Source of the DNA: Ignavibacterium sp.
GTDB taxonomy: Bacteria > Zixibacteria > MSB-5A5 > GN15 > PGXB01
DNA length: 64,000 nt
Direction: 5' to 3'
Assembly: GCA_020724775.1 (NCBI GenBank)
Contig: DYGG01000001.1
Coordinates: forward strand, 62,001 to 126,000
The notes beneath the pieces were generated by a model. That model saw only the letters and a program-made list of their open reading frames with translations, was not told the DNA's origin and made no database searches. A program made the position numbers and the translations under genes. Positions 1-64,000 of this stretch are shown piece after piece; within the stretch, counting starts at the first letter, position 1; every line of letters begins with the position of its first letter.

Positions 1-377
1 ACCTGCTCGCGGAATATTATAGAGAACTGATAGACCAGCCTCCACCTATCACCGTGGAAAACCCCCATCACAGAATAGATGCAAACCAGGCTCGCCTTGC
101 GGCGCTGGAAGGTGTCAAGGAGATTATTGATGACTGGCTGTCGAAAGGGATGCTGACCGAGCCGCTGGCAAATGTCTTTCATAAAGCACTTATCGATTTG
201 ACTGGCGATTTGGTATCTTATGGTGATACAATGTATTACTGGCAGTATTTAGAGCCTTATATTAAAGATGGAATGGACGGAAATATTTATCGGGAGGGGT
301 ATCGTCAATTCGACACCCTGGCATATCGTGCCCGGCAGCGATTTAATGATTATTTTAGAAAAAAGTATGGAAATTGA
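1..377 (+). CDS. C-terminal part of an unknown protein (start outside window)
   Basis: The reading frame is open from the first bases of the window (codons from position 3) to the TGA at 375-377, so this is the tail of a gene that begins upstream. A GTG at 54 could be read as a start but has no Shine-Dalgarno sequence, and the frame before it codes sensibly. The visible ~125 residues are soluble, mostly helical in character and rich in charged and aromatic residues (for example 'MYYWQYLEPYIKDG'). I recognise no motif. It lies 128 bp upstream of the zinc-finger gene on the same strand. Confidence 0.6.
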   Translation, partial: LLAEYYRELIDQPPPITVENPHHRIDANQARLAALEGVKEIIDDWLSKGMLTEPLANVFHKALIDLTGDLVSYGDTMYYWQYLEPYIKDGMDGNIYREGYRQFDTLAYRARQRFNDYFRKKYGN

Positions 378-505
378 CGGCATTTATTCTCCTGTGCCAC
401 TAATAGAAATTGTAGACGGGGAAGGAATGCTTATTTTGGGATAGCAGTTATGTTAGGTTGCCCCCGTATTGGTAAGTTACGTCATATATTGCCCGAAGGA
501 GGAGT

Positions 506-1315
506 ATGACTTCAGTCCCGTGTCCCGGGGCTAATGAATGGGACCTGTTTTTAATGGGCTCAGAATCGATAGACCGTGCCGCCTTGGAGCGGCATCTGGA
601 AAGTTGTCCTATCTGCCGCTTTCTAATTGAAAGAAGGCAGGAAGAACTGAAACAGTTTGCCTGCCGCTGGTCACAGCTGGATACGTCCCCCGTATTTCAT
701 CTTTATCAATGGCGGGGAGACCTTCTCTCCGGGGGCGGTTTGCCGGCCATTGCCGCCGAAGGTCTGAAACTGGAGGTCGGCTCCGAATCGACTACTTTAC
801 TTTCCACCGACCAGCGCATCATGCTGAAGGCGGTGCGTGACTCCCACACCCGCGAGGTCTGGCTTTATCTTATATCCGATGACCCGGCTCTCTACCAGAA
901 TGTCCTGGTCTGTCCCTTTGGCGGTGATGAATATATGACCGATGAGAAAGGGCGGGTCAATCTGGGTCGAATCCCCTGGCCTGAATCCGAGAATCTCACC
1001 GCCGAGGTGCGCGTTGCCCGGGCCCGTTTTTCACTCGTTCCGCTAAAAGATATTCCGGAGCCGGATGGGACTCTTCTTCTTTCCAGCCCGGATGGCGACC
1101 AGATCAGGATTTCGCTTCACGATACCGGAGCTGGAAAGGCGCTTCGACTCGAAATAGTGCCGAAAGAGACCGGCGGTCCCAGTGCTCCACTAAAGATTGC
1201 CGTCCGAGAAAAAGGCTCAAAAGAACTTGTTATGATTAAATCGGACCAGGGCAACCGGCTGGAACTGCCCCGTATGGACGGCCGCAATACTATCGAAATC
1301 TACCTCTTCACCTGA
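506..1315 (+). CDS. Zinc-finger (ZAS/zf-HC2-like) anti-sigma-like regulator, soluble
   Basis: A 269-residue protein whose N-terminus carries H30-x3-C34-x2-C37 ('HLESCPICR'), the zinc-binding signature of ZAS-domain anti-sigma factors. The rest (about 70-269) looks beta-rich, and there is no membrane segment, so a cytosolic regulator is inferred. The start is set by a strong AAGGAGG at 496-502 just before ATG 506. The gene ends 4 bp before the next one, which carries a Lon-like protease domain, so the two are very likely co-transcribed. No sigma factor is adjacent, so its partner is unknown. It has the same plan (N-terminal H-C-C finger, beta-rich tail) as the protein at 7158-7748. Confidence 0.6.
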   Translation: MTSVPCPGANEWDLFLMGSESIDRAALERHLESCPICRFLIERRQEELKQFACRWSQLDTSPVFHLYQWRGDLLSGGGLPAIAAEGLKLEVGSESTTLLSTDQRIMLKAVRDSHTREVWLYLISDDPALYQNVLVCPFGGDEYMTDEKGRVNLGRIPWPESENLTAEVRVARARFSLVPLKDIPEPDGTLLLSSPDGDQIRISLHDTGAGKALRLEIVPKETGGPSAPLKIAVREKGSKELVMIKSDQGNRLELPRMDGRNTIEIYLFT

Positions 1316-1319
1316 GGCT

Positions 1320-3491
1320 ATGCCGAACTTTCTGCAAATCGAATCCGAGAGCGAACGTCTGCGCCAGGCGCTGCGGCTGGCGCCGTCACCGGAACTGGAA
1401 ACGCTCTGCGCTCTGAAATTCTTTGCGGGACTGAAAGAAGAACTCCCTTCCTTTGTCGAGCCATATATCAAAGAATTCATTCCGAGATTGAGTGATGCCT
1501 CGCGGAAAGCCGACCCGCGAGAATTTCTTCCGGCTGATGCCGCGCAACTTTCAGGACTGCTGGAGTTTCTCGGCGGGCTTCCTGCCGGAATCTGCCCCGA
1601 AGACGACCTGGAGCGTCTGCGAATTTTTCATCGAAAAATCTCTGATTACCTTACTTCTGTCCGCAACGGCGCCATTGCTGTGGAGGCAGAAGATAAAGGA
1701 AACGGAATTCCGCTTAAGGCTCTTTTCGTCGAGCATTTCCCCGAACTTGGCTTGAGCCCGAGAGGACGAATCCTTATTCTTCGGGTCTGGGCGGAGAGAA
1801 TTTCTGCCAAAAATGAAATGGATGATGTCGATATCCGCAATCCGCTGCTGAAATCGAACGACTCTTTTCTCCGGCAGGCGCGGGATTCGGTTGCGGCAGC
1901 GCACCAATATCTGGAGCAGATTCATAATCTGCCGTCCCGACGTCGTTACCGAATCAATTTTTATGTTGACCATAACGGAGCCCGCTTCACCGGTGATTCG
2001 CTCGGGGTCGCCTTTGCCGTCGGAGCCATTGCCGCCATCGCCAGAATTGAAGTCCTCCGGGAGAGGTTTGACGTTTCACCTCTGGCGGTCTTTTCCGGGG
2101 CGCTTTCGGCCGAGGGCAAAATCGAGCCAATTGACACTGACGGACTGAAATTAAAAATCTACCGCGCCTTCCATTCCGGTCTGAAATATCTGGTGATACC
2201 GCGCGAACATATTGATGATTGCTGGGCTTTTCTCAAAGAACTGGAATCGCAGCATCCCGGTCGCAAATTGGAATTGTACGGCGCTGAAGACCTGCTCAGC
2301 GTGCTCTCCGACCCGCGGTTTGTGACCAGAAGCAAAGTCAGCCCGGTTTCATATCAGGCGCGGAAGACCGTCCAGGCTGTCCGTAACCCAAAAATCGAAA
2401 TTCCCACGCTGCTCGCGCTCATGTCACTACTTGCTTTCTTCTCCGTGAAATTGCTTACCCCCATCGAGAATGACAACCCGGTCAAATTCGTATTTGATGA
2501 AAATAACAAAGTCATTGACTTTTATAACTCTGGCGATACCCTTCTTTGGTCTCTCAAGACACCATGGACCGTGACGCAGCGCCTTGCCCAGGAATTAAAC
2601 ACCATCCTGAAGGACATAAATAAGGACGGCAAGAATGAAGTGCTTATATTGACTTTGGGCGCAGAAAGAACTCCGGAAATTGCCTGGTTTTACTGCTTTT
2701 CATTTGAGGGGGATACGCTGTTCAAACGATTTTGTATTATCCCGCATGAATATATCGTGGATACTCCTTATTCCGTTGATGGGGAATATATTAGGGTCTA
2801 TGAATATGGTGAGGAAGAGATTATTGTTACAACCGCCGCCACCCAAACCCCTATGGGTTCTTATGCTCGATTCTGGACTACCGACGGCGATTCCTTAGGT
2901 TGGTTCATAAACGCCGGGGGAAGCCACCCTTGCTTGGCCGATGACATCGGCAATGACGGCGACCTCGAAGTCTTCTTCCATAATTTCAATAACCCCTGTA
3001 GTTGTGCCGCACTCGCGATTGTCGACCCCGATTCGGCCTGGGGATGTTCTCCCCCTTATGACTCTACTGAGTCAAGGGACCGTTCTAAATTAAAACGCGG
3101 GTCGCAGGCTGCATATCTTCTTTTCCCGCAGACCGATGTCTCCTCAGCGTACGACCTTCCTTATAATAATCCCGGTAACGATGGTGTCTGGAAAACTGAA
3201 GACGGTTATGCCGTCTCTATCAGCGAATATAGCGATTCTGCAGGGAGAGGTTACTATATAATCTATCACTTCGACAAGGATTTGCGGGTTAAAATGGTAA
3301 TGCCGACCGACCAGTTCAGGAGACTCCGCGGTAGAACTATCCGGGAAGGGAAGGTGCCCGATATACCTTGGGATGATTACATCGCCCATCTTCTTGACAC
3401 CGTCACCTACTGGACCGATTCCGGCTGGGTGACCGAGGGGCAACTTCGGGCGGCCGAAAACTCAAAAAAATCTTCAAAAATCTCCAAATAA
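1320..3491 (+). CDS. Membrane protein with Lon-like (S16) protease domain and FG-GAP-like outer domain
   Basis: A 723-residue protein of unusual architecture. Residues 1-200 are a helical region I do not recognise. Residues about 207-330 resemble the Lon proteolytic domain: 'TGDSLGVAFAVGA' places S227 where Lon has its catalytic serine (DGPSAG), and 'DGLKLKIYRAFHSGLKYLVIP' (quoted in part: GLKLK, then YLVIP) places K277 as the catalytic lysine. A single membrane segment follows at about 362-380. The remainder, outside the membrane by inference, carries calcium-loop motifs 'DINKDGKNE' and 'DIGNDGDLE' typical of FG-GAP/VCBS propellers. There is no AAA+ ATPase domain, so it is not a Lon housekeeping protease. 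It follows the zinc-finger gene by 4 bp. A transmembrane sensor-protease is a plausible role, untested. Confidence 0.6.
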   Translation: MPNFLQIESESERLRQALRLAPSPELETLCALKFFAGLKEELPSFVEPYIKEFIPRLSDASRKADPREFLPADAAQLSGLLEFLGGLPAGICPEDDLERLRIFHRKISDYLTSVRNGAIAVEAEDKGNGIPLKALFVEHFPELGLSPRGRILILRVWAERISAKNEMDDVDIRNPLLKSNDSFLRQARDSVAAAHQYLEQIHNLPSRRRYRINFYVDHNGARFTGDSLGVAFAVGAIAAIARIEVLRERFDVSPLAVFSGALSAEGKIEPIDTDGLKLKIYRAFHSGLKYLVIPREHIDDCWAFLKELESQHPGRKLELYGAEDLLSVLSDPRFVTRSKVSPVSYQARKTVQAVRNPKIEIPTLLALMSLLAFFSVKLLTPIENDNPVKFVFDENNKVIDFYNSGDTLLWSLKTPWTVTQRLAQELNTILKDINKDGKNEVLILTLGAERTPEIAWFYCFSFEGDTLFKRFCIIPHEYIVDTPYSVDGEYIRVYEYGEEEIIVTTAATQTPMGSYARFWTTDGDSLGWFINAGGSHPCLADDIGNDGDLEVFFHNFNNPCSCAALAIVDPDSAWGCSPPYDSTESRDRSKLKRGSQAAYLLFPQTDVSSAYDLPYNNPGNDGVWKTEDGYAVSISEYSDSAGRGYYIIYHFDKDLRVKMVMPTDQFRRLRGRTIREGKVPDIPWDDYIAHLLDTVTYWTDSGWVTEGQLRAAENSKKSSKISK

Positions 3492-3496
3492 CCTCC

Positions 3497-3512
3497 GGCA
3501 GAATCCTCTGCC
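3497..3512 (+). terminator. Short stem-loop after the Lon-like gene
   Basis: GGCAGA-ATCC-TCTGCC lies a few bases past the TAA of the upstream gene. The stem is perfect, but there is no T-run, so termination here is only possible, not shown. Confidence 0.3.
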
Positions 3513-3600
3513 TGCCACTAATAGTCTAATAGATAATCAACCGGCCCTGTGGATACGGAGGGCCAATCAAAACAATCTAATTCATTGAGGGAGGTCTCCT

Positions 3601-6222
3601 ATGAGAGGAGTCGTTAGTAGGCTACACGTTGTGGTATTCACTTCAATCGTTAGTTTGATGGCAGTCTCTGTCAAGGCAGTTACGATCTCAGTAAAGTCTA
3701 TCCCTGAAGATGGTGTTGCCGTTTGGATAACACCTGCGGATAATTTAGGTAGGACAAATGGGATTACTCCTTTTAATTGCGAATATGACCTCAATGACAA
3801 TGTGACATTTACCGCTTCGAATCCGGCTCTGGGGCGTGCTTTTACTGCATGGTGGCAGAATTGCGGTGTTTACACTATCCAGCAGAATGCTACTATTGCC
3901 ATCACCGGCACGTTTACAATGACATGCGAGTATACCAAAGACGTGCCAACGGCCGTTAGTGCAAGTGGCCAGTGCGGTCAAATAAGGGTGACTTGGAATT
4001 CAGTGACAGGAGCAAACGGGTATTGCGTATATAGGGATGGTAATCCCTTGCCGTTGGCGTGCCCTACAGCATCACCATTTACTGACACCGATGTTGGCAC
4101 TGCTCAACATTGTTATCAGATTCAAGCTACCTTTGGGTGCTTCTACCCATCGGCGAAATCAGCATCAGCATGCGCAACAGCCGCTGCTCCGCTCGGTAGT
4201 GTTACGCTATTGAGCCCCCCGGATGACATTGAAAATCAGATACAGCCATTATTGCTCGATTGGCAAGACTTAATTGGTGCCACCCAATACCATCTGTCAA
4301 TTGACGACAATTCTGATTTTACGAGCCCCATAGTCGATGTGAATACAAATTCGTCAGACTATTATGCCACTGGTCTAGGCGATGGAGTTACTTACTACTG
4401 GCGCGTACGCGGCAATAATGCGTGTGGTTGGAGCGGTTGGAACAACCCTTGGTCTTTCACCACCATTTGTAATACACTTGGCCCCGTAACACTACTCTTA
4501 CCTCCGAATGGCGCGCCCGATTTGGAGCAGCCATTGTTCCTCGACTGGGAGCCCCTCAGCGGCTCGACCCAATATAATATTCAGGTTGATGACAATTATG
4601 ATTTTTCAAATCCTGAGGTGGACTATCAAACCGGTAATTCTGATTATAATTTGTCTGGGCTGGCGGTCGGCATCACCTATTATTGGCGAGTTAGGGGTTA
4701 CAATGGATGTGACTGGGGTGCATGGAGCGAAATCTTTGAATTTACTTTGCGATTTGCTCAGCCAAACAGCAGTTCTTTTTGTGATAGTTTTGAAAGTGGC
4801 TGGCTAGATGGTTGGACTATTGTACCAGGGGTGGGCGGGCTCCCCGAGCAGATAACATCACCAGTGCATAGTGGTGATTACGCACTTAGATTCCACAGCA
4901 ATGCATCCGGCAACTGTATCACTGCAATATATCGAAGTGACTTTGAAGCGAATTTAGGCGAATACAGCGCATATGTATACCAGACACATTCTCAGGCCGG
5001 TTTCGCAGTTTATATTCAAGTCCAGTTTCCTGGTACCTATCCATTCGGTAGTGATAATTATGAAATAGACTATCAGGCGGCAGACGCGTATGGGGGCGGC
5101 ATATTGGCGATCCACAAACGTCACAATAACTCATCTCAATTTTTAACATCAAAAGCGGCGCTATTTACGATGAATGAGTGGGTTTTTGTGTTTGCAAGGA
5201 GGCTAAATAATTCGACCCTTATCGCCGGGTATGAACGCCCCAATGGCTATCGTGATTCCATTATCTACGAAGACGTTTACCCAATTATTGCGCCTGGCAA
5301 GTTCGTAATTGCATCTTGCGCCGATTTCTATTCTACGGCTCACTTTTGGGACGACGTTTGCTTTGAATCAATATCTACAGATACGATTGTTGAATTCAGT
5401 ATAGACACGCTCTATTATTCTCGACCGGCAGGGCATGAATTTGATACAACCTTCTATATCAGAAACGAGTCTGATTTTCCCGTCGAGTGTATTATTGAAC
5501 ATACACCTTACATACCTTATTCAGTCTACTGCAGTTTGAGTGATATCTGTACTATTCCGGCGCACGATTCGATACCGGTAACCTTTGATGCCTTTACAGA
5601 AGGATGCTATCCCTATGTTGGAATGATAGACACCATTACAGTGTTGTTGTTCGTTGGTGGGAATGAGCGAGACGCGGTCATTGCTATTGAAACTGTGACA
5701 CTGAATCAGCCACCTTGTAATACGAAAATCTCACTGGTAAACGTAACAGATTCCATTAGGATTGGGGAGACTCTCATAATTGACTTCGAAGATGATTGTC
5801 CGCATGGTTTAGCGGAGGACTGCTTTCAGAGAATAGACGTTGCGTATTCTATCGACAGCATGGTCTCTTGGGTTCCAATAGATAGCAACATATATGTGAA
5901 TGGTTATGACTGGAGGATAGTCCCGGATACGTTTGGCGAGAAACTCTTTCTCAAGATAGAAGGTACAGACTGGTTTATGGTACCGGTCAATGATACAGCA
6001 GGCCCGTTTCCCCTCTATTACATGTGCGGCGATGCCAATGCCAACGGCTCTGTAAACATTCTGGATGTTACATTTCTCATTGCTTATCTATACAAAAACG
6101 AACAAGCCCCTAATCCTATTCAAGCGGGTGATGCCAACGGCAATGGGGTAGTTAATATACTTGACGCGACTTATCTCCTAAGTAAATTGTATAAAAGCGG
6201 TCCAGCACCTATCTGTCCCTAA
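3601..6222 (+). CDS. Secreted multidomain protein with FN3-like repeats and C-terminal dockerin
   Basis: An 873-residue exported protein. The N-terminus (to about residue 25, 'SVKAVT') looks like a signal peptide, and the start is supported by GAGGGAGG at 3588-3595. A cysteine-containing FN3-like domain (about 120-195) is followed by two near-duplicate FN3-like repeats, each ending in 'YYWRVRG' (near 262-269 and 361-367). A region beginning 'FCDSFESGW' resembles LamG or carbohydrate-binding domains. The last ~65 residues form a dockerin-type pair of calcium loops ('GDANANGSVNILD' and 'GDANGNGVVNILD'). No catalytic domain is recognised, so adhesion or scaffold binding is likely. The gene looks more AT-rich than its neighbours. 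No cohesin gene is visible in the window. Confidence 0.65.
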   Translation: MRGVVSRLHVVVFTSIVSLMAVSVKAVTISVKSIPEDGVAVWITPADNLGRTNGITPFNCEYDLNDNVTFTASNPALGRAFTAWWQNCGVYTIQQNATIAITGTFTMTCEYTKDVPTAVSASGQCGQIRVTWNSVTGANGYCVYRDGNPLPLACPTASPFTDTDVGTAQHCYQIQATFGCFYPSAKSASACATAAAPLGSVTLLSPPDDIENQIQPLLLDWQDLIGATQYHLSIDDNSDFTSPIVDVNTNSSDYYATGLGDGVTYYWRVRGNNACGWSGWNNPWSFTTICNTLGPVTLLLPPNGAPDLEQPLFLDWEPLSGSTQYNIQVDDNYDFSNPEVDYQTGNSDYNLSGLAVGITYYWRVRGYNGCDWGAWSEIFEFTLRFAQPNSSSFCDSFESGWLDGWTIVPGVGGLPEQITSPVHSGDYALRFHSNASGNCITAIYRSDFEANLGEYSAYVYQTHSQAGFAVYIQVQFPGTYPFGSDNYEIDYQAADAYGGGILAIHKRHNNSSQFLTSKAALFTMNEWVFVFARRLNNSTLIAGYERPNGYRDSIIYEDVYPIIAPGKFVIASCADFYSTAHFWDDVCFESISTDTIVEFSIDTLYYSRPAGHEFDTTFYIRNESDFPVECIIEHTPYIPYSVYCSLSDICTIPAHDSIPVTFDAFTEGCYPYVGMIDTITVLLFVGGNERDAVIAIETVTLNQPPCNTKISLVNVTDSIRIGETLIIDFEDDCPHGLAEDCFQRIDVAYSIDSMVSWVPIDSNIYVNGYDWRIVPDTFGEKLFLKIEGTDWFMVPVNDTAGPFPLYYMCGDANANGSVNILDVTFLIAYLYKNEQAPNPIQAGDANGNGVVNILDATYLLSKLYKSGPAPICP

Positions 6223-6258
6223 AAGTGCCGCTGCTGTCTCTTCTCTTGACTTGTTAAC

Positions 6259-6286
6259 GCGGCGGGTCGGCGAACCCGCCGCTTTT
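6259..6286 (+). terminator. Rho-independent terminator after the dockerin gene
   Basis: A perfect 9-bp GC-rich stem (GCGGCGGGT / ACCCGCCGC, 6-base loop) is followed by TTTTCT. It lies about 37 bp past the stop of the upstream gene. Confidence 0.8.
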
Positions 6287-6386
6287 CTGCGAGTCCTCGT
6301 AGATTCTTTCCGGCAAATCTGCCCTTTGGTCACTATTTATTATAAGGGGGGCAGGGAGCCCGCATCAACCGGGCTCGAGTAAATCG

Positions 6387-6424
6387 CCCGGCGGAGTTCG
6401 TGCTCGCTCCGCCGGGTTCTTCTT
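6387..6424 (+). terminator. Second strong stem-loop with T-rich tail
   Basis: A 10-bp stem CCCGGCGGAG / CTCCGCCGGG with a 10-base loop is followed by TTCTTCTT. Together with the terminator at 6259 it separates the two zinc-finger modules. The 319 bp between the genes hold only these two hairpins and the promoter at 6524. Confidence 0.65.
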
Positions 6425-6523
6425 ATCTCATCTCAAATCACCGCCATGCGCAAATTGCACCAGCATCAATTCTCATGATTAGCCCAAAACGGAATTTCGT
6501 AGTTCCCCGCTCGTTATTATCTA

Positions 6524-6551
6524 TTGACTTAACTGCCGATAATGGTATCTA
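6524..6551 (+). promoter_or_regulatory. Candidate sigma-70-type promoter for the ECF module
   Basis: TTGACT (6524-6529), a 16-base spacer and TATCTA (6546-6551) lie just upstream of the start at 6572. The ATG at 6542 would fall inside this promoter, which supports the start at 6572. Confidence 0.5.
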
Positions 6552-6571
6552 TATCGGCGGAGAAATCCAAT

Positions 6572-7144
6572 ATGGCCGTTCACAAATCTGACATCGAACT
6601 CTGGGAGGAAATTCTTCAAAATCGTCCCGAGTCCTGGAAAGAACTGGTAAGCCGTTATCAACGACTGGTTTACGCTGTGGCTACCCGTTCCGGGCTGTCG
6701 CTTGCCGATGCCGCTGATTGCTTCCAGCAAACCTGGGTGCTTCTCTACCAGAATCGCCGCAAACTAAAAGACCCCTCCCGAATCTCCGCCTGGCTGGTTA
6801 CCACCGCCAAGCGGGAAGCAATGCGGCTCAGCCGTCTTGTCGAAAAAGATTCCGGCGGCGAAGTTGATTTCGAGGAGCCGGACCCGTCGCCGCTGCCTGA
6901 CGTCGCCTTAGAGCGTCTCGAATGCCAGATACATCTTGAACTCGCCCTTAAGCAGATTGACTCTCGCTGCCGCCGGATACTGGAAGAGTTTTTCTTCGCT
7001 GCGGAAGAGGAGTCATATGAAGATATCGCCCGGAAACTGGGGTTTGCCACCAATAGTTTAGGACCCATCCGAAGGCGATGTCTGGAGAAGTTGAAAGAGA
7101 TTCTTATCAGCAACGGTTATCTGGGAGAACGAAAAACCGATTGA
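6572..7144 (+). CDS. ECF-type RNA polymerase sigma factor
   Basis: A 190-residue sigma-70 family protein with only regions 2 and 4, the extracytoplasmic-function layout. Region 2 includes 'RYQRLVYAVATRSGLSLADA' and 'DCFQQTWVLLYQN' (core-binding and -10 recognition). Region 4 includes 'YEDIARKLGFATNSLGPIRR' (helix-turn-helix for the -35). ATG 6572 is chosen over 6542 because GGCGGAGA precedes it at proper spacing and the upstream ATG lies inside the promoter. It begins a run with a zinc-finger protein, a TPR-CHAT protein and a secreted subtilisin, so it probably directs transcription under control of those neighbours. Confidence 0.85.
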   Translation: MAVHKSDIELWEEILQNRPESWKELVSRYQRLVYAVATRSGLSLADAADCFQQTWVLLYQNRRKLKDPSRISAWLVTTAKREAMRLSRLVEKDSGGEVDFEEPDPSPLPDVALERLECQIHLELALKQIDSRCRRILEEFFFAAEEESYEDIARKLGFATNSLGPIRRRCLEKLKEILISNGYLGERKTD

Positions 7145-7157
7145 ACCACTCTGTATT

Positions 7158-7748
7158 ATGAGACCGGTGAAGAAACATATGAAAGATATGCACTTTACAA
7201 GAAAAGAGTTGTTAGAAATGGCGCGGGATAAAAATAGAAAATTGCCCCGGCATCTAAAAGATTGTCCGGAATGTCGTCAGGAGTGGGAACTTCTGCAAGC
7301 ATTTCCGGTTGCGGGCCAACTGCCGCTGCCTGATGCCCCTTCCGGCTGGATTGAAAAGGCGGTGGCGCTCGGCAAGAAAGACCGCCTCCTCGGGAAACTC
7401 AAGACTCTGATAGCGGAGTTAACCTTTGACTCCTGGAAAATCCCTCAGCCGGTGGGAGTCCGCGGTGATGCGCTTCAGGACCAGCGACGTCTCCGCTTTC
7501 AAGCCGACAAAATCGGCGTTGATATCCGCGCCGAGCATGCTGATGAAGGCTGGGTCTTTGTCGGTCAACTAAGCGGCGTCGAAATCGGCGAGGCTGTCCT
7601 TAAAGTCGGGAAGAGAACTGTTCAACCCGACCCTCATGGGTTCTATCAATGGTCGAGCAAGACCCCTCCCGGCGAAATCTTTCTGCAGGCGGGAGAGGCG
7701 TCAATAAAACTGCCCAAAATCAAATGGACGAAGAGCAAACCGAGATAG
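7158..7748 (+). CDS. Zinc-finger anti-sigma-like protein next to ECF sigma factor
   Basis: A 196-residue soluble protein with H32-x3-C36-x2-C39 ('HLKDCPECR') near the N-terminus, the zinc motif of ZAS-type anti-sigma factors. Residues about 125-190 ('VFVGQLSGVEIGEAVLKV', 'DPHGFYQW', 'PPGEIFLQ') look like a small Ig-like or carboxypeptidase-regulatory-like beta fold. There is no membrane segment. It starts 13 bp after the sigma gene and its end overlaps the CHAT gene by 25 bp, strong evidence for co-expression. The true start could be 7158, 7179 or 7188, since none has a clear Shine-Dalgarno. Role as the cognate anti-sigma factor is inferred from position and the zinc motif. Confidence 0.65.
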   Translation: MRPVKKHMKDMHFTRKELLEMARDKNRKLPRHLKDCPECRQEWELLQAFPVAGQLPLPDAPSGWIEKAVALGKKDRLLGKLKTLIAELTFDSWKIPQPVGVRGDALQDQRRLRFQADKIGVDIRAEHADEGWVFVGQLSGVEIGEAVLKVGKRTVQPDPHGFYQWSSKTPPGEIFLQAGEASIKLPKIKWTKSKPR

Positions 7749-10477
7749 CGGCGCGACTGTTCCTCCGAAGGGGAAGAGCGGTCGGTATTTCTGAGCAGGA
7801 ATTAGCGCGGGGCTGCGAGAATTTAATTCAGAAAGCCTCGCGGACGTCTCTTGAAGAGGCTCTCAAATTAGCGCGCCGATTTGCTGCCATTGCCCGTCGT
7901 CATTCTCCCGATATGCAGTTGACTGCCGCCCGGGCGGTGGGACGGCTCTCTCATATGAGCGGTCACCATCGTGATGCCCTGCGCGCCTATCTTGCCGCTC
8001 GCCGCCTGTCCGGAAAATCGCCCCTGGTCCGCGCCCGAATAGACCGTGCCCTCGCCGATGTCTATCTCTATCTGGGCGACTATAATAAAGCCAGGCATTC
8101 GGCCCGTAGGGCGATAACCGCCTTCAAGAATCTCAAATCAGAGAACGACTGGATTCAGGCAAGAGTAAACTACGCCAATATTCTCCATCGTCAGGACCGG
8201 CATCGCGATGCGGAAAAAATCTATCACCAGGCGGCGAAATTTTTCGAGGCAAACAATAACCGCCTGGCGCTGGCGCGATGTTACTACAATCGCGCTAACG
8301 CCCTCCTGCAACTGTTTGATACCGCTACCGCCGAAAGACTCTACCGCGAATCAGAAAAGATTTACACCGAAGCCGGCTGCGGGCTTGACGCCAATGACGC
8401 CCGTTATGGACTGGCTTGGTTGTGGATGCTGACCGGCAAATTCCATCAGGCGCTGTTGGAACTTGCCGCCTGCGAAAAAATATATCGCGACGGGGGAGAC
8501 CATCGGGGCGAAGCCCTCTGCGCGCTGGACCGAGCCGAAGTCTATCTGGGGCTGGGGCTGAACCATGATGCCTTCGAAATTTCCGCTCTTGCCGAGAATA
8601 AATTCGCCGCTCTCGGTCTGCAATATGAACAGAGCAAGGCGTCACTTTTTCGGGCGCAAGCGGCGGTCAGAATTGGACGAAAATCGGAGGCCGCTAAAGC
8701 CACCCGGCGGGCATTAAAAGGATTTACCAGCGAAGAAAACGGTGGGTTCCTCGGCGTCAGCCAACTGATAGCGGCGGAATTGACACCCGCTAACTCTGAT
8801 TCAACCGGACGAATCAGGCACTTAAATGATGCCCGCAGGAATTTTTCTCGAGCCCAACTTCCTCTCTGGGAAGCAATCTGCGACCTGCGCCTCAGTTATG
8901 AGAAATCGTTAACTAATCGGGCGGTGAAGCGCTTAAAGCGGAACCGCGCTTTAAGGGAGATGCCGCATCTGTCAATTGCCTGGCAGACCCGTTTGGGAGA
9001 ACTGAAACAAGCGCAAGGTGACCTTACCGCGGCGCGACGTCACTGGGAAACCGCCGCCGAAACCCTCGACCTGCTTCGGGCGCAACTTCCACCTCTCGAC
9101 CTGCGCTCCGCTTTCGCCCGCGCTCATAATTCGCCGCATCGCAAACTAATCGCCCTGGAACTGCGCGAAAACCCAATGCGGGCCGCCGTCTGGTCGGAAC
9201 GCTTCAAAACCGCGGGTATCTGGGCGCCGCTAATCCCGGAATCCGAAAATTCGTCAGATATTACCGGCATTCAGAGAAATCTCGGAGTTCTGGCTCGTCA
9301 GGTTGCGGCGATGTCTCACCAGATTTATGACGGGAAAGGAAAGCGCGGCTTTACCGCGGCAACACACCAGGCGGCGCTTAATCATTTACGTCGCGAAATC
9401 CGTGAATCAATGCTCGCCTGCGAACCGGAATCGGCGCAATATCCTTTCGCGCCGGAACAACTGGCTACTACTTTCAGTCAAATCTCATCCGAACATCCGG
9501 TGGTGCAGTTTCATCTGCAGGATGAAGATATCATCATATTTCTTCATCGAAATGGAGCCGTGGAAACCCATCGGATAGAAAAGGGGCGGATTCGTCTGCA
9601 GGAGATTCTACTTCGCTGGCGCTTTCTGCTTGAATCGGAACTTCTTGCCGGTTATCTTACTTCCTCAAGAGATTTTCAATCGGAGCGGTCGCTCCTTTCC
9701 GATCTGGGGAAAATGCTCTGGGCGCCGCTCCGGTTGGACAATGCAAATCATCGAATCCTGATTATTCCCGAAGGAGAATTAAGCAATATCCCCTGGGCAG
9801 CGCTGCATTACGACGGCCGCTATCTCGCCGACCGCTTTAATTTCATTATTGCCCCCAGTTTGAGGCACTATATGAATGCCCGAAAGGTATATTCAACTTC
9901 TTCTCGCTGGCATCTTTTCCAGGGGGCATCGGGCAATATCCCCCATGTCTCTGATGAATTGGAATCTTTGCTGGCTCAAATTAGCGGTGAAGCCGCTCTT
10001 TCTTCGCCCTGTCGCCGCAGCGATATTATCAATGCCAGAGAGGCGGCGGTCTGGCACTATTCCGGTCACGCCCAATTCTGCGCCGATAATCCTTTTTACT
10101 CGTTTCTGGCGCTTGAAGATGGACCACTGTTTGCAGCCGACCTCCGCGCCAAGAAATGCCGGGTCAATTTGGTCACCCTGGCAGGCTGCCGCTCCGGAGA
10201 GCAACTGGTGCTTCCGGGTGATGAAGCGACCGGGATGGTGCGGTCTCTGATGGAAATGGGGGCGCGAAACATAATCGCTGCGCTTTGGCCTCTTTCTGAT
10301 GAAAGTGCTTCCTTTTGGATGATTTCTTTTTATAATAAAATGAGAGAGAGTAACTCTATTCTTCAGTCGGCCCGATGGGCTGCCGGCAAAGTCAGGGAAA
10401 AGTTCCCCTCGGCTTATCACTGGGCAGCCTTCTCCGTATTCGGGGCGGGTGACATGGGAGGTGCCTATGACAAGTAA
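7724..10477 (+). CDS. TPR-CHAT protein (caspase-like cysteine protease domain)
   Basis: A 917-residue protein. Residues about 20-470 are helical repeats of TPR type (for example 'ARVNYANILHRQDRHRDAEK', 'ALARCYYNRANALLQ'). The C-terminal ~300 residues are a CHAT domain of the caspase/separase clan: H782 in 'HYSGHA' and C822 in 'LAGCRSG' match the catalytic dyad, and 'LIIPEGELSNIPWAAL' and 'NIIAALWPLSD' are typical flanking motifs. The frame opens at 7649, but ATG 7724 gives only a 25-bp overlap with the zinc-finger gene and is preferred. Both catalytic residues are present, so it is probably an active protease. The sigma/zinc-finger neighbours suggest an anti-sigma or similar regulator as substrate, which is inference. 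Confidence 0.85.
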   Translation: MDEEQTEIAARLFLRRGRAVGISEQELARGCENLIQKASRTSLEEALKLARRFAAIARRHSPDMQLTAARAVGRLSHMSGHHRDALRAYLAARRLSGKSPLVRARIDRALADVYLYLGDYNKARHSARRAITAFKNLKSENDWIQARVNYANILHRQDRHRDAEKIYHQAAKFFEANNNRLALARCYYNRANALLQLFDTATAERLYRESEKIYTEAGCGLDANDARYGLAWLWMLTGKFHQALLELAACEKIYRDGGDHRGEALCALDRAEVYLGLGLNHDAFEISALAENKFAALGLQYEQSKASLFRAQAAVRIGRKSEAAKATRRALKGFTSEENGGFLGVSQLIAAELTPANSDSTGRIRHLNDARRNFSRAQLPLWEAICDLRLSYEKSLTNRAVKRLKRNRALREMPHLSIAWQTRLGELKQAQGDLTAARRHWETAAETLDLLRAQLPPLDLRSAFARAHNSPHRKLIALELRENPMRAAVWSERFKTAGIWAPLIPESENSSDITGIQRNLGVLARQVAAMSHQIYDGKGKRGFTAATHQAALNHLRREIRESMLACEPESAQYPFAPEQLATTFSQISSEHPVVQFHLQDEDIIIFLHRNGAVETHRIEKGRIRLQEILLRWRFLLESELLAGYLTSSRDFQSERSLLSDLGKMLWAPLRLDNANHRILIIPEGELSNIPWAALHYDGRYLADRFNFIIAPSLRHYMNARKVYSTSSRWHLFQGASGNIPHVSDELESLLAQISGEAALSSPCRRSDIINAREAAVWHYSGHAQFCADNPFYSFLALEDGPLFAADLRAKKCRVNLVTLAGCRSGEQLVLPGDEATGMVRSLMEMGARNIIAALWPLSDESASFWMISFYNKMRESNSILQSARWAAGKVREKFPSAYHWAAFSVFGAGDMGGAYDK

Positions 10478-11876
10478 ATCTTCCGTTTTCAGATATATTC
10501 TCTGTTTTCTGATTACTCTCATTTCCCTATCGCTTCCGGCATTTTCCCAACAGGGCTTTGGCGGATACCGCGAGGGCGAAATAATCTGCAAAATGGAGAT
10601 TGGATTTAGCATAAACATCATCAACTCCACCTACGGAACAGGGGTGAAAGGGCATCAGCAGCAAACCGGCTGTTTCCTGCTTTCTGTCCCGGAGGGACAG
10701 GATGCCGAAAGCCTCGCTGCCGTTATTGATGCCCGCCCCGATGTCGCCTACTGCCGCCTCAATTACCTTCTTATGACCCCAGAGTCGCTCCAGCGAAGCC
10801 AGCCGTTTCTTGATGTCGAAGGTGTCGGCTCTATCACTCTGCAGTCGGCCGCAGTCAATCTGGAAATATCCGCAGCCCAAACTCTTTCCACCGGCCTGGG
10901 AGTCAAAATCGCGCTTATCGACGGCGGCGTGAATTTCCTGCACCCGCTCTTTGACTCAACCTCGGCAATACTCGTTTCCCGCTGGGATTTTGTGGATAGT
11001 GATTCCGATGCCTCTGAGGTATCGGGTGGAACCGGCTCGGGCCACGGCACCTTTGTGGCCGGCATTCTGAATCTCACTGCTCCCGGGGCGGAGATTATGG
11101 TCTATAGGGCGCTTGATACTGCCGGGATTGGGGATGGTTTCAGTCTGGCATCGGCTGTCCTTATGGCTGTTGAGGACAGTTGTCGTGTCATAAATCTAAG
11201 TTTCGGCATGGCCGGAATACATAGCGCCCTTGATGAGGCCCTGCGATATGCCAAATCATCCGGCGTCAATCTTGTCGCTGCCGCCGGCAATGACTCAACC
11301 GATAGTCCGCTGGTCTTCCCCTTTCCGGCTGACCGGGCTTATTGCCTCGCCGTTGTCGCCCTGGACTCATTTAATTTAAAAGCCGGATTCTCAAATTTCG
11401 GTGATAAGGTTGACCTCTGCGCCCCCGGGACAGGTATCTACTCGGCATATCTGGACAGTTCCTACGCCTGGTGGGAAGGAACCAGTTTTGCCGCTCCGTT
11501 TGTCAGCGGCCTGGCGGCGCTTCTGATAAGCCGCAATCAAGCGCTTCTGGCAAGCGAGGTTGACACCGTCTTGAGTCAAACCGCAATCAATATCGACTCC
11601 CTTAATGTCGGTTACGAGGGTCTTCTCGGACATGGACTAATCGACTTTCTTGCCGCTATCAGCCAGACCGGGACTACTATCTACGGCGATGCCAACGGCG
11701 ACCAGGTGGTCAATATACTGGATGCCATTTTCATCATCAGTTATCTCTATAAAGATGGTCCCCAGCCATATCCGCTGCAGATCGCCGATACCAACAATGA
11801 CGGCAAAATCACCATTCTCGATTCTACCTATCTCTTGGCATATCTGTACAAAACCGGACCGCCGCCGCCGCAATAA
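10467..11876 (+). CDS. Secreted subtilisin-like serine protease (S8) with dockerin
   Basis: A 469-residue exported S8 peptidase. ATG 10467 is preferred over 10449 because GGGAGG precedes it and the protein then starts with a clean signal peptide (to about 'PAFSQQ'). A short propeptide-like region is followed by the catalytic domain: D152 ('ALIDGGVN'), H193 ('SGHGTFVAGI'), oxyanion N275 ('AAAGND') and S340 ('EGTSFAAPF'). The C-terminal ~65 residues are a dockerin pair ('GDANGDQVVNILD', 'ADTNNDGKITILD'). It overlaps the CHAT gene by 11 bp, so it belongs to the same transcription unit. It may be the secreted effector of the sigma/CHAT module. The gene is followed by a strong terminator. Confidence 0.85.
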   Translation: MTSKSSVFRYILCFLITLISLSLPAFSQQGFGGYREGEIICKMEIGFSINIINSTYGTGVKGHQQQTGCFLLSVPEGQDAESLAAVIDARPDVAYCRLNYLLMTPESLQRSQPFLDVEGVGSITLQSAAVNLEISAAQTLSTGLGVKIALIDGGVNFLHPLFDSTSAILVSRWDFVDSDSDASEVSGGTGSGHGTFVAGILNLTAPGAEIMVYRALDTAGIGDGFSLASAVLMAVEDSCRVINLSFGMAGIHSALDEALRYAKSSGVNLVAAAGNDSTDSPLVFPFPADRAYCLAVVALDSFNLKAGFSNFGDKVDLCAPGTGIYSAYLDSSYAWWEGTSFAAPFVSGLAALLISRNQALLASEVDTVLSQTAINIDSLNVGYEGLLGHGLIDFLAAISQTGTTIYGDANGDQVVNILDAIFIISYLYKDGPQPYPLQIADTNNDGKITILDSTYLLAYLYKTGPPPPQ

Positions 11877-11918
11877 TGTCAGTATTGCTTGTTAGAGAAT
11901 TCTAACATCAAATCTCTT

Positions 11919-11950
11919 AAACCGCTGTCTGCCTGACAGCGGTTTTTTTT
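11919..11950 (+). terminator. Rho-independent terminator after the sigma/CHAT/subtilisin operon
   Basis: AAACCGCTGTC-TGCCT-GACAGCGGTTT is a perfect 11-bp stem running into eight T residues. A smaller perfect hairpin, GTTAGA-GAAT-TCTAAC, lies just upstream at 11891-11906. Confidence 0.9.
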
Positions 11951-12069
11951 CGATTTCTCTCAGATTTATTGAACGGCAGCGAGACTCCCGCTGCTCTGTT
12001 TATCAAGCGTTAAAATGGGATAAAAATCGTTATTGTCTGACATTCTGACAGAAGGGTTAGCGTGTCGGG

Positions 12070-12105
12070 GGCGGGGTGAAAGTAATTCTCCCCGCCTCTT
12101 ACTTT
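12070..12105 (+). promoter_or_regulatory. Interlocking inverted repeats in the leader of the second subtilisin gene
   Basis: Two stems interleave: GGCGGGG (12070-12076) with CCCCGCC (12090-12096), and AAAGTAA (12079-12085) with TTACTTT (12099-12105). They must be alternatives or form a tight pseudoknot. An isolated AAAGGAGG follows at 12111-12118 with no start codon at normal spacing. The 322-bp gap otherwise holds only the upstream terminator. I match it to no known riboswitch class. Confidence 0.35.
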
Positions 12106-12198
12106 TAGGGAAAGGAGGTAACCATAGAACTATTTTCACCGTCAGTTTGAGTAAGTTCTTTACCCCCAAACATCGTTCGTTTTATCGGAGGATGACTT

Positions 12199-14010
12199 AT
12201 GAAGCAACTTCTACTGTTGCTGCTCCTTACTCTGCTTCTATCCCTCACAGCCGCGGCTGAGAAGCAGATTTATGTCCCGTTTGAAGAGACATCAGATGAG
12301 GTTCTCTATGTTCCCGACCAGTTTGTGGTCAAATTCCGCAGTATAACCGGCAACCATATTCCTCTTGCCGCCAAAGGGGAAGTGATGACCGGTATTCCTT
12401 CCATCGACCAACTGTCGCGTCGCTACGGCGTGGTGGGAATTGAAGAGGAGTTCCCCGGCGCTGTCGCCGAACCTGGATATCCCGACCTGACCGGTTATCG
12501 CATTATCACCTATCGAGGCGCTCAGCCTCTGGAGGAGGTCATTAGCGCTTATGCCGCCGACCCCAATGTTGAAAGCGCCGAACCGATAGCAATGCACCCG
12601 GTCTATGACCTGGTTCCAAATGATTACTATTTTGCCGGGCAGGCCGACCCCTGGAACCAGTATGGACTATCCAATGCCGCTGACCACGATATGGATGCCC
12701 CCTGCGCCTGGGGAATAAACCCCGGAAGCACAAATACGGTAGTGGCTGTCCTTGACGGCGGTGTCCGCTATTATCATAAAGACCTGGGCGGCGCCTCCTG
12801 GCCCACAACCAGCGGCAATATTTGGAAAAATCTCGACGAAATTAATGGCAATGTAATCGATGACGACGGCAACGGCTTTGTGGATGACTGGATTGGCTGG
12901 GATTTCGTCACCGGGGTGACCCGCTGCAAAAAGGGTGAAGACTGCACCACGGCCGACAATGACCCGCGGGATTTCGGCGGTCACGGTACCCATTGTGCCG
13001 GTATTGTCGGAGCGTTGACCAACAACGCCATCGGCGTTGCCGGAACCGCCGGAGGATGGGGAAATGGGACATCTACGTCGGTTGGCAACGGAGTAAAGAT
13101 AATGTGCCTCAGGATAGGCTGGACCGCTACCAGCGGTATGGGATATGTCCGGATGGATTTCGCGGCACAGGCGTTCTATTATGCCGCCAACAATGGCGCG
13201 CATGTCGCCAGTTGCAGTTGGGGTTCCTCCAACACCAGCGGTCTGGGAGCGGCTGTGGACTATGCCATTGCGCGCGGCGTGACAGTTGTTCATGCCGCCG
13301 GAAACAGCAATAACAGCACCGCCGATTATCTGGGAACCCGCACCGATGTGCTCAATGTCGCCGCCACCGATAAGAATGACCTCAAAGCCTCTTTCTCCAG
13401 TTACGGCACCTGGGTTGATGTCTCCGCCGCCGGCGTTGATATTGTGAGCACCTATCATTACTCAGCCGACCCGACTCCCGATTATTTCGCCGTCATGAGC
13501 GGCACCTCGATGGCCACTCCGTACGTTGCCGGGCTGGCCGGACTGGTGAAATCGCAGTACCCCTCATACGGCTGGGCCGATGTCTATAACCGTATCAAGA
13601 CTACTACCGACAACATTGATGCCCTCAATCCCAGTTACGCCGGACTGCTCGGAACCGGGCGTATCAATGCCTGTCGCGCTTTGGGCGGAACCCCCGCGCC
13701 CAAGGAGACCAGCGAAATGCCGCTACTGCCGGCGGAGTTCCATCTCTACCAGAATTACCCCAATCCCTTCAATCTTGGAACCACCATCAGCTTCTATCTG
13801 CCGGAAAAGAGCAAGGTCAATATCACTATTTACAATATCCTCGGCGCCACCGTCAGAACCCTCATCGCCGATGAACTGGAAGCCGGTTCCCATGCCATTA
13901 CCTGGGACGGCACCAATGCCGGTGGAGAGGTCGTGGCTACCGGCACCTATATCTACCGGATGACCACCGATAATGGCGCCATGTCCCGGAAAATGACTCT
14001 ACTCAAATAA
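12199..14010 (+). CDS. Secreted subtilisin-like protease (S8) with FlgD-like C-terminal sorting domain
   Basis: A 603-residue exported protease. A leucine-rich signal peptide covers residues 1-20. An N-terminal prodomain-like region with 'PDQFVVKF' precedes the catalytic domain: D186 ('AVLDGGVRYYH'), H262 ('GGHGTHCAGI') and S437 ('SGTSMATPYVAG'). The last ~90 residues carry 'YQNYPNPFN' and end in 'SRKMTLLK', the FlgD/type IX-like sorting-domain style, instead of the dockerin on the neighbouring protease. The start has CGGAGG at 12187-12192. It stands alone between terminators. Confidence 0.88.
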   Translation: MKQLLLLLLLTLLLSLTAAAEKQIYVPFEETSDEVLYVPDQFVVKFRSITGNHIPLAAKGEVMTGIPSIDQLSRRYGVVGIEEEFPGAVAEPGYPDLTGYRIITYRGAQPLEEVISAYAADPNVESAEPIAMHPVYDLVPNDYYFAGQADPWNQYGLSNAADHDMDAPCAWGINPGSTNTVVAVLDGGVRYYHKDLGGASWPTTSGNIWKNLDEINGNVIDDDGNGFVDDWIGWDFVTGVTRCKKGEDCTTADNDPRDFGGHGTHCAGIVGALTNNAIGVAGTAGGWGNGTSTSVGNGVKIMCLRIGWTATSGMGYVRMDFAAQAFYYAANNGAHVASCSWGSSNTSGLGAAVDYAIARGVTVVHAAGNSNNSTADYLGTRTDVLNVAATDKNDLKASFSSYGTWVDVSAAGVDIVSTYHYSADPTPDYFAVMSGTSMATPYVAGLAGLVKSQYPSYGWADVYNRIKTTTDNIDALNPSYAGLLGTGRINACRALGGTPAPKETSEMPLLPAEFHLYQNYPNPFNLGTTISFYLPEKSKVNITIYNILGATVRTLIADELEAGSHAITWDGTNAGGEVVATGTYIYRMTTDNGAMSRKMTLLK

Positions 14011-14030
14011 TAACCTCAGGGATAGCAGTC

Positions 14031-14070
14031 AAAATGACCGTCGGATTGATGACCCGGCGGTCATTTTCTT
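14031..14070 (+). terminator. Terminator after the second subtilisin
   Basis: AAAATGACCG (14031-14040) pairs with CGGTCATTTT (14058-14067), with a nested loop and a T-rich 3' side (TTTTCTTTCC). Confidence 0.7.
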
Positions 14071-14204
14071 TCCTGAATAGCAGTGTAACAAGGATAAAAA
14101 TATCTAATTTCATACCCCCGGGATTGAACGAAAAGGGCTTCCCCTTTCTCTGTAAGGCAGAGACTGAAAAGAGACTTCTTAACAAGAAATGAAGGAGGTT
14201 TTAG

Positions 14205-15182
14205 ATGAAGAAAGTCCTTGCCATCCTTATCGCAACCTTTCTTGTTGGGTCGTTTATCGCTCTCATCGGATGTTCCAATCAGAACAGTTCCAATCCGCTG
14301 GCGGTAACGTCTCAGGGATTTGGGACACTGCCCAGCGCCGATGCCATCACCGGAGATTCCACCGGCTTTGCGGCACGCGTTATGACCACTGACCAGAACA
14401 GCCGTACGCTGACCTTCTATGAGAGGCCGGAAACGGTTGTGGCGCTGCAGAACTGCGAAATCGTGCGTCTAAATAATGTCAATGATTCACCTATTCCATT
14501 TTCGGAGATTAAGCCGGGTGATTCCGTACATGTCTCCGGCGTGAAACCGCAGTACAACTACATTTATGCCCATCGCATCAGAGTTCATTGTGATACCTGC
14601 CCCGGAAACTACGATATCGCCTTCCGCGATACTATTATCACCATCGATTATAATGCCGGCACTTTCACGGTAGTCGGTCGCAGTGAGACTATAACAACCG
14701 ATGAAAATACTGTCATCTGGGGGGTCCTGCCGAATAATATCGACAATGAAGGGCATATCGGCGACGGCCATAATTCCGGCTCAACTGCCAAGATGATCTG
14801 GAACCGGGCCGGCTCCAGCACCGACACCGTCTATACTTTCGCCGACCTGAGTCTCGGCGATATCGTTGAGGTTAAAGCCAAAATCATCGACGAGAATACA
14901 CTTCTGGCCGTAAAGATTAAAATCGCCGCCAATTACAGTTATGACTACAGCCGCTGCGAGAATTTTGAAGCGACGCTGGCTTCAGTTGATGTTGATGCCA
15001 AAATTGTCACTTTCCAAGGGTTGTCATGGATTGGTTTGGTCTGCAAAGGCAGCCTGCTGACTGACGCCACCGGCGGTACTTTGACTCTGGCAGATTTCTC
15101 GGCCGGAGACCTTGTGGCAGTAAAGGGAATCCCCTATAGCGGTGATACCCTTAAAGTCTGTGAAATGCACATGGTAGAATAA
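14205..15182 (+). CDS. Lipoprotein with OB-fold-like (DUF5666-type) repeats
   Basis: A 325-residue predicted lipoprotein: the signal peptide ends in a lipobox 'ALIGC' with the acylated cysteine near residue 23. The mature part holds repeated beta domains of about 75 residues with 'KPGDSVHVSG', 'SLGDIVEVKA' and 'SAGDLVAVKG', the pattern of DUF5666 domains. No catalytic residues are seen. The start has a strong AAGGAGG at 14191-14197. A terminator follows at 15238. Confidence 0.65.
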   Translation: MKKVLAILIATFLVGSFIALIGCSNQNSSNPLAVTSQGFGTLPSADAITGDSTGFAARVMTTDQNSRTLTFYERPETVVALQNCEIVRLNNVNDSPIPFSEIKPGDSVHVSGVKPQYNYIYAHRIRVHCDTCPGNYDIAFRDTIITIDYNAGTFTVVGRSETITTDENTVIWGVLPNNIDNEGHIGDGHNSGSTAKMIWNRAGSSTDTVYTFADLSLGDIVEVKAKIIDENTLLAVKIKIAANYSYDYSRCENFEATLASVDVDAKIVTFQGLSWIGLVCKGSLLTDATGGTLTLADFSAGDLVAVKGIPYSGDTLKVCEMHMVE

Positions 15183-15237
15183 CTTCTCTGTCGGCAAATC
15201 TCTCAAAGTCCTCTTAAACAGGAGAGGTTGCGAAAAG

Positions 15238-15268
15238 CGGGCGGGTCGTAATGGCTCGTCCGTTTTTT
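15238..15268 (+). terminator. Terminator after the DUF5666-like lipoprotein
   Basis: An 8-bp stem with two G-T pairs (CGGGCGGG / CTCGTCCG) is followed by TTTTTT. The rest of the 280-bp gap to 15463 shows nothing I can name. Confidence 0.65.
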
Positions 15269-15462
15269 ACATTACCGCAGTTCTTAGCATCTGACCACTC
15301 AATCCATTATTCGCTCCAAAAATATGATGGAAAACAATTTTCCCTGACAGCAGATGTCAGTCTCCTGCCCTATCATTATTGAAGAAAGTTACGGCAATTT
15401 GGAAAATGTCAATTGGACTTATGTACAATTAACCGAATTGAAATCTTACGCAAGGAGGATTT

Positions 15463-15699
15463 ATGGCAGGAGAAGGTCTTTTCAACGAACGGACCAGTGT
15501 CAAAGGGAAAACCTATTTCTTCGACATCAAACAAGCGGCAAACGGGAGCAAGTACCTGATGATAACTGAATCGAAGAAGGTTCAGGATGGCACCTACCAG
15601 CGTGCCCGGGTGATAGTATTCGAGGATGCTTTCGCCGATTTCTGCGGCGGTTTCAAGAAGGCTTATGAGTTTATGAAAGCCGGGTCACCACAGAGTTGA
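15463..15699 (+). CDS. PUR-family (DUF3276) nucleic-acid-binding protein
   Basis: A 78-residue protein with 'GKTYFFDIKQAANGSKYLMI' and a C-terminal 'FEDAFADFCGGFKKAYEFM', the single PUR repeat typical of small bacterial DUF3276 proteins, which bind single-stranded DNA or RNA as dimers. AAGGAGG at 15451-15457 supports the start. It is monocistronic and converges on the LtaS-like gene, with only 10 bp between the two stops and no obvious terminator. Confidence 0.8.
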   Translation: MAGEGLFNERTSVKGKTYFFDIKQAANGSKYLMITESKKVQDGTYQRARVIVFEDAFADFCGGFKKAYEFMKAGSPQS

Positions 15700-15709
15700 T
15701 GGCGCAATC

Positions 15710-17752
15710 TCATTTGCCGGGGCTGTCCGCATGGGACATTATGGAATCTGCGGCAGAATGCCGTTTCCGAGTGCCGCCACGGGCAAGATAACTGGCTAAC
15801 TGGATGTAAGATTTCAGGCGACGCTCCATCGCCAGGGTGAGGTCCGGAAGGGAATCCTGAATATTGCGCTGGTAATACAAAGGGTCGTTGAGGTCATACA
15901 GGAATCGATGAGGATTGTCGGCATAGGCGAAATAGAATTTGGAGCCTTCAATCAGCCCCAATTTCTCCTCCGATACAATTACGGCGAATCCGGAATCATC
16001 TGTTGCGCCGTGCAGAAGGTCTCTCCCCCAGGAAATGAAAGGTATGTTTGCCGGCACAAGCGCGGCGACAGTCGGCACGATATCAACCTGGCTTCCCACC
16101 CGAGTTATGGTTATGCCGCCGCTGTCAATCAGCGCGGGGGCATAAATTAAAAGCGGAATATGAAAATTGCTCGGCGCCAGAGGGTGTTTCCCTGACTGGT
16201 AGGCGCAGTGATCAGAGGTGAAGACGAATATCGTGCTGTCGAAAACCGGCTGCGCTTTTATCAACTCTACCAGATGCCCTATTGCCCAATCGGAGTAATA
16301 GAAGGTGTTCAATACTCGCGCGAGCGGAAGAGTATCTCCATAAAGTTTAAAGCGGTCATCCGGCACCAGGTGCGGGTCATGATTGCTCAAAGTTAGAACG
16401 GCAAGATGAAAGGGGCGGGGGAATTTTTTTATCTCCTCCGCCAGTTTCTCGAATATGACATGGTCAGGAATCCCCCATTTCCCCAGTTTTTTCGAGACAT
16501 CAAAATCATCCTCGCGGTAGAAACGGTCATATCCCGCGGTGCGCAAGAAGCCTTCCATATTGTCAAATTCAACATCGCCGCCATAGGCAAATATGGAACT
16601 GTATCCCAGCGGCTTCAGAAGTTCCGCCAGAGAAGTGAAAGGATAATCGGCGGCATATCTTTTCATGATTGACCGTCCTGATAGCGACGGAAAAGAGCAG
16701 AGGATTGCCGGAACGCCCCGGTTGGTTCGAATGCCGTTGGCATAAAAACGGCTGAAAAGAATCCCCTGCTGCGCCAGGCTGTCGAATCTTGGCGTTACTT
16801 TCCATTGCGCGCCCAGGGCGCCGACTTTATCGGCCGACCAACTTTCCATTATCACAACTATCAGATTCGGCTTGAAGTCGCGACTCTCATACCGGTTCAA
16901 TTTGCGCCGAAGGCTCAAAGCGGTATCGGGAGCGTTTCCCTCCAACCCCAGCATGGCGGCCACCGTCTGATAGGCCGTATCGAAATTGTAGTAAGAAAAA
17001 CGGTCAACCTTGGCGCCGAAAAGTTTCCGTCCCTCCTGACTTTCTTCATACAGCGAATGCGCCAGTGTATAAGGGCTGTTTAGAGCCATCTGGTTTATCG
17101 TATGGTTCTCCGAGAAAAGCGCCGCTCCCCAGTCGAGCGGTTTGATTCCGAGCGAGCCGCGGGCGCCCAGCGCCAGAAGCGCCGCAACTATCAAGTTGCC
17201 AAACAGACGCGGAAGAAGAAGCGGCGACGGCTCAAAACGCAGACTCAGACTGAGCCATTTTTTGAGACCAAGATAGTACATTACAACCGTCAGCAACCAC
17301 AGCCCTGTCAGTTTCCAGAAGGCAATATCTGTTATGGCGCTGTAGAAAAACTCCCCCGGGTAATCGAAATAATCGACCGCAAAGTAGTTGAGACGGCTAC
17401 CGAATACCGCAAAATAGCGCAGGTCGGTAACTAAAAAAAGAAAGAAAGCGGCATATATAATCGTGAACAGAAAAAGCAGAATCGAACGAACCGCTTTGTT
17501 CTCCAGACGAACGAACGGTATAAGCAGCAACAGAAAAAAAGGAATTATTGTAAAACTGATGATACAAGAATCAAATCTCAAACCTATCAGGAATGCCTGC
17601 GCTATTGTCAGAAGAGAGGCTCCGTCAGTTTCTGACAGATATGTTAGAAGAAAAAGCGCGCGATAAAGCGAAAAAAAGAGCATTCCGAGGACAAAGAAGC
17701 CGACCCAGAAGAGTAATTTTCGGGAGGGGAAAATGACTGATAGAAAATTCAT
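15710..17752 (-). CDS. LtaS/MdoB-like membrane sulfatase (phosphoglycerol transferase family)
   Basis: A 680-residue protein with five membrane segments in the first ~200 residues and an alkaline-phosphatase-superfamily sulfatase domain outside the membrane. E303 ('VVIMESWS') and T343 ('NGIRTNRGV') fit the metal ligand and nucleophile of LtaS-type enzymes, and 'TSDHCAYQ' gives further metal ligands. Members transfer phosphoglycerol from phosphatidylglycerol to envelope glycans. In a Gram-negative cell the product could be periplasmic glucan or another glycan, so I do not assign a specific name. Its ATG overlaps the recN stop (ATGA). Confidence 0.85.
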   Translation of the reverse strand: MNFLSVIFPSRKLLFWVGFFVLGMLFFSLYRALFLLTYLSETDGASLLTIAQAFLIGLRFDSCIISFTIIPFFLLLLIPFVRLENKAVRSILLFLFTIIYAAFFLFLVTDLRYFAVFGSRLNYFAVDYFDYPGEFFYSAITDIAFWKLTGLWLLTVVMYYLGLKKWLSLSLRFEPSPLLLPRLFGNLIVAALLALGARGSLGIKPLDWGAALFSENHTINQMALNSPYTLAHSLYEESQEGRKLFGAKVDRFSYYNFDTAYQTVAAMLGLEGNAPDTALSLRRKLNRYESRDFKPNLIVVIMESWSADKVGALGAQWKVTPRFDSLAQQGILFSRFYANGIRTNRGVPAILCSFPSLSGRSIMKRYAADYPFTSLAELLKPLGYSSIFAYGGDVEFDNMEGFLRTAGYDRFYREDDFDVSKKLGKWGIPDHVIFEKLAEEIKKFPRPFHLAVLTLSNHDPHLVPDDRFKLYGDTLPLARVLNTFYYSDWAIGHLVELIKAQPVFDSTIFVFTSDHCAYQSGKHPLAPSNFHIPLLIYAPALIDSGGITITRVGSQVDIVPTVAALVPANIPFISWGRDLLHGATDDSGFAVIVSEEKLGLIEGSKFYFAYADNPHRFLYDLNDPLYYQRNIQDSLPDLTLAMERRLKSYIQLASYLARGGTRKRHSAADSIMSHADSPGK

Positions 17753-19449
17753 TGCCGTCCGGTTTTTGCCCGAGACTGTTTTTCACTTTTGATTGTCTCC
17801 GGCAGGCTGAGCATTCGCTTGATTTCCTTTTCGCGTTCACCTTTTTCGAGTTTTCTGATACTTACTGTTCGACGGCGAGCGCCTGATGCCTCCACTTTCT
17901 CCACGGCAAAATGTGCCTGCGCAAACGAGGCAATCTGGTGCAGATGGGTGACCACAATCAGCTGGTAATACTCGGCAAGTGACGCCAGTTTTTTCCCGAC
18001 AGCGCGCGCGGTCTCGCCGCCGATGCCGGCATCGACCTCATCAAATACCAGCAGGCGACGATTCCCTGATTTCTGAGGAAGGTTTGCCGCCAGAAGGGCA
18101 AGCATAATCCGCGAAAGTTCTCCGCCCGAAGCGGTCTTCACCAGTGACTTGAGCGGCTCTCCCGGATTCGCCGAAATCAGGAATCGTCCGTTCTCCAAAC
18201 CGTGGGGACACGGCTTAACCCGGCGGTTTTCAATCAGCACCCCGTCCGGGTCATCATCATAAATGAATTCGATTTCGAATCTTGCCTGCTCAAATCCAAG
18301 CAGAGACAACTCTCTCTGAACGAGACCGGCAAGTTCTTCGGACGCCTTTTTTCGGACCGCTGAAATCTCACGGCTCTCTTTCTCATATTCTTTGGAATGC
18401 CGCTCCGTTTCCTCTCTCAGAAATTTCAAGCGGGATGCGACATCGAGCGTGGAATTCAACCGCTCTTCTATGGTTTTCAGGGTCGCCAGTATCGCCTCTT
18501 CGGAGCCGCCATATTTCTTCTTGAGACGAAACAGAGTGTCGAGCCGCTGATTGATTTTTTCCAGACGCTCCGGGTCGTCCGGTATCGAGGCATGATACCG
18601 CTCGATTTCCGACCGAAATTCCTCCAAACTCACCAGCGCGGATTCGAGAAGTTCCTGCGCCGGGCGAAGTTTTTCATCGGCAGGGACCATCTGACCCAGT
18701 TCGCGACGGCAGGAATTCAGCAGATTGGCGGCCGAGTTCTCATCGCCGTCCAGCATTTCCAGAATTTTTTCCGACTTCTCTGCCAGCATTATCGAAGCGT
18801 CCAGAATTTTCCGCTCCCCAATCAATTCTTCTTCTTCTCCATTTCTGACTTCGGCTTTCTGGATTTCGTCTCGCTGATACTGCAGGAGTTCTCGCTCCGT
18901 CCGGTCGCGTTCCTGATGGCGCTGCAGTTCCTCGTATTCCCGGCGGAGATTCTGCCATCTGCTGAATATTTCTCTGAGATTCTCGACTCGTTCGCTGATT
19001 CCGGCAAAACGGTCGAGATACTGAAGATGATTCTGCTCATCGAGCAGTTGCTGATGAGAGTGCTGCCCGAACAGGTCGGCAATTTGAACCGTCAAACTCC
19101 GCAATTGAGCGAGCGTCACCAGTTGCGAATCGAGGAAGAGACGGGCTCCCCCTTTACTTTGTATCTCCTTGCGGATACAGATGGTATCGCCGGTTTCCAA
19201 ATCGGCGGCGGAGCGGCTTTCTTTTCTATCCTGGCCGCTGATATCAAATTCCCCTTCAATGATTGCCGCCCTGGCGCCGGAGCGGATATCTTCTTTTTCC
19301 GCCCGCTCTCCCAGCAACTGCGCAATGGCGCCGACAATGATAGACTTCCCCGCGCCGGTCTCGCCGGTCAGAACATTCATTCCCGAGCCGAATTCGACTT
19401 CAAGTTTTTCAACCAATGCGAAATTTTCAATATATATCCGCTTCAGCAT
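17749..19449 (-). CDS. recN: DNA repair ATPase RecN
   Basis: A 566-residue SMC-like ATPase of normal RecN length. Walker A 'GETGAGKS' lies at about residues 31-38. A long coiled-coil centre (about 150-370) separates it from 'GGELSRIMLALLA' (signature) and 'LLVFDEVDAGIGG' (Walker B). RecN acts on double-strand breaks during recombination. It starts 3 bp after dnaG and overlaps the following LtaS-like gene by 4 bp. Confidence 0.95.
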   Translation of the reverse strand: MLKRIYIENFALVEKLEVEFGSGMNVLTGETGAGKSIIVGAIAQLLGERAEKEDIRSGARAAIIEGEFDISGQDRKESRSAADLETGDTICIRKEIQSKGGARLFLDSQLVTLAQLRSLTVQIADLFGQHSHQQLLDEQNHLQYLDRFAGISERVENLREIFSRWQNLRREYEELQRHQERDRTERELLQYQRDEIQKAEVRNGEEEELIGERKILDASIMLAEKSEKILEMLDGDENSAANLLNSCRRELGQMVPADEKLRPAQELLESALVSLEEFRSEIERYHASIPDDPERLEKINQRLDTLFRLKKKYGGSEEAILATLKTIEERLNSTLDVASRLKFLREETERHSKEYEKESREISAVRKKASEELAGLVQRELSLLGFEQARFEIEFIYDDDPDGVLIENRRVKPCPHGLENGRFLISANPGEPLKSLVKTASGGELSRIMLALLAANLPQKSGNRRLLVFDEVDAGIGGETARAVGKKLASLAEYYQLIVVTHLHQIASFAQAHFAVEKVEASGARRRTVSIRKLEKGEREKEIKRMLSLPETIKSEKQSRAKTGRQ

Positions 19450-19452
19450 TAT

Positions 19453-21201
19453 TCACTTTTTCCAATTCAGCACTAAGGCATCAATTTCCTTTGTTAGCTG
19501 TATAGCTCTCGTTATGTCCCCGGAATCTTGTGCAGCTCTCACCTCAGCCTTTAGGCGACTTATAAGTCTGCCTCGTTTTAGCGAGAGAAAGCGATCAACA
19601 CAATGTCTAAGCCAATCCGAAATGTCGCCCAAAGGTGGTTCCAGGCTGACCGCCGATGATATCTCAGTCGCTAGATCTTTGTCTTCAACCATGTCTATCA
19701 GAATCGAGCTCGAGACTGTCCCATGTATTTTGAAAACCGTCAGTACAAGTGAATAAATCTTCCCCTGTGCTTCTCCCTGAAAATCTTCCGGGACAATCTT
19801 CTCCTGGATTTTCTCGATATGGTCCGGGAAACCTATCAGTAGCGATAATAGTTCCCGCTCGATATCCAGAATCTTTTTGGGCGGCTTTATCAATTCCGCC
19901 GTCTTCTCCGACTTCTCGCGGGGGAGCAGTCGCTGAAAACCGCTTGCCGCAATCCCCAGTTTCCGCGCAGCCTCATCAAAGAAGAGATTCCGCCTCGTCA
20001 TGTCGCCGATTTTTCCGCCCACCTCCGCCAGTTCTTTAATCAATTTCTCCTTGGCAATGATACCGAGGCTGTCGGTCGGCACATCTTTGACCCGAAAATC
20101 GAGATACGGCATCCCCGCCTGTCTGAGAGATTCTATTCCCGCCGCTCCATCATCAATCGCCACCAAATCCGGGTCCTTTCCCGGCGGCGGAATCATGACC
20201 ATAACCTCCATACCGGCGTCATAAAGAGAATCGACCGAGCGCAATGCCGCCGCCTGCCCGGCGGAGTCGGAATCAAAAAAGAGATAAGCCGTGTCGGCGA
20301 AGCGCGCCAGAAGCCGCGCCTGCGGTGAGGTAAATGCCGTCCCCGATGATGCCACCACATTCTTTATCCCGGCTCGGTAGAGTGATATAAAGTCAAAATA
20401 CCCCTCAACGATAATCACTTCATTCTTTTCCCGGATTTCCTGACGGCTGAAATTCAGCCCATAGAGGACATTACTCTTGGAATAGAGCGGAGTTTCGGGT
20501 GAATTTATATATTTGGCGCTGTCGCCCTTCTTGAGCGCCCTCCCGCCGAAGGCAATGACTTTGTCGCTCAGATTAAAAATAGGTATCATCAGGCGATATC
20601 TAAAACGGTCGCGATACTTATCGCCGCTCTCTGTTTTCTGAATGAGTCCTGCTTTTTCCAGGTCGGTAGGGAAAAGGTCTTTGCGTAAAGCGTAATTCAA
20701 TAGCCCGTCCCATTCTTCGCCGGCGATTCCGAGTTGAAAAATTTCGATGGAATCATCGGTCAGGCGACGTTTCTTCTTCAGGTAATCCTGAATGATGTCC
20801 CGGTATTTGGTCGAGCGCAACTGCCCGCGGTAGTATTCAACCGCCACCTGATGTGCATAGTACAATTTCTCAATCTCTTCTCGGGCAATCCCGCTTTCTT
20901 TCCTTTCCTCGAGGCGAATACCGGCGCGTCGCGCCAGCAGGCGCACGGCATCGAGAAAAGAAAGTTTCTCATGCTCCATCAGGAAAGTAAACACATTACC
21001 CCCTTTGCCGCACCCGAAACAGTGAAATATCTGCTTCTCCTGCGAAACCGAAAAAGACGGCGTCTTCTCAACATGAAAGGGGCAGAGGGCGGTAAAATTC
21101 CGCCCGCGCTTCTTCAGGCGGATATACTGGCCGATGACATCGACAATGTCATTTGCCTGTCGCACCTGCTCGATGGAATTTTGTGAAATTGTTCCGGGCA
21201 T
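19453..21201 (-). CDS. dnaG: DNA primase DnaG
   Basis: A 582-residue primase that makes RNA primers at the replication fork. The CHC2 zinc finger is present (C-x2-H in 'CPFH', then 'CFGCGKGG'), followed by the TOPRIM domain ('VIIVEGYFDFISLY' and 'FDSDSAG' acidic motif). The frame could extend 15 codons upstream to 21246, but ATG 21201 begins 'MPGTISQ' and overlaps the mutS2 stop by one base (TAATG), so it is preferred. The C-terminal helicase-binding part is less conserved. It lies in the rpsU-yqeY-cvpA-mutS2-dnaG-recN run. Confidence 0.95.
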   Translation of the reverse strand: MPGTISQNSIEQVRQANDIVDVIGQYIRLKKRGRNFTALCPFHVEKTPSFSVSQEKQIFHCFGCGKGGNVFTFLMEHEKLSFLDAVRLLARRAGIRLEERKESGIAREEIEKLYYAHQVAVEYYRGQLRSTKYRDIIQDYLKKKRRLTDDSIEIFQLGIAGEEWDGLLNYALRKDLFPTDLEKAGLIQKTESGDKYRDRFRYRLMIPIFNLSDKVIAFGGRALKKGDSAKYINSPETPLYSKSNVLYGLNFSRQEIREKNEVIIVEGYFDFISLYRAGIKNVVASSGTAFTSPQARLLARFADTAYLFFDSDSAGQAAALRSVDSLYDAGMEVMVMIPPPGKDPDLVAIDDGAAGIESLRQAGMPYLDFRVKDVPTDSLGIIAKEKLIKELAEVGGKIGDMTRRNLFFDEAARKLGIAASGFQRLLPREKSEKTAELIKPPKKILDIERELLSLLIGFPDHIEKIQEKIVPEDFQGEAQGKIYSLVLTVFKIHGTVSSSILIDMVEDKDLATEISSAVSLEPPLGDISDWLRHCVDRFLSLKRGRLISRLKAEVRAAQDSGDITRAIQLTKEIDALVLNWKK

Positions 21202-23558
21202 TATTTGAGCGTAACTACCGTTACTCCGGCGCCCCCCTCGTTCCAATCCCCGAGACGAAACGACTCCACCGTAGGATGTTCTTTCAGAAACTGCGAGAGC
21301 GCTTTACGCAGGGCGCCGGTCCCTTTACCATGCACCACATATATTTGCTTCATCCCCGATATAATAGCCGAATCAAGAAATTTATCAAGCGCTTCCCGCG
21401 CTTCTTCAATCGTCATCCCTCGCAAATGAAGTTCCGGACCGGGGGCAGTCAAATCCCGCAGATTGACCATGCTGTTTACCGCCTGCGCCTGGCTGTAATC
21501 GGTAATTTTTTTCAGGTCGCTCAGTTCCACCGTACTCAAGAGATTGCCTATTCTGACCCGCGCTTTGCTTCCCGTGATTTCAATTAACTCTCCTTCGGCG
21601 CGTAAAGAATTGACCGTCACCCGGTCGCCCGGCGACAGTGTTTCTTCCGTCTTCTTCTGCGGGAAATGCTTCGCCTGCAGATGCCCCGCTCTGTCAGCCG
21701 CCGTCTTCAAAAATTTGTGCGCCGCTTTTACCGTTTCCTGCGAGGCATTGCTTTCCCGAATGCTCTTCACCAGTCGCTCTACCTCCAGACGGGTTTCACC
21801 CAGGAGTTTCTGAAGTTCCTCCAGATGTTCCATTTTGCTTTTTTCTATCTCCTGTTCCAACTGATTGAGACGGCGGTGATAGAATTCCTCCAGTTGCGCC
21901 GCGCTTTTCAGTTTTTCTTCCAGCGACGTCTTGTCCTTCTTGAGAATCGCTAACTCCTTTTCCAGAGACTCAATCAGTCCTCAAAGAGAGCGCTCTCCTT
22001 TGCCCAGAAGTTGCATGGCGACATCGGCGATATCTGATGGCATCCCCAGTCGTCGCGCTATCTCCACCGCATACGATGACCCCGGAATGCCGGTCAAGAG
22101 CCGAAAGGTCGGCTGTAATGATTCTCTGTCAAATTCAAAGGAGGCATTTTCAATTTCGGGATGATGCATCGGCAGCGTCTTCAATTGTGAATAATGGGTA
22201 GTGACAATCACCAGAGCGCCTAAATCCACCATTTTGAGAAGAATCCCCTCGGCCAGCGCCGATCCTTCTTTAGGGTCGGTGCCGGCGCCGATTTCATCAA
22301 AGAGTACCAGAGAATCCGGTCCGGCGTGCCGCACCGCATAAATTATCTGCCTGATATGCGATGAAAAAGTGGAGAGAGATAATTCAATCGATTGCTCATC
22401 CCCAATATCCGCAAAAATATTTCTGAAAATTCCGATTTCCGATTTTTCATCGGCCGGTATATGCAGTCCCGTCTGCGCCATCAATACCAAAAGCCCGACT
22501 GTTTTCAGGAGCACCGTCTTGCCGCCGGTGTTCGGTCCGGTGATGATTATCGCCTGACGTCCGTTCCCCAGCGAAAGGTCGCTGGGAATGATGGAGTTCT
22601 TGTCGGCGGCATAATAGAGAAGTAACGGATGGCGGGCGTTTCTCAGGTCGAGATGGCTCTTGCCGCCAACAACGGCATGGTTGCTTTCGGTCTTGATGGC
22701 AAACAACGCTGCCGCATGTATGGCATCGAGACGCCCAATCATCTCGCAGTTCTGCTGCAGCCGGTCGGCAGCGGCGCCAATCATGGCCGTTATATGGCGA
22801 AGAATCCGGTCTATTTCCAGACGCTCATCCTGAAGGAGCAACCCCAACTGGTTATTAAGTTCCACCGTCTCAGTCGGCTCCACATACAAAGTCGCCCCCG
22901 ACTGCGAGCGGTCATGAATAATCCCCGAATCGGAACGAAACTGCCCCGAAATCACCGGTATCACATACCGCCCGTCCCGTTGTGTCACCATATCATCCTG
23001 CCAGCCGGGAGATTTGTGCCGGTCCGCAAGTATCCGCTCCAGACGGTTTATAATCTTGCGCCGCGACTCCGCAATCTCCAGCCGGATCTTCTTTAACTCC
23101 GATGAGGCGCTGTCCAGAACGGAACCGTTATGGTCTATCGCCTTGACTATCTCTTTTCTGATTTCCGGAAAGGGATGAATCTTCTCCAGATACCCCGCAA
23201 TTGTCGGAAATTTGTCCCGCTCATCTTTAGCATATCCATTCAGCCCTCCGCCGACTTCAATCAGTTCTCTTACTTTCAGCATTTCGGCCGGCTCGATAAT
23301 TATCCCTTCCGCCTTCGCCTTGCCGATAATCTCCCGAATATCCTCCAGCCGGTAGAGCGGGAAGGCTTCGCCGAAGCGGATGATATCTTTCATCTGCGCA
23401 ATCTCCGCCATCCGCGTCTGAATCAACTGCAAATCCTGCACCGGAGCAAATCGGGAAATCTCCGCAACCCCGTACGCCGTCAAACATTGCCCCTGAAGAA
23501 GCGCAATAATCTTCGGGTATTCCAGGACCTCAAGAGTATGTTCATCGAATCGTTTCAT
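21201..23558 (-). pseudogene. mutS2: MutS2 (MutSB) interrupted by one in-frame TGA
   Basis: The frame from ATG 23558 to the TAA at 21201 would encode about 784 residues, the normal MutS2 length, but codon 526 (21983-21981 on this strand) is TGA. Before it lie the MutS core and ATPase with Walker A 'GPNTGGKT' and 'LVLFDEIGAGTDP'. After it, still in the same frame, come a coiled coil, a KOW-like segment and the Smr nuclease domain ('LHLRGMTIEEA', 'VVHGKGTGALR'). No good restart site follows the TGA. It may be a sequence error, a true nonsense mutation, or two separate polypeptides. Selenocysteine is unlikely because no suitable SECIS hairpin follows. MutS2 acts in recombination control and ribosome rescue. 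Confidence 0.8.
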
Positions 23559-23563
23559 AACGG

Positions 23564-23592
23564 TCAAAAAATAACCACGCCGTCGGCGTGGT
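23564..23592 (-). terminator. Terminator-like hairpin between cvpA and mutS2
   Basis: On the minus strand ACCACGCC-GAC-GGCGTGGT is a perfect 8-bp stem followed by TATTTTTTG. It ends only a few bases before the mutS2 ATG and replaces any ribosome-binding site there. It could terminate or attenuate read-through from the rpsU promoter. Confidence 0.6.
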
Positions 23593-23636
23593 CAGTAATA
23601 TAAATTCCGGCAAGGCTTTTGAAAACCGTTTATTCG

Positions 23637-24281
23637 CTACCGGCTTGGTTCCTCCGAGCCGAAAAAGCGGTCAATCTGAAAAATCACCCGATACACCTGC
23701 TCCCGGTTCTTGGCTATATCTTCCTTCTTGGAGCGGGACATCTTTTTCGATGGCTCCTGCAGGAGCGCACTTTCTACCTTCTTCATGAAAGTTGGATTCT
23801 TGGGATGCAATCCGATAGAACTCTCATAAATCGCCGGAAGAGTCTTAGCCACCGTGCCGCCCAAGAATGAATCCTCAAAATCAAGGTAGAACTTCTCCGG
23901 CATCGGAATCAAAAAGACCAGAAATGTAAGGAAACTGATTATAATCCATCCCCGCAGCGCCCCTACAAAGGCGCCGCCGAGTTGGTCTTTTTTACCCAGT
24001 TTTTGAAGATTGGCTATCTTGTAGAAAAGTATCCCGAGTAGTTTGAAAACGGCGTAAACCAGCGCCAGAAGAATCACAAACGAGAGAAACGCCACCACCA
24101 GCGGTGACCCCCCCAACTTTTCGTAAAGAGTGGTGGCGATGACATCAATATAATTGACCGAGACTATGACAGTCGCCGTAAGCGCCGCCAGCGCCATCAG
24201 TTCCCGGACAACCCCCTTCTTCGACCCGATTATTATTGCCGCCACCAGCAATATCAGTAAAACAACATCTACCCAGTTCAT
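23637..24281 (-). CDS. cvpA: CvpA family membrane protein
   Basis: A 214-residue protein with four hydrophobic segments in the first ~135 residues and the family pattern 'MNWVDVVLLILL' plus 'GAFVGALRGWIIISFLTF'. CvpA proteins are inner-membrane proteins linked to envelope homeostasis; their biochemical role is not settled. The C-terminal ~80 residues are hydrophilic and basic. It lies between yqeY and mutS2 on the same strand. Confidence 0.85.
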   Translation of the reverse strand: MNWVDVVLLILLVAAIIIGSKKGVVRELMALAALTATVIVSVNYIDVIATTLYEKLGGSPLVVAFLSFVILLALVYAVFKLLGILFYKIANLQKLGKKDQLGGAFVGALRGWIIISFLTFLVFLIPMPEKFYLDFEDSFLGGTVAKTLPAIYESSIGLHPKNPTFMKKVESALLQEPSKKMSRSKKEDIAKNREQVYRVIFQIDRFFGSEEPSR

Positions 24282-24323
24282 AGGCCGACTCCTTTCTGGC
24301 CCTCTCAGGCGAGCCGAGCGTAC

Positions 24324-24779
24324 TTATTCTTTCTTCACAGCGAGCAATTCCGCCACAATATTGCTCACCAACTTGCCGTCCGCCTGCCCTTTAACTTTCG
24401 GCATCACTTCCTTCATCACCAGGCCTGACTTGGCAGGGGAATCTGCCCCCGTTTCCCTGATTACTTCCGCTATGACCTGCCGCAGTTTCTCTTCGGTCAT
24501 CTGCTCCGGAAGGTAACTCAGGATAATTTTCAGTTCCGCCGTCTCTTTCTGCACCAGGTCGTCCCGTTTGCCGGCGCGGAACTGCTCGATAGAGTCCCGA
24601 TGACGTTTCGCCGCGGTGTTCAGCACCGCTATTAAATCGTCATCGGTCAGTTCTGCCCCTTTATCGATTTTCTTGTATTTGAAATCAGACTTCAGGCCCC
24701 GAAGAGTGGTGGCTTTAAGCGAATCGCCACCCTTCAGGGCCTGAATCAGGTCGTCGTCAATCCGTTTCAGGAGAGACAT
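24324..24779 (-). CDS. yqeY: GatB/YqeY domain protein
   Basis: A 151-residue protein matching the stand-alone YqeY family: 'LKRIDDDLIQALKGGD' at the start, 'LRGLKSDFKYKKID', and the C-terminal 'VMKEVMPKVKGQADGK' that resembles the tRNA-binding tail of GatB. Function is probably tRNA-related. It follows rpsU by 6 bp, an arrangement common in bacteria (rpsU-yqeY-dnaG). Confidence 0.93.
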   Translation of the reverse strand: MSLLKRIDDDLIQALKGGDSLKATTLRGLKSDFKYKKIDKGAELTDDDLIAVLNTAAKRHRDSIEQFRAGKRDDLVQKETAELKIILSYLPEQMTEEKLRQVIAEVIRETGADSPAKSGLVMKEVMPKVKGQADGKLVSNIVAELLAVKKE

Positions 24780-24785
24780 AGGATA

Positions 24786-24977
24786 TTAACTTTCGGACCC
24801 GAACTTGCGGTTTTTCCGTCGTGCCGCATTCAGCTTCCGTTTCCGCCGCTCCGATGGCTTCTCGAAATGCTGATGCTTCTTGATATCAGAAAGTATCCCG
24901 GTCTTTTCGCAAAACTTATTGAAACGGCGCAGGGCTTTTTCGAATGATTCGTCGTCACGTACCCTAACACCGGTCAT
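24786..24977 (-). CDS. rpsU: Ribosomal protein bS21
   Basis: A 63-residue basic protein with the bS21 pattern '[18 protein letters not shown]' and '[15 protein letters not shown]'. It is part of the 30S subunit near the anti-Shine-Dalgarno region. AAAGGAGGG precedes the ATG, and a consensus promoter lies 49-76 bp upstream. It is the first gene of the minus-strand operon. Confidence 0.95.
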
Positions 24978-25025
24978 CTATATCCCTCCTTTCAACCTCT
25001 TTTGTAACATATTTCATAGCAAAAT

Positions 25026-25053
25026 ATTATAATCTTTTTAAGAAACTTGTCAA
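25026..25053 (-). promoter_or_regulatory. Consensus sigma-70-type promoter of the rpsU operon
   Basis: On the minus strand TTGACA (25053-25048), a 16-base AT-rich spacer and TATAAT (25031-25026) match the consensus perfectly. It probably drives rpsU through at least cvpA. Confidence 0.85.
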
Positions 25054-25138
25054 CAGATTTATTCCACCCTCTACAGGCTTCCCCCTCTAACCCTATCTTT
25101 ACCGTTGACAATGTAGATTTACGCTCGTTATTAGAATT

Positions 25139-26821
25139 ATGAGAGATAAATCATCAATTGCAGAGTTGCGTAAGGTCTTAGTCCGCCGAAGGCGGGCGAG
25201 ACCTGACGCCATTGGGCGGGCACCGATCCGTCTGGCTCTATCTCTACTGATTCTCACCTCAATTATTACCCCCTCAGTTTCCCACGCCGATTGGATAACC
25301 GCCGGGCAGTTCTCCGAAAAGGCAGGGATTGACTCGATTAATCGTTTTATTGTCATCCCAGACCTTGACACAAACAAACTCTTCGGTTGGCGTATACTGC
25401 CTTTGGGCGACATAAATGCCGACGGTGCCGACGATATCTTAATTCACAAGTGGTTAGGGGACATTTTTATTGATAACCCTACCTACCTGTTTCTTGGTGG
25501 CCATCCTCCCGATATTAACTACGACACGATATTCAATAACTTTAAATATTCCCTGGGCATGATTGGTGATGTCAATGATGACGGCTTTTCAGATATCGGA
25601 GTCACGCCATTCCCCAGCCTGAGCTTTGCGTTACATTTTGGCGGGCCAAATCCAAGCGATACCCCCGACTTTGTCATCCCCAATATGTGGTCCTGGATGA
25701 CAACGGCGGTTGACCTGGATGATGATGGTGAATTAGAACTGCCTCTAAGCAAGAATGTAAATGGCGGTCCGGTGAAGATTTATCATATAGGTTCAAACAG
25801 AGACACGATTCCTGAATATGTAATAAACGATACAGCAAAGGGTTTTGGCGGAAGTCTCGCTACTGGGGACTTTAATGGTGACAACTACGAAGACTTAGCA
25901 ATTGCAGCATTTCGCGATTATTTTCCGGAAGACTCGGCATTTGTGAAATTCTATTGGGGCGGCCCGACATTTGATACAATTGCCGACTACGTCATACGAA
26001 GCCACTCGAATTTCTTCGGTCTCTTTATGTTTTCCCTTGGCGACTTCAATGCAGATGGATATGACGACCTTTACATTTCAGGAGACGGCAATGACGCTTT
26101 CGGAATACATTTCGGTGGCCCCCAATTGTCTGGCTCCCCAAACCTGCCCGTCAATCAGTGGATTTATGGTGGATACATTCCGCCTACTTCCGCCGCCCCA
26201 GCGGGAGATGTAAACAATGATGGATACCCCGATTTGATAATAGGCTACTCTAACGATGTGCAGTTCGTAAATGAGATAATGGTCTATCTGGGTGGCCCTG
26301 ACGCTGATTCGATTTATGACGTTCGATTGGAAAATCTGCAGATGCCAGGCGACCAGAGCTACTTCGGGGAAGTTGTTGCTGGTGTTGGGGATTTCAATGG
26401 CGATGGTGTAGATGATTTTGCTGTAAAGTCGAGAAAAAACTTGGATTGCAGCAACTGTGACCAAGCGGAGGTTAACTTTTTTGCCGGTTGGGATGGTACT
26501 CCTACTGATGTCCCCTATGAATTCGAACGAACCCTTCCCACAACCTATGCACTTAATCAGAATTATCCCAACCCCTTCAACTCTTCCACCACCATCTCCT
26601 TCGACCTCCCCCGCCGTGACCAAGTCACCCTTTCCATTTACGACATCACCGGCCGCAAACTCCGCACCCTCATCAATAATACCCTCTCCGCCGGTTCTTA
26701 TTCCGTCACCTGGGACGCCCGCAACTCCAAAGGCGAATCCGTTTCCACCGGCATCTACCTCTGCCGCCTCAAATCCTCCTCCTCCACCTCCTCCACCCGC
26801 AAACTGCTGCTTCTGAAATAG
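25139..26821 (+). CDS. Secreted FG-GAP/VCBS beta-propeller with FlgD-like sorting domain
   Basis: A 560-residue exported protein. Seven calcium-loop repeats ('DINADGADD', 'DVNDDGFSD', 'DLDDDGELE', 'DFNGDNYED', 'DFNADGYDD', 'DVNNDGYPD', 'DFNGDGVDD') suggest a seven-bladed propeller, typical of surface adhesins. The last ~80 residues carry 'NQNYPNPFN' and end 'TRKLLLLK', a FlgD/type IX-like sorting tail. This tail (from about 26540) is strikingly C-rich compared with the AT-richer propeller. The arginine-rich N-terminus ('VRRRRARPD') is encoded by a REP-like palindrome (25173-25204), so the true start is uncertain. A signal segment follows at about residues 30-50. No Shine-Dalgarno is visible. 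Confidence 0.7.
   Translation: MRDKSSIAELRKVLVRRRRARPDAIGRAPIRLALSLLILTSIITPSVSHADWITAGQFSEKAGIDSINRFIVIPDLDTNKLFGWRILPLGDINADGADDILIHKWLGDIFIDNPTYLFLGGHPPDINYDTIFNNFKYSLGMIGDVNDDGFSDIGVTPFPSLSFALHFGGPNPSDTPDFVIPNMWSWMTTAVDLDDDGELELPLSKNVNGGPVKIYHIGSNRDTIPEYVINDTAKGFGGSLATGDFNGDNYEDLAIAAFRDYFPEDSAFVKFYWGGPTFDTIADYVIRSHSNFFGLFMFSLGDFNADGYDDLYISGDGNDAFGIHFGGPQLSGSPNLPVNQWIYGGYIPPTSAAPAGDVNNDGYPDLIIGYSNDVQFVNEIMVYLGGPDADSIYDVRLENLQMPGDQSYFGEVVAGVGDFNGDGVDDFAVKSRKNLDCSNCDQAEVNFFAGWDGTPTDVPYEFERTLPTTYALNQNYPNPFNSSTTISFDLPRRDQVTLSIYDITGRKLRTLINNTLSAGSYSVTWDARNSKGESVSTGIYLCRLKSSSSTSSTRKLLLLK
25173..25204. repeat. REP-like palindrome, copy 1, inside a coding region
   Basis: Outer arms AGGTCT / AGACCT and inner arms CCGCC / GGCGG around GAA form a nested hairpin, followed by GACGCC. 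Its core closely resembles the element at 27195-27235. It encodes the Arg-rich N-terminus of the propeller protein or lies just before the real start. Confidence 0.6.
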
Positions 26822-26892
26822 GCTTCACCGCAGAAGTCGGGTCGCTACTTATGGGAAAGCCTCGGGATTCCTGACACCGCATTAGAACTGTA

Positions 26893-26944
26893 GGGGTCGA
26901 CCAATGTGTCGACCCGGTCTCATCGTGCAAGGCAGGATGAGACC
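26893..26944. repeat. Two adjacent palindromes downstream of the propeller gene
   Basis: GGGTCGAC-caatgt-GTCGACCC (26894-26915) is directly followed by GGTCTCATC ... GATGAGACC (26916-26944). Both stems are perfect. Neither has a T-run. They look like decayed repetitive elements. Confidence 0.5.
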
Positions 26945-26961
26945 ATCTAAGAACCTTGGTG

Positions 26962-26986
26962 CCCCACCCCTTGGGGTGGGATTTTA
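26962..26986 (+). terminator. Hairpin with T-rich tail, possible terminator of the propeller gene
   Basis: CCCACCCC-TT-GGGGTGGG is followed by ATTTTAT. The 11-base sequence GGTGCCCCACC that starts it recurs inverted at about 27063-27073, so it may also be part of a larger repeat. Confidence 0.5.
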
Positions 26987-27083
26987 TAAACAGATTCCGT
27001 ACTATATTCTACCCCACCGCAAGTCGCCGCGGTCGAAGACTCGCCGAGGAGAGCGACCAGGACGGTGGGGCACCATCCAGGTA

Positions 27084-27190
27084 TAGACCGGGAACATGGT
27101 ATACAATTTAGACCGGCAAGATAGTATACAGGTTAGATTACGGTACGAATAAGGAGGTTTATCGTGCCGTGGAAAGAGACCTGTATTCGC
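27084..27190 (+). mobile_element. Left-end remnant of an IS481-like insertion sequence
   Basis: Two 22-base direct repeats, 25 bp apart (27084-27105 and 27109-27130), share 19 bases and end in GTATACA. They are followed by AAGGAGG (27151-27157) and a GTG at 27164 that opens 'MPWKETCI', the usual start of IS481-family transposases. After eight codons the frame runs into the REP-like palindrome at 27195, so the rest of the transposase is gone. Family assignment rests on that short start and is moderate. Confidence 0.5.
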
Positions 27191-27194
27191 CGTT

Positions 27195-27235
27195 CCGTCA
27201 GGTCCTGCCCGCCGCAGGCGGGTGTGACCTGACGG
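27195..27235. repeat. REP-like palindrome, copy 2, at the IS break point
   Basis: A perfect 10-bp outer stem CCGTCAGGTC / GACCTGACGG encloses a perfect inner stem CCCGCC / GGCGGG around GCA. It shares core sequence with 25173-25204. The remaining 250 bp to 27485 hold nothing I can name. Confidence 0.7.
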
Positions 27236-27485
27236 ATGCTTTGCCGTCAAGCGTCCCTGACAAATCCTCTCTTAACCCCCAGACAATATCACTAACAAAT
27301 CGCTGCTAAATATACCCCGGAGGTACATATAGAGAAACAAAACTCTCCAAAACACTCAAAACGACCCCCACAAGGGTCACGCGGGAGGGAAAGTGAAATT
27401 CGCCAAAATTGAAACGAATACGAACCTATTACCTGTTGCCCCACAACCGCTTGACTTTTTTAACGGTCATCGCTGCCGACCCCGG

Positions 27486-27824
27486 TTATCTCTGGACTAA
27501 TCTTAACTTAACCCCCGGCTCATTCGACAGAAAATGAAAATGTACATGCGGTATTATCTGCCCCGACTTCGGTCCATTGTTTAACTGCAGACGGTAATTA
27601 TCCTCGATGCCGAGTTCTGCCGCCATCGCCCGGATTCTGACAAATAACTTCAGCAGAAGGTCATCCGGTATATCCTGCAGATCAGGGTAATGGGCTTTGG
27701 GAAGCACCAGAAGATGTATCTCCGCTTTGGGAAGAATATCGGCAAAGACAATTATCTCCTCATCCTCAAAATAGACCCCTGCCGGTTTCTGGCGATTGAC
27801 TATTTGACAGAAGATACAATTCAT
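27486..27824 (-). CDS. HIT-family nucleotide hydrolase/transferase
   Basis: A 112-residue protein with 'CIFCQIVNRQKPAGVYFED' at the start and the histidine triad 'HVHFHF' near residues 93-98. This matches the HinT-like branch, which cleaves nucleoside phosphoramidates or AMP-linked substrates. The frame is open further upstream, but ATG 27824 gives the normal family length. It is divergent from motA. Confidence 0.92.
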   Translation of the reverse strand: MNCIFCQIVNRQKPAGVYFEDEEIIVFADILPKAEIHLLVLPKAHYPDLQDIPDDLLLKLFVRIRAMAAELGIEDNYRLQLNNGPKSGQIIPHVHFHFLSNEPGVKLRLVQR

Positions 27825-27915
27825 CGCCGCCAAATGTACATATCGCGCGATAAAATGCAAGGCAAATGCGAAAACCGCACCGTATGCCGCTCTGCTACTC
27901 CAGAAATCTCCATTT

Positions 27916-27944
27916 TTGACGATATTCGGTATCATAAGTATGAA
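27916..27944 (+). promoter_or_regulatory. Candidate promoter of motAB
   Basis: TTGACG (27916-27921), a 17-base spacer and TATGAA (27939-27944) lie 18 bp before the motA ATG. No Shine-Dalgarno is visible in the short leader. Confidence 0.4.
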
Positions 27945-27962
27945 CTTCAACTTACTAATACA

Positions 27963-28841
27963 ATGATTGCAATCGTAGGACTCGCAGTTGTCTTTCTGTC
28001 GGTAATCGGCGGGTATGTTATGGCGCATGGGCAACTTCTGGTGCTGGTGCAGCCGGCGGAATTTGTGATTATCGGCGGCGCCGCTATCGGCACCCTCCTT
28101 GTCGGCGTTCCTTTCCGCGTCCTGAAAGAGACTCTCCGTCAACTTGGCAAAATCCTCGGCAAAGGTCCCGCCAAAAAGAACTACCTCGACCTTTTAACGA
28201 TGATGTACGAACTGTTCAACGTCGCGCGCAAAGACGGTCTGGTTGGGTTGGAAGGGCATATCGAGAACCCCGAGAAAAGTTCTGTCCTCTCCAAATACCC
28301 CGAGATTATTAAGAATAAGCAGACCCTCAATTTTCTGGTCGATACTATCCGATTGATTATCATGGGAGGAGTGCCTGACCATGACCTCGAGGCGATGATG
28401 GATGAGGACCTCGAAACGCTGCATCATGAGAATCTGCAGCCGTCCCTTTCATTATCCCGCCTGGGTGACGCCCTGCCGGGGCTTGGCATTGTGGCCGCCG
28501 TCCTTGGTGTGGTGATAACGATGGGGGCGATTGACGGTCCACCGTCGGAAATCGGACATAAGGTCGGCGCCGCGCTGGTAGGAACTTTCCTCGGCATTTT
28601 GTTATCATACGGGTTTGTCCAGCCGCTTTCCGCCAATATTCAACTGATGGTGGAAAGTGAAGCCAAGTATTACACCTGTCTCAAACAGGGATTGATTGCC
28701 TTTCACAAAGGTTTTGCCGCTTCCATCGCGGTCGAATTTGCTCGTCGGGTAATCAATACCGAAGTCCGTCCCAGTTTTTCCGAAGTGGAGGAAGCCTGCC
28801 GCGCCTCCAAAGCGGCCAAGGTAGCAGTCGCCAATGGCTGA
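27963..28841 (+). CDS. motA: MotA flagellar-type stator subunit
   Basis: A 292-residue membrane protein of MotA/TolQ type. The N-terminal membrane pair ('MIAIVGLAVVFLSVIGGYV'; 'FVIIGGAAIGTLLVGVPF') and the later 'LPGLGIVAAVLGVVITMG' and 'VGTFLGILLSYGFVQPL' segments are typical. A cytoplasmic loop lies between them. With MotB it forms the ion channel that powers rotation. The frame extends upstream to 27690, but ATG 27963 gives the family start. No other flagellar genes are in the window. It overlaps motB by 8 bp. Confidence 0.9.
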   Translation: MIAIVGLAVVFLSVIGGYVMAHGQLLVLVQPAEFVIIGGAAIGTLLVGVPFRVLKETLRQLGKILGKGPAKKNYLDLLTMMYELFNVARKDGLVGLEGHIENPEKSSVLSKYPEIIKNKQTLNFLVDTIRLIIMGGVPDHDLEAMMDEDLETLHHENLQPSLSLSRLGDALPGLGIVAAVLGVVITMGAIDGPPSEIGHKVGAALVGTFLGILLSYGFVQPLSANIQLMVESEAKYYTCLKQGLIAFHKGFAASIAVEFARRVINTEVRPSFSEVEEACRASKAAKVAVANG

Positions 28842-29676
28842 AGAAGAAAAACATAATAAACCGGTCATTATCAAGAAAAAGAAGAAAGGTCATGCCGGTT
28901 ATCACGGCGGCGCCTGGAAAGTCGCGTACGCTGATTTTGTCACGGCGATGATGGCATTCTTTCTGGTTATGTGGCTGGTATCGCAGTCCGATGCCGTCAA
29001 GCAGGCGGTCGGCGGATATTTCCGTGACCCGGTCGGTTTCAGCAAGAAAGCGGGAAAAGGGGCGCTTGAAGGAAGCGCCGCGCCGTTCAAAGCGCCGATG
29101 CCGGCCGCTCCTGACCTGCAGAAAAAACATCAAGCCGAAGAAAAGAAACTCAAGACCGCCGGAGATAAAATCCGGGAAGCAATCGAGAACTCAAATGAAG
29201 CCGGCAAAATCAAGGATTATGTCGAGATTGAAATTGTCCCCGAAGGGCTGCGGATTCAACTTATCGATGCCTCGGCCGCTTCCGACTCCGCCATCTTCTT
29301 CGACCTGGGAAGTTCCAAACTGAAACCGTGGGCGCAATCGGTTCTTGCCACTATCGGCTCCGAACTTGGAAAACTTCCCAACCATATCATTGTCGAAGGT
29401 CATACCGATAGCCGCCCCTTTGTTTCGAGCAACGGTTACACCAACTGGGAACTGTCGTCCGACCGCGCCAATAGCGCCCGTCGCCTGATGGAATCCTCCG
29501 GGCTCAAGGGTGACCAGATTATCGAAATTCGCGGTTACGCTGATGTTCAACTGCGGCTGCCGGACCATCCCGAAGACCCGCGCAACCGCCGCGTGGCGAT
29601 TATCGTCCTCAACGAAGCGTACGAGCAGCGGTTCAAAGATATTCAGGTCGGCAACGACCTCGCCGGTATCGAGTAA
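28834..29676 (+). CDS. motB: MotB-like stator protein with OmpA domain
   Basis: A 280-residue protein: a lysine-rich N-terminus, one membrane helix ('YADFVTAMMAFFLVMWLV') with the proton-carrying aspartate D34, a linker, and a C-terminal OmpA-like peptidoglycan-binding domain ('VEGHTDSRPF', 'NWELSSDRANSARRLM', 'RNRRVAIIV'). It anchors the stator to the cell wall. It overlaps motA. Confidence 0.92.
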   Translation: MAEEEKHNKPVIIKKKKKGHAGYHGGAWKVAYADFVTAMMAFFLVMWLVSQSDAVKQAVGGYFRDPVGFSKKAGKGALEGSAAPFKAPMPAAPDLQKKHQAEEKKLKTAGDKIREAIENSNEAGKIKDYVEIEIVPEGLRIQLIDASAASDSAIFFDLGSSKLKPWAQSVLATIGSELGKLPNHIIVEGHTDSRPFVSSNGYTNWELSSDRANSARRLMESSGLKGDQIIEIRGYADVQLRLPDHPEDPRNRRVAIIVLNEAYEQRFKDIQVGNDLAGIE

Positions 29677-29820
29677 CCTGTACAAAGCGGCCATATCAGC
29701 CCAATCACGCTTGGTGCTGTAATCTGTCAGGTCCATTCCTCTTATTATTCTCCTTGATTCTGCCCCTTAAATCTGTTAGAATTACTCAGCAAAATTATAA
29801 AAAATTCTGGAGGAATGTAA

Positions 29821-30570
29821 ATGTCCGGCCATTCAAAATGGGCGACCATTAAACGTAAAAAAGGTAAACTCGACGCCGAGCGGGGGCGGATGTTTACCAA
29901 ATTGATTAAAGAGATAACGGTGGCGGCGCGGCAGGGTGGAGGCGACCCCGAAGCCAATCCGCGCCTTCGCACCGCAATCGCCACCGCTAAAGCCGCCAAT
30001 ATGCCGGCGGACAATATCAAAAAGGCGATTCAAAAAGGAACCGGCGAACTCCCCGGCGTAAATTATGAAGAAGTTACTTATGAAGGATATGGTCCCGCCG
30101 GCGTCGCCATCTATCTGACCGTCACCACCGACAATAAGAACCGTACCGTTGCCGAGATTCGCCATATCTTTTCCCGCTTCAACGGCAACCTCGGTGAGAA
30201 TGGATGTGTCTCCTGGATGTTCGAAAAAAAAGGTGTGATCACCGTTCCCACCAATGTGGTCGATGAAGATACTCTTCTGGAGATAGCCCTTGACTCCGGC
30301 GCGCTTGATCTTTCCAATCAGGGCGACACTTTCGAAGTCGCCACTCCCGCCAACGACCTGGAAAAAGTCCGCGCCGCTCTGGAGAAAAAATCAATCCCGG
30401 TGCAGTCGGCCGAAACCACCATGATTCCGCAGAATACTATCCGGCTGGATGAACGCCAGGCGGAGACCATGCTGAAACTGTTTGAGGCGCTGGAAGAGCA
30501 TGATGACGTTCAGAAAGTCTATGCCAACTTTGACATCGATGAGTCCTTGATGAATAAGTTGGCGGGATAA
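29821..30570 (+). CDS. yebC: YebC/PmpR family protein
   Basis: A 249-residue protein starting 'MSGHSKWATIKRKKGKLDA', the family signature, with normal length. Members are described as transcription regulators and, in more recent work, as factors that relieve ribosome stalling. CTGGAGG precedes the ATG. It lies 12 bp upstream of ruvC, the usual bacterial order. Confidence 0.95.
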   Translation: MSGHSKWATIKRKKGKLDAERGRMFTKLIKEITVAARQGGGDPEANPRLRTAIATAKAANMPADNIKKAIQKGTGELPGVNYEEVTYEGYGPAGVAIYLTVTTDNKNRTVAEIRHIFSRFNGNLGENGCVSWMFEKKGVITVPTNVVDEDTLLEIALDSGALDLSNQGDTFEVATPANDLEKVRAALEKKSIPVQSAETTMIPQNTIRLDERQAETMLKLFEALEEHDDVQKVYANFDIDESLMNKLAG

Positions 30571-30582
30571 GATACGAGCCTG

Positions 30583-31098
30583 ATGGTGATTATTGGCATA
30601 GACCCGGGACTTCATCTGACCGGGTACGGAGTGCTGGAATCGAACGGCCGGGCGGCGCGCATACTGGAGGCGGGAGTGATCAAGACGGCCGGGCTCAAGA
30701 ATTTTGACGGCAAACTGAATGAGATATTCCTGCAGTTCGGTGAAATTATCAGGCAGTTTGCGCCGGACTATATCGCCGTGGAAGAGTTATTTTCGCATTA
30801 CAGTCATCCCAGGACGGCCATAATAATGGGACATGCCCGCGGAATTATTTTTCTTCAGGCGGCAAAAAACCAGGTGCCGATAGTTTCCTATGCGTCAACT
30901 CGAATCAAGAAGTCGCTGACCGGAAACGGTCGCGCCAGCAAAAGCCAAGTTCAGAAAATGGTTCGCTCAACTTTCAAACTGAAAGAGCAATTCTATTCAG
31001 CCGATACCGCGGATGCCCTCGCGGTCGCCCTTTGTCATCATAATGCCTTGCTCGGCGCTTCTGCGGCTTCTGCCAAAGGTCGAAGAAAGTCCCGATGA
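30583..31098 (+). CDS. ruvC: Holliday junction resolvase RuvC
   Basis: A 171-residue endonuclease. The acidic active site is visible in 'IGIDPGLHLTGYG' (first Asp), 'AVEELFSHY' (Glu) and 'ADTADALAVALCHH' (C-terminal Asp pair). It cuts Holliday junctions in partnership with RuvAB. Its stop overlaps the ruvA start (ATGA). Confidence 0.96.
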   Translation: MVIIGIDPGLHLTGYGVLESNGRAARILEAGVIKTAGLKNFDGKLNEIFLQFGEIIRQFAPDYIAVEELFSHYSHPRTAIIMGHARGIIFLQAAKNQVPIVSYASTRIKKSLTGNGRASKSQVQKMVRSTFKLKEQFYSADTADALAVALCHHNALLGASAASAKGRRKSR

Positions 31099-31748
31099 TT
31101 TCTCAGATTAGCGGCAGGATAAATCATCTCACCGAGGAGGCGGTCACGCTTGAGAATGACGGCATCTTTTATGAATTGATGATTCCCTCGGGACTTTACA
31201 ACTCCCTCAAGAGTCTGCAGGCGGAAAATAATCCGATTACACTGCACACCATTTATTACATCGAAGCGGGCGACATGAAAAGTTACCATTACCCCCGTCT
31301 GGTCGGATTCACCAATCTGGTCGACAAAGAATTCTTCCAGGCATTTACAACGGTATCCGGTCTGGGGATAAAGAAGGCGCTGAAATCTTTGACTCTTCCG
31401 ATTCGCGATATCGCCACCGCTATCGAAACCAAAGATGCCGCTACGTTAATTCGCCTGCCCGGTCTGGGGCGCCGTCTGGCGGAAAAAGTGATTGCGGAAT
31501 TGGCAGGAAAAATGGCACGTTTCGCCCTGGCGAAAGGGGAGGAGCCGCTTTCGACTCCTCAGAAAGAGAAAGAAAATTTCGTTCTGGAAGCGCTGGAGGT
31601 TTTGCTTCAACTGCAGTACCGTCGAGCCGAAGCCGAGAGTATGATTGACAAGGCAATGAAAACCAACCCGCGCATTGTCTCTACGGAAGAGCTGATTACC
31701 GCGATATTCAACCTTGAAGCGAGCCAGCGTAAAGGTGTTGCCCGATGA
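31095..31748 (+). CDS. ruvA: Holliday junction DNA helicase subunit RuvA
   Basis: A 217-residue protein with the N-terminal OB fold, the two helix-hairpin-helix motifs ('VSGLGIKKALKSL'; 'LPGLGRRLAEKVIAEL') and a C-terminal RuvB-binding domain ('VLEALEVLLQLQYRRAEA'). It binds the four-way junction. It overlaps both ruvC and ruvB by 4 bp. Confidence 0.95.
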   Translation: MISQISGRINHLTEEAVTLENDGIFYELMIPSGLYNSLKSLQAENNPITLHTIYYIEAGDMKSYHYPRLVGFTNLVDKEFFQAFTTVSGLGIKKALKSLTLPIRDIATAIETKDAATLIRLPGLGRRLAEKVIAELAGKMARFALAKGEEPLSTPQKEKENFVLEALEVLLQLQYRRAEAESMIDKAMKTNPRIVSTEELITAIFNLEASQRKGVAR

Positions 31749-32776
31749 GCCGCGAAAGAATCATTTCAGGCCAGAGCATTTCTCCCGAAGAAGAATCTTT
31801 TATACTCTCTTTGCGCCCCAAGTACCTTAATGAGTATATTGGACAGAAGAAGTTAAAGGATAAACTTAAAGTATCGCTTGAAGCCGCCAAGAAACGCCAG
31901 GAGGCTTGCGAGCATATCTTATTCTACGGTCCGCCCGGACTCGGAAAAACCACTCTGGCGCATATCATCGCCAATGAAATGGGAAGCCGCCTGGTGGCTA
32001 CCTCCGGTCCCTCTCTCAGCCGCACCGGCGACTTAATGGGGATTTTGACCAATCTGGGGGATGGCGATATTCTATTCATTGATGAAATTCATCGGCTATC
32101 GCCGACCATTGAAGAATTCATCTACCCGGCGATGGAAGATTTCAAAGTTGACTTTGTCGTCGATAAGGGCGCCTTCGCCAAAGTAATAAATATTCCGCTC
32201 AAGCATTTTACCTTAATCGGCGCCACTACCCGCGCTGGACTTCTATCACCGCCGCTTCGCGACCGCTTTGGGCTGTATTACCATATCGATTTCTATCCGG
32301 CCGATGAACTTAAAGAGATTATAACCCGTTCGGCGCATTTGCTGGAGGTCTCTATCAGCGATGAGGCTGCTATCGAAATCTCTCGTCGCTCCCGCGGCAC
32401 GCCCCGGGTCGCCAACCGTCTGCTGCGACGAGTTCGCGATTTCGCTTCCGTAAAGGGGGATGGTACGATTGACCTGGCAACGGCCGGCATAGCCCTTGAT
32501 TCCGAAGGGGTCGACAATCTCGGACTGGATTCACTCGACCGAAAATTCCTGAAAATAATTATCGACTACTACAAGGGGGGACCGGTCGGAATTGAAGCCT
32601 TGGGGGCGACTTTGAATGAAGAAATCGATACGCTGGTTGATATGGTCGAGCCGTATCTGCTGAAAATTGGTTTCCTTCAGAGGACCCGTCGGGGCCGGAT
32701 GGTTTCGCAGGATGCCTGCGGTCATCTGGGCGTGAAACTCGAAATCAAAGATCAAGCGAATTTATTTGAAGAGTAG
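31745..32776 (+). CDS. ruvB: Holliday junction branch-migration ATPase RuvB
   Basis: A 343-residue AAA+ ATPase: Walker A 'GPPGLGKTTL', Walker B 'LFIDEIHRL', sensor 1 'LIGATTRAG', arginine finger region 'LRDRFGL', and the C-terminal winged helix ('RTRRGRMVSQDACGHLG'). Normal length. It is the last gene of yebC-ruvC-ruvA-ruvB. Confidence 0.97.
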   Translation: MSRERIISGQSISPEEESFILSLRPKYLNEYIGQKKLKDKLKVSLEAAKKRQEACEHILFYGPPGLGKTTLAHIIANEMGSRLVATSGPSLSRTGDLMGILTNLGDGDILFIDEIHRLSPTIEEFIYPAMEDFKVDFVVDKGAFAKVINIPLKHFTLIGATTRAGLLSPPLRDRFGLYYHIDFYPADELKEIITRSAHLLEVSISDEAAIEISRRSRGTPRVANRLLRRVRDFASVKGDGTIDLATAGIALDSEGVDNLGLDSLDRKFLKIIIDYYKGGPVGIEALGATLNEEIDTLVDMVEPYLLKIGFLQRTRRGRMVSQDACGHLGVKLEIKDQANLFEE

Positions 32777-32840
32777 ACCGTGGGCAATTTGGGGCGCTAT
32801 TATTTTCCAGACTTAAAGATATATAAACTATACTCAGTCA

Positions 32841-33161
32841 CGTGAAGGAAGACGGTCCTTGAGGCTTCCTGATTACGATTATCGTTCTCCAGGTGGTTAC
32901 TTCGTGACGATTTGCACCGTTGACAAAAGAGACGTGTTAGAGTCAATCAACGATGGGATCATGCATTTGAGCAAGTACGGAGAGATAGCGGCCAGGCATT
33001 GGGCAAACCTCGGCAATCTATATATGAGCGTTAACCTCGATTGCCGGGTGGTGATGCCAAATCATATTCACGGCATTCTGATTTTAGGAGACAACTACCG
33101 AGACCACAGGGGCGTTTCGCGAATCGCCCCAGGGCGCGTCTCAACGCGCCCCTGCAGTTGA
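32841..33161 (+). pseudogene. Truncated REP-associated tyrosine transposase (RAYT, Y1/IS200-like)
   Basis: The frame reads 'RRSLRLPDYDYRSPGGYFVTICT' in part (quoted: RLPDYDYRSPG, YFVTICT), then 'VVMPNHIHGILIL' with the HUH histidines, both hallmarks of RAYT transposases. After codon ~85 it runs into two palindromes and a stop, so the C-terminal half with the catalytic tyrosine is missing. No good start codon is visible; TTG 32859 is inside the conserved part. It is a relic of a single-strand transposase that normally mobilises REP elements. Confidence 0.7.
33109..33153. repeat. Two back-to-back palindromes inside the broken RAYT gene
   Basis: GGGGCG-TTTCGCGAAT-CGCCCC (33109-33130) is a near-complete 22-base palindrome, followed at once by AGGGCGCGT-CTCA-ACGCGCCCCT (33131-33153). 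They are REP-like in form but differ in sequence from the elements at 25173 and 27195. Confidence 0.65.
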
Positions 33162-33262
33162 TACGGAGTCAAAGTATAACGCCAATACGAGCAATCAGTA
33201 TCGGGTCAGCGCTTATTGAAGTTGTTCTGTTCCCCGCTGAGAATACCTCGGAATCCGGTCTC

Positions 33263-33868
33263 TTATCTAAATAATAGTCCGAATCTCAACAGCAACTTCG
33301 CCTTTGATGTAACATCAAGGTCATCATTTCCCCCACTGGGAGCGGACCAGATTCCCAGTTCTGCGGCGAAATCAGTTGTTCTTCCTATTTTGACAATGAA
33401 TTCCATGGTGGAACGGAATGTCCAATAATTCGAGTTACCGATATAAGGCATATTTTTCAGAATTCCATATCCGCCACCCACACCGGGTCGGAGACTGAAT
33501 TTACCCTGACCAGTCGGTATCAAATACTTCAACATTGCGCCGACTTCCAGAAGGGTCTCGCTATCTTTATTTACATTCAAATGCAGCGGTTTGAAAGTGA
33601 TTACTATGGAGTGAAGGTCGGCAAATATCCCAAAATGGAGTCGCCTCTTTATCGGATAGTCCAGCAGGATACCCAGACTTTGGTCTTTTTCTTTATCGAA
33701 TTTGTCGCCTACATTTTCGACTTTTATGTAACCTCCCCCGAGCATTCCGTACTTCAATCCGAATATTCCTCGCACTCCTTCGGACCTGTCTGCCCCGGCA
33801 CTGACGCCGCTGAATAGAACTACAGAAATTACGATCAGAAGAAAAAGTCCCGGTCTTGATTTGCGCAT
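33263..33868 (-). CDS. Outer-membrane beta-barrel-like protein
   Basis: A 201-residue exported protein with a signal peptide (to about 'VSAGA'). It has alternating beta strands rich in Gly and aromatics ('GIFGLKYGMLGGGYIKV', 'LRPGVGGGYGIL') and a C-terminal phenylalanine-type ending 'LLLRFGLLFR', as expected for a small OmpW/OmpX-type barrel. GGGAGG precedes the ATG. Function unknown. The 194 bp between it and the DUF1003 gene show nothing clear. Confidence 0.65.
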   Translation of the reverse strand: MRKSRPGLFLLIVISVVLFSGVSAGADRSEGVRGIFGLKYGMLGGGYIKVENVGDKFDKEKDQSLGILLDYPIKRRLHFGIFADLHSIVITFKPLHLNVNKDSETLLEVGAMLKYLIPTGQGKFSLRPGVGGGYGILKNMPYIGNSNYWTFRSTMEFIVKIGRTTDFAAELGIWSAPSGGNDDLDVTSKAKLLLRFGLLFR

Positions 33869-34062
33869 GATGCCTCCCTCTGATTCCAGATTTAACGCCA
33901 GATTAATATAAGGCGGTTAGATGAAAAATCAAATTGATTTTGGAAAGGCAGCAGGCCGCGCCATGGCTCATATGCCGAAAATTTTGCAGGAGAATATGAT
34001 CGCTGGTAACGGAGTGCCCTTGCTAATACCGATGTGGAATCAATCAGGCAATCAGGTCAGGT

Positions 34063-34782
34063 TTACTTCTCGCCTCCGGACCGCTTATCATTCATATCCT
34101 TCAGCAACTCCAGTTGTATTCTCTGGATTTCAAGAAGACGCTCCCATTGATGCGAAATCAACTGGTCGAGTTTGATATTGAGATGCCGGATTTCGAGTTC
34201 GGCTTTGAGATTTACCTGATAATCATGTTCGGCTCTCAGCCGGTCTTTGGCTTCCTGACGATTCTGGCTCATCATGATGATAGGCGCCTGTAACGCCGCC
34301 AAACAAGAAAGGAAGAGATTGAGAAGTATGAACGGATAGGGGTCAAAGGGACGTTTCAGCAACCATAAAGAATTGATTCCTATCCAGATGAACAGCACCA
34401 GAGCGAAGAGGATAATGAACCGCCAACTTCCGCCAAATTCGGCGACCTTATCCGCGATTCTCTCGCCGACGCTAAGTTCGCTGTCGAATTCTTTGTTGAT
34501 ATTGCGGGAAAGTAATTCCTGCTCTTTGAGGCTGTCTAAAACCGCCTTCTCGAGCCGGGTAACTTCACCTTTTTCGGTCTCGATAACATCCTCGACAAAT
34601 TCAGTCCGAAAGCGATTGAGGCAGTCAAGGCAGACCATCCCCTGGGGCGGGAGGTCGGGATGCCTGGCGGTGATTAAAGCCGCTACCGGGGCAGAAATAA
34701 TCTCGACCGGCCGCGCATATATTTTAGGTTTGCGATTGTGACAGATCGGGCAGGTAATCACTTTCGAATCATTCACCGGCAT
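34063..34782 (-). CDS. DUF1003 membrane protein with N-terminal zinc-ribbon-like motifs
   Basis: A 239-residue protein. 'CPICHNRK' and 'CLDCLNRF' near the N-terminus give two C-x2-C pairs that could bind zinc. Residues about 110-165 hold two membrane helices with the DUF1003 pattern ('GERIADKVAEFGGSWRFI', 'PYPFILLNLFLSCLAALQAP'). The C-terminus is a helical, coiled-coil-like tail. The molecular role of the family is unknown. Confidence 0.8.
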   Translation of the reverse strand: MPVNDSKVITCPICHNRKPKIYARPVEIISAPVAALITARHPDLPPQGMVCLDCLNRFRTEFVEDVIETEKGEVTRLEKAVLDSLKEQELLSRNINKEFDSELSVGERIADKVAEFGGSWRFIILFALVLFIWIGINSLWLLKRPFDPYPFILLNLFLSCLAALQAPIIMMSQNRQEAKDRLRAEHDYQVNLKAELEIRHLNIKLDQLISHQWERLLEIQRIQLELLKDMNDKRSGGEK

Positions 34783-34844
34783 AAATAATCCTCCACCGCT
34801 TCTTTACAACTTTCCTTTTTATCCGGATTCCATTTAGCTAACAC

Positions 34845-35717
34845 TCATTGCTCCGAAGTCCGTGTCAGTACTACGAATATTCCGGCAAGAATCAAGACTC
34901 CTCCGACCGCCGTCCACCAGCCCGGTATCTCTCTAAAGAAAATTATCGCCAGTATTGTCGCCCCAATCGGCTCTCCCAGTATGGTGGTTGCCACCTTATG
35001 CGCCGGCACATATTTCAGCAGCCAGTTGTACAGCGAATGCCCCAGAACGGTCGGCACCAACGCCAGAAGTAGAAACAGTAGCCAACTCTTGGTGGGATAA
35101 TCAGTCAGATTTTCCCCGAATAAGAGTGAAATCAGAAAAAGCGTCACCGCCGACACCGAATAGACCGGAAAGATATACCCGAGATTATCGAGTCGAGGCC
35201 GCAGTTGTCGTCCAATAAATAGATAAGTCGCCGCGCAGACCGCGCCAATCAGCGCCAAAGCATCGCCCAGAATATATTTATCCCCGAGGTCGAAATCGCC
35301 GCGCGATATAACCACCATCCCGACCAGCGCCAGCGCCATCCCGACCACCGAACGGGCCGGAATTTTTTCTTTGAGAATAAGGGCTTCCATCAGCAGCACC
35401 CACATCGGTTGCGTGGCGACCAGGATGGTGGAATTGGATATGGTGGTATAGAAAAGTGACGTCACCCAGACGGCAAAATGAAGGCCGAGAACTATCCCTG
35501 AAGTCAACAGAAGCCACAGTTCCTTTGCCGTTAGAATCCGGATTGTCCGGCGTATATGTGGCACGGCCGGGAGCGCCAGAATCAGTGCGGCAAACCCCAT
35601 GCGGTAAAACGCCGTCGGGAGCGGTCCGGCGCCGGTCATCTTTATCAAGACCGCCGCCCAGGAGACCGCAAAAGTCGCTACAATGAGCGAAAGATATAAT
35701 CTCCCTTGCGTCACCAT
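34845..35717 (-). CDS. EamA/DMT-family transporter
   Basis: A 290-residue protein with ten predicted membrane helices and two EamA repeats ('FAVSWAAVLIKMTGAGPLPT', 'ATYLFIGRQLRP', 'GEPIGATILAIIFFREIPG'). Members export small metabolites; the substrate cannot be read from sequence. Start ATG 35717 lacks a Shine-Dalgarno. It is divergent from the pair at 35759 and 36643, sharing a 41-bp gap. Confidence 0.85.
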   Translation of the reverse strand: MVTQGRLYLSLIVATFAVSWAAVLIKMTGAGPLPTAFYRMGFAALILALPAVPHIRRTIRILTAKELWLLLTSGIVLGLHFAVWVTSLFYTTISNSTILVATQPMWVLLMEALILKEKIPARSVVGMALALVGMVVISRGDFDLGDKYILGDALALIGAVCAATYLFIGRQLRPRLDNLGYIFPVYSVSAVTLFLISLLFGENLTDYPTKSWLLFLLLALVPTVLGHSLYNWLLKYVPAHKVATTILGEPIGATILAIIFFREIPGWWTAVGGVLILAGIFVVLTRTSEQ

Positions 35718-35723
35718 TTTTTA

Positions 35724-35742
35724 TATATTGCCGGACAATATA
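35724..35742. promoter_or_regulatory. Perfect inverted repeat in the divergent transporter promoter
   Basis: TATATTG-CCGGA-CAATATA lies in the 41-bp gap between divergent EamA genes. It could be an operator for a dimeric regulator. No adjacent regulator gene is seen. Confidence 0.45.
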
Positions 35743-35758
35743 GGTATTTATTCGCACC

Positions 35759-36646
35759 ATGTCGATATATTTGCTCATCGCCGTTCTATTCTGGGGATTC
35801 TCCTATATTGCCATTAAAGTTGCCTTGAATTATCTGACCCCGGTGGAGATGATCGCCGCCCGCTTTGTGCTGGGGGGAACGACTCTCCTTTTCATTATCT
35901 GGTTCAAAGGACTCTCGTTCAATATCAAAAAGCAACTCCGCCTGATAATCATCTCCGCGGCGATTCTCTTTCTGCATTTCTGGGTTATGGCAACCGGAAT
36001 GCTTACTACTACCGCCACCAATACCGCCTGGATACTAACCACCGCGCCGATTTTTATCGCCCTGTTGTCCTTTCTCATACTGAAAGAGCCGTTCGGCTTA
36101 TATCAGATACTGGGTGTTATTCTTGCCACCATAGGCGTAATATTTCTTGTTTCCAAAGGGGAACTCGGCTCACTCGGATGGATTTCTTCCACCGGCGACT
36201 GGATTGTTCTGGGAAGTTGTCTCACCTGGGCGTTTTATACCATTGTTACCCGAAGAATCACCCGGTCGGTCAACCCCCTGGCGGCGACATTCTGGATGAT
36301 AGCGATTGCCGGGCTTGTGATTGTGCCATACAGCCTGCTTCGAAGCGGTCATCAGGTTTACTGGAGAATGCAGCCTGACGGGATCGTCGCGCTGGTCTTC
36401 TTGGGGGTCGGCTGTCTGGCGATTTCGTTCTGGGCATGGTCGGAAGGGCTGGCGCGCAAACCGGCCGGGGAGGTTGGAATCTATCTTTATCTGGAGCCAT
36501 TGTTCACCATGCTCGGAGCCGCCTTTCTTATCCAGGAGCCGATTACGGTCTGGCTGATTCTCGGAGCGCTTTTCATCGTGGCCGCGGTTTATGTCTCGGA
36601 GCGATTCGGCAAGACTGGAAAGTCACCTTCGCCGGTCGATGTATGA
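35759..36646 (+). CDS. EamA/DMT-family transporter
   Basis: A 295-residue protein with ten predicted helices and two EamA repeats ('AVLFWGFSYIAIKVALNYL', 'YTIVTRRITRSVNP', 'EPLFTMLGAAFLIQEPI'). It overlaps the next, related gene by ATGA, so the two are translated together and may form a pair. Substrate unknown. Confidence 0.85.
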   Translation: MSIYLLIAVLFWGFSYIAIKVALNYLTPVEMIAARFVLGGTTLLFIIWFKGLSFNIKKQLRLIIISAAILFLHFWVMATGMLTTTATNTAWILTTAPIFIALLSFLILKEPFGLYQILGVILATIGVIFLVSKGELGSLGWISSTGDWIVLGSCLTWAFYTIVTRRITRSVNPLAATFWMIAIAGLVIVPYSLLRSGHQVYWRMQPDGIVALVFLGVGCLAISFWAWSEGLARKPAGEVGIYLYLEPLFTMLGAAFLIQEPITVWLILGALFIVAAVYVSERFGKTGKSPSPVDV

Positions 36647-37500
36647 TTAACGTCCTTCTGCTTCTGGCTGTCATTTTCTGGGGTTTGTCCTTTGTCGCAA
36701 CCAAGATGGCGCTTCAGTATCTGAGTCCTTTTGAAATCATCGCCCTGCGGCTTCTGCTTGGCGCGCCGGTCTTATATCTTATAGTTGTAGCTAAGAAAAT
36801 AGATATCACTCTAAAAAAGAATGACATCCCGATTCTGCTTATAACATCTATTGTCCTGGCGGTTCATTTCTTGATTCAGGCGTTCGGATTGATTTACACC
36901 AGCGCCACCAACACCGGATGGCTTATCGCCACTATTCCGGTTTTTATCGCGATTCTCTCACGGCTGTTTCTGAAAGAGAAAGTCGGTCCCGTCAAATTAC
37001 TGGGGATTTTGATTGCCACCGTCGGCGCTCTCTTTCTCATCTCCAAAGGGAGACTGACGTCACTGGAGTGGCTTAAGTCCGTCGGGGATTGGCTGATATT
37101 GACAAGTTGCGTGACCTGGGCGGTTTATACAATTATCACGCGCGATTTGACCCGCCGTTATCATCCTCTGGTCGTTACCCTCGCCATACTTATTCTTCCG
37201 GCGCTTCTCCTCAATGCCTACTGCGCTTTTACAACTCCAATTTCGAGACTTCTCGAACTCCCTTTGGAAATAATCGGAGCGCTGGTCTTTCTGGGAATCT
37301 TCTGCCTCGGGCTGGCGCAATGGGTCTGGCTGGAGGGATTGTCCCGCAAGTCGGCAACTGAAGTGGGAGTCTTTCTCTATATTGAGCCGATTGTAACCAC
37401 TCTCGGAGCGATACCGATTCTGGGGGAGAGCATAAACCTATTCGGCATCGCCGGAGCGCTGCTGATTCTGCTGGGGGTTTATCTGGTGCAGAGAAGATAA
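36643..37500 (+). CDS. EamA/DMT-family transporter
   Basis: A 285-residue paralogue of the upstream gene ('AVIFWGLSFVATKMALQYL', 'YTIITRDLTRRYHP', 'EPIVTTLGAIPILGESI'). A longer frame opens at 36436 within the upstream gene, but ATG 36643 overlaps the upstream stop and begins the first helix. Likely a tandem duplication. Confidence 0.85.
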   Translation: MINVLLLLAVIFWGLSFVATKMALQYLSPFEIIALRLLLGAPVLYLIVVAKKIDITLKKNDIPILLITSIVLAVHFLIQAFGLIYTSATNTGWLIATIPVFIAILSRLFLKEKVGPVKLLGILIATVGALFLISKGRLTSLEWLKSVGDWLILTSCVTWAVYTIITRDLTRRYHPLVVTLAILILPALLLNAYCAFTTPISRLLELPLEIIGALVFLGIFCLGLAQWVWLEGLSRKSATEVGVFLYIEPIVTTLGAIPILGESINLFGIAGALLILLGVYLVQRR

Positions 37501-37602
37501 ACGGCGTTAGAGATCTGGCGCATTCTTTGAAAAAATCTCTTGTAAAAGTCTCTTTCGGTTCTATATTGATTGAGTGGGAAATAATCAAACAGGGAGACAG
37601 AG

Positions 37603-38229
37603 ATGTTTCTTATCGGGACTATCGCGAAGTTTCTTTCAATCTTATTTCTGGTCGCTTTTGCCTTATCGCCATCTGAGACTAAAGCCGGGGTGGATTCGAT
37701 ATATGTCGTAACTCTTAATGACGGCTCTATTATTAAGGCGAAGAGCTACCAACTTATGGGAGATGATTCCATTATTGTCTTATCGAAATGGGGCCGGAAG
37801 CATTATCTGGCAAAGAGCGATATACGGTGGTTGACTTATGAGTCTTACAAACAGTCCTCTGTCCCGGGCGAAAAGTCTCCTGCGGCCGCTTTTGTTCTGT
37901 CGTTTTTGGTCACAGGACTCGGGCAGTGCTACAATGGGCAATTCGACAAAGGTGTTGCCCAGTTCCTCCTCTGTGTCGCGCCAGCCATAACTGGACAAGT
38001 GATCATGCAAGAGGCAAACAAACAGCATTTGGGGTACTACTTCTTTGGTGTGAGCCTGGGCGTGTGGGTTTGGTCGATGATAGATGCCCCGGTAACAGCT
38101 TCAAAGGTCAATAACCGATTGAGAACAGAACATACAGAGAAAGCCACACCGACCTTAAGAATTAATGCGGGTCTATTGAAGCATGGGAACCGAAATCTGC
38201 CAGGAATTATGGCGCAACTTCGTTTCTGA
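37603..38229 (+). CDS. Small exported membrane protein with DUF5683/TM2-like segment
   Basis: A 208-residue protein with a signal peptide (to about 'ETKAG'), a short beta region ('VTLNDGSIIKAKSYQL') and two membrane segments beginning 'AFVLSFLVTGLGQCYNGQ', resembling TM2/DUF5683 proteins. No enzymatic motif. CAGGGAGA precedes the ATG. Somewhat AT-richer than neighbours. Confidence 0.55.
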   Translation: MFLIGTIAKFLSILFLVAFALSPSETKAGVDSIYVVTLNDGSIIKAKSYQLMGDDSIIVLSKWGRKHYLAKSDIRWLTYESYKQSSVPGEKSPAAAFVLSFLVTGLGQCYNGQFDKGVAQFLLCVAPAITGQVIMQEANKQHLGYYFFGVSLGVWVWSMIDAPVTASKVNNRLRTEHTEKATPTLRINAGLLKHGNRNLPGIMAQLRF

Positions 38230-38422
38230 GTTGCTCTGATTTGAGTCGGACAATCACTTTATCGGTGGATGACAGTCTTGCATATAATTCCTATTGATTC
38301 ATTACACCCCGCACGATATATTTCGGTCGTCATGATTAACCACGATACAAAGACTATCCCTGTCAGTTATCAAGCCATTCCGAAAAGAAATACTCTCAGT
38401 ATGATTTCAGAAAGGTACGCCT

Positions 38423-39136
38423 ATGTCTGAAGAACCAGTGGGATGCGGCAAACCGACCGGGAAACTTCTCGGCGAGCCGCCAGCCAGCAAATCAGTGAAG
38501 AACAGAGAAACAATATTTGAGGAGGAGACAATACCGATGGTCCGTGTTGGAGGAAAGGCGCCTGATTTTGAAGCCCCCGCTTATCACAAGGGGAAATTCG
38601 TCAATGTGAAACTGTCTGACTATGCCGGGAAATGGGTCCTGGTCTGTTTTTATCCGGGCGATTTCACCTTTGTCTGACCGACCGAACTCTCGGCGGTCGC
38701 CGGTAAGTACGATGAACTTCAGAAACTGGGAGTGGAAGTTCTCTCAGTAAGTGTCGACAGTCGCTTTGTCCATAAGGTATGGGACGAAGAAGAGCTTTCG
38801 AAGATGACAGCCAACGGAATTCCCTGGCCGATGCTGAGTGACGGTGCCGGAAGTATCGGCAAAATTTACGGCGTCTATGATGAAGCCTCGGGAGTCGATA
38901 TCCGCGGACGGTTTATAATTGACCCTGACGGAGTGGTGCAGGCGATGGAAGTACTGACCCCGCCGGTCGGCAGAAAGATTTCCGAGTCGATTCGCCAGGT
39001 GAAAGCCTTTCAGCATGTCCGCGCCACGAAGGGGGCGGAGGCATGTCCTGCCGGATGGGAACCGGGGCAGCCGACCCTTAAGGTCGGTCCTGACCTGGTC
39101 GGTAAGGTATGGAAGGTCTGGAAACCGACGGAATAA
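38423..39136 (+). CDS. Selenocysteine-containing 2-Cys peroxiredoxin (AhpC/TSA family)
   Basis: A single frame with one in-frame TGA at 38675-38677. The text on either side reads '[16 protein letters not shown]', so the TGA sits exactly where peroxiredoxins have the peroxidatic Cys of 'FTFVCPTE'. A resolving Cys is present in 'ACPAGWEPG'. From ATG 38537 (GGAGGAG just upstream) the product is 199 residues, the usual family size, with Sec at position 47. A start at 38423 would add 38 residues. A SECIS-like hairpin follows the TGA. It would reduce peroxides with a selenol, as known for PrxU-type enzymes. The sel genes are not in the window. Confidence 0.9.
38675..38704 (+). promoter_or_regulatory. 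UGA-Sec codon and SECIS-like hairpin
   Basis: Twelve bases after the TGA, TCGGC-GGTC-GCCGG forms a 5-bp stem (one T-G pair) with a GGUC loop (38695-38698), close to the GGUC-containing loop of E. coli fdhF SECIS. The loop lies 18-21 bases past the UGA, within the known bacterial range. An alternative stem CGACCG / CGGTCG overlaps it. Confidence 0.6.
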
Positions 39137-39168
39137 CGGTGAGACAATAAGTCAATTGTTACGTTAAG

Positions 39169-39197
39169 AATCCGGCAGGAGGCAGTCCTGCCGGATT
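39169..39197 (+). terminator. Strong stem-loop after the selenoprotein gene
   Basis: AATCCGGCAGGA-GGCAG-TCCTGCCGGATT is a perfect 12-bp stem 32 bp past the stop. There is no T-run, so it may stabilise the 3' end or act as a weak terminator. Confidence 0.5.
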
Positions 39198-39351
39198 GCT
39201 ATTGATATCCATCGCTGAAGGCAAATCCCCTTGAATAATTGATGTAAACCGCAAAGATTCTCACTAATTGCCATTTGGCATTGAACTGTTTCTTTCCTCT
39301 CCGCCCCACCGCGGCGTAATATTTCATCGGCAATATCCCAACAATTTTCTC

Positions 39352-39380
39352 TTGCCTGACGATAATCAAAATATTAGATA
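39352..39380 (+). promoter_or_regulatory. Candidate promoter of the OmpA-like gene
   Basis: TTGCCT (39352-39357), a 17-base spacer and TAGATA (39375-39380) lie about 40 bp before the start. Confidence 0.4.
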
Positions 39381-39419
39381 ATTCTAAATTCCGGATATTC
39401 ATTCAAAGGAGTGTCGGAT

Positions 39420-40973
39420 ATGAAAGGATATCTTGTCGCCATTTCAATTCTCCTGTTTGTTTTTCAATTTGAATCTTCAATTGCACAGACGGGGGATATA
39501 GTCAAGGAACTTCAGCCCTTGATGGATTCGATAGTTGCCATTGAAGCCCCGATCTTTGCCCCGGAGACTTTTTCCAACGCCGAGCGGAAATTTCAGGACT
39601 TGAAGCGGGCGGTAGAATACGCCAAGAAACAGCAGTATATCAACGAAGTTGCCTCTGATTTCAAAGGATACGCCGAAAACGCTATCAAGGCGACCGGCGT
39701 TGCCCGGCTCTCTCTGTCGGAATATCTTCCTCCAAGGGATAAGGCGCGCAGAGCGCGAGCGCATCAACTGGTGCCGCAACTCTATCAGGCGGCGGAAACG
39801 CAGTTTGTGAAAGCAACCAAGAAAGTCGAGTCGGGGGATGTAAAAGGAGGGATTAAGGAAGCGGACAAAGCCTCGCCGCTCTTTGACAAGGCGGAACTGG
39901 AGGCTATACGGGTGGATATCCTGGGCAAAGCGGATAAACTTATTGCGGCGGCAATCGCCGATGAAGGGCTCAAGTATGCCTACACCACTATGGACAAAGC
40001 CCGAACCGCAAGAAATAAAGCCGATGAAATTCTCTTGAAAGACCGCTATGAAAGAAAAGAGTCGCTGGAATATGTCGCCCGCGCCGAGTACGAAGCGCGA
40101 CATGGCTCGAATATCTCGCAGTTGGTTCGCTCTCTGGAGCGGAATGACCAGGCCTGGGAAAAACTGATGCTCGGGTACGAAATCGAGATGCAGAAAATCG
40201 CCAATGAGTTCGGTATCGAATTACTTCAATTCGACACGGGACCGATGGCGGCGGCCGATTCTCTTGTCCGACGGATTCGCTCTTTGAAAGAGTTTGGCGC
40301 CGGCAAAGAGCATGAGGCATATCAAATAGCCGCGCAGACCGAGGAGTGGCTGAAGTCAGCGCTGGCGCGGTTCGGTGCCGCCGACAGCGGATTGACCCTC
40401 GCGGAAAAGATGCGTCGCCTTGATACCGAAATCGCTACCCTCCTCGATGAGCGTCAAAATCTCGCGAAAGAACTTCAGGAGCATCAGGTGAAAATCGCCG
40501 AGTTAACCAAGACTCAGCAGGAAATCTCAACCGAACTGGATGCCCGCCGCGAAAAAGAGGACAAATTGAGCCAGGCAAAGCGGATTATAAATCCATCCGA
40601 AGGGGAGGTGCTCTTCAATGCCTCCAATGACATTGTCCTGCGCCTGATTGGCCTCTCCTTTGCCCCCGGAAAGAGCGATATTGCCGATGAACATGTGCCT
40701 ATTTTGAATAAAGTGATCGATATTTTGAGGATGTTTCCGGACTCCAAACTGATGATTGAAGGGCATACCGACAATACCGGCGACCCGGCCGGGAATATTC
40801 GTCTTTCAGAGAAACGGGCGATAGCGGTGATGCAGTACCTTCGCCAGGCCCTTACAATTCCGGCCGACCGGGTACAGTCGGCCGGTTACGGCGCCGACCG
40901 CCCGGTGGCATCGAACGACACCCCTGACGGGCGCACCAAGAATCGAAGAATCGACATCATAATTATGCAGTGA
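39420..40973 (+). CDS. OmpA-family protein with long helical region
   Basis: A 517-residue exported protein. A signal peptide ends near 'SSIAQ'. A helical, Lys/Glu-rich middle (about 25-390, with DUF4398-like repeats such as 'APETFSNAERKFQDLKRAVE') contains coiled-coil segments. The C-terminal OmpA domain ('MIEGHTDNTGDPAGN', 'RLSEKRAIAVMQYLR', 'TKNRRIDIIIMQ') binds peptidoglycan. ATG 39420 is preferred over GTG 39411 because AAAGGA lies 9 bases upstream. It probably spans periplasm and cell wall. Confidence 0.8.
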   Translation: MKGYLVAISILLFVFQFESSIAQTGDIVKELQPLMDSIVAIEAPIFAPETFSNAERKFQDLKRAVEYAKKQQYINEVASDFKGYAENAIKATGVARLSLSEYLPPRDKARRARAHQLVPQLYQAAETQFVKATKKVESGDVKGGIKEADKASPLFDKAELEAIRVDILGKADKLIAAAIADEGLKYAYTTMDKARTARNKADEILLKDRYERKESLEYVARAEYEARHGSNISQLVRSLERNDQAWEKLMLGYEIEMQKIANEFGIELLQFDTGPMAAADSLVRRIRSLKEFGAGKEHEAYQIAAQTEEWLKSALARFGAADSGLTLAEKMRRLDTEIATLLDERQNLAKELQEHQVKIAELTKTQQEISTELDARREKEDKLSQAKRIINPSEGEVLFNASNDIVLRLIGLSFAPGKSDIADEHVPILNKVIDILRMFPDSKLMIEGHTDNTGDPAGNIRLSEKRAIAVMQYLRQALTIPADRVQSAGYGADRPVASNDTPDGRTKNRRIDIIIMQ

Positions 40974-41010
40974 GACACGGTCGCGGGAAGATATCTTCGG
41001 AATATTGTCA

Positions 41011-41038
41011 TTGACATCGCTGAAGAGACGTATATATT
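41011..41038 (+). promoter_or_regulatory. Promoter of the RRM protein gene
   Basis: TTGACA (41011-41016), a 16-base spacer and TATATT (41033-41038) are near consensus. The resulting leader is about 170 bases and contains the hairpin GGCGCA-ATAG-TGCGCC (near 41126-41141) and the arms GTTTATC / GATAAAC. Confidence 0.65.
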
Positions 41039-41215
41039 GGAAAGAGAATTAATATCTCCTTACATGAGTTTTCTATTGATGTTCCACGAGGTTAATCCCA
41101 GCAGAAATCTTTTTGGGGAGAGCCGGCGCAATAGTGCGCCAGTAATCGTTTATCTTGCCTTGCGAAGTTACTTAGTGAGTAAACCGTGAAGCGATAAACA
41201 AATGGGGAGAGTAGA

Positions 41216-41569
41216 ATGAATATCTACGTAGGTAACCTGACCCGCGATATAACCGAAGAAGACCTTCGCAAGGCATTCGAAAGTTACGGCCAGGTAGCCA
41301 GCATTAACATCATTAAGGACCGTTTTACCGGTGAGCCGCGTGGATTCGGCTTTGTGGATATGCCGTCCAAGGAAGAAGGGCGTGCTGCCATTGCCGGTTT
41401 GAATCATGCCGACCTTAATGGCGTTACTCTGACGGTCAATGAAGCCCGTCCCCGCAGCGAAGGCGGGGGAGGCGGCGGTGGCCGTGGCGGCGGTGGCGGC
41501 CGCGGCGGACATTCCGGCGGAGGGGGAAGACGAGGTGGTTTTGGCGGAGGCGGCGGAAGACGATTCTAA
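41216..41569 (+). CDS. Glycine-rich RRM RNA-binding protein
   Basis: A 117-residue protein: one RNA-recognition motif (residues 1-80) with RNP2 'IYVGNL' and RNP1 'RGFGFVDM', and a Gly/Arg-rich tail. This matches bacterial RbpA-like proteins, often cold-induced. GGGGAGAG precedes the ATG. The long structured leader suggests post-transcriptional control. Confidence 0.93.
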   Translation: MNIYVGNLTRDITEEDLRKAFESYGQVASINIIKDRFTGEPRGFGFVDMPSKEEGRAAIAGLNHADLNGVTLTVNEARPRSEGGGGGGGRGGGGGRGGHSGGGGRRGGFGGGGGRRF

Positions 41570-41625
41570 CGACGCTATCCGTATTCAGATTTATAGGGAT
41601 GTCGCTTGCGGCATCCCTTTCTTAT

Positions 41626-42228
41626 TTACGCCCAGAGAACCTGAACATCGCCAAAAGTGGTTCGAGCAGTAATCTGAATTCGAACCGCCGCCGTATCATA
41701 GTCGGCGGTCTGGTGACTCAGACTGTTCGAAATCCCGGAGACTTTGCGGTCGAAAATGACCAGGTCACCCATGGTCGATGTCCCAAATACCCAGACTTCC
41801 ATATCTTTCGGCACCAGAACAGTAACATCACCGAATGTGGTCGTGACTGAGACCTGGTTGGTCCCCTGTTTCAATTTTGCGCCGGTCAAGTTGAGGAAAC
41901 AGTCGCCAAAGGCACAGGAGATTTTGGTCCCGTCGATTTCGGCGTTTTTGGCGTTGAGAGAGACATCACCAAATGTCTTTTCAAACTTCTGCCCGAACTC
42001 GGTCGCTATTTTTTCCGCGGCGGCCGATATTTCTATTACCTTTGGGTGCGCCCGGAACTGTTTACGGAATATCAGATAAAGTCCGAACGCCACCAGGACC
42101 AGAGGCCACAGAAGCGGCATGATTTTCCAGAATTTAAATTGGGGGTAGATATTGGAAATTATGCTAAAACTCAATAGGAATCCCCCCAGCAGAATCAATA
42201 TTAGTCCAATCAGTTCTCTTCTCTGCAT
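41626..42228 (-). CDS. LiaF-like membrane protein (DUF4097/LiaI-LiaF-type)
   Basis: A 200-residue protein with two N-terminal membrane helices ('LIGLILILLGGFLLSFSII', 'LLWPLVLVAFGLYLIF') and a C-terminal beta domain with repeated 'TFGD' turns ('KTFGDVSLNA', 'TTTFGDVTVLV', 'TTFGDVQVLWA'). This is the LiaF/toastrack-like fold seen in envelope-stress regulators. ATG 42228 follows GGGAGAG. No two-component genes are adjacent. Confidence 0.75.
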   Translation of the reverse strand: MQRRELIGLILILLGGFLLSFSIISNIYPQFKFWKIMPLLWPLVLVAFGLYLIFRKQFRAHPKVIEISAAAEKIATEFGQKFEKTFGDVSLNAKNAEIDGTKISCAFGDCFLNLTGAKLKQGTNQVSVTTTFGDVTVLVPKDMEVWVFGTSTMGDLVIFDRKVSGISNSLSHQTADYDTAAVRIQITARTTFGDVQVLWA

Positions 42229-42369
42229 AACTCTCTCCCTCAATTAATAGATCAATATTCGATACGAATTCTGCGCTTCCGTTGTTTCTTCATGCAGGCC
42301 TCATCATACTCAGAAAGTCCGTTGAGAGTCAGCCGCGAATCTTATCTGAGGCTATGATGACAGTCGGGC

Positions 42370-42399
42370 TTGACTTATCCGACGGTACCCCATTATTTA
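42370..42399 (+). promoter_or_regulatory. Candidate promoter of argF
   Basis: TTGACT (42370-42375), an 18-base spacer and TATTTA (42394-42399) lie about 33 bp before the argF start. Confidence 0.4.
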
Positions 42400-42431
42400 G
42401 CACAATTTAACTGAAATTGAAAGGAGATAAT

Positions 42432-43355
42432 ATGCTTCGGCACCTGACCGAAATCGATGACCTCACCAAAAAGGAGATTTATGAGGTATTCGATTTATGT
42501 AAGAAGATGAAAAAGGGGCAGATTTCCCCCAAACCGCTCAAAGGCAAAGCGGTCGCCTGCATTTTTACCAAGCCGTCGTTGCGGACAAGAGTCTCTTTCG
42601 AGGTGGGCATTTTCGAACTGGGGGGGCATCCTATTTATATTACTGACCCGGAGATTCAGTTGGGACGACGGGAATCGATTGCCGATGCCGCCCGGGTGCT
42701 CTCCCGTTATGTCGGTCTGATAATGATTCGAACCTTTGCCCATTCCGATGTCACGGAACTGGCAAAATATGCCTCTGTCCCCGTGGTCAATGGCCTCACT
42801 GACCTGGGGCATCCCTGCCAGATTCTGGGGGACTATTTCACAGTACTCGAAAATGCCAAAAAGAAAGCCCGCTATAAAATAGCATATCTGGGTGATGGCA
42901 ATAATGTTGCCAATTCCTGGCTGAATCTGGCGTCGTTGATTCCGATTGACCTTCGTATCGGAACTTCGGCCGAGACCCCTCCCGACAAAGGAATGATGGA
43001 ACGGGCGCTCCAGAATAAGGAGAGCCAAGTCCTTGTGACGGAAGACCCTAAAGAAGCGGTGAAAGATGCCGATGTAGTCTATACGGATGTCTGGGCCTCC
43101 ATGGGCCAAAAGGACAAGTTTGAGGAGAAATCAAGACAATTAAGTAAGTTCCAATTAAACACAACATTGCTGTCCGGCGCCAGCCCTGACCATCTGGTCT
43201 TGCATTGCCTTCCCGCTGAGCGAGGCCGCGAAATCACTGATGATGTGATGGATGGCCCTCATTCCGTGGTTTTCGACCAGGCGGAAAACAGGCTGCATAT
43301 ACAAAAGGCGATAATGCTGTTTCTTCTGAAAGAATCGAAGAAGAAGAAAAAGTAG
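42432..43355 (+). CDS. argF: Ornithine carbamoyltransferase
   Basis: A 307-residue carbamoyltransferase that makes citrulline from ornithine and carbamoyl phosphate in arginine synthesis. Carbamoyl-phosphate loop 'KPSLRTR' (S49-R53; Leu replaces the Thr of the usual STRTR), 'HPCQ' and 'HCLPAERG' (catalytic Cys) are present. AAGGAG precedes ATG 42432; the in-frame TTG at 42417 lies before it and is rejected. It stands alone, not in an arg cluster. A variant using another ornithine derivative cannot be excluded. The C-terminus is Lys-rich. Confidence 0.88.
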   Translation: MLRHLTEIDDLTKKEIYEVFDLCKKMKKGQISPKPLKGKAVACIFTKPSLRTRVSFEVGIFELGGHPIYITDPEIQLGRRESIADAARVLSRYVGLIMIRTFAHSDVTELAKYASVPVVNGLTDLGHPCQILGDYFTVLENAKKKARYKIAYLGDGNNVANSWLNLASLIPIDLRIGTSAETPPDKGMMERALQNKESQVLVTEDPKEAVKDADVVYTDVWASMGQKDKFEEKSRQLSKFQLNTTLLSGASPDHLVLHCLPAERGREITDDVMDGPHSVVFDQAENRLHIQKAIMLFLLKESKKKKK

Positions 43356-43403
43356 AAGCGGAAAAGGGATGCCCCGGATAGAATGTCTCGAAAGGAGAAT
43401 CTA

Positions 43404-44264
43404 ATGCATCCTCACAAAATCGTTTCCGGGGTATGCCTTCTGACGGTCGCGGCTATGCTCTGCCTGGCTGGCGGATGCTCCGATGAAAAGACTACGGCCA
43501 GTCCCAGCAATACCGGTTCTCTGACTGACCCTGAATTCATTCAGGTGCAGGACCAGGTCAATATCTTCCTCGACTCGGCACAGAATTATTTCGCGGAAGG
43601 GTTCGAAAATATTTATAAAGCGCCGGTCGATACCGAAAACGTTATCAATAACTACGGACCTATGGGACCTACCGACACGGCAACCTTCGGGTATTATGAC
43701 GGTTGGTACGTAGTCTATATTTCCCGCAACAACGCCTATACGGCCAGCGTGCTGGTGGACTCGGTGCAGTACCAGGACAATGGTGAAGTGATCGAAGACC
43801 CCTCCGGGCTCGATTACCTGCACTTCATCCGCAAGTGGGATTTTGTCTTTAAGAATACCAATGTCTCCCACGTCAACCTGAGCGCCTATCTCAATCTGGA
43901 GTACAGCGGACTGGACCAAAGTGTCGCCGCCATAAATGGTACCAAAGATGTTTTTGTTAAGTGGGTATATGTTTCCAATGATTCCACGGTCGAGGCGCAG
44001 TATGACATGGATGTGACAGTCAATGATGTGAATATATCGCGCGTGCCGAACTATCCCTGGTCGAGCGGCTGCCCAACCTCGGGAAACATTGAAATTGATA
44101 TCAACCAATCTTATCTACTGTCCAATGAGGACGGCAAGACGATGCGGGTCCGCAATTGGGTTGTAAGCGTCACTTTTGACGACGGCCAGGCCAGCGTCTC
44201 CGTTTCCAGTGAAGGTAAGACCTGGAGTTACACCCGGACCGTCTGCGTTCCCCCTAGCAATTAG
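43404..44264 (+). CDS. Lipoprotein of unknown function
   Basis: A 286-residue predicted lipoprotein: signal peptide with lipobox 'LAGGC' near residue 26. The mature part is beta-rich with many Tyr and Asp residues; no known domain is recognised. AAAGGAG precedes ATG 43404. It is followed by a strong terminator. Confidence 0.6.
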   Translation: MHPHKIVSGVCLLTVAAMLCLAGGCSDEKTTASPSNTGSLTDPEFIQVQDQVNIFLDSAQNYFAEGFENIYKAPVDTENVINNYGPMGPTDTATFGYYDGWYVVYISRNNAYTASVLVDSVQYQDNGEVIEDPSGLDYLHFIRKWDFVFKNTNVSHVNLSAYLNLEYSGLDQSVAAINGTKDVFVKWVYVSNDSTVEAQYDMDVTVNDVNISRVPNYPWSSGCPTSGNIEIDINQSYLLSNEDGKTMRVRNWVVSVTFDDGQASVSVSSEGKTWSYTRTVCVPPSN

Positions 44265-44286
44265 CCATCGACAACTAATCTGCTTA

Positions 44287-44312
44287 AAACCCCGCTTCCC
44301 GGCGGGGTTTTT
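44287..44312 (+). terminator. Rho-independent terminator after the lipoprotein gene
   Basis: AAACCCCGC-TTCCCG-GCGGGGTTT is a perfect 9-bp stem with a T-rich tail. Confidence 0.88.
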
Positions 44313-44318
44313 GTTTTG

Positions 44319-44346
44319 TTGACAAGCGGGGCTCAACCGCTAAATT
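44319..44346 (+). promoter_or_regulatory. Promoter placing the thioesterase start at or near +1
   Basis: TTGACA (44319-44324), a 16-base spacer and TAAATT (44341-44346) put the predicted transcript start at about 44353-44354, the thioesterase ATG itself. The message would be leaderless. Confidence 0.5.
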
Positions 44347-44353
44347 GGTAAAT

Positions 44354-44794
44354 ATGATTGAAATTGCCCGCTATTCCGGCTGCTTCATCTGTGGCGAACA
44401 GAACCGGCATGGTTTGAGAGTTAAATTTTATTACTCGGAGGGGAAGGCCGTGGCCGAGTGCACCGCGCAGCGCTCCTTTGAAGGGTACAAGGACATTTAT
44501 CACGGCGGGGTAACTGCCAGTCTGCTCGATGAAATTATGATTAAGGCGCTTCTGGCGCGCAATATATTTGCCATGACCGTGGAGTTAACAGTCAAATTTC
44601 ACAAGGCGGTTCAGATCGGACAGCATCTTAACCTGGAAGGGCTGCTGGAGAATCAGAAAGGCCGACTATATTTTACCAGAGGGGAGATGCGGCTTGACAG
44701 CGGCGAAGTCGTCGCTTCGGCATCCGGCAAATATCTTGAGGTCAAAGAGGATATGAAAGGGAAACTTCTGACGTCCCTGGAGCGTAAATCTTAA
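44354..44794 (+). CDS. PaaI/hotdog-fold thioesterase
   Basis: A 146-residue acyl-CoA thioesterase-like protein with 'CFICGEQN' at the N-terminus, the hotdog helix 'YHGGVTASLLDEIM' and 'ELTVKFHKAVQIGQ'. Members hydrolyse acyl- or aryl-CoA thioesters. ATG 44354 is chosen over the TTG at 44345 because the latter lies on the -10 element. No Shine-Dalgarno is visible. Confidence 0.85.
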   Translation: MIEIARYSGCFICGEQNRHGLRVKFYYSEGKAVAECTAQRSFEGYKDIYHGGVTASLLDEIMIKALLARNIFAMTVELTVKFHKAVQIGQHLNLEGLLENQKGRLYFTRGEMRLDSGEVVASASGKYLEVKEDMKGKLLTSLERKS

Positions 44795-44812
44795 GAGAAC
44801 CAAAAAGAGTTT

Positions 44813-44840
44813 TTGACAAAAGTCGCCGATTCATTATCTT
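44813..44840 (+). promoter_or_regulatory. Promoter of the M28 peptidase gene
   Basis: TTGACA (44813-44818), a 16-base spacer and TATCTT (44835-44840) lie about 90 bp before the start. Confidence 0.6.
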
Positions 44841-44933
44841 TATTTTATTGATGCATACTCCTCATACCTCAAGAATTAAGTATGCTCGACTAAAATACCC
44901 GTCACTGAGAATTTTATTTAGAAAGGAATAAAT

Positions 44934-47657
44934 ATGTTTAGTCGCCGGATGACTTTTCTGGCACTGTTACTGCTGGTAGGAACGGCAGTTTATGCCGATG
45001 ACCTTTATCTGCTGAGGATTGACAGCAAGGATGCGCTTGAGTACGCCAGACAGGTTACGGAGAATGCCTACGGCACGCTCAAAGGTCGTTTCGTGGTGGC
45101 GCTTAATGACTCCGAAGCCAGAAGCCTCCAAACGTACGGAGTGCCTCTGGAACTGGTGGCAGAGGATTTTGAACCTGAACGATTCTATTTGGCTGCGCCA
45201 GTCAATCCGCTGGAATACCGCAAGGTGCTCCCATTTATTTCCTTATACGCTGAAGATAACTGTTACATCATTGAAGCCACCGCCAATGAAGCCGAACGGG
45301 TTCGTCTCAATGGATTTATGCCTGTTCCCCTGGCCGGAAGAACCACGCCGCTTTTTTATAAGCCACGGGCGATAGCCGCTTTCAAACCGTTGGATTCCTA
45401 CCCCTACGATACCCTGGCGCCTTATATTCTGCAGGACTCCCTCTATTCGTACGACACCAGGCTGGAAGCCTTTCGCACCCGATATGTCTATTCCGATTCG
45501 ATTCTGGCGGCCGAGGACTGGCTCTATGACAAATTTCTTTCATTCGGATATAGCCAGGTCAGTAAGGAACTTTTCTACTTGGGCGGTACCCCCTGCAACA
45601 ATATCGTCTGTGTAAAGCCGGGAACCACCGAGCCGGAAAATGTCGTGGTTATTGGTGGACACTTTGATTCCTACAATCAGCAGTCGAATCCTATGACCTA
45701 TGCCCCGGGAGCCGACGATAACGCCAGCGGTACCAGCGCCGTGCTGGAACTTGCGCGCGTCCTGAAAAATGTCCCTCTGAATAAGACGTTGATTTTCTAT
45801 GCTTTTTCCGCTGAGGAAGTCGGGCTCGTGGGGTCGTACGTTGCCGCTCTGAATTTCTATAACCAGGGCACCAATATCGAATATATGCTGAATTTTGACA
45901 TGATAGGATATACCGATGACGGGGTGAACGATGTCGTTCTCTTCAGCGGTCCTTTCACAGCCTATGCCGCATTGATGGCATCTGCGGCTACGCGTGTAAC
46001 CACACTGATTCCGTCTTACGGCGGCTCGGCGGGAAATTCCGACCATGCCTCTTTTGTTGACTTTGGATATCATGCCGTCTATGCCCAGGAGGGAGATTTT
46101 AATTTCCCCGGCTGGCATACCGATATTGACCTGTCATCGCGGATGGACTTTTTCCATATGACAGAGATAGTCAAGATGGCTGTTGCCGGAATAGGGCAGG
46201 CCGATATCGCGGCAAGTCCTACTCATATCGACCGGGTTTATGATGTCGGCGACGGGCAGTCGCTTCAGGTCAACTGGTCCAGCAATTGCCGTCCCGATTA
46301 TACATACTATATCGTATATGGGGCGGAATCGGGAATCTATACCGATACTATTCCGGTGCCGGCGCCGAATTGCACTTACACCATCAATGGTCTTCAAGAG
46401 GGGATTACCTTTTACCTTGCTGTTCTGGGGGAGAACTCGCAGGGGCACGGTCCAATCTATCTTCCGGAAGATTCCGGGGTCAGTTATGTGGAGCCGCGGG
46501 CTCCGCGCGGATTTGTTGTCGAACCGGACAGCGCCCGGATTGAATTAACCTGGCGCTCTAATAGTGAACTTGACCTGGACCATTACAAGATTCTGCGCCG
46601 GGAATCTGGCGGTGACTGGCAAACCCTTGTTCCCAGCCTGACCGACACTTTCTACGTTGATTATGCCGTCGTCGGACATACTCTGTATGAATATTCGGTC
46701 TTAGCCATTGATAATTTGAACAATGAATCGGATACAACCGCCGTGGCAGGCGCGGTTCCGGCTACTTTTGATGGTGGCATACTGTTTATCGAAGAAACCG
46801 CCGCCGGAGGACTTAATCCAACGGAACTGAAACAGGCTGCATTCTATGATAGCGTATTTACCGGAATCGTCAACACCAAGCAACAAATCGGGCCAACCAA
46901 TCAGTATCTCAGCCGTTCGCTGGCCGGGCAATATAGTTCTGTTCTCTGGTTTGATGATGATATTTCGAGCCATCTGTTTGACGTCTCACTCGATTCGATG
47001 CGATGGTATCTGGGGTTTGCAACATCTCTCATGCTGGCCGGCTTTCAGTCTGTATATTGGTTGAGCGGCAACGGCCTGCAAGGCCCGGGCGATTTCGTAT
47101 ATGATGAATTCGGTATCACACGCGTCACGGAAAACAGCGCGCTTGACTTTGTTGGAGCGACCGGAGTTAACGGCTGGCCCAATCTTTCCCTGAAAACCGG
47201 CAGTCCCTTCAACGGTGTGCTCCCCAGCATCGCCGTATTCGAAACTCGACCCGGGGCAACTCCGATTTATAATTATGATTCTCAAAGCAATAATCCACTC
47301 TATGAAGGAAAGACCGCCGGCGTGATTTACAACAGCGCTACCGGCAAGAGAATCGCCCTGTCGTTCCCGATTTATTATCTGACAGCCAGTTCCGCACAGG
47401 CGTTAATGGATAAAGTAGCCGCGGAATTTGGAGAGGATATCGGTAGACCTTTCGGTGACGTCAACGGGAATGGCATCGTCAACATCCTCGATGTTGTGGT
47501 GCTGATAAGTTACCTTTATAAATCAGGTCCGGCTCCTAACGGATTAAACTACGCCGACCCGAATGGGAATTGCGTAATCAATTTACTGGACATCACATAT
47601 TTAGTCGCATTTCTCTATAAGGGAGGCCCGGCTCCTGTTGCCGGTTGCGTCGAGTAA
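44934..47657 (+). CDS. Secreted M28 zinc aminopeptidase with FN3 domains and dockerin
   Basis: A 907-residue exported protein. Signal peptide to about 'VYADD'. The M28 catalytic domain (about 230-420) shows the zinc ligands and catalytic residues in 'GGHFDSYN', 'GADDNASGT', 'SAEEVGLVGS', 'NFDMIGYTD' and 'NSDHASF'. FN3-like domains follow (about 430-605), then a region without recognised homology, and a C-terminal dockerin pair ('GDVNGNGIVNILD', 'ADPNGNCVINLLD'). It degrades peptides outside the cell. It has its own promoter and a terminator behind it. Confidence 0.9.
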   Translation: MFSRRMTFLALLLLVGTAVYADDLYLLRIDSKDALEYARQVTENAYGTLKGRFVVALNDSEARSLQTYGVPLELVAEDFEPERFYLAAPVNPLEYRKVLPFISLYAEDNCYIIEATANEAERVRLNGFMPVPLAGRTTPLFYKPRAIAAFKPLDSYPYDTLAPYILQDSLYSYDTRLEAFRTRYVYSDSILAAEDWLYDKFLSFGYSQVSKELFYLGGTPCNNIVCVKPGTTEPENVVVIGGHFDSYNQQSNPMTYAPGADDNASGTSAVLELARVLKNVPLNKTLIFYAFSAEEVGLVGSYVAALNFYNQGTNIEYMLNFDMIGYTDDGVNDVVLFSGPFTAYAALMASAATRVTTLIPSYGGSAGNSDHASFVDFGYHAVYAQEGDFNFPGWHTDIDLSSRMDFFHMTEIVKMAVAGIGQADIAASPTHIDRVYDVGDGQSLQVNWSSNCRPDYTYYIVYGAESGIYTDTIPVPAPNCTYTINGLQEGITFYLAVLGENSQGHGPIYLPEDSGVSYVEPRAPRGFVVEPDSARIELTWRSNSELDLDHYKILRRESGGDWQTLVPSLTDTFYVDYAVVGHTLYEYSVLAIDNLNNESDTTAVAGAVPATFDGGILFIEETAAGGLNPTELKQAAFYDSVFTGIVNTKQQIGPTNQYLSRSLAGQYSSVLWFDDDISSHLFDVSLDSMRWYLGFATSLMLAGFQSVYWLSGNGLQGPGDFVYDEFGITRVTENSALDFVGATGVNGWPNLSLKTGSPFNGVLPSIAVFETRPGATPIYNYDSQSNNPLYEGKTAGVIYNSATGKRIALSFPIYYLTASSAQALMDKVAAEFGEDIGRPFGDVNGNGIVNILDVVVLISYLYKSGPAPNGLNYADPNGNCVINLLDITYLVAFLYKGGPAPVAGCVE

Positions 47658-47685
47658 GTCAGTCCTGGATGTTTTCAGTTTAGAT

Positions 47686-47709
47686 GGGCTCCGAACGGAG
47701 CCCTTTTCT
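47686..47709 (+). terminator. Terminator after the M28 peptidase gene
   Basis: GGGCTCC-GAAC-GGAGCCC runs into TTTTCT, 29 bp past the stop. Confidence 0.88.
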
Positions 47710-47730
47710 ATTCTCTAAGAAGCCGGGGAA

Positions 47731-47916
47731 ATGAAGTTTTCTGCACAATCTAAGAAAAATCGGACCGTAAGTGTGCGTCCTGCGGAAACTGGTTATTGCT
47801 ATTGCGTTGAAATTCAAAAAGTTAAACCTGGATATAAATATCGTTCTTGCCATGCGGCACAGGCATCGATATTGCTAATCTCAGTTATGATAATTTACAC
47901 CGGATACCGTATATGA
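47731..47916 (+). CDS. Possible small protein overlapping the next start
   Basis: A 61-residue frame whose stop overlaps the next ATG (ATGA at 47913-47916), as in coupled genes. The sequence is basic with no motif, and no strong Shine-Dalgarno is seen. It could be chance. Kept as a weak call. Confidence 0.2.
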   Translation: MKFSAQSKKNRTVSVRPAETGYCYCVEIQKVKPGYKYRSCHAAQASILLISVMIIYTGYRI

Positions 47917-48728
47917 ATCCGAAACTGAAAATTGTTCGTATCGCCGACATCACAAGTATACAGAAATCTGACCCATCCCGAATTGCCTATTGGCGCGAGT
48001 ACATCAATACCCGTGAGATTCTTCCCCATCCGGTGGCTGTGACCACTCTGGGGAGAGAGCGATACCTGCTGCTTGAGGAACCCTCATACCTTGAGGCGGC
48101 TCAGGAACAGAAACTGGAACACATTCCGGTGCAGCAGATGATTCTGCGTCATGATGAGGCAGTTGATGCCTCTCTGGTCGTGGAGAATCTCGATGAGAAT
48201 CAAATCAACCGGTTTAATTTCTGTTTTCCGCGCGCTATGCTCGTTCCGACAGCCGAGAAAAGGAAGCAGAATTCCGCATCGTTCATATCCGCGGCAATAA
48301 CCTTTCCTGACCAGAAAAAACTTTATCTCGATTTCCGGCGAAATCGGGAGACGACTCTGAACGGACATCTCTATTACTTCCTGAATTTCCTCGAGAGGAA
48401 TTTTGTCATTCGCAATAAAGCGCCGCTTTCGGAATTGAAATCAGCAAACCTGAAAGTTTCCCATATAGAGACCATAATAGACTTCTGTCATCTTACTCCG
48501 GATGACCTTCTCCTTGCCGCCAAAAACGGCATTCGTTTCCCTTCCGGAATGATATCGATTGCCGGAGGACCGAGACTTCTTGGTATCGATTTCCCTTTAA
48601 GGGTTCTGCGCGAACGGGCGCCCCTGCGCGAAAAGAATCGTTTCCTTATTGACCTTCTGAATTATCGGATCCGCAGCGGCCACCCCGAATATTTCCGATG
48701 TGGAGTCTGTTACCTTAATCGTCACTAA
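47913..48728 (+). CDS. Unknown protein with ParB/sulfiredoxin-like N-terminus
   Basis: A 271-residue soluble protein. Residues about 25-85 ('ILPHPVAVTTLGRERYLLLE', then 'EAAQEQKLEHIPVQ') recall the ParB/Srx fold, where a set of residues reads a value and a lookup of the type 'xxVxxxxxYxLLD...AxxxxxxxIPV'. The rest, with a Cys pair near the end ('FRCGVCYL'), is unfamiliar. The frame opens upstream at 47847, but ATG 47913 is preferred. It precedes a ferredoxin and an FAD reductase on the same strand, 53 bp away. Function unknown. Confidence 0.5.
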   Translation: MNPKLKIVRIADITSIQKSDPSRIAYWREYINTREILPHPVAVTTLGRERYLLLEEPSYLEAAQEQKLEHIPVQQMILRHDEAVDASLVVENLDENQINRFNFCFPRAMLVPTAEKRKQNSASFISAAITFPDQKKLYLDFRRNRETTLNGHLYYFLNFLERNFVIRNKAPLSELKSANLKVSHIETIIDFCHLTPDDLLLAAKNGIRFPSGMISIAGGPRLLGIDFPLRVLRERAPLREKNRFLIDLLNYRIRSGHPEYFRCGVCYLNRH

Positions 48729-48781
48729 TACTCCAGAAAAGAGTTGAATCCGACATTGGCCGGCTATAGATTGCCGGCGTT

Positions 48782-48967
48782 ATGCTGATCATTGCGCAGG
48801 AGATTTGCCTGGACTGCGGCGGTTGTGTTCCGCTCTGTCCGGTTGAAGCGCTGTTCCTATCCTTTGAAGACCTTCTCTGCGACCAGTCTTTCTGCACCCT
48901 CTGTGGCGCCTGCGTTGAGTTCTGCCCGGTCGGCGCCATCACGTTGGAGACAAAAGATGCGGTATGA
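48782..48967 (+). CDS. Small 2[4Fe-4S] ferredoxin
   Basis: A 61-residue protein with two clusters of the type C-x2-C-x2-C-x3-CP: 'CLDCGGCVPLCP' and 'CTLCGACVEFCP'. It should carry two [4Fe-4S] centres and donate low-potential electrons. Its end overlaps the FAD reductase start by 11 bp, so it is probably the electron donor of that enzyme. Confidence 0.9.
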   Translation: MLIIAQEICLDCGGCVPLCPVEALFLSFEDLLCDQSFCTLCGACVEFCPVGAITLETKDAV

Positions 48968-50135
48968 TGCCGTTGTGGTCGGCGCCGGTCCGGCCGGTTC
49001 CTCAACCGCAACTGAAATCGCGCGCGCCGGATTCACAGTCGCCCTGCTCGAGAAGCACTCCCAGCCGGGATTGCCCCTTTGCTGCGGAGAGGCGGTATCG
49101 AAAGGAGCGCTCGACAGACTGATGGAATTGAAACCGGAGTTGATCTCCTGCACGATTGACCGGATAAAGGTGGTTTCGCCCGGGGGAATGGAGATTACTG
49201 TCTATCACCCTGGCGCCGGTTATATACTCAATCGTCCCCGGTTTGACTTTGAATTGGCCCGGCAGGCGGTTGCGGCGGGAGCCGAACTTATGATCGAAAC
49301 CATCGGACTTCATCTGAGTGGAGAGACCTCTTTTGAGTCGCTCGCCATTGAAAGCCGAAAAGAGGGACCGGGAAAATTTGAAGCGAGACTGTTCATCGCG
49401 GCGGATGGGGTGGAGTCAAAAGTGGCGCGTCTTGCCGGCATTCCCAACCTGGTCAATGCCCAAGAGACCGAGTCGCTTCTCCAGTACCGCTTGAAGAATA
49501 TTGAAGTTGACCCGGCTCTGGCAGAATTTCATCTGGGGCGCAATGTTGCCCCCTCGAGTTATCTCTGGATTTTCCCTAAATTGGACAGCGAAGCCAATGT
49601 CGGGTTGGGAGTATCGTCACGGCTGACCCTAAGATTTCCACCGGAGCAATTGCTGCTGGAATTCATCAGAAAGCGGTTTCCAAGAGGGATTATAGCCGGA
49701 AAGGCCTGCGGTTTGGTGCCGAGATATCAGGGCGAGAAAGTTTTCCGTCTGAAAAATCTTTTAGTCGCGGGTGATGCCGCTCGTGCCGATGATTCACTTT
49801 CAGGAGCCGGAATTCTATATGCCTTGCTATCAGGCAAGCACGCCGGAATGGCGGCAGTGGCATTTCTCCGGGGTGATTTGAGTCGGGTTGAAGACTTAGA
49901 TGAACTTTATCCTAAGAGGTTCCTCGATGAAAAAGGTGAAGAGATGGCTCTTTACCGCCGATTGCGTAATATCTACGACCGGCTGAGCGATGACGATTTT
50001 GATGAGATTGTTGCCGCTTTGAGTCAATTTTTTGCGGACCGCGATTCAGTCACCGGTCTAAAGCCGGGACAGATTCTGGCCGGGCTGATAAGGACCCGGC
50101 CGAAACTGCTGAAATATGTGCGGCACCTGTGGTGA
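48957..50135 (+). CDS. Geranylgeranyl-reductase-family FAD oxidoreductase
   Basis: A 392-residue flavoprotein. The FAD-binding Rossmann motif 'VVGAGPAGSSTATEIA' is at the N-terminus, followed by 'CCGEAVSKGALD', 'YILNRPRFDFELA', 'FIAADGVESKVAR' and 'VAGDAARADDSLSGAGI', the GGR family series. Members saturate isoprenoid double bonds, for example on lipids or quinone tails. ATG 48957 overlaps the ferredoxin stop; the longer frame from 48792 runs through the ferredoxin and is rejected. Substrate not assignable. Confidence 0.85.
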   Translation: MRYDAVVVGAGPAGSSTATEIARAGFTVALLEKHSQPGLPLCCGEAVSKGALDRLMELKPELISCTIDRIKVVSPGGMEITVYHPGAGYILNRPRFDFELARQAVAAGAELMIETIGLHLSGETSFESLAIESRKEGPGKFEARLFIAADGVESKVARLAGIPNLVNAQETESLLQYRLKNIEVDPALAEFHLGRNVAPSSYLWIFPKLDSEANVGLGVSSRLTLRFPPEQLLLEFIRKRFPRGIIAGKACGLVPRYQGEKVFRLKNLLVAGDAARADDSLSGAGILYALLSGKHAGMAAVAFLRGDLSRVEDLDELYPKRFLDEKGEEMALYRRLRNIYDRLSDDDFDEIVAALSQFFADRDSVTGLKPGQILAGLIRTRPKLLKYVRHLW

Positions 50136-50138
50136 AAA

Positions 50139-50399
50139 TTATGAAACTGGCAGCGAGGCGACAAAGGCGGCGAGTTTGGATTTGTCCCGGGCGGCTTTAT
50201 TTTTGTGAATAAGGTTTTTATCGGCCGCTCTGTCAATAGTACTTGCCGCATCGCGGAAAATCTTTTCCGCTTCCGCGCGGTTCTTGCAGGATTTGAGTTC
50301 CTTGACAATAGACTTCATATCCGAGCGGGCGGCTCTGTTTCGCTGACGCGCCTGAGCCGATGTTTTCATCCGTTTCTTACAAGACTTATGGCTTGGCAA
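50139..50399 (-). CDS. rpsT: Ribosomal protein bS20
   Basis: An 86-residue basic protein with 'SAQARQRNRAARSDMKSIVK' and 'AADKNLIHKNKAARDKSKLA', the bS20 pattern. It binds 16S rRNA early in 30S assembly. The start is TTG 50399; no ATG is available. E. coli rpsT also starts with UUG, so this may be a conserved trait. It is divergent from murJ. Confidence 0.93.
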   Translation of the reverse strand: MPSHKSCKKRMKTSAQARQRNRAARSDMKSIVKELKSCKNRAEAEKIFRDAASTIDRAADKNLIHKNKAARDKSKLAAFVASLPVS

Positions 50400-50462
50400 T
50401 TTTTTCCCTTTCTTTTTTCCAAAAATTAAACTTTAAATATATCCAAATACGCCGTTTTGTCA

Positions 50463-52031
50463 ATGAGCAATAAAGAAAATCAATCAGTCGCCTCTTCCGC
50501 CGGGAAGGTTTCTCTGGCGACGGCCATTTCCCGGATTCTGGGGCTGGTTCGAGAGCAGGTGCAGGCATATTTCTTCGGCGCCGGAATGATGACCGATGCC
50601 TTTGTTGCCGCATTCCGCATCCCCAATCTTCTCCGTGACCTGTTCGCTGAGGGAGCCCTTTCCTCTGCATTTGTACCGGTCTTCAAAGAGAAAATTGTCA
50701 ATCGCGGCAAAGAGGAGGCGTTTCGTCTCGCCAATCTGACCATCTCCAATCTGGTATTGGTAGTCGGTGGCATTGTCGCATTGGGGATAATTTTCACACC
50801 GGCTCTGATTTATATCAGCGCCAAAGGGTTTTACGACGACCCGGCAAAGTTTGCCTTGACCGTCAATCTGACTCGAATCATGTTCGTTTTCCTTCTGATG
50901 GTCTCGGTCTCGGCGGTACAGATGGGGATTCTTAACTCCTGCGGACGGTTTGGAGTGCCGGCCCTGGCTCCGACCTTGTTTAATGCCGGGATGATTCTTG
51001 CCCCGGTACTTCTTTACTCCTATTTTGAAGTCCCAATTTATACCATGGCTATCGGGGTTCTGCTGGGAGGACTGGGGCAGATTCTGTTTCAGGTTCCCTC
51101 ACTTCGTAAGGTCGGCTATCGTTTCAAGTTTCAGGCTGACTTCAAGGACGAGGGGATAGCGAAGATTAATCGTCTCATTTCGCCTATGATACTGGGACTT
51201 TCCGCATCAAGAATCAATATTCTGGTCAGCACCCTGCTGGCATCTTTACTTGCGGAAGGGGCAATGTCCTATCTCAACTATGCCTATCGCTTGATGCATT
51301 TCCCTCTGGGGGTGTTCGGGGTGGCTCTCGGTACGGTGGCGTTGCCAAAAGTGTCAGAGCAGGTTGCCTCTCGCCGGGAGGACCTGCTGGTGCATACCTT
51401 CCATGAAGCAGTCCGCCTTTCGTCATTCCTGGTAGTGCCGTCGGCGGTCTATCTGGCTGGATTTGGGAATGATCTGGTGCGACTGATATATGAGCGGGGG
51501 GCTTTTGATGCGGCTGCGACCACAAATACAGCGCAGGCTCTTCTATTTTATTCTTTTGGCTTGGTCGGTTTTGCCGGCGTGCGGGTGGCGGCGCCGGTCT
51601 TCTATGCCCTCGGTGACGCCCGAAGGCCAATGATTTACTCCCTGGTTTCGGTGGGGATAAATATTGTTCTCAATTTCGCGCTAATCCCTTTCTGGGGTTT
51701 TGCCGGATTGGCCGCGGCAACATCTGCCGCCGGTCTGGTCAATTTCCTTCAACTTATTTTGAGTCTTCGTCGGCAAATTCCCGCTGTGGATATCAGATTC
51801 ATCGCTGTTCACTTTCTCAAGGTCGCGGTTGCGGCGCTGGTTGCTTTCATTTCTGCGAGGTTCATTCCTTTTGAGTCCTGGTTTACCGTGACCGGTTTGG
51901 CCGGGAAAATCTCAACGGTCACCGCCCAGATTGCCGTCATGGGGATAATCTACCTTGTGGTCCTGAAGATTCTCAAGGTGGAGGAAGTCGGCCGACTTCT
52001 ATCGTACCTGAACCGTCTGCTCCGGAAATAG
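50463..52031 (+). CDS. murJ: Lipid II flippase MurJ
   Basis: A 522-residue polytopic protein of MurJ/MviN type with about 14 helices. Signature parts: 'SRILGLVREQVQAYFFGAGM' and 'DAFVAAFRIPNLLRDLFAEG'. It moves lipid II across the inner membrane for peptidoglycan synthesis. ATG 50463 is preferred over the TTG at 50457. No Shine-Dalgarno is visible. It is followed after 3 bp by comEC. Confidence 0.95.
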   Translation: MSNKENQSVASSAGKVSLATAISRILGLVREQVQAYFFGAGMMTDAFVAAFRIPNLLRDLFAEGALSSAFVPVFKEKIVNRGKEEAFRLANLTISNLVLVVGGIVALGIIFTPALIYISAKGFYDDPAKFALTVNLTRIMFVFLLMVSVSAVQMGILNSCGRFGVPALAPTLFNAGMILAPVLLYSYFEVPIYTMAIGVLLGGLGQILFQVPSLRKVGYRFKFQADFKDEGIAKINRLISPMILGLSASRINILVSTLLASLLAEGAMSYLNYAYRLMHFPLGVFGVALGTVALPKVSEQVASRREDLLVHTFHEAVRLSSFLVVPSAVYLAGFGNDLVRLIYERGAFDAAATTNTAQALLFYSFGLVGFAGVRVAAPVFYALGDARRPMIYSLVSVGINIVLNFALIPFWGFAGLAAATSAAGLVNFLQLILSLRRQIPAVDIRFIAVHFLKVAVAALVAFISARFIPFESWFTVTGLAGKISTVTAQIAVMGIIYLVVLKILKVEEVGRLLSYLNRLLRK

Positions 52032-52034
52032 AGT

Positions 52035-54320
52035 ATGGTTGCGGCGATAGCACCGGCACGAAAGTACCCTGCTGTCATAGCGCTGGTAGGAGTAATCTCG
52101 GGAATTCTCATTGCCGAATATCTGCCATTTTCATCCTATCCCTATATACTGCTTTCTTTTCTTTTCTTCGCGGGAGCGCTCCTTAATTACTTTCAGGGAC
52201 GGGCGTATCTGTCGGTGCTTCTGGGAGTCCTGGCTTTAATTAGCCTCTCGGCTTTTGGATATGCCTTCCGAATTAAGACCTTTCCTCCGGGGCATATCAG
52301 CCACTTTGTGGATAATGACCGGCCTCTGGGAATATACGGCACGGTCGACGACTGGCCCGTGCTGAAGGACAAAAGCACTGAGATATATCTTCAGGTTGAT
52401 TCCCTGGAAGTGGAGCGGCAGATAGTGCGTTCGTCAGGCCGGATTCTGCTACGAATTATGACCCCCACAACCCGTTTGCAGTACGGCGACCGCGTTATAT
52501 TTGAATCACGAGTTTATGCTGCCAGAGGGGGAAGAAACCCCTCCGGACTGGATTACCGCCGATATTTGGTGCTCAAAGAGATTTTTGGGGTGGCGTATCT
52601 TCCGCATCAATTTGCGCTTCAGGTTGACCCGATTGGCGCCGGCAATATTCGCCGATTAATCAGCCAGTTGCGAAGTGAAATAGTCGGCGTTTTTCGGCGG
52701 ACGCTGGGCCATCGTGAAGCGGCTCTTGCATCCGGCTTTCTAATTGGAGAGACCCGCGACATTCCCAGGGAGATTTACGACCTCTTTCGCGACAGCGGAA
52801 CGCTTCATTTACTGGCGGTATCCGGCTCGAATGTGGCGCTGGTTATAATGTTTTTTGCCTTCATATTCCGGGCATCCCCCTTTAATGCCGCCCTTCGCAC
52901 GCTGCTGCTCCTTTTGATTATTCTGGTTTTTTCTTTTCTCTCCTACAATCAGCCGTCGGTGGTGCGGGCGTCGATAATGGCGGGTCTGGTCTTGCTCGGC
53001 AGGCTTTTGCAGAAACGAATCGACTACAATAATATCGTCGCCGCCACCGCTTTGCTCATTCTGGCCGTAAAGCCTACCGAACTGTTTGATATCGGCTTTC
53101 AATTGTCTTTCGTTTGTGCCTGGGGTATCATATTTTTTGTCCCCAGAATTGCCGCCATATTCTATCGATGGCGTCGGACGTTTGTCTATCGCTATGTCGG
53201 CTTGCCTCTCATTGTTTGCTTCATTGCGCAACTGGTTTCGGTCCCATTGACCGGGTTTTATTTCCATCGTCTGCCTATGATTTCGTTTGCTGCCAATTTA
53301 GTTATCGTTCCCCTGGTCGGAATAATTGTAGTGGGAGAAGTAATACTTCTCGTTATAGCATTCATTTTGCCGCTTGCCGGTGATTTTGTCGGCTCCATTC
53401 TCAATCCCTTCCTCAGTCTGAATATCAGATTACTGGAGTTTTTCGGAGATGATTCGCTGACGCTTCAGGCGGGTGGTTTAATTGACCTTATTGTCCTGGC
53501 TACTTACTACTTGTTCTTCATATTCCTTGTCGCTGCCATTCGAGACATGAGGTATCGACGCGCCCTGGTAATTCTGATTTTGGTTGCCCTCAATATTTTT
53601 TCCATTCGAGGTCTGGTTCGTGCCGAGCCGCAATTCCGGATGACAGTCCTCTCGATTCCTGAGGGACTGGCGGCGATTACCGAAACCGCCCCGGCAAGGG
53701 TTATCCTTGTAAACATACCGCACCGCGATTACAGTTATGCTGAATTGGTTATCTCACCGTTTCTTTATAACCGCGGTTTCACTGACCCGGAGGTAATCGC
53801 CCTGGATGGCGATTATGTTACAGTTCTGGAAGCGCTTCGTGTCGCAGGAAGCAGGGCTTCGCGTTTGTATCTTCCGATACAGGCAGCCAATCTGTATCAT
53901 GATATTCTTGTTCAACACGAGGTGAAACAACCGGATAGTCTGGTCACTTTTTACGCCGAGCTGGGATCGTTGACCGAAAAAAGTACATCAGTTCTGCGCC
54001 CGGGAGCGCTCTCGTACCGGGTGGAAAACTATACCCTTTCTATATTTTCTCAGGACCGCTTGCCGCTGGAGCGGTCGGCAATGACAACTCCCAGCCATTT
54101 ATATGCAATCCCGATTTTGGACCTTGAAATCTGGCAGTTTTTGAGCCGCCAGGACAGTCTCCAATATCTTGTCTGCAATAGGATTACAAAGGAAGCGCGC
54201 TATGGTATAGACACCTATCGGAGCGACCCTCAGAACCGTCCCTTCCAACTTTTTGAGACGTCAGAAGTTGGGGCGGTCGAAATCACTCTCAAGAACGGTC
54301 TTCTGTCAGTAGAAAATTAG
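52035..54320 (+). CDS. comEC: ComEC/Rec2 DNA-uptake channel with degenerate C-terminal domain
   Basis: A 761-residue membrane protein. The N-terminal DUF4131 region (about 1-190) is followed by the competence domain with 'LHLLAVSGSNVALVIMF' and many helices to about residue 530. ComEC forms the inner-membrane channel for transforming DNA. The C-terminal part occupies the place of the beta-lactamase-like nuclease domain, but the usual 'DVGQGDA' and 'SHPHADH' motifs are absent ('LSIPEGLAAI' and 'VIALDGDYV' stand there), so metal binding is probably lost. Confidence 0.88.
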   Translation: MVAAIAPARKYPAVIALVGVISGILIAEYLPFSSYPYILLSFLFFAGALLNYFQGRAYLSVLLGVLALISLSAFGYAFRIKTFPPGHISHFVDNDRPLGIYGTVDDWPVLKDKSTEIYLQVDSLEVERQIVRSSGRILLRIMTPTTRLQYGDRVIFESRVYAARGGRNPSGLDYRRYLVLKEIFGVAYLPHQFALQVDPIGAGNIRRLISQLRSEIVGVFRRTLGHREAALASGFLIGETRDIPREIYDLFRDSGTLHLLAVSGSNVALVIMFFAFIFRASPFNAALRTLLLLLIILVFSFLSYNQPSVVRASIMAGLVLLGRLLQKRIDYNNIVAATALLILAVKPTELFDIGFQLSFVCAWGIIFFVPRIAAIFYRWRRTFVYRYVGLPLIVCFIAQLVSVPLTGFYFHRLPMISFAANLVIVPLVGIIVVGEVILLVIAFILPLAGDFVGSILNPFLSLNIRLLEFFGDDSLTLQAGGLIDLIVLATYYLFFIFLVAAIRDMRYRRALVILILVALNIFSIRGLVRAEPQFRMTVLSIPEGLAAITETAPARVILVNIPHRDYSYAELVISPFLYNRGFTDPEVIALDGDYVTVLEALRVAGSRASRLYLPIQAANLYHDILVQHEVKQPDSLVTFYAELGSLTEKSTSVLRPGALSYRVENYTLSIFSQDRLPLERSAMTTPSHLYAIPILDLEIWQFLSRQDSLQYLVCNRITKEARYGIDTYRSDPQNRPFQLFETSEVGAVEITLKNGLLSVEN

Positions 54321-54398
54321 CATCCTGAAATGCCCCTGAGGTTAAGAACAAGCCACTTTTTCCCGATAACATAAAAGAAATATTAGAATTATAACATC

Positions 54399-54420
54399 CC
54401 GGCAACATTTGGGTTGCCGG
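54399..54420 (+). promoter_or_regulatory. Hairpin abutting the start codon of the DUF4388 gene
   Basis: CCGGCAAC-ATTTGG-GTTGCCGG is a perfect 8-bp stem ending at the base before ATG 54421. There is no Shine-Dalgarno before that ATG. It could mask or shape initiation, or initiation may use ATG 54436. Confidence 0.4.
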
Positions 54421-55647
54421 ATGGATTCCAAAATTATGAGCCTTACTGGAAATCTAAAAACTGTTTCCTTTCCGGATATTCTGCAACTTCTGTCGACAGG
54501 AAAGAAGACCGGAATTCTGCAGGTCGCCACTTCCGCCAGACAAAAGGAAGTAGCCTTCCGCGATGGGAATATCATTCACGCTTCAGCCATTAATTCTACC
54601 GAAGACCTTCTCGGTAATCTGCTCTTGAAACGAGGTAAAATCTCCAAAGCCGACCTGGACAAGGCGATTGTGCTGCACAAGCAGACCGGACGGCAACTCG
54701 GGACAACCCTGGTCGATATGAATCTCTTCGACCGCGAGGAAGTGGTCGAGTGTCTTAAAATGCAGATAGAAGAGATTGTTTATAATCTGTTTTCCTGGCA
54801 GGAGGGAGAATTCAAATTTGTCGAGGGGGTTCTGCCAAAGAAGGTTCCCATCATGGTCGAATTAAGTACGACCAATATCATCATGGAGGGAACCCGCCGT
54901 ATCGATGAATGGGTCGAAATCCAAAAGGTTCTTCCACCGGACGATATAATATTGAGGCTGAATCCCAGTCCGCGCGCCAAACGGGACGAGATCACGATGA
55001 CGCTGGAGGAATACCGCGTGCTTTCGCTCATAAACGGCGAGCGAACTATGCCGGACTTGATAGAGGCCTCACCGATAGGCGAATTTGTCACCTGCCGCGC
55101 CGTATATAAGTTGATAGTGGCCGGGCTGGTTCAGGCGGCCGGCAAGGCGGAACGAAAGAATGAAGAAGAAATTCAAAATGATGAAGAGATTGTTCTCTCC
55201 ATCCTTTTCGCTCTCTACAATAATTGCTTCTATCGGATAAAATCGCTGGTGGAAACTATCGTAGGAGACGAAAATCCGATGTTCCATAAGTATCTTTCAG
55301 GATTCCGTAACGGTTTTCTGGTGTATTTCCCCGGTTTTGACCCTAACGCCGATATCAGCCCCACCTTCGACCGATTCTACAATGAAATTCTTAAAATACC
55401 GCCGGCGGTGCGGATGCATACGGTGATGTCGGCCCTGGAAAATATGCTGAGCAACCAAATTGAATATGTCTTCTATTTTCTCGGGACAGGTCCCTATCGT
55501 CAGGCGATAAATCTGGTGAAAAAAGAAGTTTCTGAGCCGCTGGCACTAAAGCGGGAACTGGTGAAAAGATATCAGATAGATGAGAATTTGATAAACTCTG
55601 TCAAGAAGGCGGAGCGAGTCGTTAAGTTAGTTAAGGGTGCATCATGA
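54421..55647 (+). CDS. DUF4388 (PATAN-like) protein with helix-turn-helix-type region
   Basis: A 408-residue soluble protein. Residues about 8-110 ('LSLTGNLKTVSFPDILQLL' region: SFPDILQLLSTGKKTGIL) match the DUF4388/PATAN domain found in regulators of motility and signalling. A winged-helix-like stretch ('LEEYRVLSLINGERTMPDLI') follows, then a helical C-terminus. The start may be 54421 or 54436. It overlaps the next gene by 4 bp and opens the GTPase/pilus region. Confidence 0.7.
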   Translation: MDSKIMSLTGNLKTVSFPDILQLLSTGKKTGILQVATSARQKEVAFRDGNIIHASAINSTEDLLGNLLLKRGKISKADLDKAIVLHKQTGRQLGTTLVDMNLFDREEVVECLKMQIEEIVYNLFSWQEGEFKFVEGVLPKKVPIMVELSTTNIIMEGTRRIDEWVEIQKVLPPDDIILRLNPSPRAKRDEITMTLEEYRVLSLINGERTMPDLIEASPIGEFVTCRAVYKLIVAGLVQAAGKAERKNEEEIQNDEEIVLSILFALYNNCFYRIKSLVETIVGDENPMFHKYLSGFRNGFLVYFPGFDPNADISPTFDRFYNEILKIPPAVRMHTVMSALENMLSNQIEYVFYFLGTGPYRQAINLVKKEVSEPLALKRELVKRYQIDENLINSVKKAERVVKLVKGAS

Positions 55648-56018
55648 TGAATAGAAAACGAATTTTATCAGGTGGTCTTGCCGCATTCATTGCTCTGACC
55701 CCCGCTGCCTATGCCGGCAACGGCGCCGAAGGCGGCTTTACGGCGGTCTCGATATTGCATTTGGCGCTTTTCCTCTGTGCCGTGGTCGGGTTGATCTGGG
55801 CCATGAAAATCCTCTCTCTGGTGCGCGGCGGGTTGATGTCCAAGAGTTGGCAGATGATTCTAATTGGATTTATCTGCCTCTGCCTGGCACAGGTGGTGGC
55901 GCTGATTTCCAAACTTGGCTTTTTGGCTGTCCCTGAAATTGTAGTAACATTGCTTTATCTTTCGATGGCGGCAACCTGGCTGGCGGGACTTTATCAGACC
56001 CGAAAAGTTCTTGGTTGA
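55644..56018 (+). CDS. Small membrane protein
   Basis: A 124-residue protein with an N-terminal signal-like helix and three further hydrophobic segments ('ILHLALFLCAVVGLIWAM', 'WQMILIGFICLCLAQVVAL', 'IVVTLLYLSMAATWLAGL'). No family recognised. It overlaps the DUF4388 gene, so it is probably co-translated with it. Confidence 0.6.
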   Translation: MMNRKRILSGGLAAFIALTPAAYAGNGAEGGFTAVSILHLALFLCAVVGLIWAMKILSLVRGGLMSKSWQMILIGFICLCLAQVVALISKLGFLAVPEIVVTLLYLSMAATWLAGLYQTRKVLG

Positions 56019-56029
56019 ATTATATTTGA

Positions 56030-56058
56030 TTGACACAAGTTGCGATGGCGATTATAAT
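56030..56058 (+). promoter_or_regulatory. Perfect consensus promoter of the roadblock/MglA operon
   Basis: TTGACA (56030-56035), a 17-base spacer and TATAAT (56053-56058) match the consensus exactly. It lies 75 bp before 56133 and should drive the genes from there onward. Confidence 0.88.
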
Positions 56059-56132
56059 TACGAAGCGGCAAAAATGACCGAATGTAACCTTTTGATTTAT
56101 AGAAAATTGCCGCGTAATCTGGAGCAAATATA

Positions 56133-56990
56133 ATGGCGTTTACCACCGAACTGGATGACCGGATATCCAAGTGCAACAAAATCCTGGATGAGAACCCAAA
56201 CTCCCAGATTTTTGCGGCGCTTGCCGAGGCATACCGCAAGAAAGGGGAACTGGATAAAGCCTTTCGCGTATGCCAGAACGGATTGCGGGTTCATCCCAAT
56301 TATGGCTCAGCTCACATGGTAATGGCCAAGATCAACTTTGACAAGGGTCTATATGATTGGGCGGAACTGGAAGTACAGAAGGCGATAGAACTGGAAGGCA
56401 GCAGCCATGCCAGTGACCTTCTTCTGGCGGAGATATATATTTATAAGGGAGAGTTTGCCAAGGCGACCAAAATACTCAACCGACTGCATTCTGCGGACAC
56501 CTCTAATCAGCAAGTCCTGAAACTTTTGGAAATTGCCAAGAAACTGCCTCTCGAATCGGCGCGCAAGATTGAAGGGATGGTCCACTCCGAATCTAAAACG
56601 GCGCCAGCGACTGCTCCAATGGAACCGGCGATTGACCGCATAAGTATGAATCAATTTCTCAATCAGATGATGGAAATTTCCGGTGTCGAAGGGGTGCTTT
56701 TAATACATAAAGACGGGCTGGTGGCTGATTCCCGCTGGGATGACTCCCAGGACAGAGATTTGTACGGCGCCCTTGCCGGTGATATTGAACGGACAATCAA
56801 ATCACAGTTGGGGAACTCCCCTTTTGGTAAATATGAGAATGTTCTGGTCGAGGCCGGCGACCTGACAGTTAATCTGTTGCCTCTGGGCGGCAGTTTTCTG
56901 CTCATTCGCGCCAACAAGCAGATAAACCTCGGGACGCTTCGTCTGAAAATGACCGCCATGCTGCGTCGCCTGGAACTGGAATACAATTAG
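56133..56990 (+). CDS. TPR protein with C-terminal roadblock/LC7 domain
   Basis: A 285-residue protein. Residues about 1-150 are TPR repeats ('FAALAEAYRKKGELDKAFRV', 'SAHMVMAKINFDKGLYDWAE'). Residues about 170-285 form a roadblock/LC7 domain ('MEISGVEGVLLIHKDGLVAD'), the fold of MglB-like GTPase partners. It could link a small GTPase to other proteins. First gene behind the consensus promoter. Confidence 0.8.
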   Translation: MAFTTELDDRISKCNKILDENPNSQIFAALAEAYRKKGELDKAFRVCQNGLRVHPNYGSAHMVMAKINFDKGLYDWAELEVQKAIELEGSSHASDLLLAEIYIYKGEFAKATKILNRLHSADTSNQQVLKLLEIAKKLPLESARKIEGMVHSESKTAPATAPMEPAIDRISMNQFLNQMMEISGVEGVLLIHKDGLVADSRWDDSQDRDLYGALAGDIERTIKSQLGNSPFGKYENVLVEAGDLTVNLLPLGGSFLLIRANKQINLGTLRLKMTAMLRRLELEYN

Positions 56991-57006
56991 TCAGGAGGAT
57001 ATTCAG

Positions 57007-57975
57007 ATGACCCTTTATGGAAAAGACAGCCGACTGGTACTCCTGATTTCAAGTCTCTTAATAGTGGTGCCGATGGTTGTTTTCCCTCGCAAACTGGGGA
57101 TGGATCTTTCGACCGGTTCTTTTGCATATTCTCTGCTGGAAATTCTCTATTACGGCATCGTGGTATTTATTTTGAGACCCCAGTCCAGCCTGCTGCAGAT
57201 ACTTCAGGGGGCAGGGATAACTTTTCTCTACCGCATCGCTCTGGGAACGGTCTTCGGGGTTATGCTGTCGGTAATGTATAATCTCAATTTCTCGGTTTCG
57301 TTGACTCTCGGTATATCGCGATATCTGCCGGCGATTCTGCTTCATATTCTGGCGGCGCCGTTTACTTTGAGGCCCATATATAGGGCGATGTTTGGAGATA
57401 CTGCGCGGGAACGGCGACATTATATTAAGAAATATCAGCCGCCGACTCCGGCAAGAGAGACAACGGGGTATGCAGCATCCGCATCCGGCGAGCATTATCG
57501 AGCAAGCGTTGCTTTTGAGCATAGCGTGTCCGAATCCCGACCCGATACCTCGCTCAGTCACGAGCAAAATGGGTTTGACCGCGCCGTCCGTTACCTTGCC
57601 GAGCATCATGCCGTTTTACTGGCGGCGGTGGTAGATTTGGAAGGCCTGACGGTGGCATCGTTTAAACGCGGCAATGTGGACTTGGAACGCTGGGCGCCGT
57701 TATCGCTCCTGTTGCAGAAATCGAATGAAAAGATACTCAAGCGGAATCGGGAGGGGGAAATCCCCGACCGAATAGATATGTCGTTTGCCTCCATGAAACT
57801 GATCGTAGTCAAGGCCGGGCATTTCAATCTGCTGGTTCTGGCTAACAGGGATGAAGACGATTTACTGGGGATAAGAATTATACAGGCAACGGAATTAGTA
57901 AGGAAATATACATCCGAACGTTACGGCGCAGTAGTGTCGTACAGTACGGAGGAGAAATATGTATCAAATACTTGA
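57007..57975 (+). CDS. Membrane protein with cytoplasmic roadblock-like domain
   Basis: A 322-residue protein with about four membrane helices in the first 130 residues, a linker, and a C-terminal roadblock-like domain (about 190-310: 'HHAVLLAAVVDLEGLTVASF', 'LIVVKAGHFNLLVLANRD'). It could anchor the GTPase system to the membrane. GGAGG precedes the ATG. It overlaps the next gene by 17 bp. Confidence 0.7.
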   Translation: MTLYGKDSRLVLLISSLLIVVPMVVFPRKLGMDLSTGSFAYSLLEILYYGIVVFILRPQSSLLQILQGAGITFLYRIALGTVFGVMLSVMYNLNFSVSLTLGISRYLPAILLHILAAPFTLRPIYRAMFGDTARERRHYIKKYQPPTPARETTGYAASASGEHYRASVAFEHSVSESRPDTSLSHEQNGFDRAVRYLAEHHAVLLAAVVDLEGLTVASFKRGNVDLERWAPLSLLLQKSNEKILKRNREGEIPDRIDMSFASMKLIVVKAGHFNLLVLANRDEDDLLGIRIIQATELVRKYTSERYGAVVSYSTEEKYVSNT

Positions 57976-58300
57976 AGAACTCAACAAAACCTCCGGTATT
58001 ACCGGCTCAATGATTGTGGGTAATGACGGTATAGTCATCGCCGCCGACCTTGATACCTCCTTTGAGGAGGAAGCGGTGGGCGCTCTGGCGGCATCGATTA
58101 CGACCAACATCCAGAAATCTCTGGACCGCCTTCAGCAGACTCCGCTGTCGCAGGTGACCATTGAGGCGGCCAACGGAAAATTATTTTTTAGCAACGCCGG
58201 GATTGGAATTTTGGTGGTAACTGCCGAAAAAGACGTAAATATCGGCTTGATCAGACTTGAGATCAAGAACGCTGTTGCGAGAATAGGCAGTCACAATTAG
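57959..58300 (+). CDS. Roadblock/LC7 protein (MglB-like)
   Basis: A 113-residue single-domain roadblock protein ('TGSMIVGNDGIVIAADLD', 'FFSNAGIGILVVTAEKDVNI'). In Myxococcus MglB is the GTPase-activating partner of MglA. It directly precedes the MglA-like gene here (29 bp), so that role is likely. GGAGG precedes the ATG. Confidence 0.87.
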   Translation: MYQILEELNKTSGITGSMIVGNDGIVIAADLDTSFEEEAVGALAASITTNIQKSLDRLQQTPLSQVTIEAANGKLFFSNAGIGILVVTAEKDVNIGLIRLEIKNAVARIGSHN

Positions 58301-58329
58301 GGTAGCATTACCCTGGAAAAAAGGATACT

Positions 58330-59508
58330 ATGGTCTCTATAAACTACGCATCGCGCGAGGTCACCTGTAAGATTGTCTTTTATGGACCAGGGTTGTCCGG
58401 CAAGACGACCAATCTGATATATGTCCACAACAAAGTCCCCTCGACCACCAGGGGAAAGATGATTTCGCTGGCGACCGAAGCCGACCGGACGCTCTACTTT
58501 GATTTTCTGCCTATAAATATAGGCACCATCAACGGCTTTACCGCCAAGTTCCAGTTGTATACGGTACCGGGTCAGGTGTACTACAACGCTACCCGCAAAC
58601 TGGTGCTTCGCGGGGTTGATGGCATTGTATTTGTCGCCGACAGTCAGGCGGAAAAGATGGATGAGAATATTGAATCGCTCACCAATATGAAAGAGAATCT
58701 GGCGGAGTACGGCTATGACATTAATGATATACCGGTGGTAATTCAATATAATAAGAGGGACTTGCCGGGAGTTTTGACCGTTCCCGAACTGGAGGCGAAA
58801 CTGAATCCTCTGGGATGGATGAGTTTCGAGGCGGAGGCGGTTACCGGTAAGGGAGTTTTTGATACTCTCAAGATGATTATTAAACTGGTATTGGAAAAGG
58901 CTAAATCGACGCGCAGTTCCGTGACCACGACGGCGGCAAAGCAACCGGAACCGGCGGCGGTTACCGGCGCGACATCTTTTGAGACCTCCGGAAAGAGCGG
59001 CGATTACGAGCGAACCCCGGCGGCAGCGCCGGCGCCGGAACCGACCATGGTCTCTCGTCAGACGGCATATAATGTCCCCGATGATGTCAATGGCGATGTC
59101 GATGAAGAGAATCATAACGGCAACGGTGTTGAATTCAATACTCTGAAAGAGGAGCGCGTCCTTTCCCATTCGGCACTGGACCAGGATGTGAGCCGGCCGT
59201 CTGATGCGGTTGACGCAGCGGCGCATGACGATGGGACATCGCCGGCGTCGGAATCACCCACGGGACGGCGCCCCTATCCCGGGTCGACAACCTCGAAAAT
59301 TCTGCGTCGAGACCGACGCATCACTGTCTCCGATTTTCAGCCGGTGACCAAAGAGGGGGAGCCGGCCGGCAGTGGTCGTATTACTGGCGCGGAGTCGCAT
59401 CACGAAACCGGCGCGGGAGCCTCGTTGCCGTCGCCTTATATGGCTCCGCCAAAGAGAATTGTAAAAAAGAAGCAGGGATTTTTTAAACGATTATTCGGAA
59501 TTAAATGA
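58330..59508 (+). CDS. MglA-like Ras-family GTPase with long C-terminal extension
   Basis: A 392-residue protein. Residues 1-190 are an MglA-type G domain: P-loop 'GPGLSGKTTN' (K25), switch region 'YTVPGQVYYN' (the MglA form of the DxxG loop) and 'NKRD' at 141-144. MglA sets the pole of the motility machinery. Usual MglA proteins end near residue 195; this one has ~200 further residues rich in Pro, Ala, Glu and Ser, probably disordered, ending in a basic tail 'KRIVKKKQGFFKRLFGIK' that could bind membrane or pilus parts. Confidence 0.9.
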   Translation: MVSINYASREVTCKIVFYGPGLSGKTTNLIYVHNKVPSTTRGKMISLATEADRTLYFDFLPINIGTINGFTAKFQLYTVPGQVYYNATRKLVLRGVDGIVFVADSQAEKMDENIESLTNMKENLAEYGYDINDIPVVIQYNKRDLPGVLTVPELEAKLNPLGWMSFEAEAVTGKGVFDTLKMIIKLVLEKAKSTRSSVTTTAAKQPEPAAVTGATSFETSGKSGDYERTPAAAPAPEPTMVSRQTAYNVPDDVNGDVDEENHNGNGVEFNTLKEERVLSHSALDQDVSRPSDAVDAAAHDDGTSPASESPTGRRPYPGSTTSKILRRDRRITVSDFQPVTKEGEPAGSGRITGAESHHETGAGASLPSPYMAPPKRIVKKKQGFFKRLFGIK

Positions 59509-59526
59509 TTTGAGGAGGTGCCGTCT

Positions 59527-60012
59527 GTGAATGATGACAACCTGATAATATATGAAGAAGAGATTGAGAAGATCGATTCTATTCTTGCCCGTATGCTCAA
59601 GGGCGCCGAAGCCAAATGCGCTCTTCTGGTGGACAAGGATGGACATCTGATTACCCGACAGGGATTCACCCATTCTCTTGATACTACCGCCCTGGCTGCT
59701 CTTCTGGCGGGCTCTTTTGCCTCGACCAAGGAGATCGCCCGGTTGGTGGGAGAATCAGAATTCTCCGTCCTGTTTCACCAGGGAAAGAAAGACCATATTC
59801 ATATGTCTCTGGTGGGTGACCGCTCCATTATGGCTGTCATTTTTGATGACAGGACCACAATCGGGATGGTTCGTCTTTACGCCAAGGAAACGTCAATTGA
59901 ACTGGGGAAAATATTCTCTTCGCTGAAATCGCGAGCGCATGTCGGAGCCGGGCTGACCGATGAATTTACGAAATCGGCGAATAACAAATTGGACGATATT
60001 TTTCAAGATTGA
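59527..60012 (+). CDS. Roadblock/LC7 protein, second MglB-like partner
   Basis: A 161-residue protein with a roadblock/LC7 core (about 15-125: 'KCALLVDKDGHLITRQG', 'RSIMAVIFDDRTTIGMVRLY') and a short C-terminal tail. GTG 59527 is preferred because GAGGAGG lies 8 bases upstream; the GTG at 59518 is part of that site. It lies between the GTPase and pilB. Confidence 0.83.
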   Translation: MNDDNLIIYEEEIEKIDSILARMLKGAEAKCALLVDKDGHLITRQGFTHSLDTTALAALLAGSFASTKEIARLVGESEFSVLFHQGKKDHIHMSLVGDRSIMAVIFDDRTTIGMVRLYAKETSIELGKIFSSLKSRAHVGAGLTDEFTKSANNKLDDIFQD

Positions 60013-60086
60013 ACTTCGTTCGGGCTACCCTGCATTACTCGCTTTAAGAGAGGGGTAACCGGCTAAATAATTGGGACGATTCTAAG

Positions 60087-61780
60087 ATGTCTGCCGAACT
60101 CGGAACGATGCTGGTCAAGGCGGGGAAAATTACCCAGGACCAGCTGGAAAAAGCATTAGCAATTTTCAAAGAGAAGAAAGGCAAGTTTGAGCAGATTCTC
60201 GTCTCTATCGGGGCGGTCTCTTCAGAAGAAGAGATTACCACCTTTGTCGGCAAACAACTCAATATGGGGACTATGCGTCTGTCCGACATTGAGTTGAATC
60301 CGGAAATCGTCAAATTGATTCCGCTTGATATCGCCCGAAAATTCAATGTCATCGCTATTTCGAAACTGAATAAGAATCTGATTGTCGCCATCTCCGACCC
60401 GAATAATATTTATGTGCTGGATGCCATAAAATTTATCACAGGGTGTTCTATCCAGCCAGTCATTTCCCGGAAAAAGCGATTCAGAAATCGATTGAAACTT
60501 ATTATCACGATGAGAATGCCTTCTCTCAAATTGTAAAGGGACTCGAAGAAAGTACCGACCTTGAAGTTGTCTCAGAAAGTGATGACGGTCCCTCTGAGGA
60601 CGACCTGCGCTCGGCGGTTCAGGACAAACCACTGGTCAAACTGGTCGATTCAATAATTTCAGACGCCATCCGTATGGGGGCATCGGATATTCATTTTGAG
60701 ACCTACGAAAAGAGAATAAGAGTGCGCTTCCGCGTTGACGGTGACCTGCGCGAGATGGCGCCTCTGCCGTTCAAATACCGAGCGGCTATCGTATCCCGCG
60801 TTAAAGTCATGGCTGATTTAGACATATCGGAACGCCGTCTCCCCCAGGATGGTCGCATAAAAATCAAACTGGGAGAAAGAACAGTGGACCTTCGTGTTTC
60901 AGTCCTTCCCACCATTTACGGCGAAAAGGTGGTTATGCGAATTCTGGACCCGAAGGCTCTAATGGTGGATATGACTCGCCTGGGATTTAATGAAGCCTCT
61001 CTAAGGAGATTTGACGAGGCGATACACCTTCCTTACGGCATAATTCTTGTAACCGGTCCGACCGGTTCCGGTAAAACAACTACACTGTATTCGGCGCTCA
61101 AGGCAATTAATACCGTCGATGTCAATATTATGACAGCCGAAGACCCGGTGGAGTTCAATTTTGACGGTATTAATCAGGTGCTGGTGCGGACCGATATTGG
61201 TCTGACATTTGCCGTCGCTTTGCGCTCTTTTTTGCGGCAGGACCCGGACATTATAATGGTCGGTGAGATTCGTGACGGAGAGACGGCGGAAATTGCTATT
61301 CGCGCCGCTCTTACAGGTCACCTGGTATTCTCGACACTTCACACCAACGACGCTCCTTCATCGATAAACCGCCTTGTCGATATGGGGGTGCCGGGCTATC
61401 TGGTAGCCTCAGCGACGCGACTCATTATGGCACAGCGAATGGTGCGCAAAATCTGCCAGAGTTGCAAGGAAGAACATGCTCTGACCGAGGAGCAAATTCA
61501 GGCAATCAGTGTCCCGGAGTTTCTGATAAAGAGTTTCAAGGCTTTTAGGGGCCGGGGATGTAACGAATGCAACAATACCGGTCTGGCCGGTCGTACCGGC
61601 ATTTATGAAGTTATGCCAATTACGCCAGCGATAGAGCACTTGATTCTTTCTTCGGCGTCAGATACTCAAATTCGCGAGCAGGCGATAAAAGAGGGGATGT
61701 TCACCCTGCGGATGGCGGCGGTTGAGAAAATGAACCAGGGACTTATCACGATAGACGAAGTCTTTGGCGTGACCAGCTGA
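60087..61780 (+). pseudogene. pilB: Type IV pilus extension ATPase PilB with a one-base frameshift
   Basis: The N-terminal part (MshEN-type domain, frame from 60087) shifts to another frame between about 60466 and 60476. Adding one C to the TTTCCC run restores 'VIS-PEKAIQKSIETYY' and a product of ~564 residues, normal for PilB. The rest is intact: Walker A 'GPTGSGKTTTLY', Asp box and Walker B 'DPDIIMVGEIRDGE', His box 'TGHLVFSTLHTND' and the zinc Cys pairs 'CQSCKEEH' and 'CNECNNTG'. PilB drives pilus extension. The shift may be a sequence error or real; slippage at G-AAA-AAG (60470-60476) is a third option. Confidence 0.85.
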
Positions 61781-61931
61781 CCCCGCCTCTTATAAAACCC
61801 CCAAATTCCTTAGAATTCATTGAGTTATTGGCTTCTTCGAGCCAGATTTTCATCAAGATTTCTCGAAAAATTCCGATACAGTATTAGGATAATTTGTCTG
61901 TTAATTTTCTGCTTTTCCGAGGGAGAAAGTT

Positions 61932-63008
61932 ATGATAACTCTTCGCCAGTTGCTTGAAGATATGGTCAAAATGGATGCCTCCGATCTGCATCTGACAGTC
62001 GGTTCGCCGCCGGTGGTCCGTGTAGATGGCAAACTGGTTCGGATGGCGTATGATACCCTCACGCCCGATATGACCAAGAAACTGGCATATTCCATCATGA
62101 ACGAGAAACAGCGTCTAAAATTCGAGACCAGTTCGGAACTTGACCTCTCCTTTGGGATTGAGAATATGAGCCGATTCCGCTGCAATGTCTTTATGCAACG
62201 GGGCAATGTCGCGGTGGCGCTTCGGCAGATACCCTATAAAGTCAAGACTTTTGAAGAACTCGGCTTGCCTAAAGTAGTATCGGAATTTGCTCGACTTCCG
62301 CGCGGGTTAGTGCTGGTGACCGGTCCTACCGGCTCGGGTAAATCTACGACCCTGGCCGCCATTATTGACAAAATCAATCGTGAGCGGCAGTGCCATATCA
62401 TTACCGTGGAAGACCCTATTGAGTATCTTCATCGACATCAGTCGTCGATTGTCAATCAGAGAGAGGTTTACAGCGATACGCAGTCATTCTCCGCGGCATT
62501 GAAATATGCCCTTCGGGAAGACCCCGATGTCGTTCTCGTCGGTGAGATGCGCGACCTGGAGACGATTGAATCGGCGCTCAATATCTCGGAAACTGGACAT
62601 CTGGCGTTCGCCACTCTGCATACCAATTCCACGGCGGAATCAATTAACCGTATTATAGACGTTTTCCCCACCAATCAGCAAGAGCAGGTTAGAACTTCGC
62701 TGTCCTTTTCACTTCAGGCGGTGGTATCGCAATGTCTCATTCCCCGCATCGGCGGCGGTCGCGTTATGTCGCTGGAGATAATGGTCTGCACTCCGGCCAT
62801 TCGGGCGTTGATTAGAGACGATAAGGTACATCAGATATACAGCATGATTCAGTCGGGACAGAAATACGGCATGAAGACAATGAATCAGTCGTTAGCCGAG
62901 CTGTACAACGCCGGGAGGATTACTCTGAACGATGCCATGGGCTACAGTTCGAATATCCAGGAATTGAATGAGATGTTGACAAGAGGAAAAACGCCGGTCA
63001 TGGCTTGA
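61932..63008 (+). CDS. pilT: Type IV pilus retraction ATPase PilT
   Basis: A 358-residue ATPase with 'DLHLTVGSPPVVRVDG' at the start, Walker A 'GPTGSGKSTTLAA', Walker B 'DPDVVLVGEMRD' and the PilT-type C-terminal 'IRALIRDDKVHQIYSMIQ' (AIRNLIRE-like motif). It powers retraction and twitching. GAGGGAGAAAG precedes the ATG. 151 bp of unmarked sequence separates it from pilB. Confidence 0.96.
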   Translation: MITLRQLLEDMVKMDASDLHLTVGSPPVVRVDGKLVRMAYDTLTPDMTKKLAYSIMNEKQRLKFETSSELDLSFGIENMSRFRCNVFMQRGNVAVALRQIPYKVKTFEELGLPKVVSEFARLPRGLVLVTGPTGSGKSTTLAAIIDKINRERQCHIITVEDPIEYLHRHQSSIVNQREVYSDTQSFSAALKYALREDPDVVLVGEMRDLETIESALNISETGHLAFATLHTNSTAESINRIIDVFPTNQQEQVRTSLSFSLQAVVSQCLIPRIGGGRVMSLEIMVCTPAIRALIRDDKVHQIYSMIQSGQKYGMKTMNQSLAELYNAGRITLNDAMGYSSNIQELNEMLTRGKTPVMA

Positions 63009-63034
63009 GTGATGACCGGGGAAGGGAATAGATT

Positions 63035-64000
63035 ATGCCAGTCTATGAATACAAAGGGAAGACTCTCGCGGGAGCCTTAGTACAGGGAGAGCTCACGGCC
63101 GGGAGCCGCGAAGAGTTGGAACGAGTGCTTCGTCAGAACCGTATTCTCGTTTCCAGCATTCGCAAGAAGCCGGCTGAGTTGAAAATAAAGATCGGCACCG
63201 GCATAAAGAAAGTTGACATCTCTCGTTTCACCCGTCAATTCGCCACCATGATTGGGGCTGGCTTGCCGATGGTCCAGTGTCTGGAAATTCTCGCGACTCA
63301 GATGGAGAGTAAAGAACTCTGTCATATCATAAGTCAGGTCAAGGAGTCAGTCCAGGGAGGCTCGACCCTGGCGGAGGCGCTGGGACGGCATCCCAAGGTC
63401 TTCGACCACCTTTATGTGAATATGGTGGAAGCGGGCGAGATGGGTGGCGCGCTCGACACCATTCTGGTGCGACTGGCAGTCTATCGGGAAAAGGCCGACG
63501 CCCTGGTCCGCAAAGTAAAGGGAGCGATGGTTTATCCGACAGTTGTGGCGGTGGTTGCCATCGGCGTGACAATCGCCATGTTGACTTTCATAGTTCCCGT
63601 ATTTGCCAAAATGTTCAGCGGGCTCGGAGCGGAACTGCCGAAACCGACCCAAATCGTGCTGGGTATTAGCCATTTCCTTAAAGGATATTTCCTCTATCTC
63701 GTTCTTGGCACCTTTGCCTTTACGGCGGGATTTATTTACTGGGTGCGGACAGAATCAGGGCGGGCAATGTTTGATGCCGGCCTTTTAAAAGCCCCCGTTT
63801 TCGGCAACCTGGTGCGCAAGTCCTCCGTGGCGCGGTTCACCCGCACTCTGGGAACGCTGATTTCTTCAGGTGTCTCGATTCTGGATGCCCTGGAAATCAC
63901 TGCCAAGACTGCCGGCAATGTGGTCATTGCCAAGGCTATCAGAAAATCGGTGCTCTCGATTGCGGAAGGTGATACTATCACGGCTCCTCTGAAAGAAACC
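63035..64000 (+). CDS. pilC: Type IV pilus platform protein PilC (3' end outside window)
   Basis: The frame from ATG 63035 is open to the window end (322 codons). 'YEYKGKTLAGALVQGEL' at the start and two GspF domains ('FTRQFATMIGAGLPMVQCLE', 'FTRTLGTLISSGVSILDALE') with membrane helices between identify the inner-membrane platform protein. GAAGGGAA precedes the start. Confidence 0.93.
   Translation, partial: MPVYEYKGKTLAGALVQGELTAGSREELERVLRQNRILVSSIRKKPAELKIKIGTGIKKVDISRFTRQFATMIGAGLPMVQCLEILATQMESKELCHIISQVKESVQGGSTLAEALGRHPKVFDHLYVNMVEAGEMGGALDTILVRLAVYREKADALVRKVKGAMVYPTVVAVVAIGVTIAMLTFIVPVFAKMFSGLGAELPKPTQIVLGISHFLKGYFLYLVLGTFAFTAGFIYWVRTESGRAMFDAGLLKAPVFGNLVRKSSVARFTRTLGTLISSGVSILDALEITAKTAGNVVIAKAIRKSVLSIAEGDTITAPLKET

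Follow-up and report, generated by a model that had tools for sequence, protein, structure and literature searches.

Does one bacterial protein join sensing outside the cell to proteolysis inside it? The question arises from positions 506-3491 of the window, the stretch of 64,000 nucleotides analyzed here, for which an initial annotation had proposed two adjacent genes: a zinc-finger regulator of anti-sigma type and a Lon-type protease domain fused to a membrane helix and an FG-GAP-like outer domain. Both open reading frames are present, at 506-1315 (269 aa) and 1320-3491 (723 aa), separated by 4 bp. The gene set exceeds these coordinates, however, as one gene upstream (A) and one downstream (D) belong to the same unit. 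We refer to the two annotated genes as B and C; the features of the unit are as follows.

1-377, + strand: 3' end of gene A (whole gene at L033:11343-12377, G000:C17:61343-62377)
506-1315, + strand: gene B, 269 aa, soluble, with a ZAS domain at about aa 1-55 followed by a C-terminal part that is beta-rich by eye
593-616, + strand: zinc motif of gene B, H30-x3-C34-x2-C37, invariant in 24 sequences
1320-3491, + strand: gene C, transmembrane Lon-type protein, 723 aa
1320-1664, + strand: helical N-terminal domain of C, aa 1-115 (AlphaFold2 helices)
1707-2339, + strand: Lon (S16) proteolytic domain of C, aa 130-340
1998-2000, + strand: predicted catalytic serine S227 of C, in TGDSLG (LonB-type motif), aligned with the Lon serine
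2154-2156, + strand: predicted catalytic lysine K279 of C, aligned with the Lon lysine
2388-2456, + strand: membrane helix of C, aa 357-379 (hydrophobic in all 33 homologues; AlphaFold2 helix 357-379)
2469-3434, + strand: FG-GAP/propeller-like ectodomain of C, aa 384-705 (profile A5; the same domain occurs on kinases)
3601-6222, + strand: gene D, encoding a secreted protein in which Pfam identifies fn3-type domains and a dockerin

The Lon-type domain of gene C

The C protein consists, in order, of a helical N-terminal domain, a Lon (S16) domain, a single membrane helix and the ectodomain. Taken as a single sequence, C matches the P domain of A. fulgidus LonB with an E-value of 3.2e-5 (phmmer), and a profile of the C family, made from 29 homologues, matches Lon chains from all parts of the PDB, with E-values down to 1.4e-5, as well as the ordinary LonA genes of Zixibacteria (E about 1e-6). 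On the strength of these three kinds of match we class C as a Lon homologue, as the initial annotation had done, despite its scores of 11-17 bits against the curated Pfam Lon_C cut-off of 21.1. Neither NCBIfam nor PADLOC yielded a closer family for the unit. The predicted structure agrees: an AlphaFold2 model from 29 sequences (pLDDT 87.5) is S16-like, and its best domain-size matches in Foldseek are isolated Lon proteolytic domains, with TM-scores of 0.78-0.80 and rmsd values of 3.5-4 Å. These include the human Lon P domain 6x27_D (TM-score 0.80 of target, rmsd 3.5 Å) and 6wys_B (0.78 of target).

The catalytic dyad had been placed at S227 and K277, of which the serine stands and the lysine moves by two residues. 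S227 is invariant in 32/32 homologues and aligns with the serine of GPSAG in the LonA of the same genome; K279 is invariant in 33/33 and aligns with the second lysine of GLKEK in that LonA, whereas position 277 is a lysine in only 9 of the 33. Both dyad residues are retained in C proteins down to about 23% identity, the glycines around them are invariant too, and the serine motif of the family, TGDS[LI]G, is LonB-like (GDS type). These patterns bear on an alternative in which the Lon domain has no catalytic role and serves the receptor for oligomerisation or binding, C signalling allosterically and not by proteolysis. The unmet Lon_C cut-off marks the domain as divergent and would suit such a role, but an enzyme that had become inactive should not have kept its dyad and the surrounding glycines, and we consider this alternative improbable. 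We instead favor an active Ser/Lys protease as the predicted function of the N-terminal part of C.

This protease would work without a motor: no AAA match was found in C with Pfam, as the initial annotation had also concluded. Among 33 C proteins a single Walker A-like pattern occurs (in L011), which we read as a chance match in its ectodomain. A remnant of an AAA+ module in the N-terminus was also considered and rejected; Foldseek aligns some 320 columns of the model to Lon ATPase-protease chains at rmsd values of about 10-16 Å, meaning that only the P domain of C is matched. In one clade the N-domain appears TPR-like by eye.

Two loci carry C in altered form. In L128 (7250-9654) it is split into two open reading frames with a 4-bp overlap, one for aa 1-130 with the helical N-domain and one for the remainder from the Lon domain onward. 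In L065 (5563-7143, genome bin295) a shortened C comprises the Lon domain and membrane helix and most of the ectodomain is absent; no gene A was found nearby.

Topology and the outer domain

In all 33 homologues the strongest hydrophobic stretch of C lies between the Lon and C-terminal domains, giving the one membrane helix that had been annotated. The 20 residues preceding it contain 4-7 Lys/Arg and 0-1 Asp/Glu across the 33 proteins, and this positive-inside bias, seen in every one of them, places the Lon domain in the cytoplasm and the C-terminal domain outside. We regard it as very probable that C has the architecture of a single-pass transmembrane receptor-protease.

For the ectodomain of the window's protein alone, the Pfam FG-GAP match stays below cut-off (E 0.04). 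The profile of the ectodomain family (A5) matches FG-GAP propellers, namely YesW at an E-value of 8e-7 and integrin alpha FG-GAP more weakly, so that the FG-GAP similarity first proposed from the single protein is clear at the level of the family. The ectodomain also contains a DxxxDGxxE loop around aa 432-440.

The same ectodomain is fused to a HATPase_c domain (E 5e-13 to 3e-8) in four histidine-kinase-type proteins of related genomes:

L118, 1616-3667: histidine-kinase-type protein with C-type ectodomain
L119, 3727-5805: the same type
L120, 214-2292: the same type
L121, 87-2195: the same type, in the order kinase-helix-ectodomain

Profile A3, which recovers these proteins at E-values of 2e-35 (L118) to 5e-14, was built from Lon proteins only, and the match is therefore not circular. 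In all four, a membrane helix directly precedes the ectodomain, and the order in L121 is identical to that of C with Lon in the place of the kinase. In other words, helix and ectodomain are common to both kinds of protein, and the output is a HATPase_c kinase in one and Lon in the other. Because a kinase must be cytoplasmic, the four proteins independently put the ectodomain outside. The Lon domain of C occupies the position that the kinase holds in L118-L121, and the use of the same outer domain with an accepted signalling output is new evidence that supports a sensing role. These kinase-fused homologues lend independent support to the direct connection between sensing outside and proteolysis inside that the initial annotation had raised.

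Gene order and the partner genes

We searched 133 genomes of Zixibacteria (Candidatus Zixiibacteriota), the phylum to which the window belongs, and found C homologues with the Lon or N-terminal part in about 36 of them (hand count), and gene A in 38. The two occur together in 34 genomes, A alone in 4, C alone in 2 and neither in 93 (Fisher P 8e-25, a value that overstates independence, as the genomes are related). The genes stand on one strand in the order A, B, C and nearly always D, which is constant in loci with enough flank, and B and C are 4, 0 or -4 bp apart in many loci. Conservation of this kind across genomes at 23-42% identity excludes chance. A scan of 84,980 species, which rests on a single motif and may miss relatives, returned 16 relatives: Zixibacteria, MAG bacteria and one Abyssobacteria-labelled contig. 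The C family is essentially confined to one phylum, Zixibacteria. The contig, labelled Candidatus Abyssobacteria SURF_17, carries a complete A-B-C set (L058, 3429-7737) with at most about 39% identity to the others, for which transfer or mis-binning is possible.

A second type of unit lies close by. Positions 6542-10477 of the window encode an ECF sigma factor (6542-7144), a ZAS-type protein (7158-7748) and a TPR-CHAT caspase-like protein (7649-10477), and this unit is also found in the sister genome (L034). In L035 (about 2356-6600, G051), a different ECF-like sigma factor, a membrane-spanning ZAS-type protein and a TPR-CHAT protein stand upstream of A-B-C. In two lineages, then, a CHAT set is found near the Lon set, on different sides.

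Gene B scores below the Pfam cut-off for zf-HC2 (E 0.003). The top three PDB matches of its profile (A2) are weak in score, but each is an anti-sigma domain or carries that annotation: RsiW (E 0.0018), 3hug_B (E 0.0055) and DdvA. Together with the invariant zinc motif, they support the anti-sigma-like zinc-finger partner that had been described. No membrane helix was found in any B homologue. As a control for the usual company of ZAS domains, we considered the other four matches of the B profile in the same genome, each of which adjoins an ECF sigma gene. In the A-B-C unit it is gene A that stands at the sigma position.

The product of gene A is helical and about 345 aa long (AlphaFold2 pLDDT 86); it belongs to no Pfam family, and its model has no PDB fold match under an E-value of 1 in Foldseek. 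A divergent sigma factor, suggested by its position and by eye, was rejected for want of Pfam, Foldseek or hhalign support: against sigma-70, hhalign gave a probability of at most 1.2%, compared to 98.3% for the positive control RpoD/FliA-ECF. No cognate sigma factor was therefore recognized beside B. In one locus (L126, 4199-6228, genome G117), A and B occur without C, followed by genes on the opposite strand.

One could suppose that C is a receptor protease, but that B holds an ECF sigma factor encoded elsewhere, A being a separate effector or adaptor. The ZAS domain of B and the 15 sigma-type genes in the genome are compatible with this, as is the ECF sigma gene 3 kb downstream (6542-7144). 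That sigma gene has its own ZAS partner (7158-7748), however, and in other genomes the Lon unit has no conserved sigma neighbour; we think a dispersed sigma factor unlikely and prefer A as the probable partner of B.

Across loci, we took as gene D the nearest gene downstream that encodes 200 aa or more. Its position is conserved and its domain content variable. Of 18 loci, all have D on the strand of the unit and 17 show a hydrophobic N-terminus; dockerin, T9SS-tail or FG-GAP patterns, crude as these are, occur in 14/18 D proteins versus 6/88 other neighbours (P 9e-10). With a predicted exported protein adjoining C in nearly all loci, C might serve in the membrane to process exported proteins, D among them, or to control their quality. 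Such a role is at odds with a Lon domain that both the charge rule and the kinase homologues place in the cytoplasm, and it leaves the ZAS protein B and gene A unexplained. We hold it to be quite improbable, and retain the receptor protease as the preferred reading.

Proposed pathway and relation to known systems

The explanation that we slightly favor for the whole takes C for a receptor protease that, on a signal from outside, cuts B, frees a partner (probably A) and thereby controls D. The ectodomain would sense something outside the cytoplasmic membrane, and the cytoplasmic Lon domain, having no AAA+ motor to unfold proteins, would be confined to limited cleavage of proteins that are specific targets or flexible. 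Its most likely target is B, the soluble ZAS protein whose gene lies immediately upstream, and we give a pathway through B an even chance. Cleavage of B would free or inactivate the partner that B holds, most likely A, and would in this way alter the expression of D and perhaps of other surface proteins; D could belong to the response or could itself be what is sensed. The domains, the invariant dyad, the topology by charge, the gene order and the exchange of Lon for a kinase on one ectodomain are observed, and the proteolytic activity, the signal, the substrate, the partner and the output are our predictions. Against this explanation we count that the unit contains no sigma-70 gene, that A has no recognizable fold or family, and that in genome G117 one such locus carries A and B but lacks C.

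In the known forms of proteolytic signalling in bacteria, the target is typically an anti-sigma factor that spans the membrane and is cut stepwise, and in regulated proteolysis of the RseA/RsiW type an outside signal is relayed via anti-sigma destruction. There the membrane-spanning member is the anti-sigma factor, cut in steps; in the C unit it is the protease, and the ZAS protein is soluble. By analogy, the closest working counterpart is the type III CRISPR system CalpL/CalpT/CalpS, in which the sensor-gated Lon CalpL acts on the anti-sigma factor CalpT (PMC11417357). It has in common with C a Lon-type protease with a sensor on the same chain and an anti-sigma or anti-sigma-like partner. The two differ in that CalpL senses cA4 through SAVED inside the cell, whereas the predicted sensor of C is outside, of FG-GAP type, and joined via a membrane helix; in that B does not resemble CalpT, which contains a MazF-like fragment (PMC9704534); and in that Calp includes the ECF sigma factor CalpS and the C unit no sigma gene. 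The shared pairing of a protease with an anti-sigma-like partner (PMC11417357), and the sigma-ZAS-TPR-CHAT set nearby in two lineages, could suggest that the C unit is a defence system like Calp or the CHAT conflict systems. Yet the unit has no PADLOC match and no SAVED or CARF domain, and its near-confinement to one phylum, constant gene order and exported partner gene also speak against defence, which we judge very improbable.

Among Lon-type proteases, the nearest membrane-anchored Lon domain without AAA+ is YlbL of Bacillus subtilis (PMC6051672), but its Lon domain is thought to lie outside the cell, it carries a PDZ domain, and it has neither an outer sensor of the C type nor an anti-sigma partner. 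MtaLonC (TTC1975) is likewise ATP-independent, as C is predicted to be; lacking a working motor, it degrades unfolded or unstructured substrates (PMC3391209). Unlike C, it is a hexamer with a degenerate AAA-like part and without membrane helix or ectodomain. By sequence, the closest P domains to that of C, with a serine motif of the same GDS type, belong to archaeal LonB and the Bacillus LonB-type proteases; these have an AAA+ motor, and in archaeal LonB the membrane segments lie inside the AAA+ module (PMC3391209). Given that its function is predicted from sequence and model, we file C as a putative variant of the AAA-less Lon proteases and not as a separate category. The unit is real and conserved, and its architecture is undescribed in the literature we searched, which covered few subscription papers.

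We tentatively propose, at somewhat less than even confidence, that such proteins form a new class of transmembrane receptors, for which we suggest the name receptor Lon protease. In these, an outside sensor would directly gate a cytoplasmic Ser/Lys protease on the same polypeptide, which would signal by cutting a soluble ZAS protein and so releasing a partner not of the sigma-70 type. If this is true, a receptor with a protease as its inside half would provide a one-protein path from an outside signal to proteolysis, and Lon domains would be exchangeable with kinases as outputs on one sensor. C would then work as receptor kinases do, with proteolysis in place of phosphorylation, within a conserved and testable four-gene unit that has the uncharacterised protein A at its center.

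Follow-up and report, generated by a model that had tools for sequence, protein, structure and literature searches.

The REP elements of E. coli (y, z1 and z2) and their transposase TnpA-REP are among the closest described relatives of the elements studied here. In that system (PMC8266576; PDB 4er8), a REP has an unpaired 5' foot, fixed contacts in the lower stem and a bulge, and the gene lies between inverted copies. The unpaired bulge and fixed lower-stem positions matter for TnpA-REP, while the upper stem and the loop can be swapped and removal of the upper stem abolishes binding, as if this part were needed as a shape (PMC8266576). A survey of these genes reports that every tnpAREP is matched by a REP family particular to it, and also describes TnpAY1 subclass 2.6 (Quentin et al. 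2018), mostly from Bacteroidetes, as flanked by "atypical secondary structures" that lack a GTRG foot and have further copies in the genome (PMC6006769). The CGTC REPs of Di Nocera et al. 2013 are small palindromes, some of them intragenic, with CGTC or TGTC on one side in many copies; they have an unpaired CGTC, loops of 4-5 and a CCA tail, and no associated transposase (PMC3733652).

The two palindromes in our stretch of DNA belong to a family of this known kind, and its GTT foot, the freedom of its stems and its phylum make it a variant. It shares with E. coli REP/TnpA-REP the unpaired 5' foot, the fixed lower-stem positions, the bulge, an upper stem kept as shape, the gene between inverted copies and homologous proteins. 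Its foot is GTT, whereas that of E. coli REPs is GTAG and typical REP feet are GTAG or GTGG, and its upper stems are far more diverse than those of E. coli. In several subclasses the Q that follows a conserved W has been reported to take part in reading GTAG; the transposase clade described below has M, E, N or T at this position. This clade, likewise flanked by structures that lack a GTRG foot and recur in the genome, matches the tyrosine motif YIH[QN]NP of subclass 2.6 with YIH.NP, but has [ST]H.H where that subclass has NH[LIV]H, and lacks the Q of its WQ (PMC6006769); we therefore provisionally place it near subclass 2.6 and not in it, the hairpins having been compared by description. Like the CGTC REPs, the family consists of small palindromes, some intragenic, many with CGTC or TGTC on one side. 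It differs from them in that CGTC lies in the stem, where it changes on both sides (GTGTC/GACAC, for example), and in that its copies are associated with a RAYT.

A literature search for RAYT or REP together with Zixibacteria or Zixiibacteriota found no paper on REPs of this phylum within a coverage that left out most subscription papers, and the main text of PMC12306157 does not contain "Zixi". The present family adds a REP/RAYT pair with a non-GTAG foot in a phylum for which that search found none. Otherwise ordinary in kind, it is a variant worth recording for this foot and for stem changes that occur on both sides, even at shared sites.

A dispersed family of REP-type hairpins

The window, the whole stretch of DNA analysed, is a 64-kb part of contig C17 of the source genome, a draft of 3.07 Mb that we call G000. 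C numbers denote contigs and L numbers the sequence loci examined, and G001 is the sole genome of the same genus that was compared with G000. The initial annotation had placed palindromes at 25173-25204 and 27195-27235, and both are present there; the full elements, W1 and W2, are slightly longer because the 5' GTT belongs to them. The window has exactly two instances of the motif CCGCC-N3-GGCGG, where 0.11 would be expected, and two or more arose in 0 of 100 shuffles. Folded as single-stranded DNA, W1 reaches -15.4 kcal/mol (z -4.3) and W2 -20.3 kcal/mol (z -6.5), with equal stability in 0 of 200 shuffles. The features are these:

25139..26821, + strand: host gene of W1, an FG-GAP protein with a C-terminal secretion-sorting domain (ORF, domain search)
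25165..25209, + strand: W1, REP-type element (model E 1.6e-6, fold, same site in G001)
25165-25167: GTT foot of W1
25168-25177 with 25200-25209: lower stem of W1
TTA / GA: collar of W1
25181-25187 with 25191-25197: upper stem of W1
27085..27189, + strand: IS481-type remnant, comprising the upstream end and the first 7-8 transposase codons, adjoining W2 and outside the element
27192..27235, + strand: W2, REP-type element (model E 1.8e-11, fold, same site at G001:C73:1192-1242)
27192-27194: GTT foot of W2
27195-27204 with 27226-27235: lower stem of W2
CTG / TGT: collar of W2
27208-27213 with 27217-27222: upper stem of W2

The host frame runs through W1 before it reaches a stretch resembling a signal peptide, giving the putative N-terminus MRDKSSIAELRKVLVRRRRARPDAIGRAPIRLALSLLILTSIITPSVSHA, and it is open in both G000 and G001, in support of the in-frame reading by which W1 had been taken to code for the start of a secreted protein. 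An ATG lies inside the element in G001, which bears on the putative start codon of the host gene. A paralogue of this gene in G000 (L279, C73:1-1500) lacks the element and begins with a signal peptide of the ordinary sort, with homology from SVSHADWI onward. We propose that W1 chances to be read in frame and would so give basic residues ahead of the signal peptide.

W1 and W2 are members of a dispersed REP-type family. A covariance model (R1), built from seven equal-length copies, found at least 66 non-overlapping places in G000 at E<=1e-3, at least 68 at E<=0.011, and at least 63 rows in G001; these counts are lower bounds, 150 of 888 candidates in G000 and 150 of 871 in G001 having been scored. 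At least one further G000 copy, C29:11925-12012, lies outside the scored set. In a MAFFT alignment of 38 copies the inner stems fell out of register, and R1 was therefore not built on it. These counts go against the case that the initial annotation had named as its refutation, a genome with only its two copies; it was right to speak of a REP-like palindrome family, and a cognate RAYT transposase has been found besides. The pattern CAGGTC-N10-36-GACCTG occurs at 31 places in G000, some of them plainly chance, against 2 for the reversed pattern. Across 40 genomes of the order (G000 included, some of them drafts) a stricter pattern, GTCAGGTC-N8-38-GACCTGAC, was found in 27, or 26 of the 39 relatives, and its reversed pattern gave 0 matches in all 40. 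Chance origin was rejected on the window shuffles and these reversed-pattern controls. The copies are mostly non-coding, with 4 of 41 in G000 lying within an ORF of at least 150 aa against 590 of 820 random positions. As imperfect palindromes of 20-60 nt in many dispersed, mostly extragenic copies, they are REPs in the broad sense.

REPINs, reportedly described by Bertels and Rainey in 2011, are said to be closely spaced inverted pairs of REPs and the unit of spread. Paired copies of this appearance occur in several relatives (e.g. L107, L088, L087 and L096), whereas in G000 neighbouring copies within 350 bp form 17 pairs, 16 in the same orientation and only 1 inverted. Other copies stand in tandem rows on C52 and C32 at spacings of 61, 69 and 173 bases. 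A subclass of 87-88 nt, 10 of the 68 G000 copies, carries a long extra hairpin in the loop and in most cases the lower stem GCGGCAGGTC (L115, L116, L119, L125, L138, L071:3149 and L079:3926).

From 5' to 3' an element begins with an unpaired GTT foot, followed by a lower stem of some 10 bp whose last pairs are GGTC/GACC. Above it is a collar in which YT on the left faces GN on the right and in which mismatch or wobble is conserved. The upper stem, some 5-9 bp long, is nearly free in sequence yet still pairs, and is closed by a short loop. Because R1 spans the foot, foot counts among model-found copies are biased towards GTT. In 100 distinct copies chosen from all loci by GGTCYT...GNGACC and at least five of six outer pairs, with the foot not a criterion, GTT stood in 81, GTN in 90 and GTA in 2; the family does not have the 5' GT[AG]G foot of canonical REPs.

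The RAYT clade and its proposed reading of the hairpin

Six Pfam Y1_Tnp matches occur in G000, and a protein search adds a seventh close gene at C2:23681. The RAYT gene at C73:25046-25522 (159 aa) stands between copies of the family. Together with the genes that share at least 50% identity with it, it makes up a sharply bounded clade of 15 genes in 13 of the 40 genomes, with bit scores of at least 169 against 95 for the next match in these genomes. Clade proteins score 90 bits against the NCBI model NF047646, "REP-associated tyrosine transposase" (cut-off 80), and the structure of E. coli TnpA-REP, 4er8, is matched at E 3.7e-12. Their motifs are P[ST]H.H and YIH.NP, with H60, H62, Y120, N124 and P125 invariant in all 15, so that the HUH motif, the single tyrosine, the Y---NP signature and the family model all identify them by sequence as RAYT/TnpA-REP proteins. 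An IS200/IS605 TnpA was rejected, the signature being Y---NP instead of Y---Q and NF033573 giving 22 bits, below its cut-off of 55.

Model matches lie within 100 bp on both sides of 13 of the 15 clade genes and are inverted at 12 of these 13; at the C73 gene of G000 the flanking copies are in the same orientation. One flanking match at L150 has E 0.012. L170 has a match on one side only, its contig stopping 37 bases beyond the gene, and L141 has no model match within 1.5 kb. The same search at 33 other RAYT loci, some cut by contig ends, found none with matches on both sides and four with a match on one (L159, L164, L165 and L181). At the density of G000, a copy would fall within 150 bp of a gene, on any one side, in about 0.4% of cases by chance. 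Among 80 of 559 matches listed, in named genomes, the close clade appears in three Zixiibacteriota records, two of which have copies on both sides and the third a copy directly downstream and another 180 bp upstream. More distant RAYTs (30-40% identity) from Ignavibacteria and Bacteroidota have a few weak matches nearby; these are short, plain hairpins whose feet are GTT or GTG. A clear clade gene is present in 13 of the 40 genomes and the strict pattern in 27, and copies can thus outlive or lack a close RAYT. Sites resembling attC, considered on architecture alone, were dropped once the RAYT link appeared.

On the strength of these sequence comparisons, W1 and W2 are very probably REP elements, hairpins that are not autonomous and that this cognate RAYT clade of Zixiibacteriota recognises in single-stranded, folded form; binding, cleavage, mobilisation, the strand and the bases that are read are what we infer. 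We envision that, where the DNA becomes single-stranded (on the lagging-strand template, say), the 5'-GTT and the hairpin would fold, and that the RAYT, a HUH-type Y1 transposase (TnpA-REP), would read three features, namely the foot in its unpaired state, the GGTC/GACC where the lower stem ends and, just above this, the mismatched collar, and would cut and join near the foot. The upper stem would be needed as a shape only, leaving its sequence free to drift while pairing holds. The conservation seen here is what reading of the E. coli type would leave over long times. The order-wide sample amounts to a natural selection experiment for what TnpA-REP reads, in which invariant columns point to contacts, and columns whose changes are always coupled indicate a need for shape. 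The E. coli result that the upper stem acts only as a shape becomes testable on a distant relative, and the scheme offers a reason for the little resemblance between the REP families of different genomes.

One of the five other RAYT genes of G000, C69:36080-36529, has weak model matches on both sides (E 0.0012 and 0.016), and its flanking hairpins prove on reading to be of a different type (TTCCGTCAGGAG...CTGACGGCG; L077:4992-5057, 5634-5674 and 5759-5788), with similar ones elsewhere, e.g. at L044:29-62. Judged by sequence, G000 seems to have here another REP family, served by a RAYT of its own.

Changes on both sides of the stem

Among 88 distinct inner sequences (10 of 98 having been excluded for length, 14 or over 45) there are 62 different first 5-mers of the upper stem, and all five tested upper pairs form in 53 of the 88, against 11% with arms swapped between copies. 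In the seven equal-length copies 93.7% of pairs form, a level reached in 0 of 500 shuffles, and 9 of 18 pairs change on both sides, the G-U pairs among these changes keeping the fold. Near RAYT genes two-sided changes extend to the lower stem beyond GGTC, with GTCA, GCAG, GTTG, GGTG or TGCC seen before GGTC or GGGTC. The W1 site of G001 carries the form CAGTTC...GAACTG, and both bases of a stem pair have therefore changed at a single shared site.

These changes could be mutational and not selected. Correction of quasipalindromes is established, and hairpin-templated correction that copies one arm into the other would let palindromes keep pairing while they drift. At a site common to both genomes (G000:C67:38010, L071:2992-3044; G001:C34:28753) the left collar is TTG in G001 and ACA in G000; the three-base block exactly mirrors the right arm and makes the palindrome perfect in G000, imperfect in G001, which suggests a templated correction. 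We nevertheless think it rather unlikely that correction is the whole explanation. It leaves unexplained why GGTC/GACC, the GTT foot and the mismatched collar stay fixed across the order while neighbouring pairs change, and it does not account for the flanking of RAYT genes. Templated correction may instead act together with recognition by the RAYT.

A possible, still tentative extension of RAYT recognition is that a single RAYT lineage keeps hairpins with unrelated stems by reading only the GTT foot, the 4-bp stem end and the mismatched collar, with arm-to-arm correction moving the rest in step and new copies perhaps overwriting old ones in place. At one shared site (C44:14523 / G001:C208:1404) the copies have the same place and orientation and different outer and upper stems. 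There, in G001 (L288:1381-1480), a left half-element stands directly before a complete one, as if a new copy had landed in the old.

The hairpins could also be mainly RNA elements, 3'-end stabilisers or terminators selected as transcripts, with the RAYT neighbourhood secondary. Published REPs can act in RNA (PMC3733652), and the mostly intergenic placement (4 of 41 copies in long ORFs), the copy directly after prfB in G000 and two-sided changes that preserve the fold through G-U pairs would all suit such a role. We consider it improbable: no U-tract follows W1 or W2, the two-sided flanking of one RAYT clade (13 of 15 genes) is not expected of an RNA element, and the prfB copy is absent in G001, where both flanks were found and the stretch between them is rewritten. 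A known Rfam RNA was rejected, no family matching in the three loci scanned.

Age and turnover of the copies

The flanks of 41 G000 copies were searched against 34 G001 sequences, and at least five sites are common to the two genomes: W1, W2, C14/C167, C67/C34 and C44/C208, two of them resting on one flank. The copy at C14/C167 is identical. At W1 the two genomes align without gaps at 92% through the element. At W2 homology is contiguous in the right flank and a common 70-bp block lies further left; the IS481 remnant, which in G000 stands to the left of W2, between the element and this block, is absent in G001.

These comparisons bear on the proposal of the initial annotation that both copies transposed recently, W2 landing in an IS and cutting off its transposase. 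W2 does adjoin an IS481 frame that ends after about 7-8 codons (at L058, a relative's locus, a longer frame from the same start matches PF13011 LZ_Tnp_IS481 above cut-off and runs off the contig end), and some copies are present in only one congener. The implied order of events finds no support in G001, which has W2 without the remnant; W2 therefore did not land in the IS after the genomes split, and the idea that the element broke the IS was rejected. Recent transposition of the two copies is accordingly very unlikely, and for the time since that split it is refuted; nor do W1 and W2, both at the same sites in G001, support the "active spread" that had been suggested. By these alignments both are old residents. 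The likelier course is that W2 was already in place when the IS arrived beside it, or that the IS was afterwards trimmed there; it is possible that the IS was lost in G001, and also that an older W2 inserted into an older IS that G001 later lost.

Other copies have turned over. Thirteen further G000 sites were probed in G001; at the C33:61282 site only the left flank was found, and no copy follows it. Copies that differ between the congeners indicate that members of the family are mobilised or lost over times as short as the divergence within a genus, although none of the probed sites of the two genomes proved to be a clean and precise empty counterpart of a single REP. At L119:1457-1619 (G000:C19) a 163-bp segment with an 88-nt copy is missing at G001:C28:1165-1172, where both flanks align. 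This segment, with the ends GAGG-TGTCTC...GGGACAGCCTC, occupies the loop of a hairpin resembling a terminator and is likely a MITE carrying a REP. That the family as a whole is a MITE of another transposase with terminal repeats is most improbable: the copy in this segment (C19:53801) and similar ends at four other loci speak for it, but the long class makes up 10 of 68 G000 copies, those ends occur at only 5 of 13 such loci, and W1 and W2 lack terminal repeats.

At L072:4807-5040 (G000:C73) a 181-bp direct duplication comprises one REP copy and the 3' end of the RAYT gene. In the window, positions 26957-27075 hold a second dispersed inverted repeat (GGTGCCCCACC ... GGTGGGGCACC), which occupies the same place in G001 and adjoins many REP copies on other contigs.
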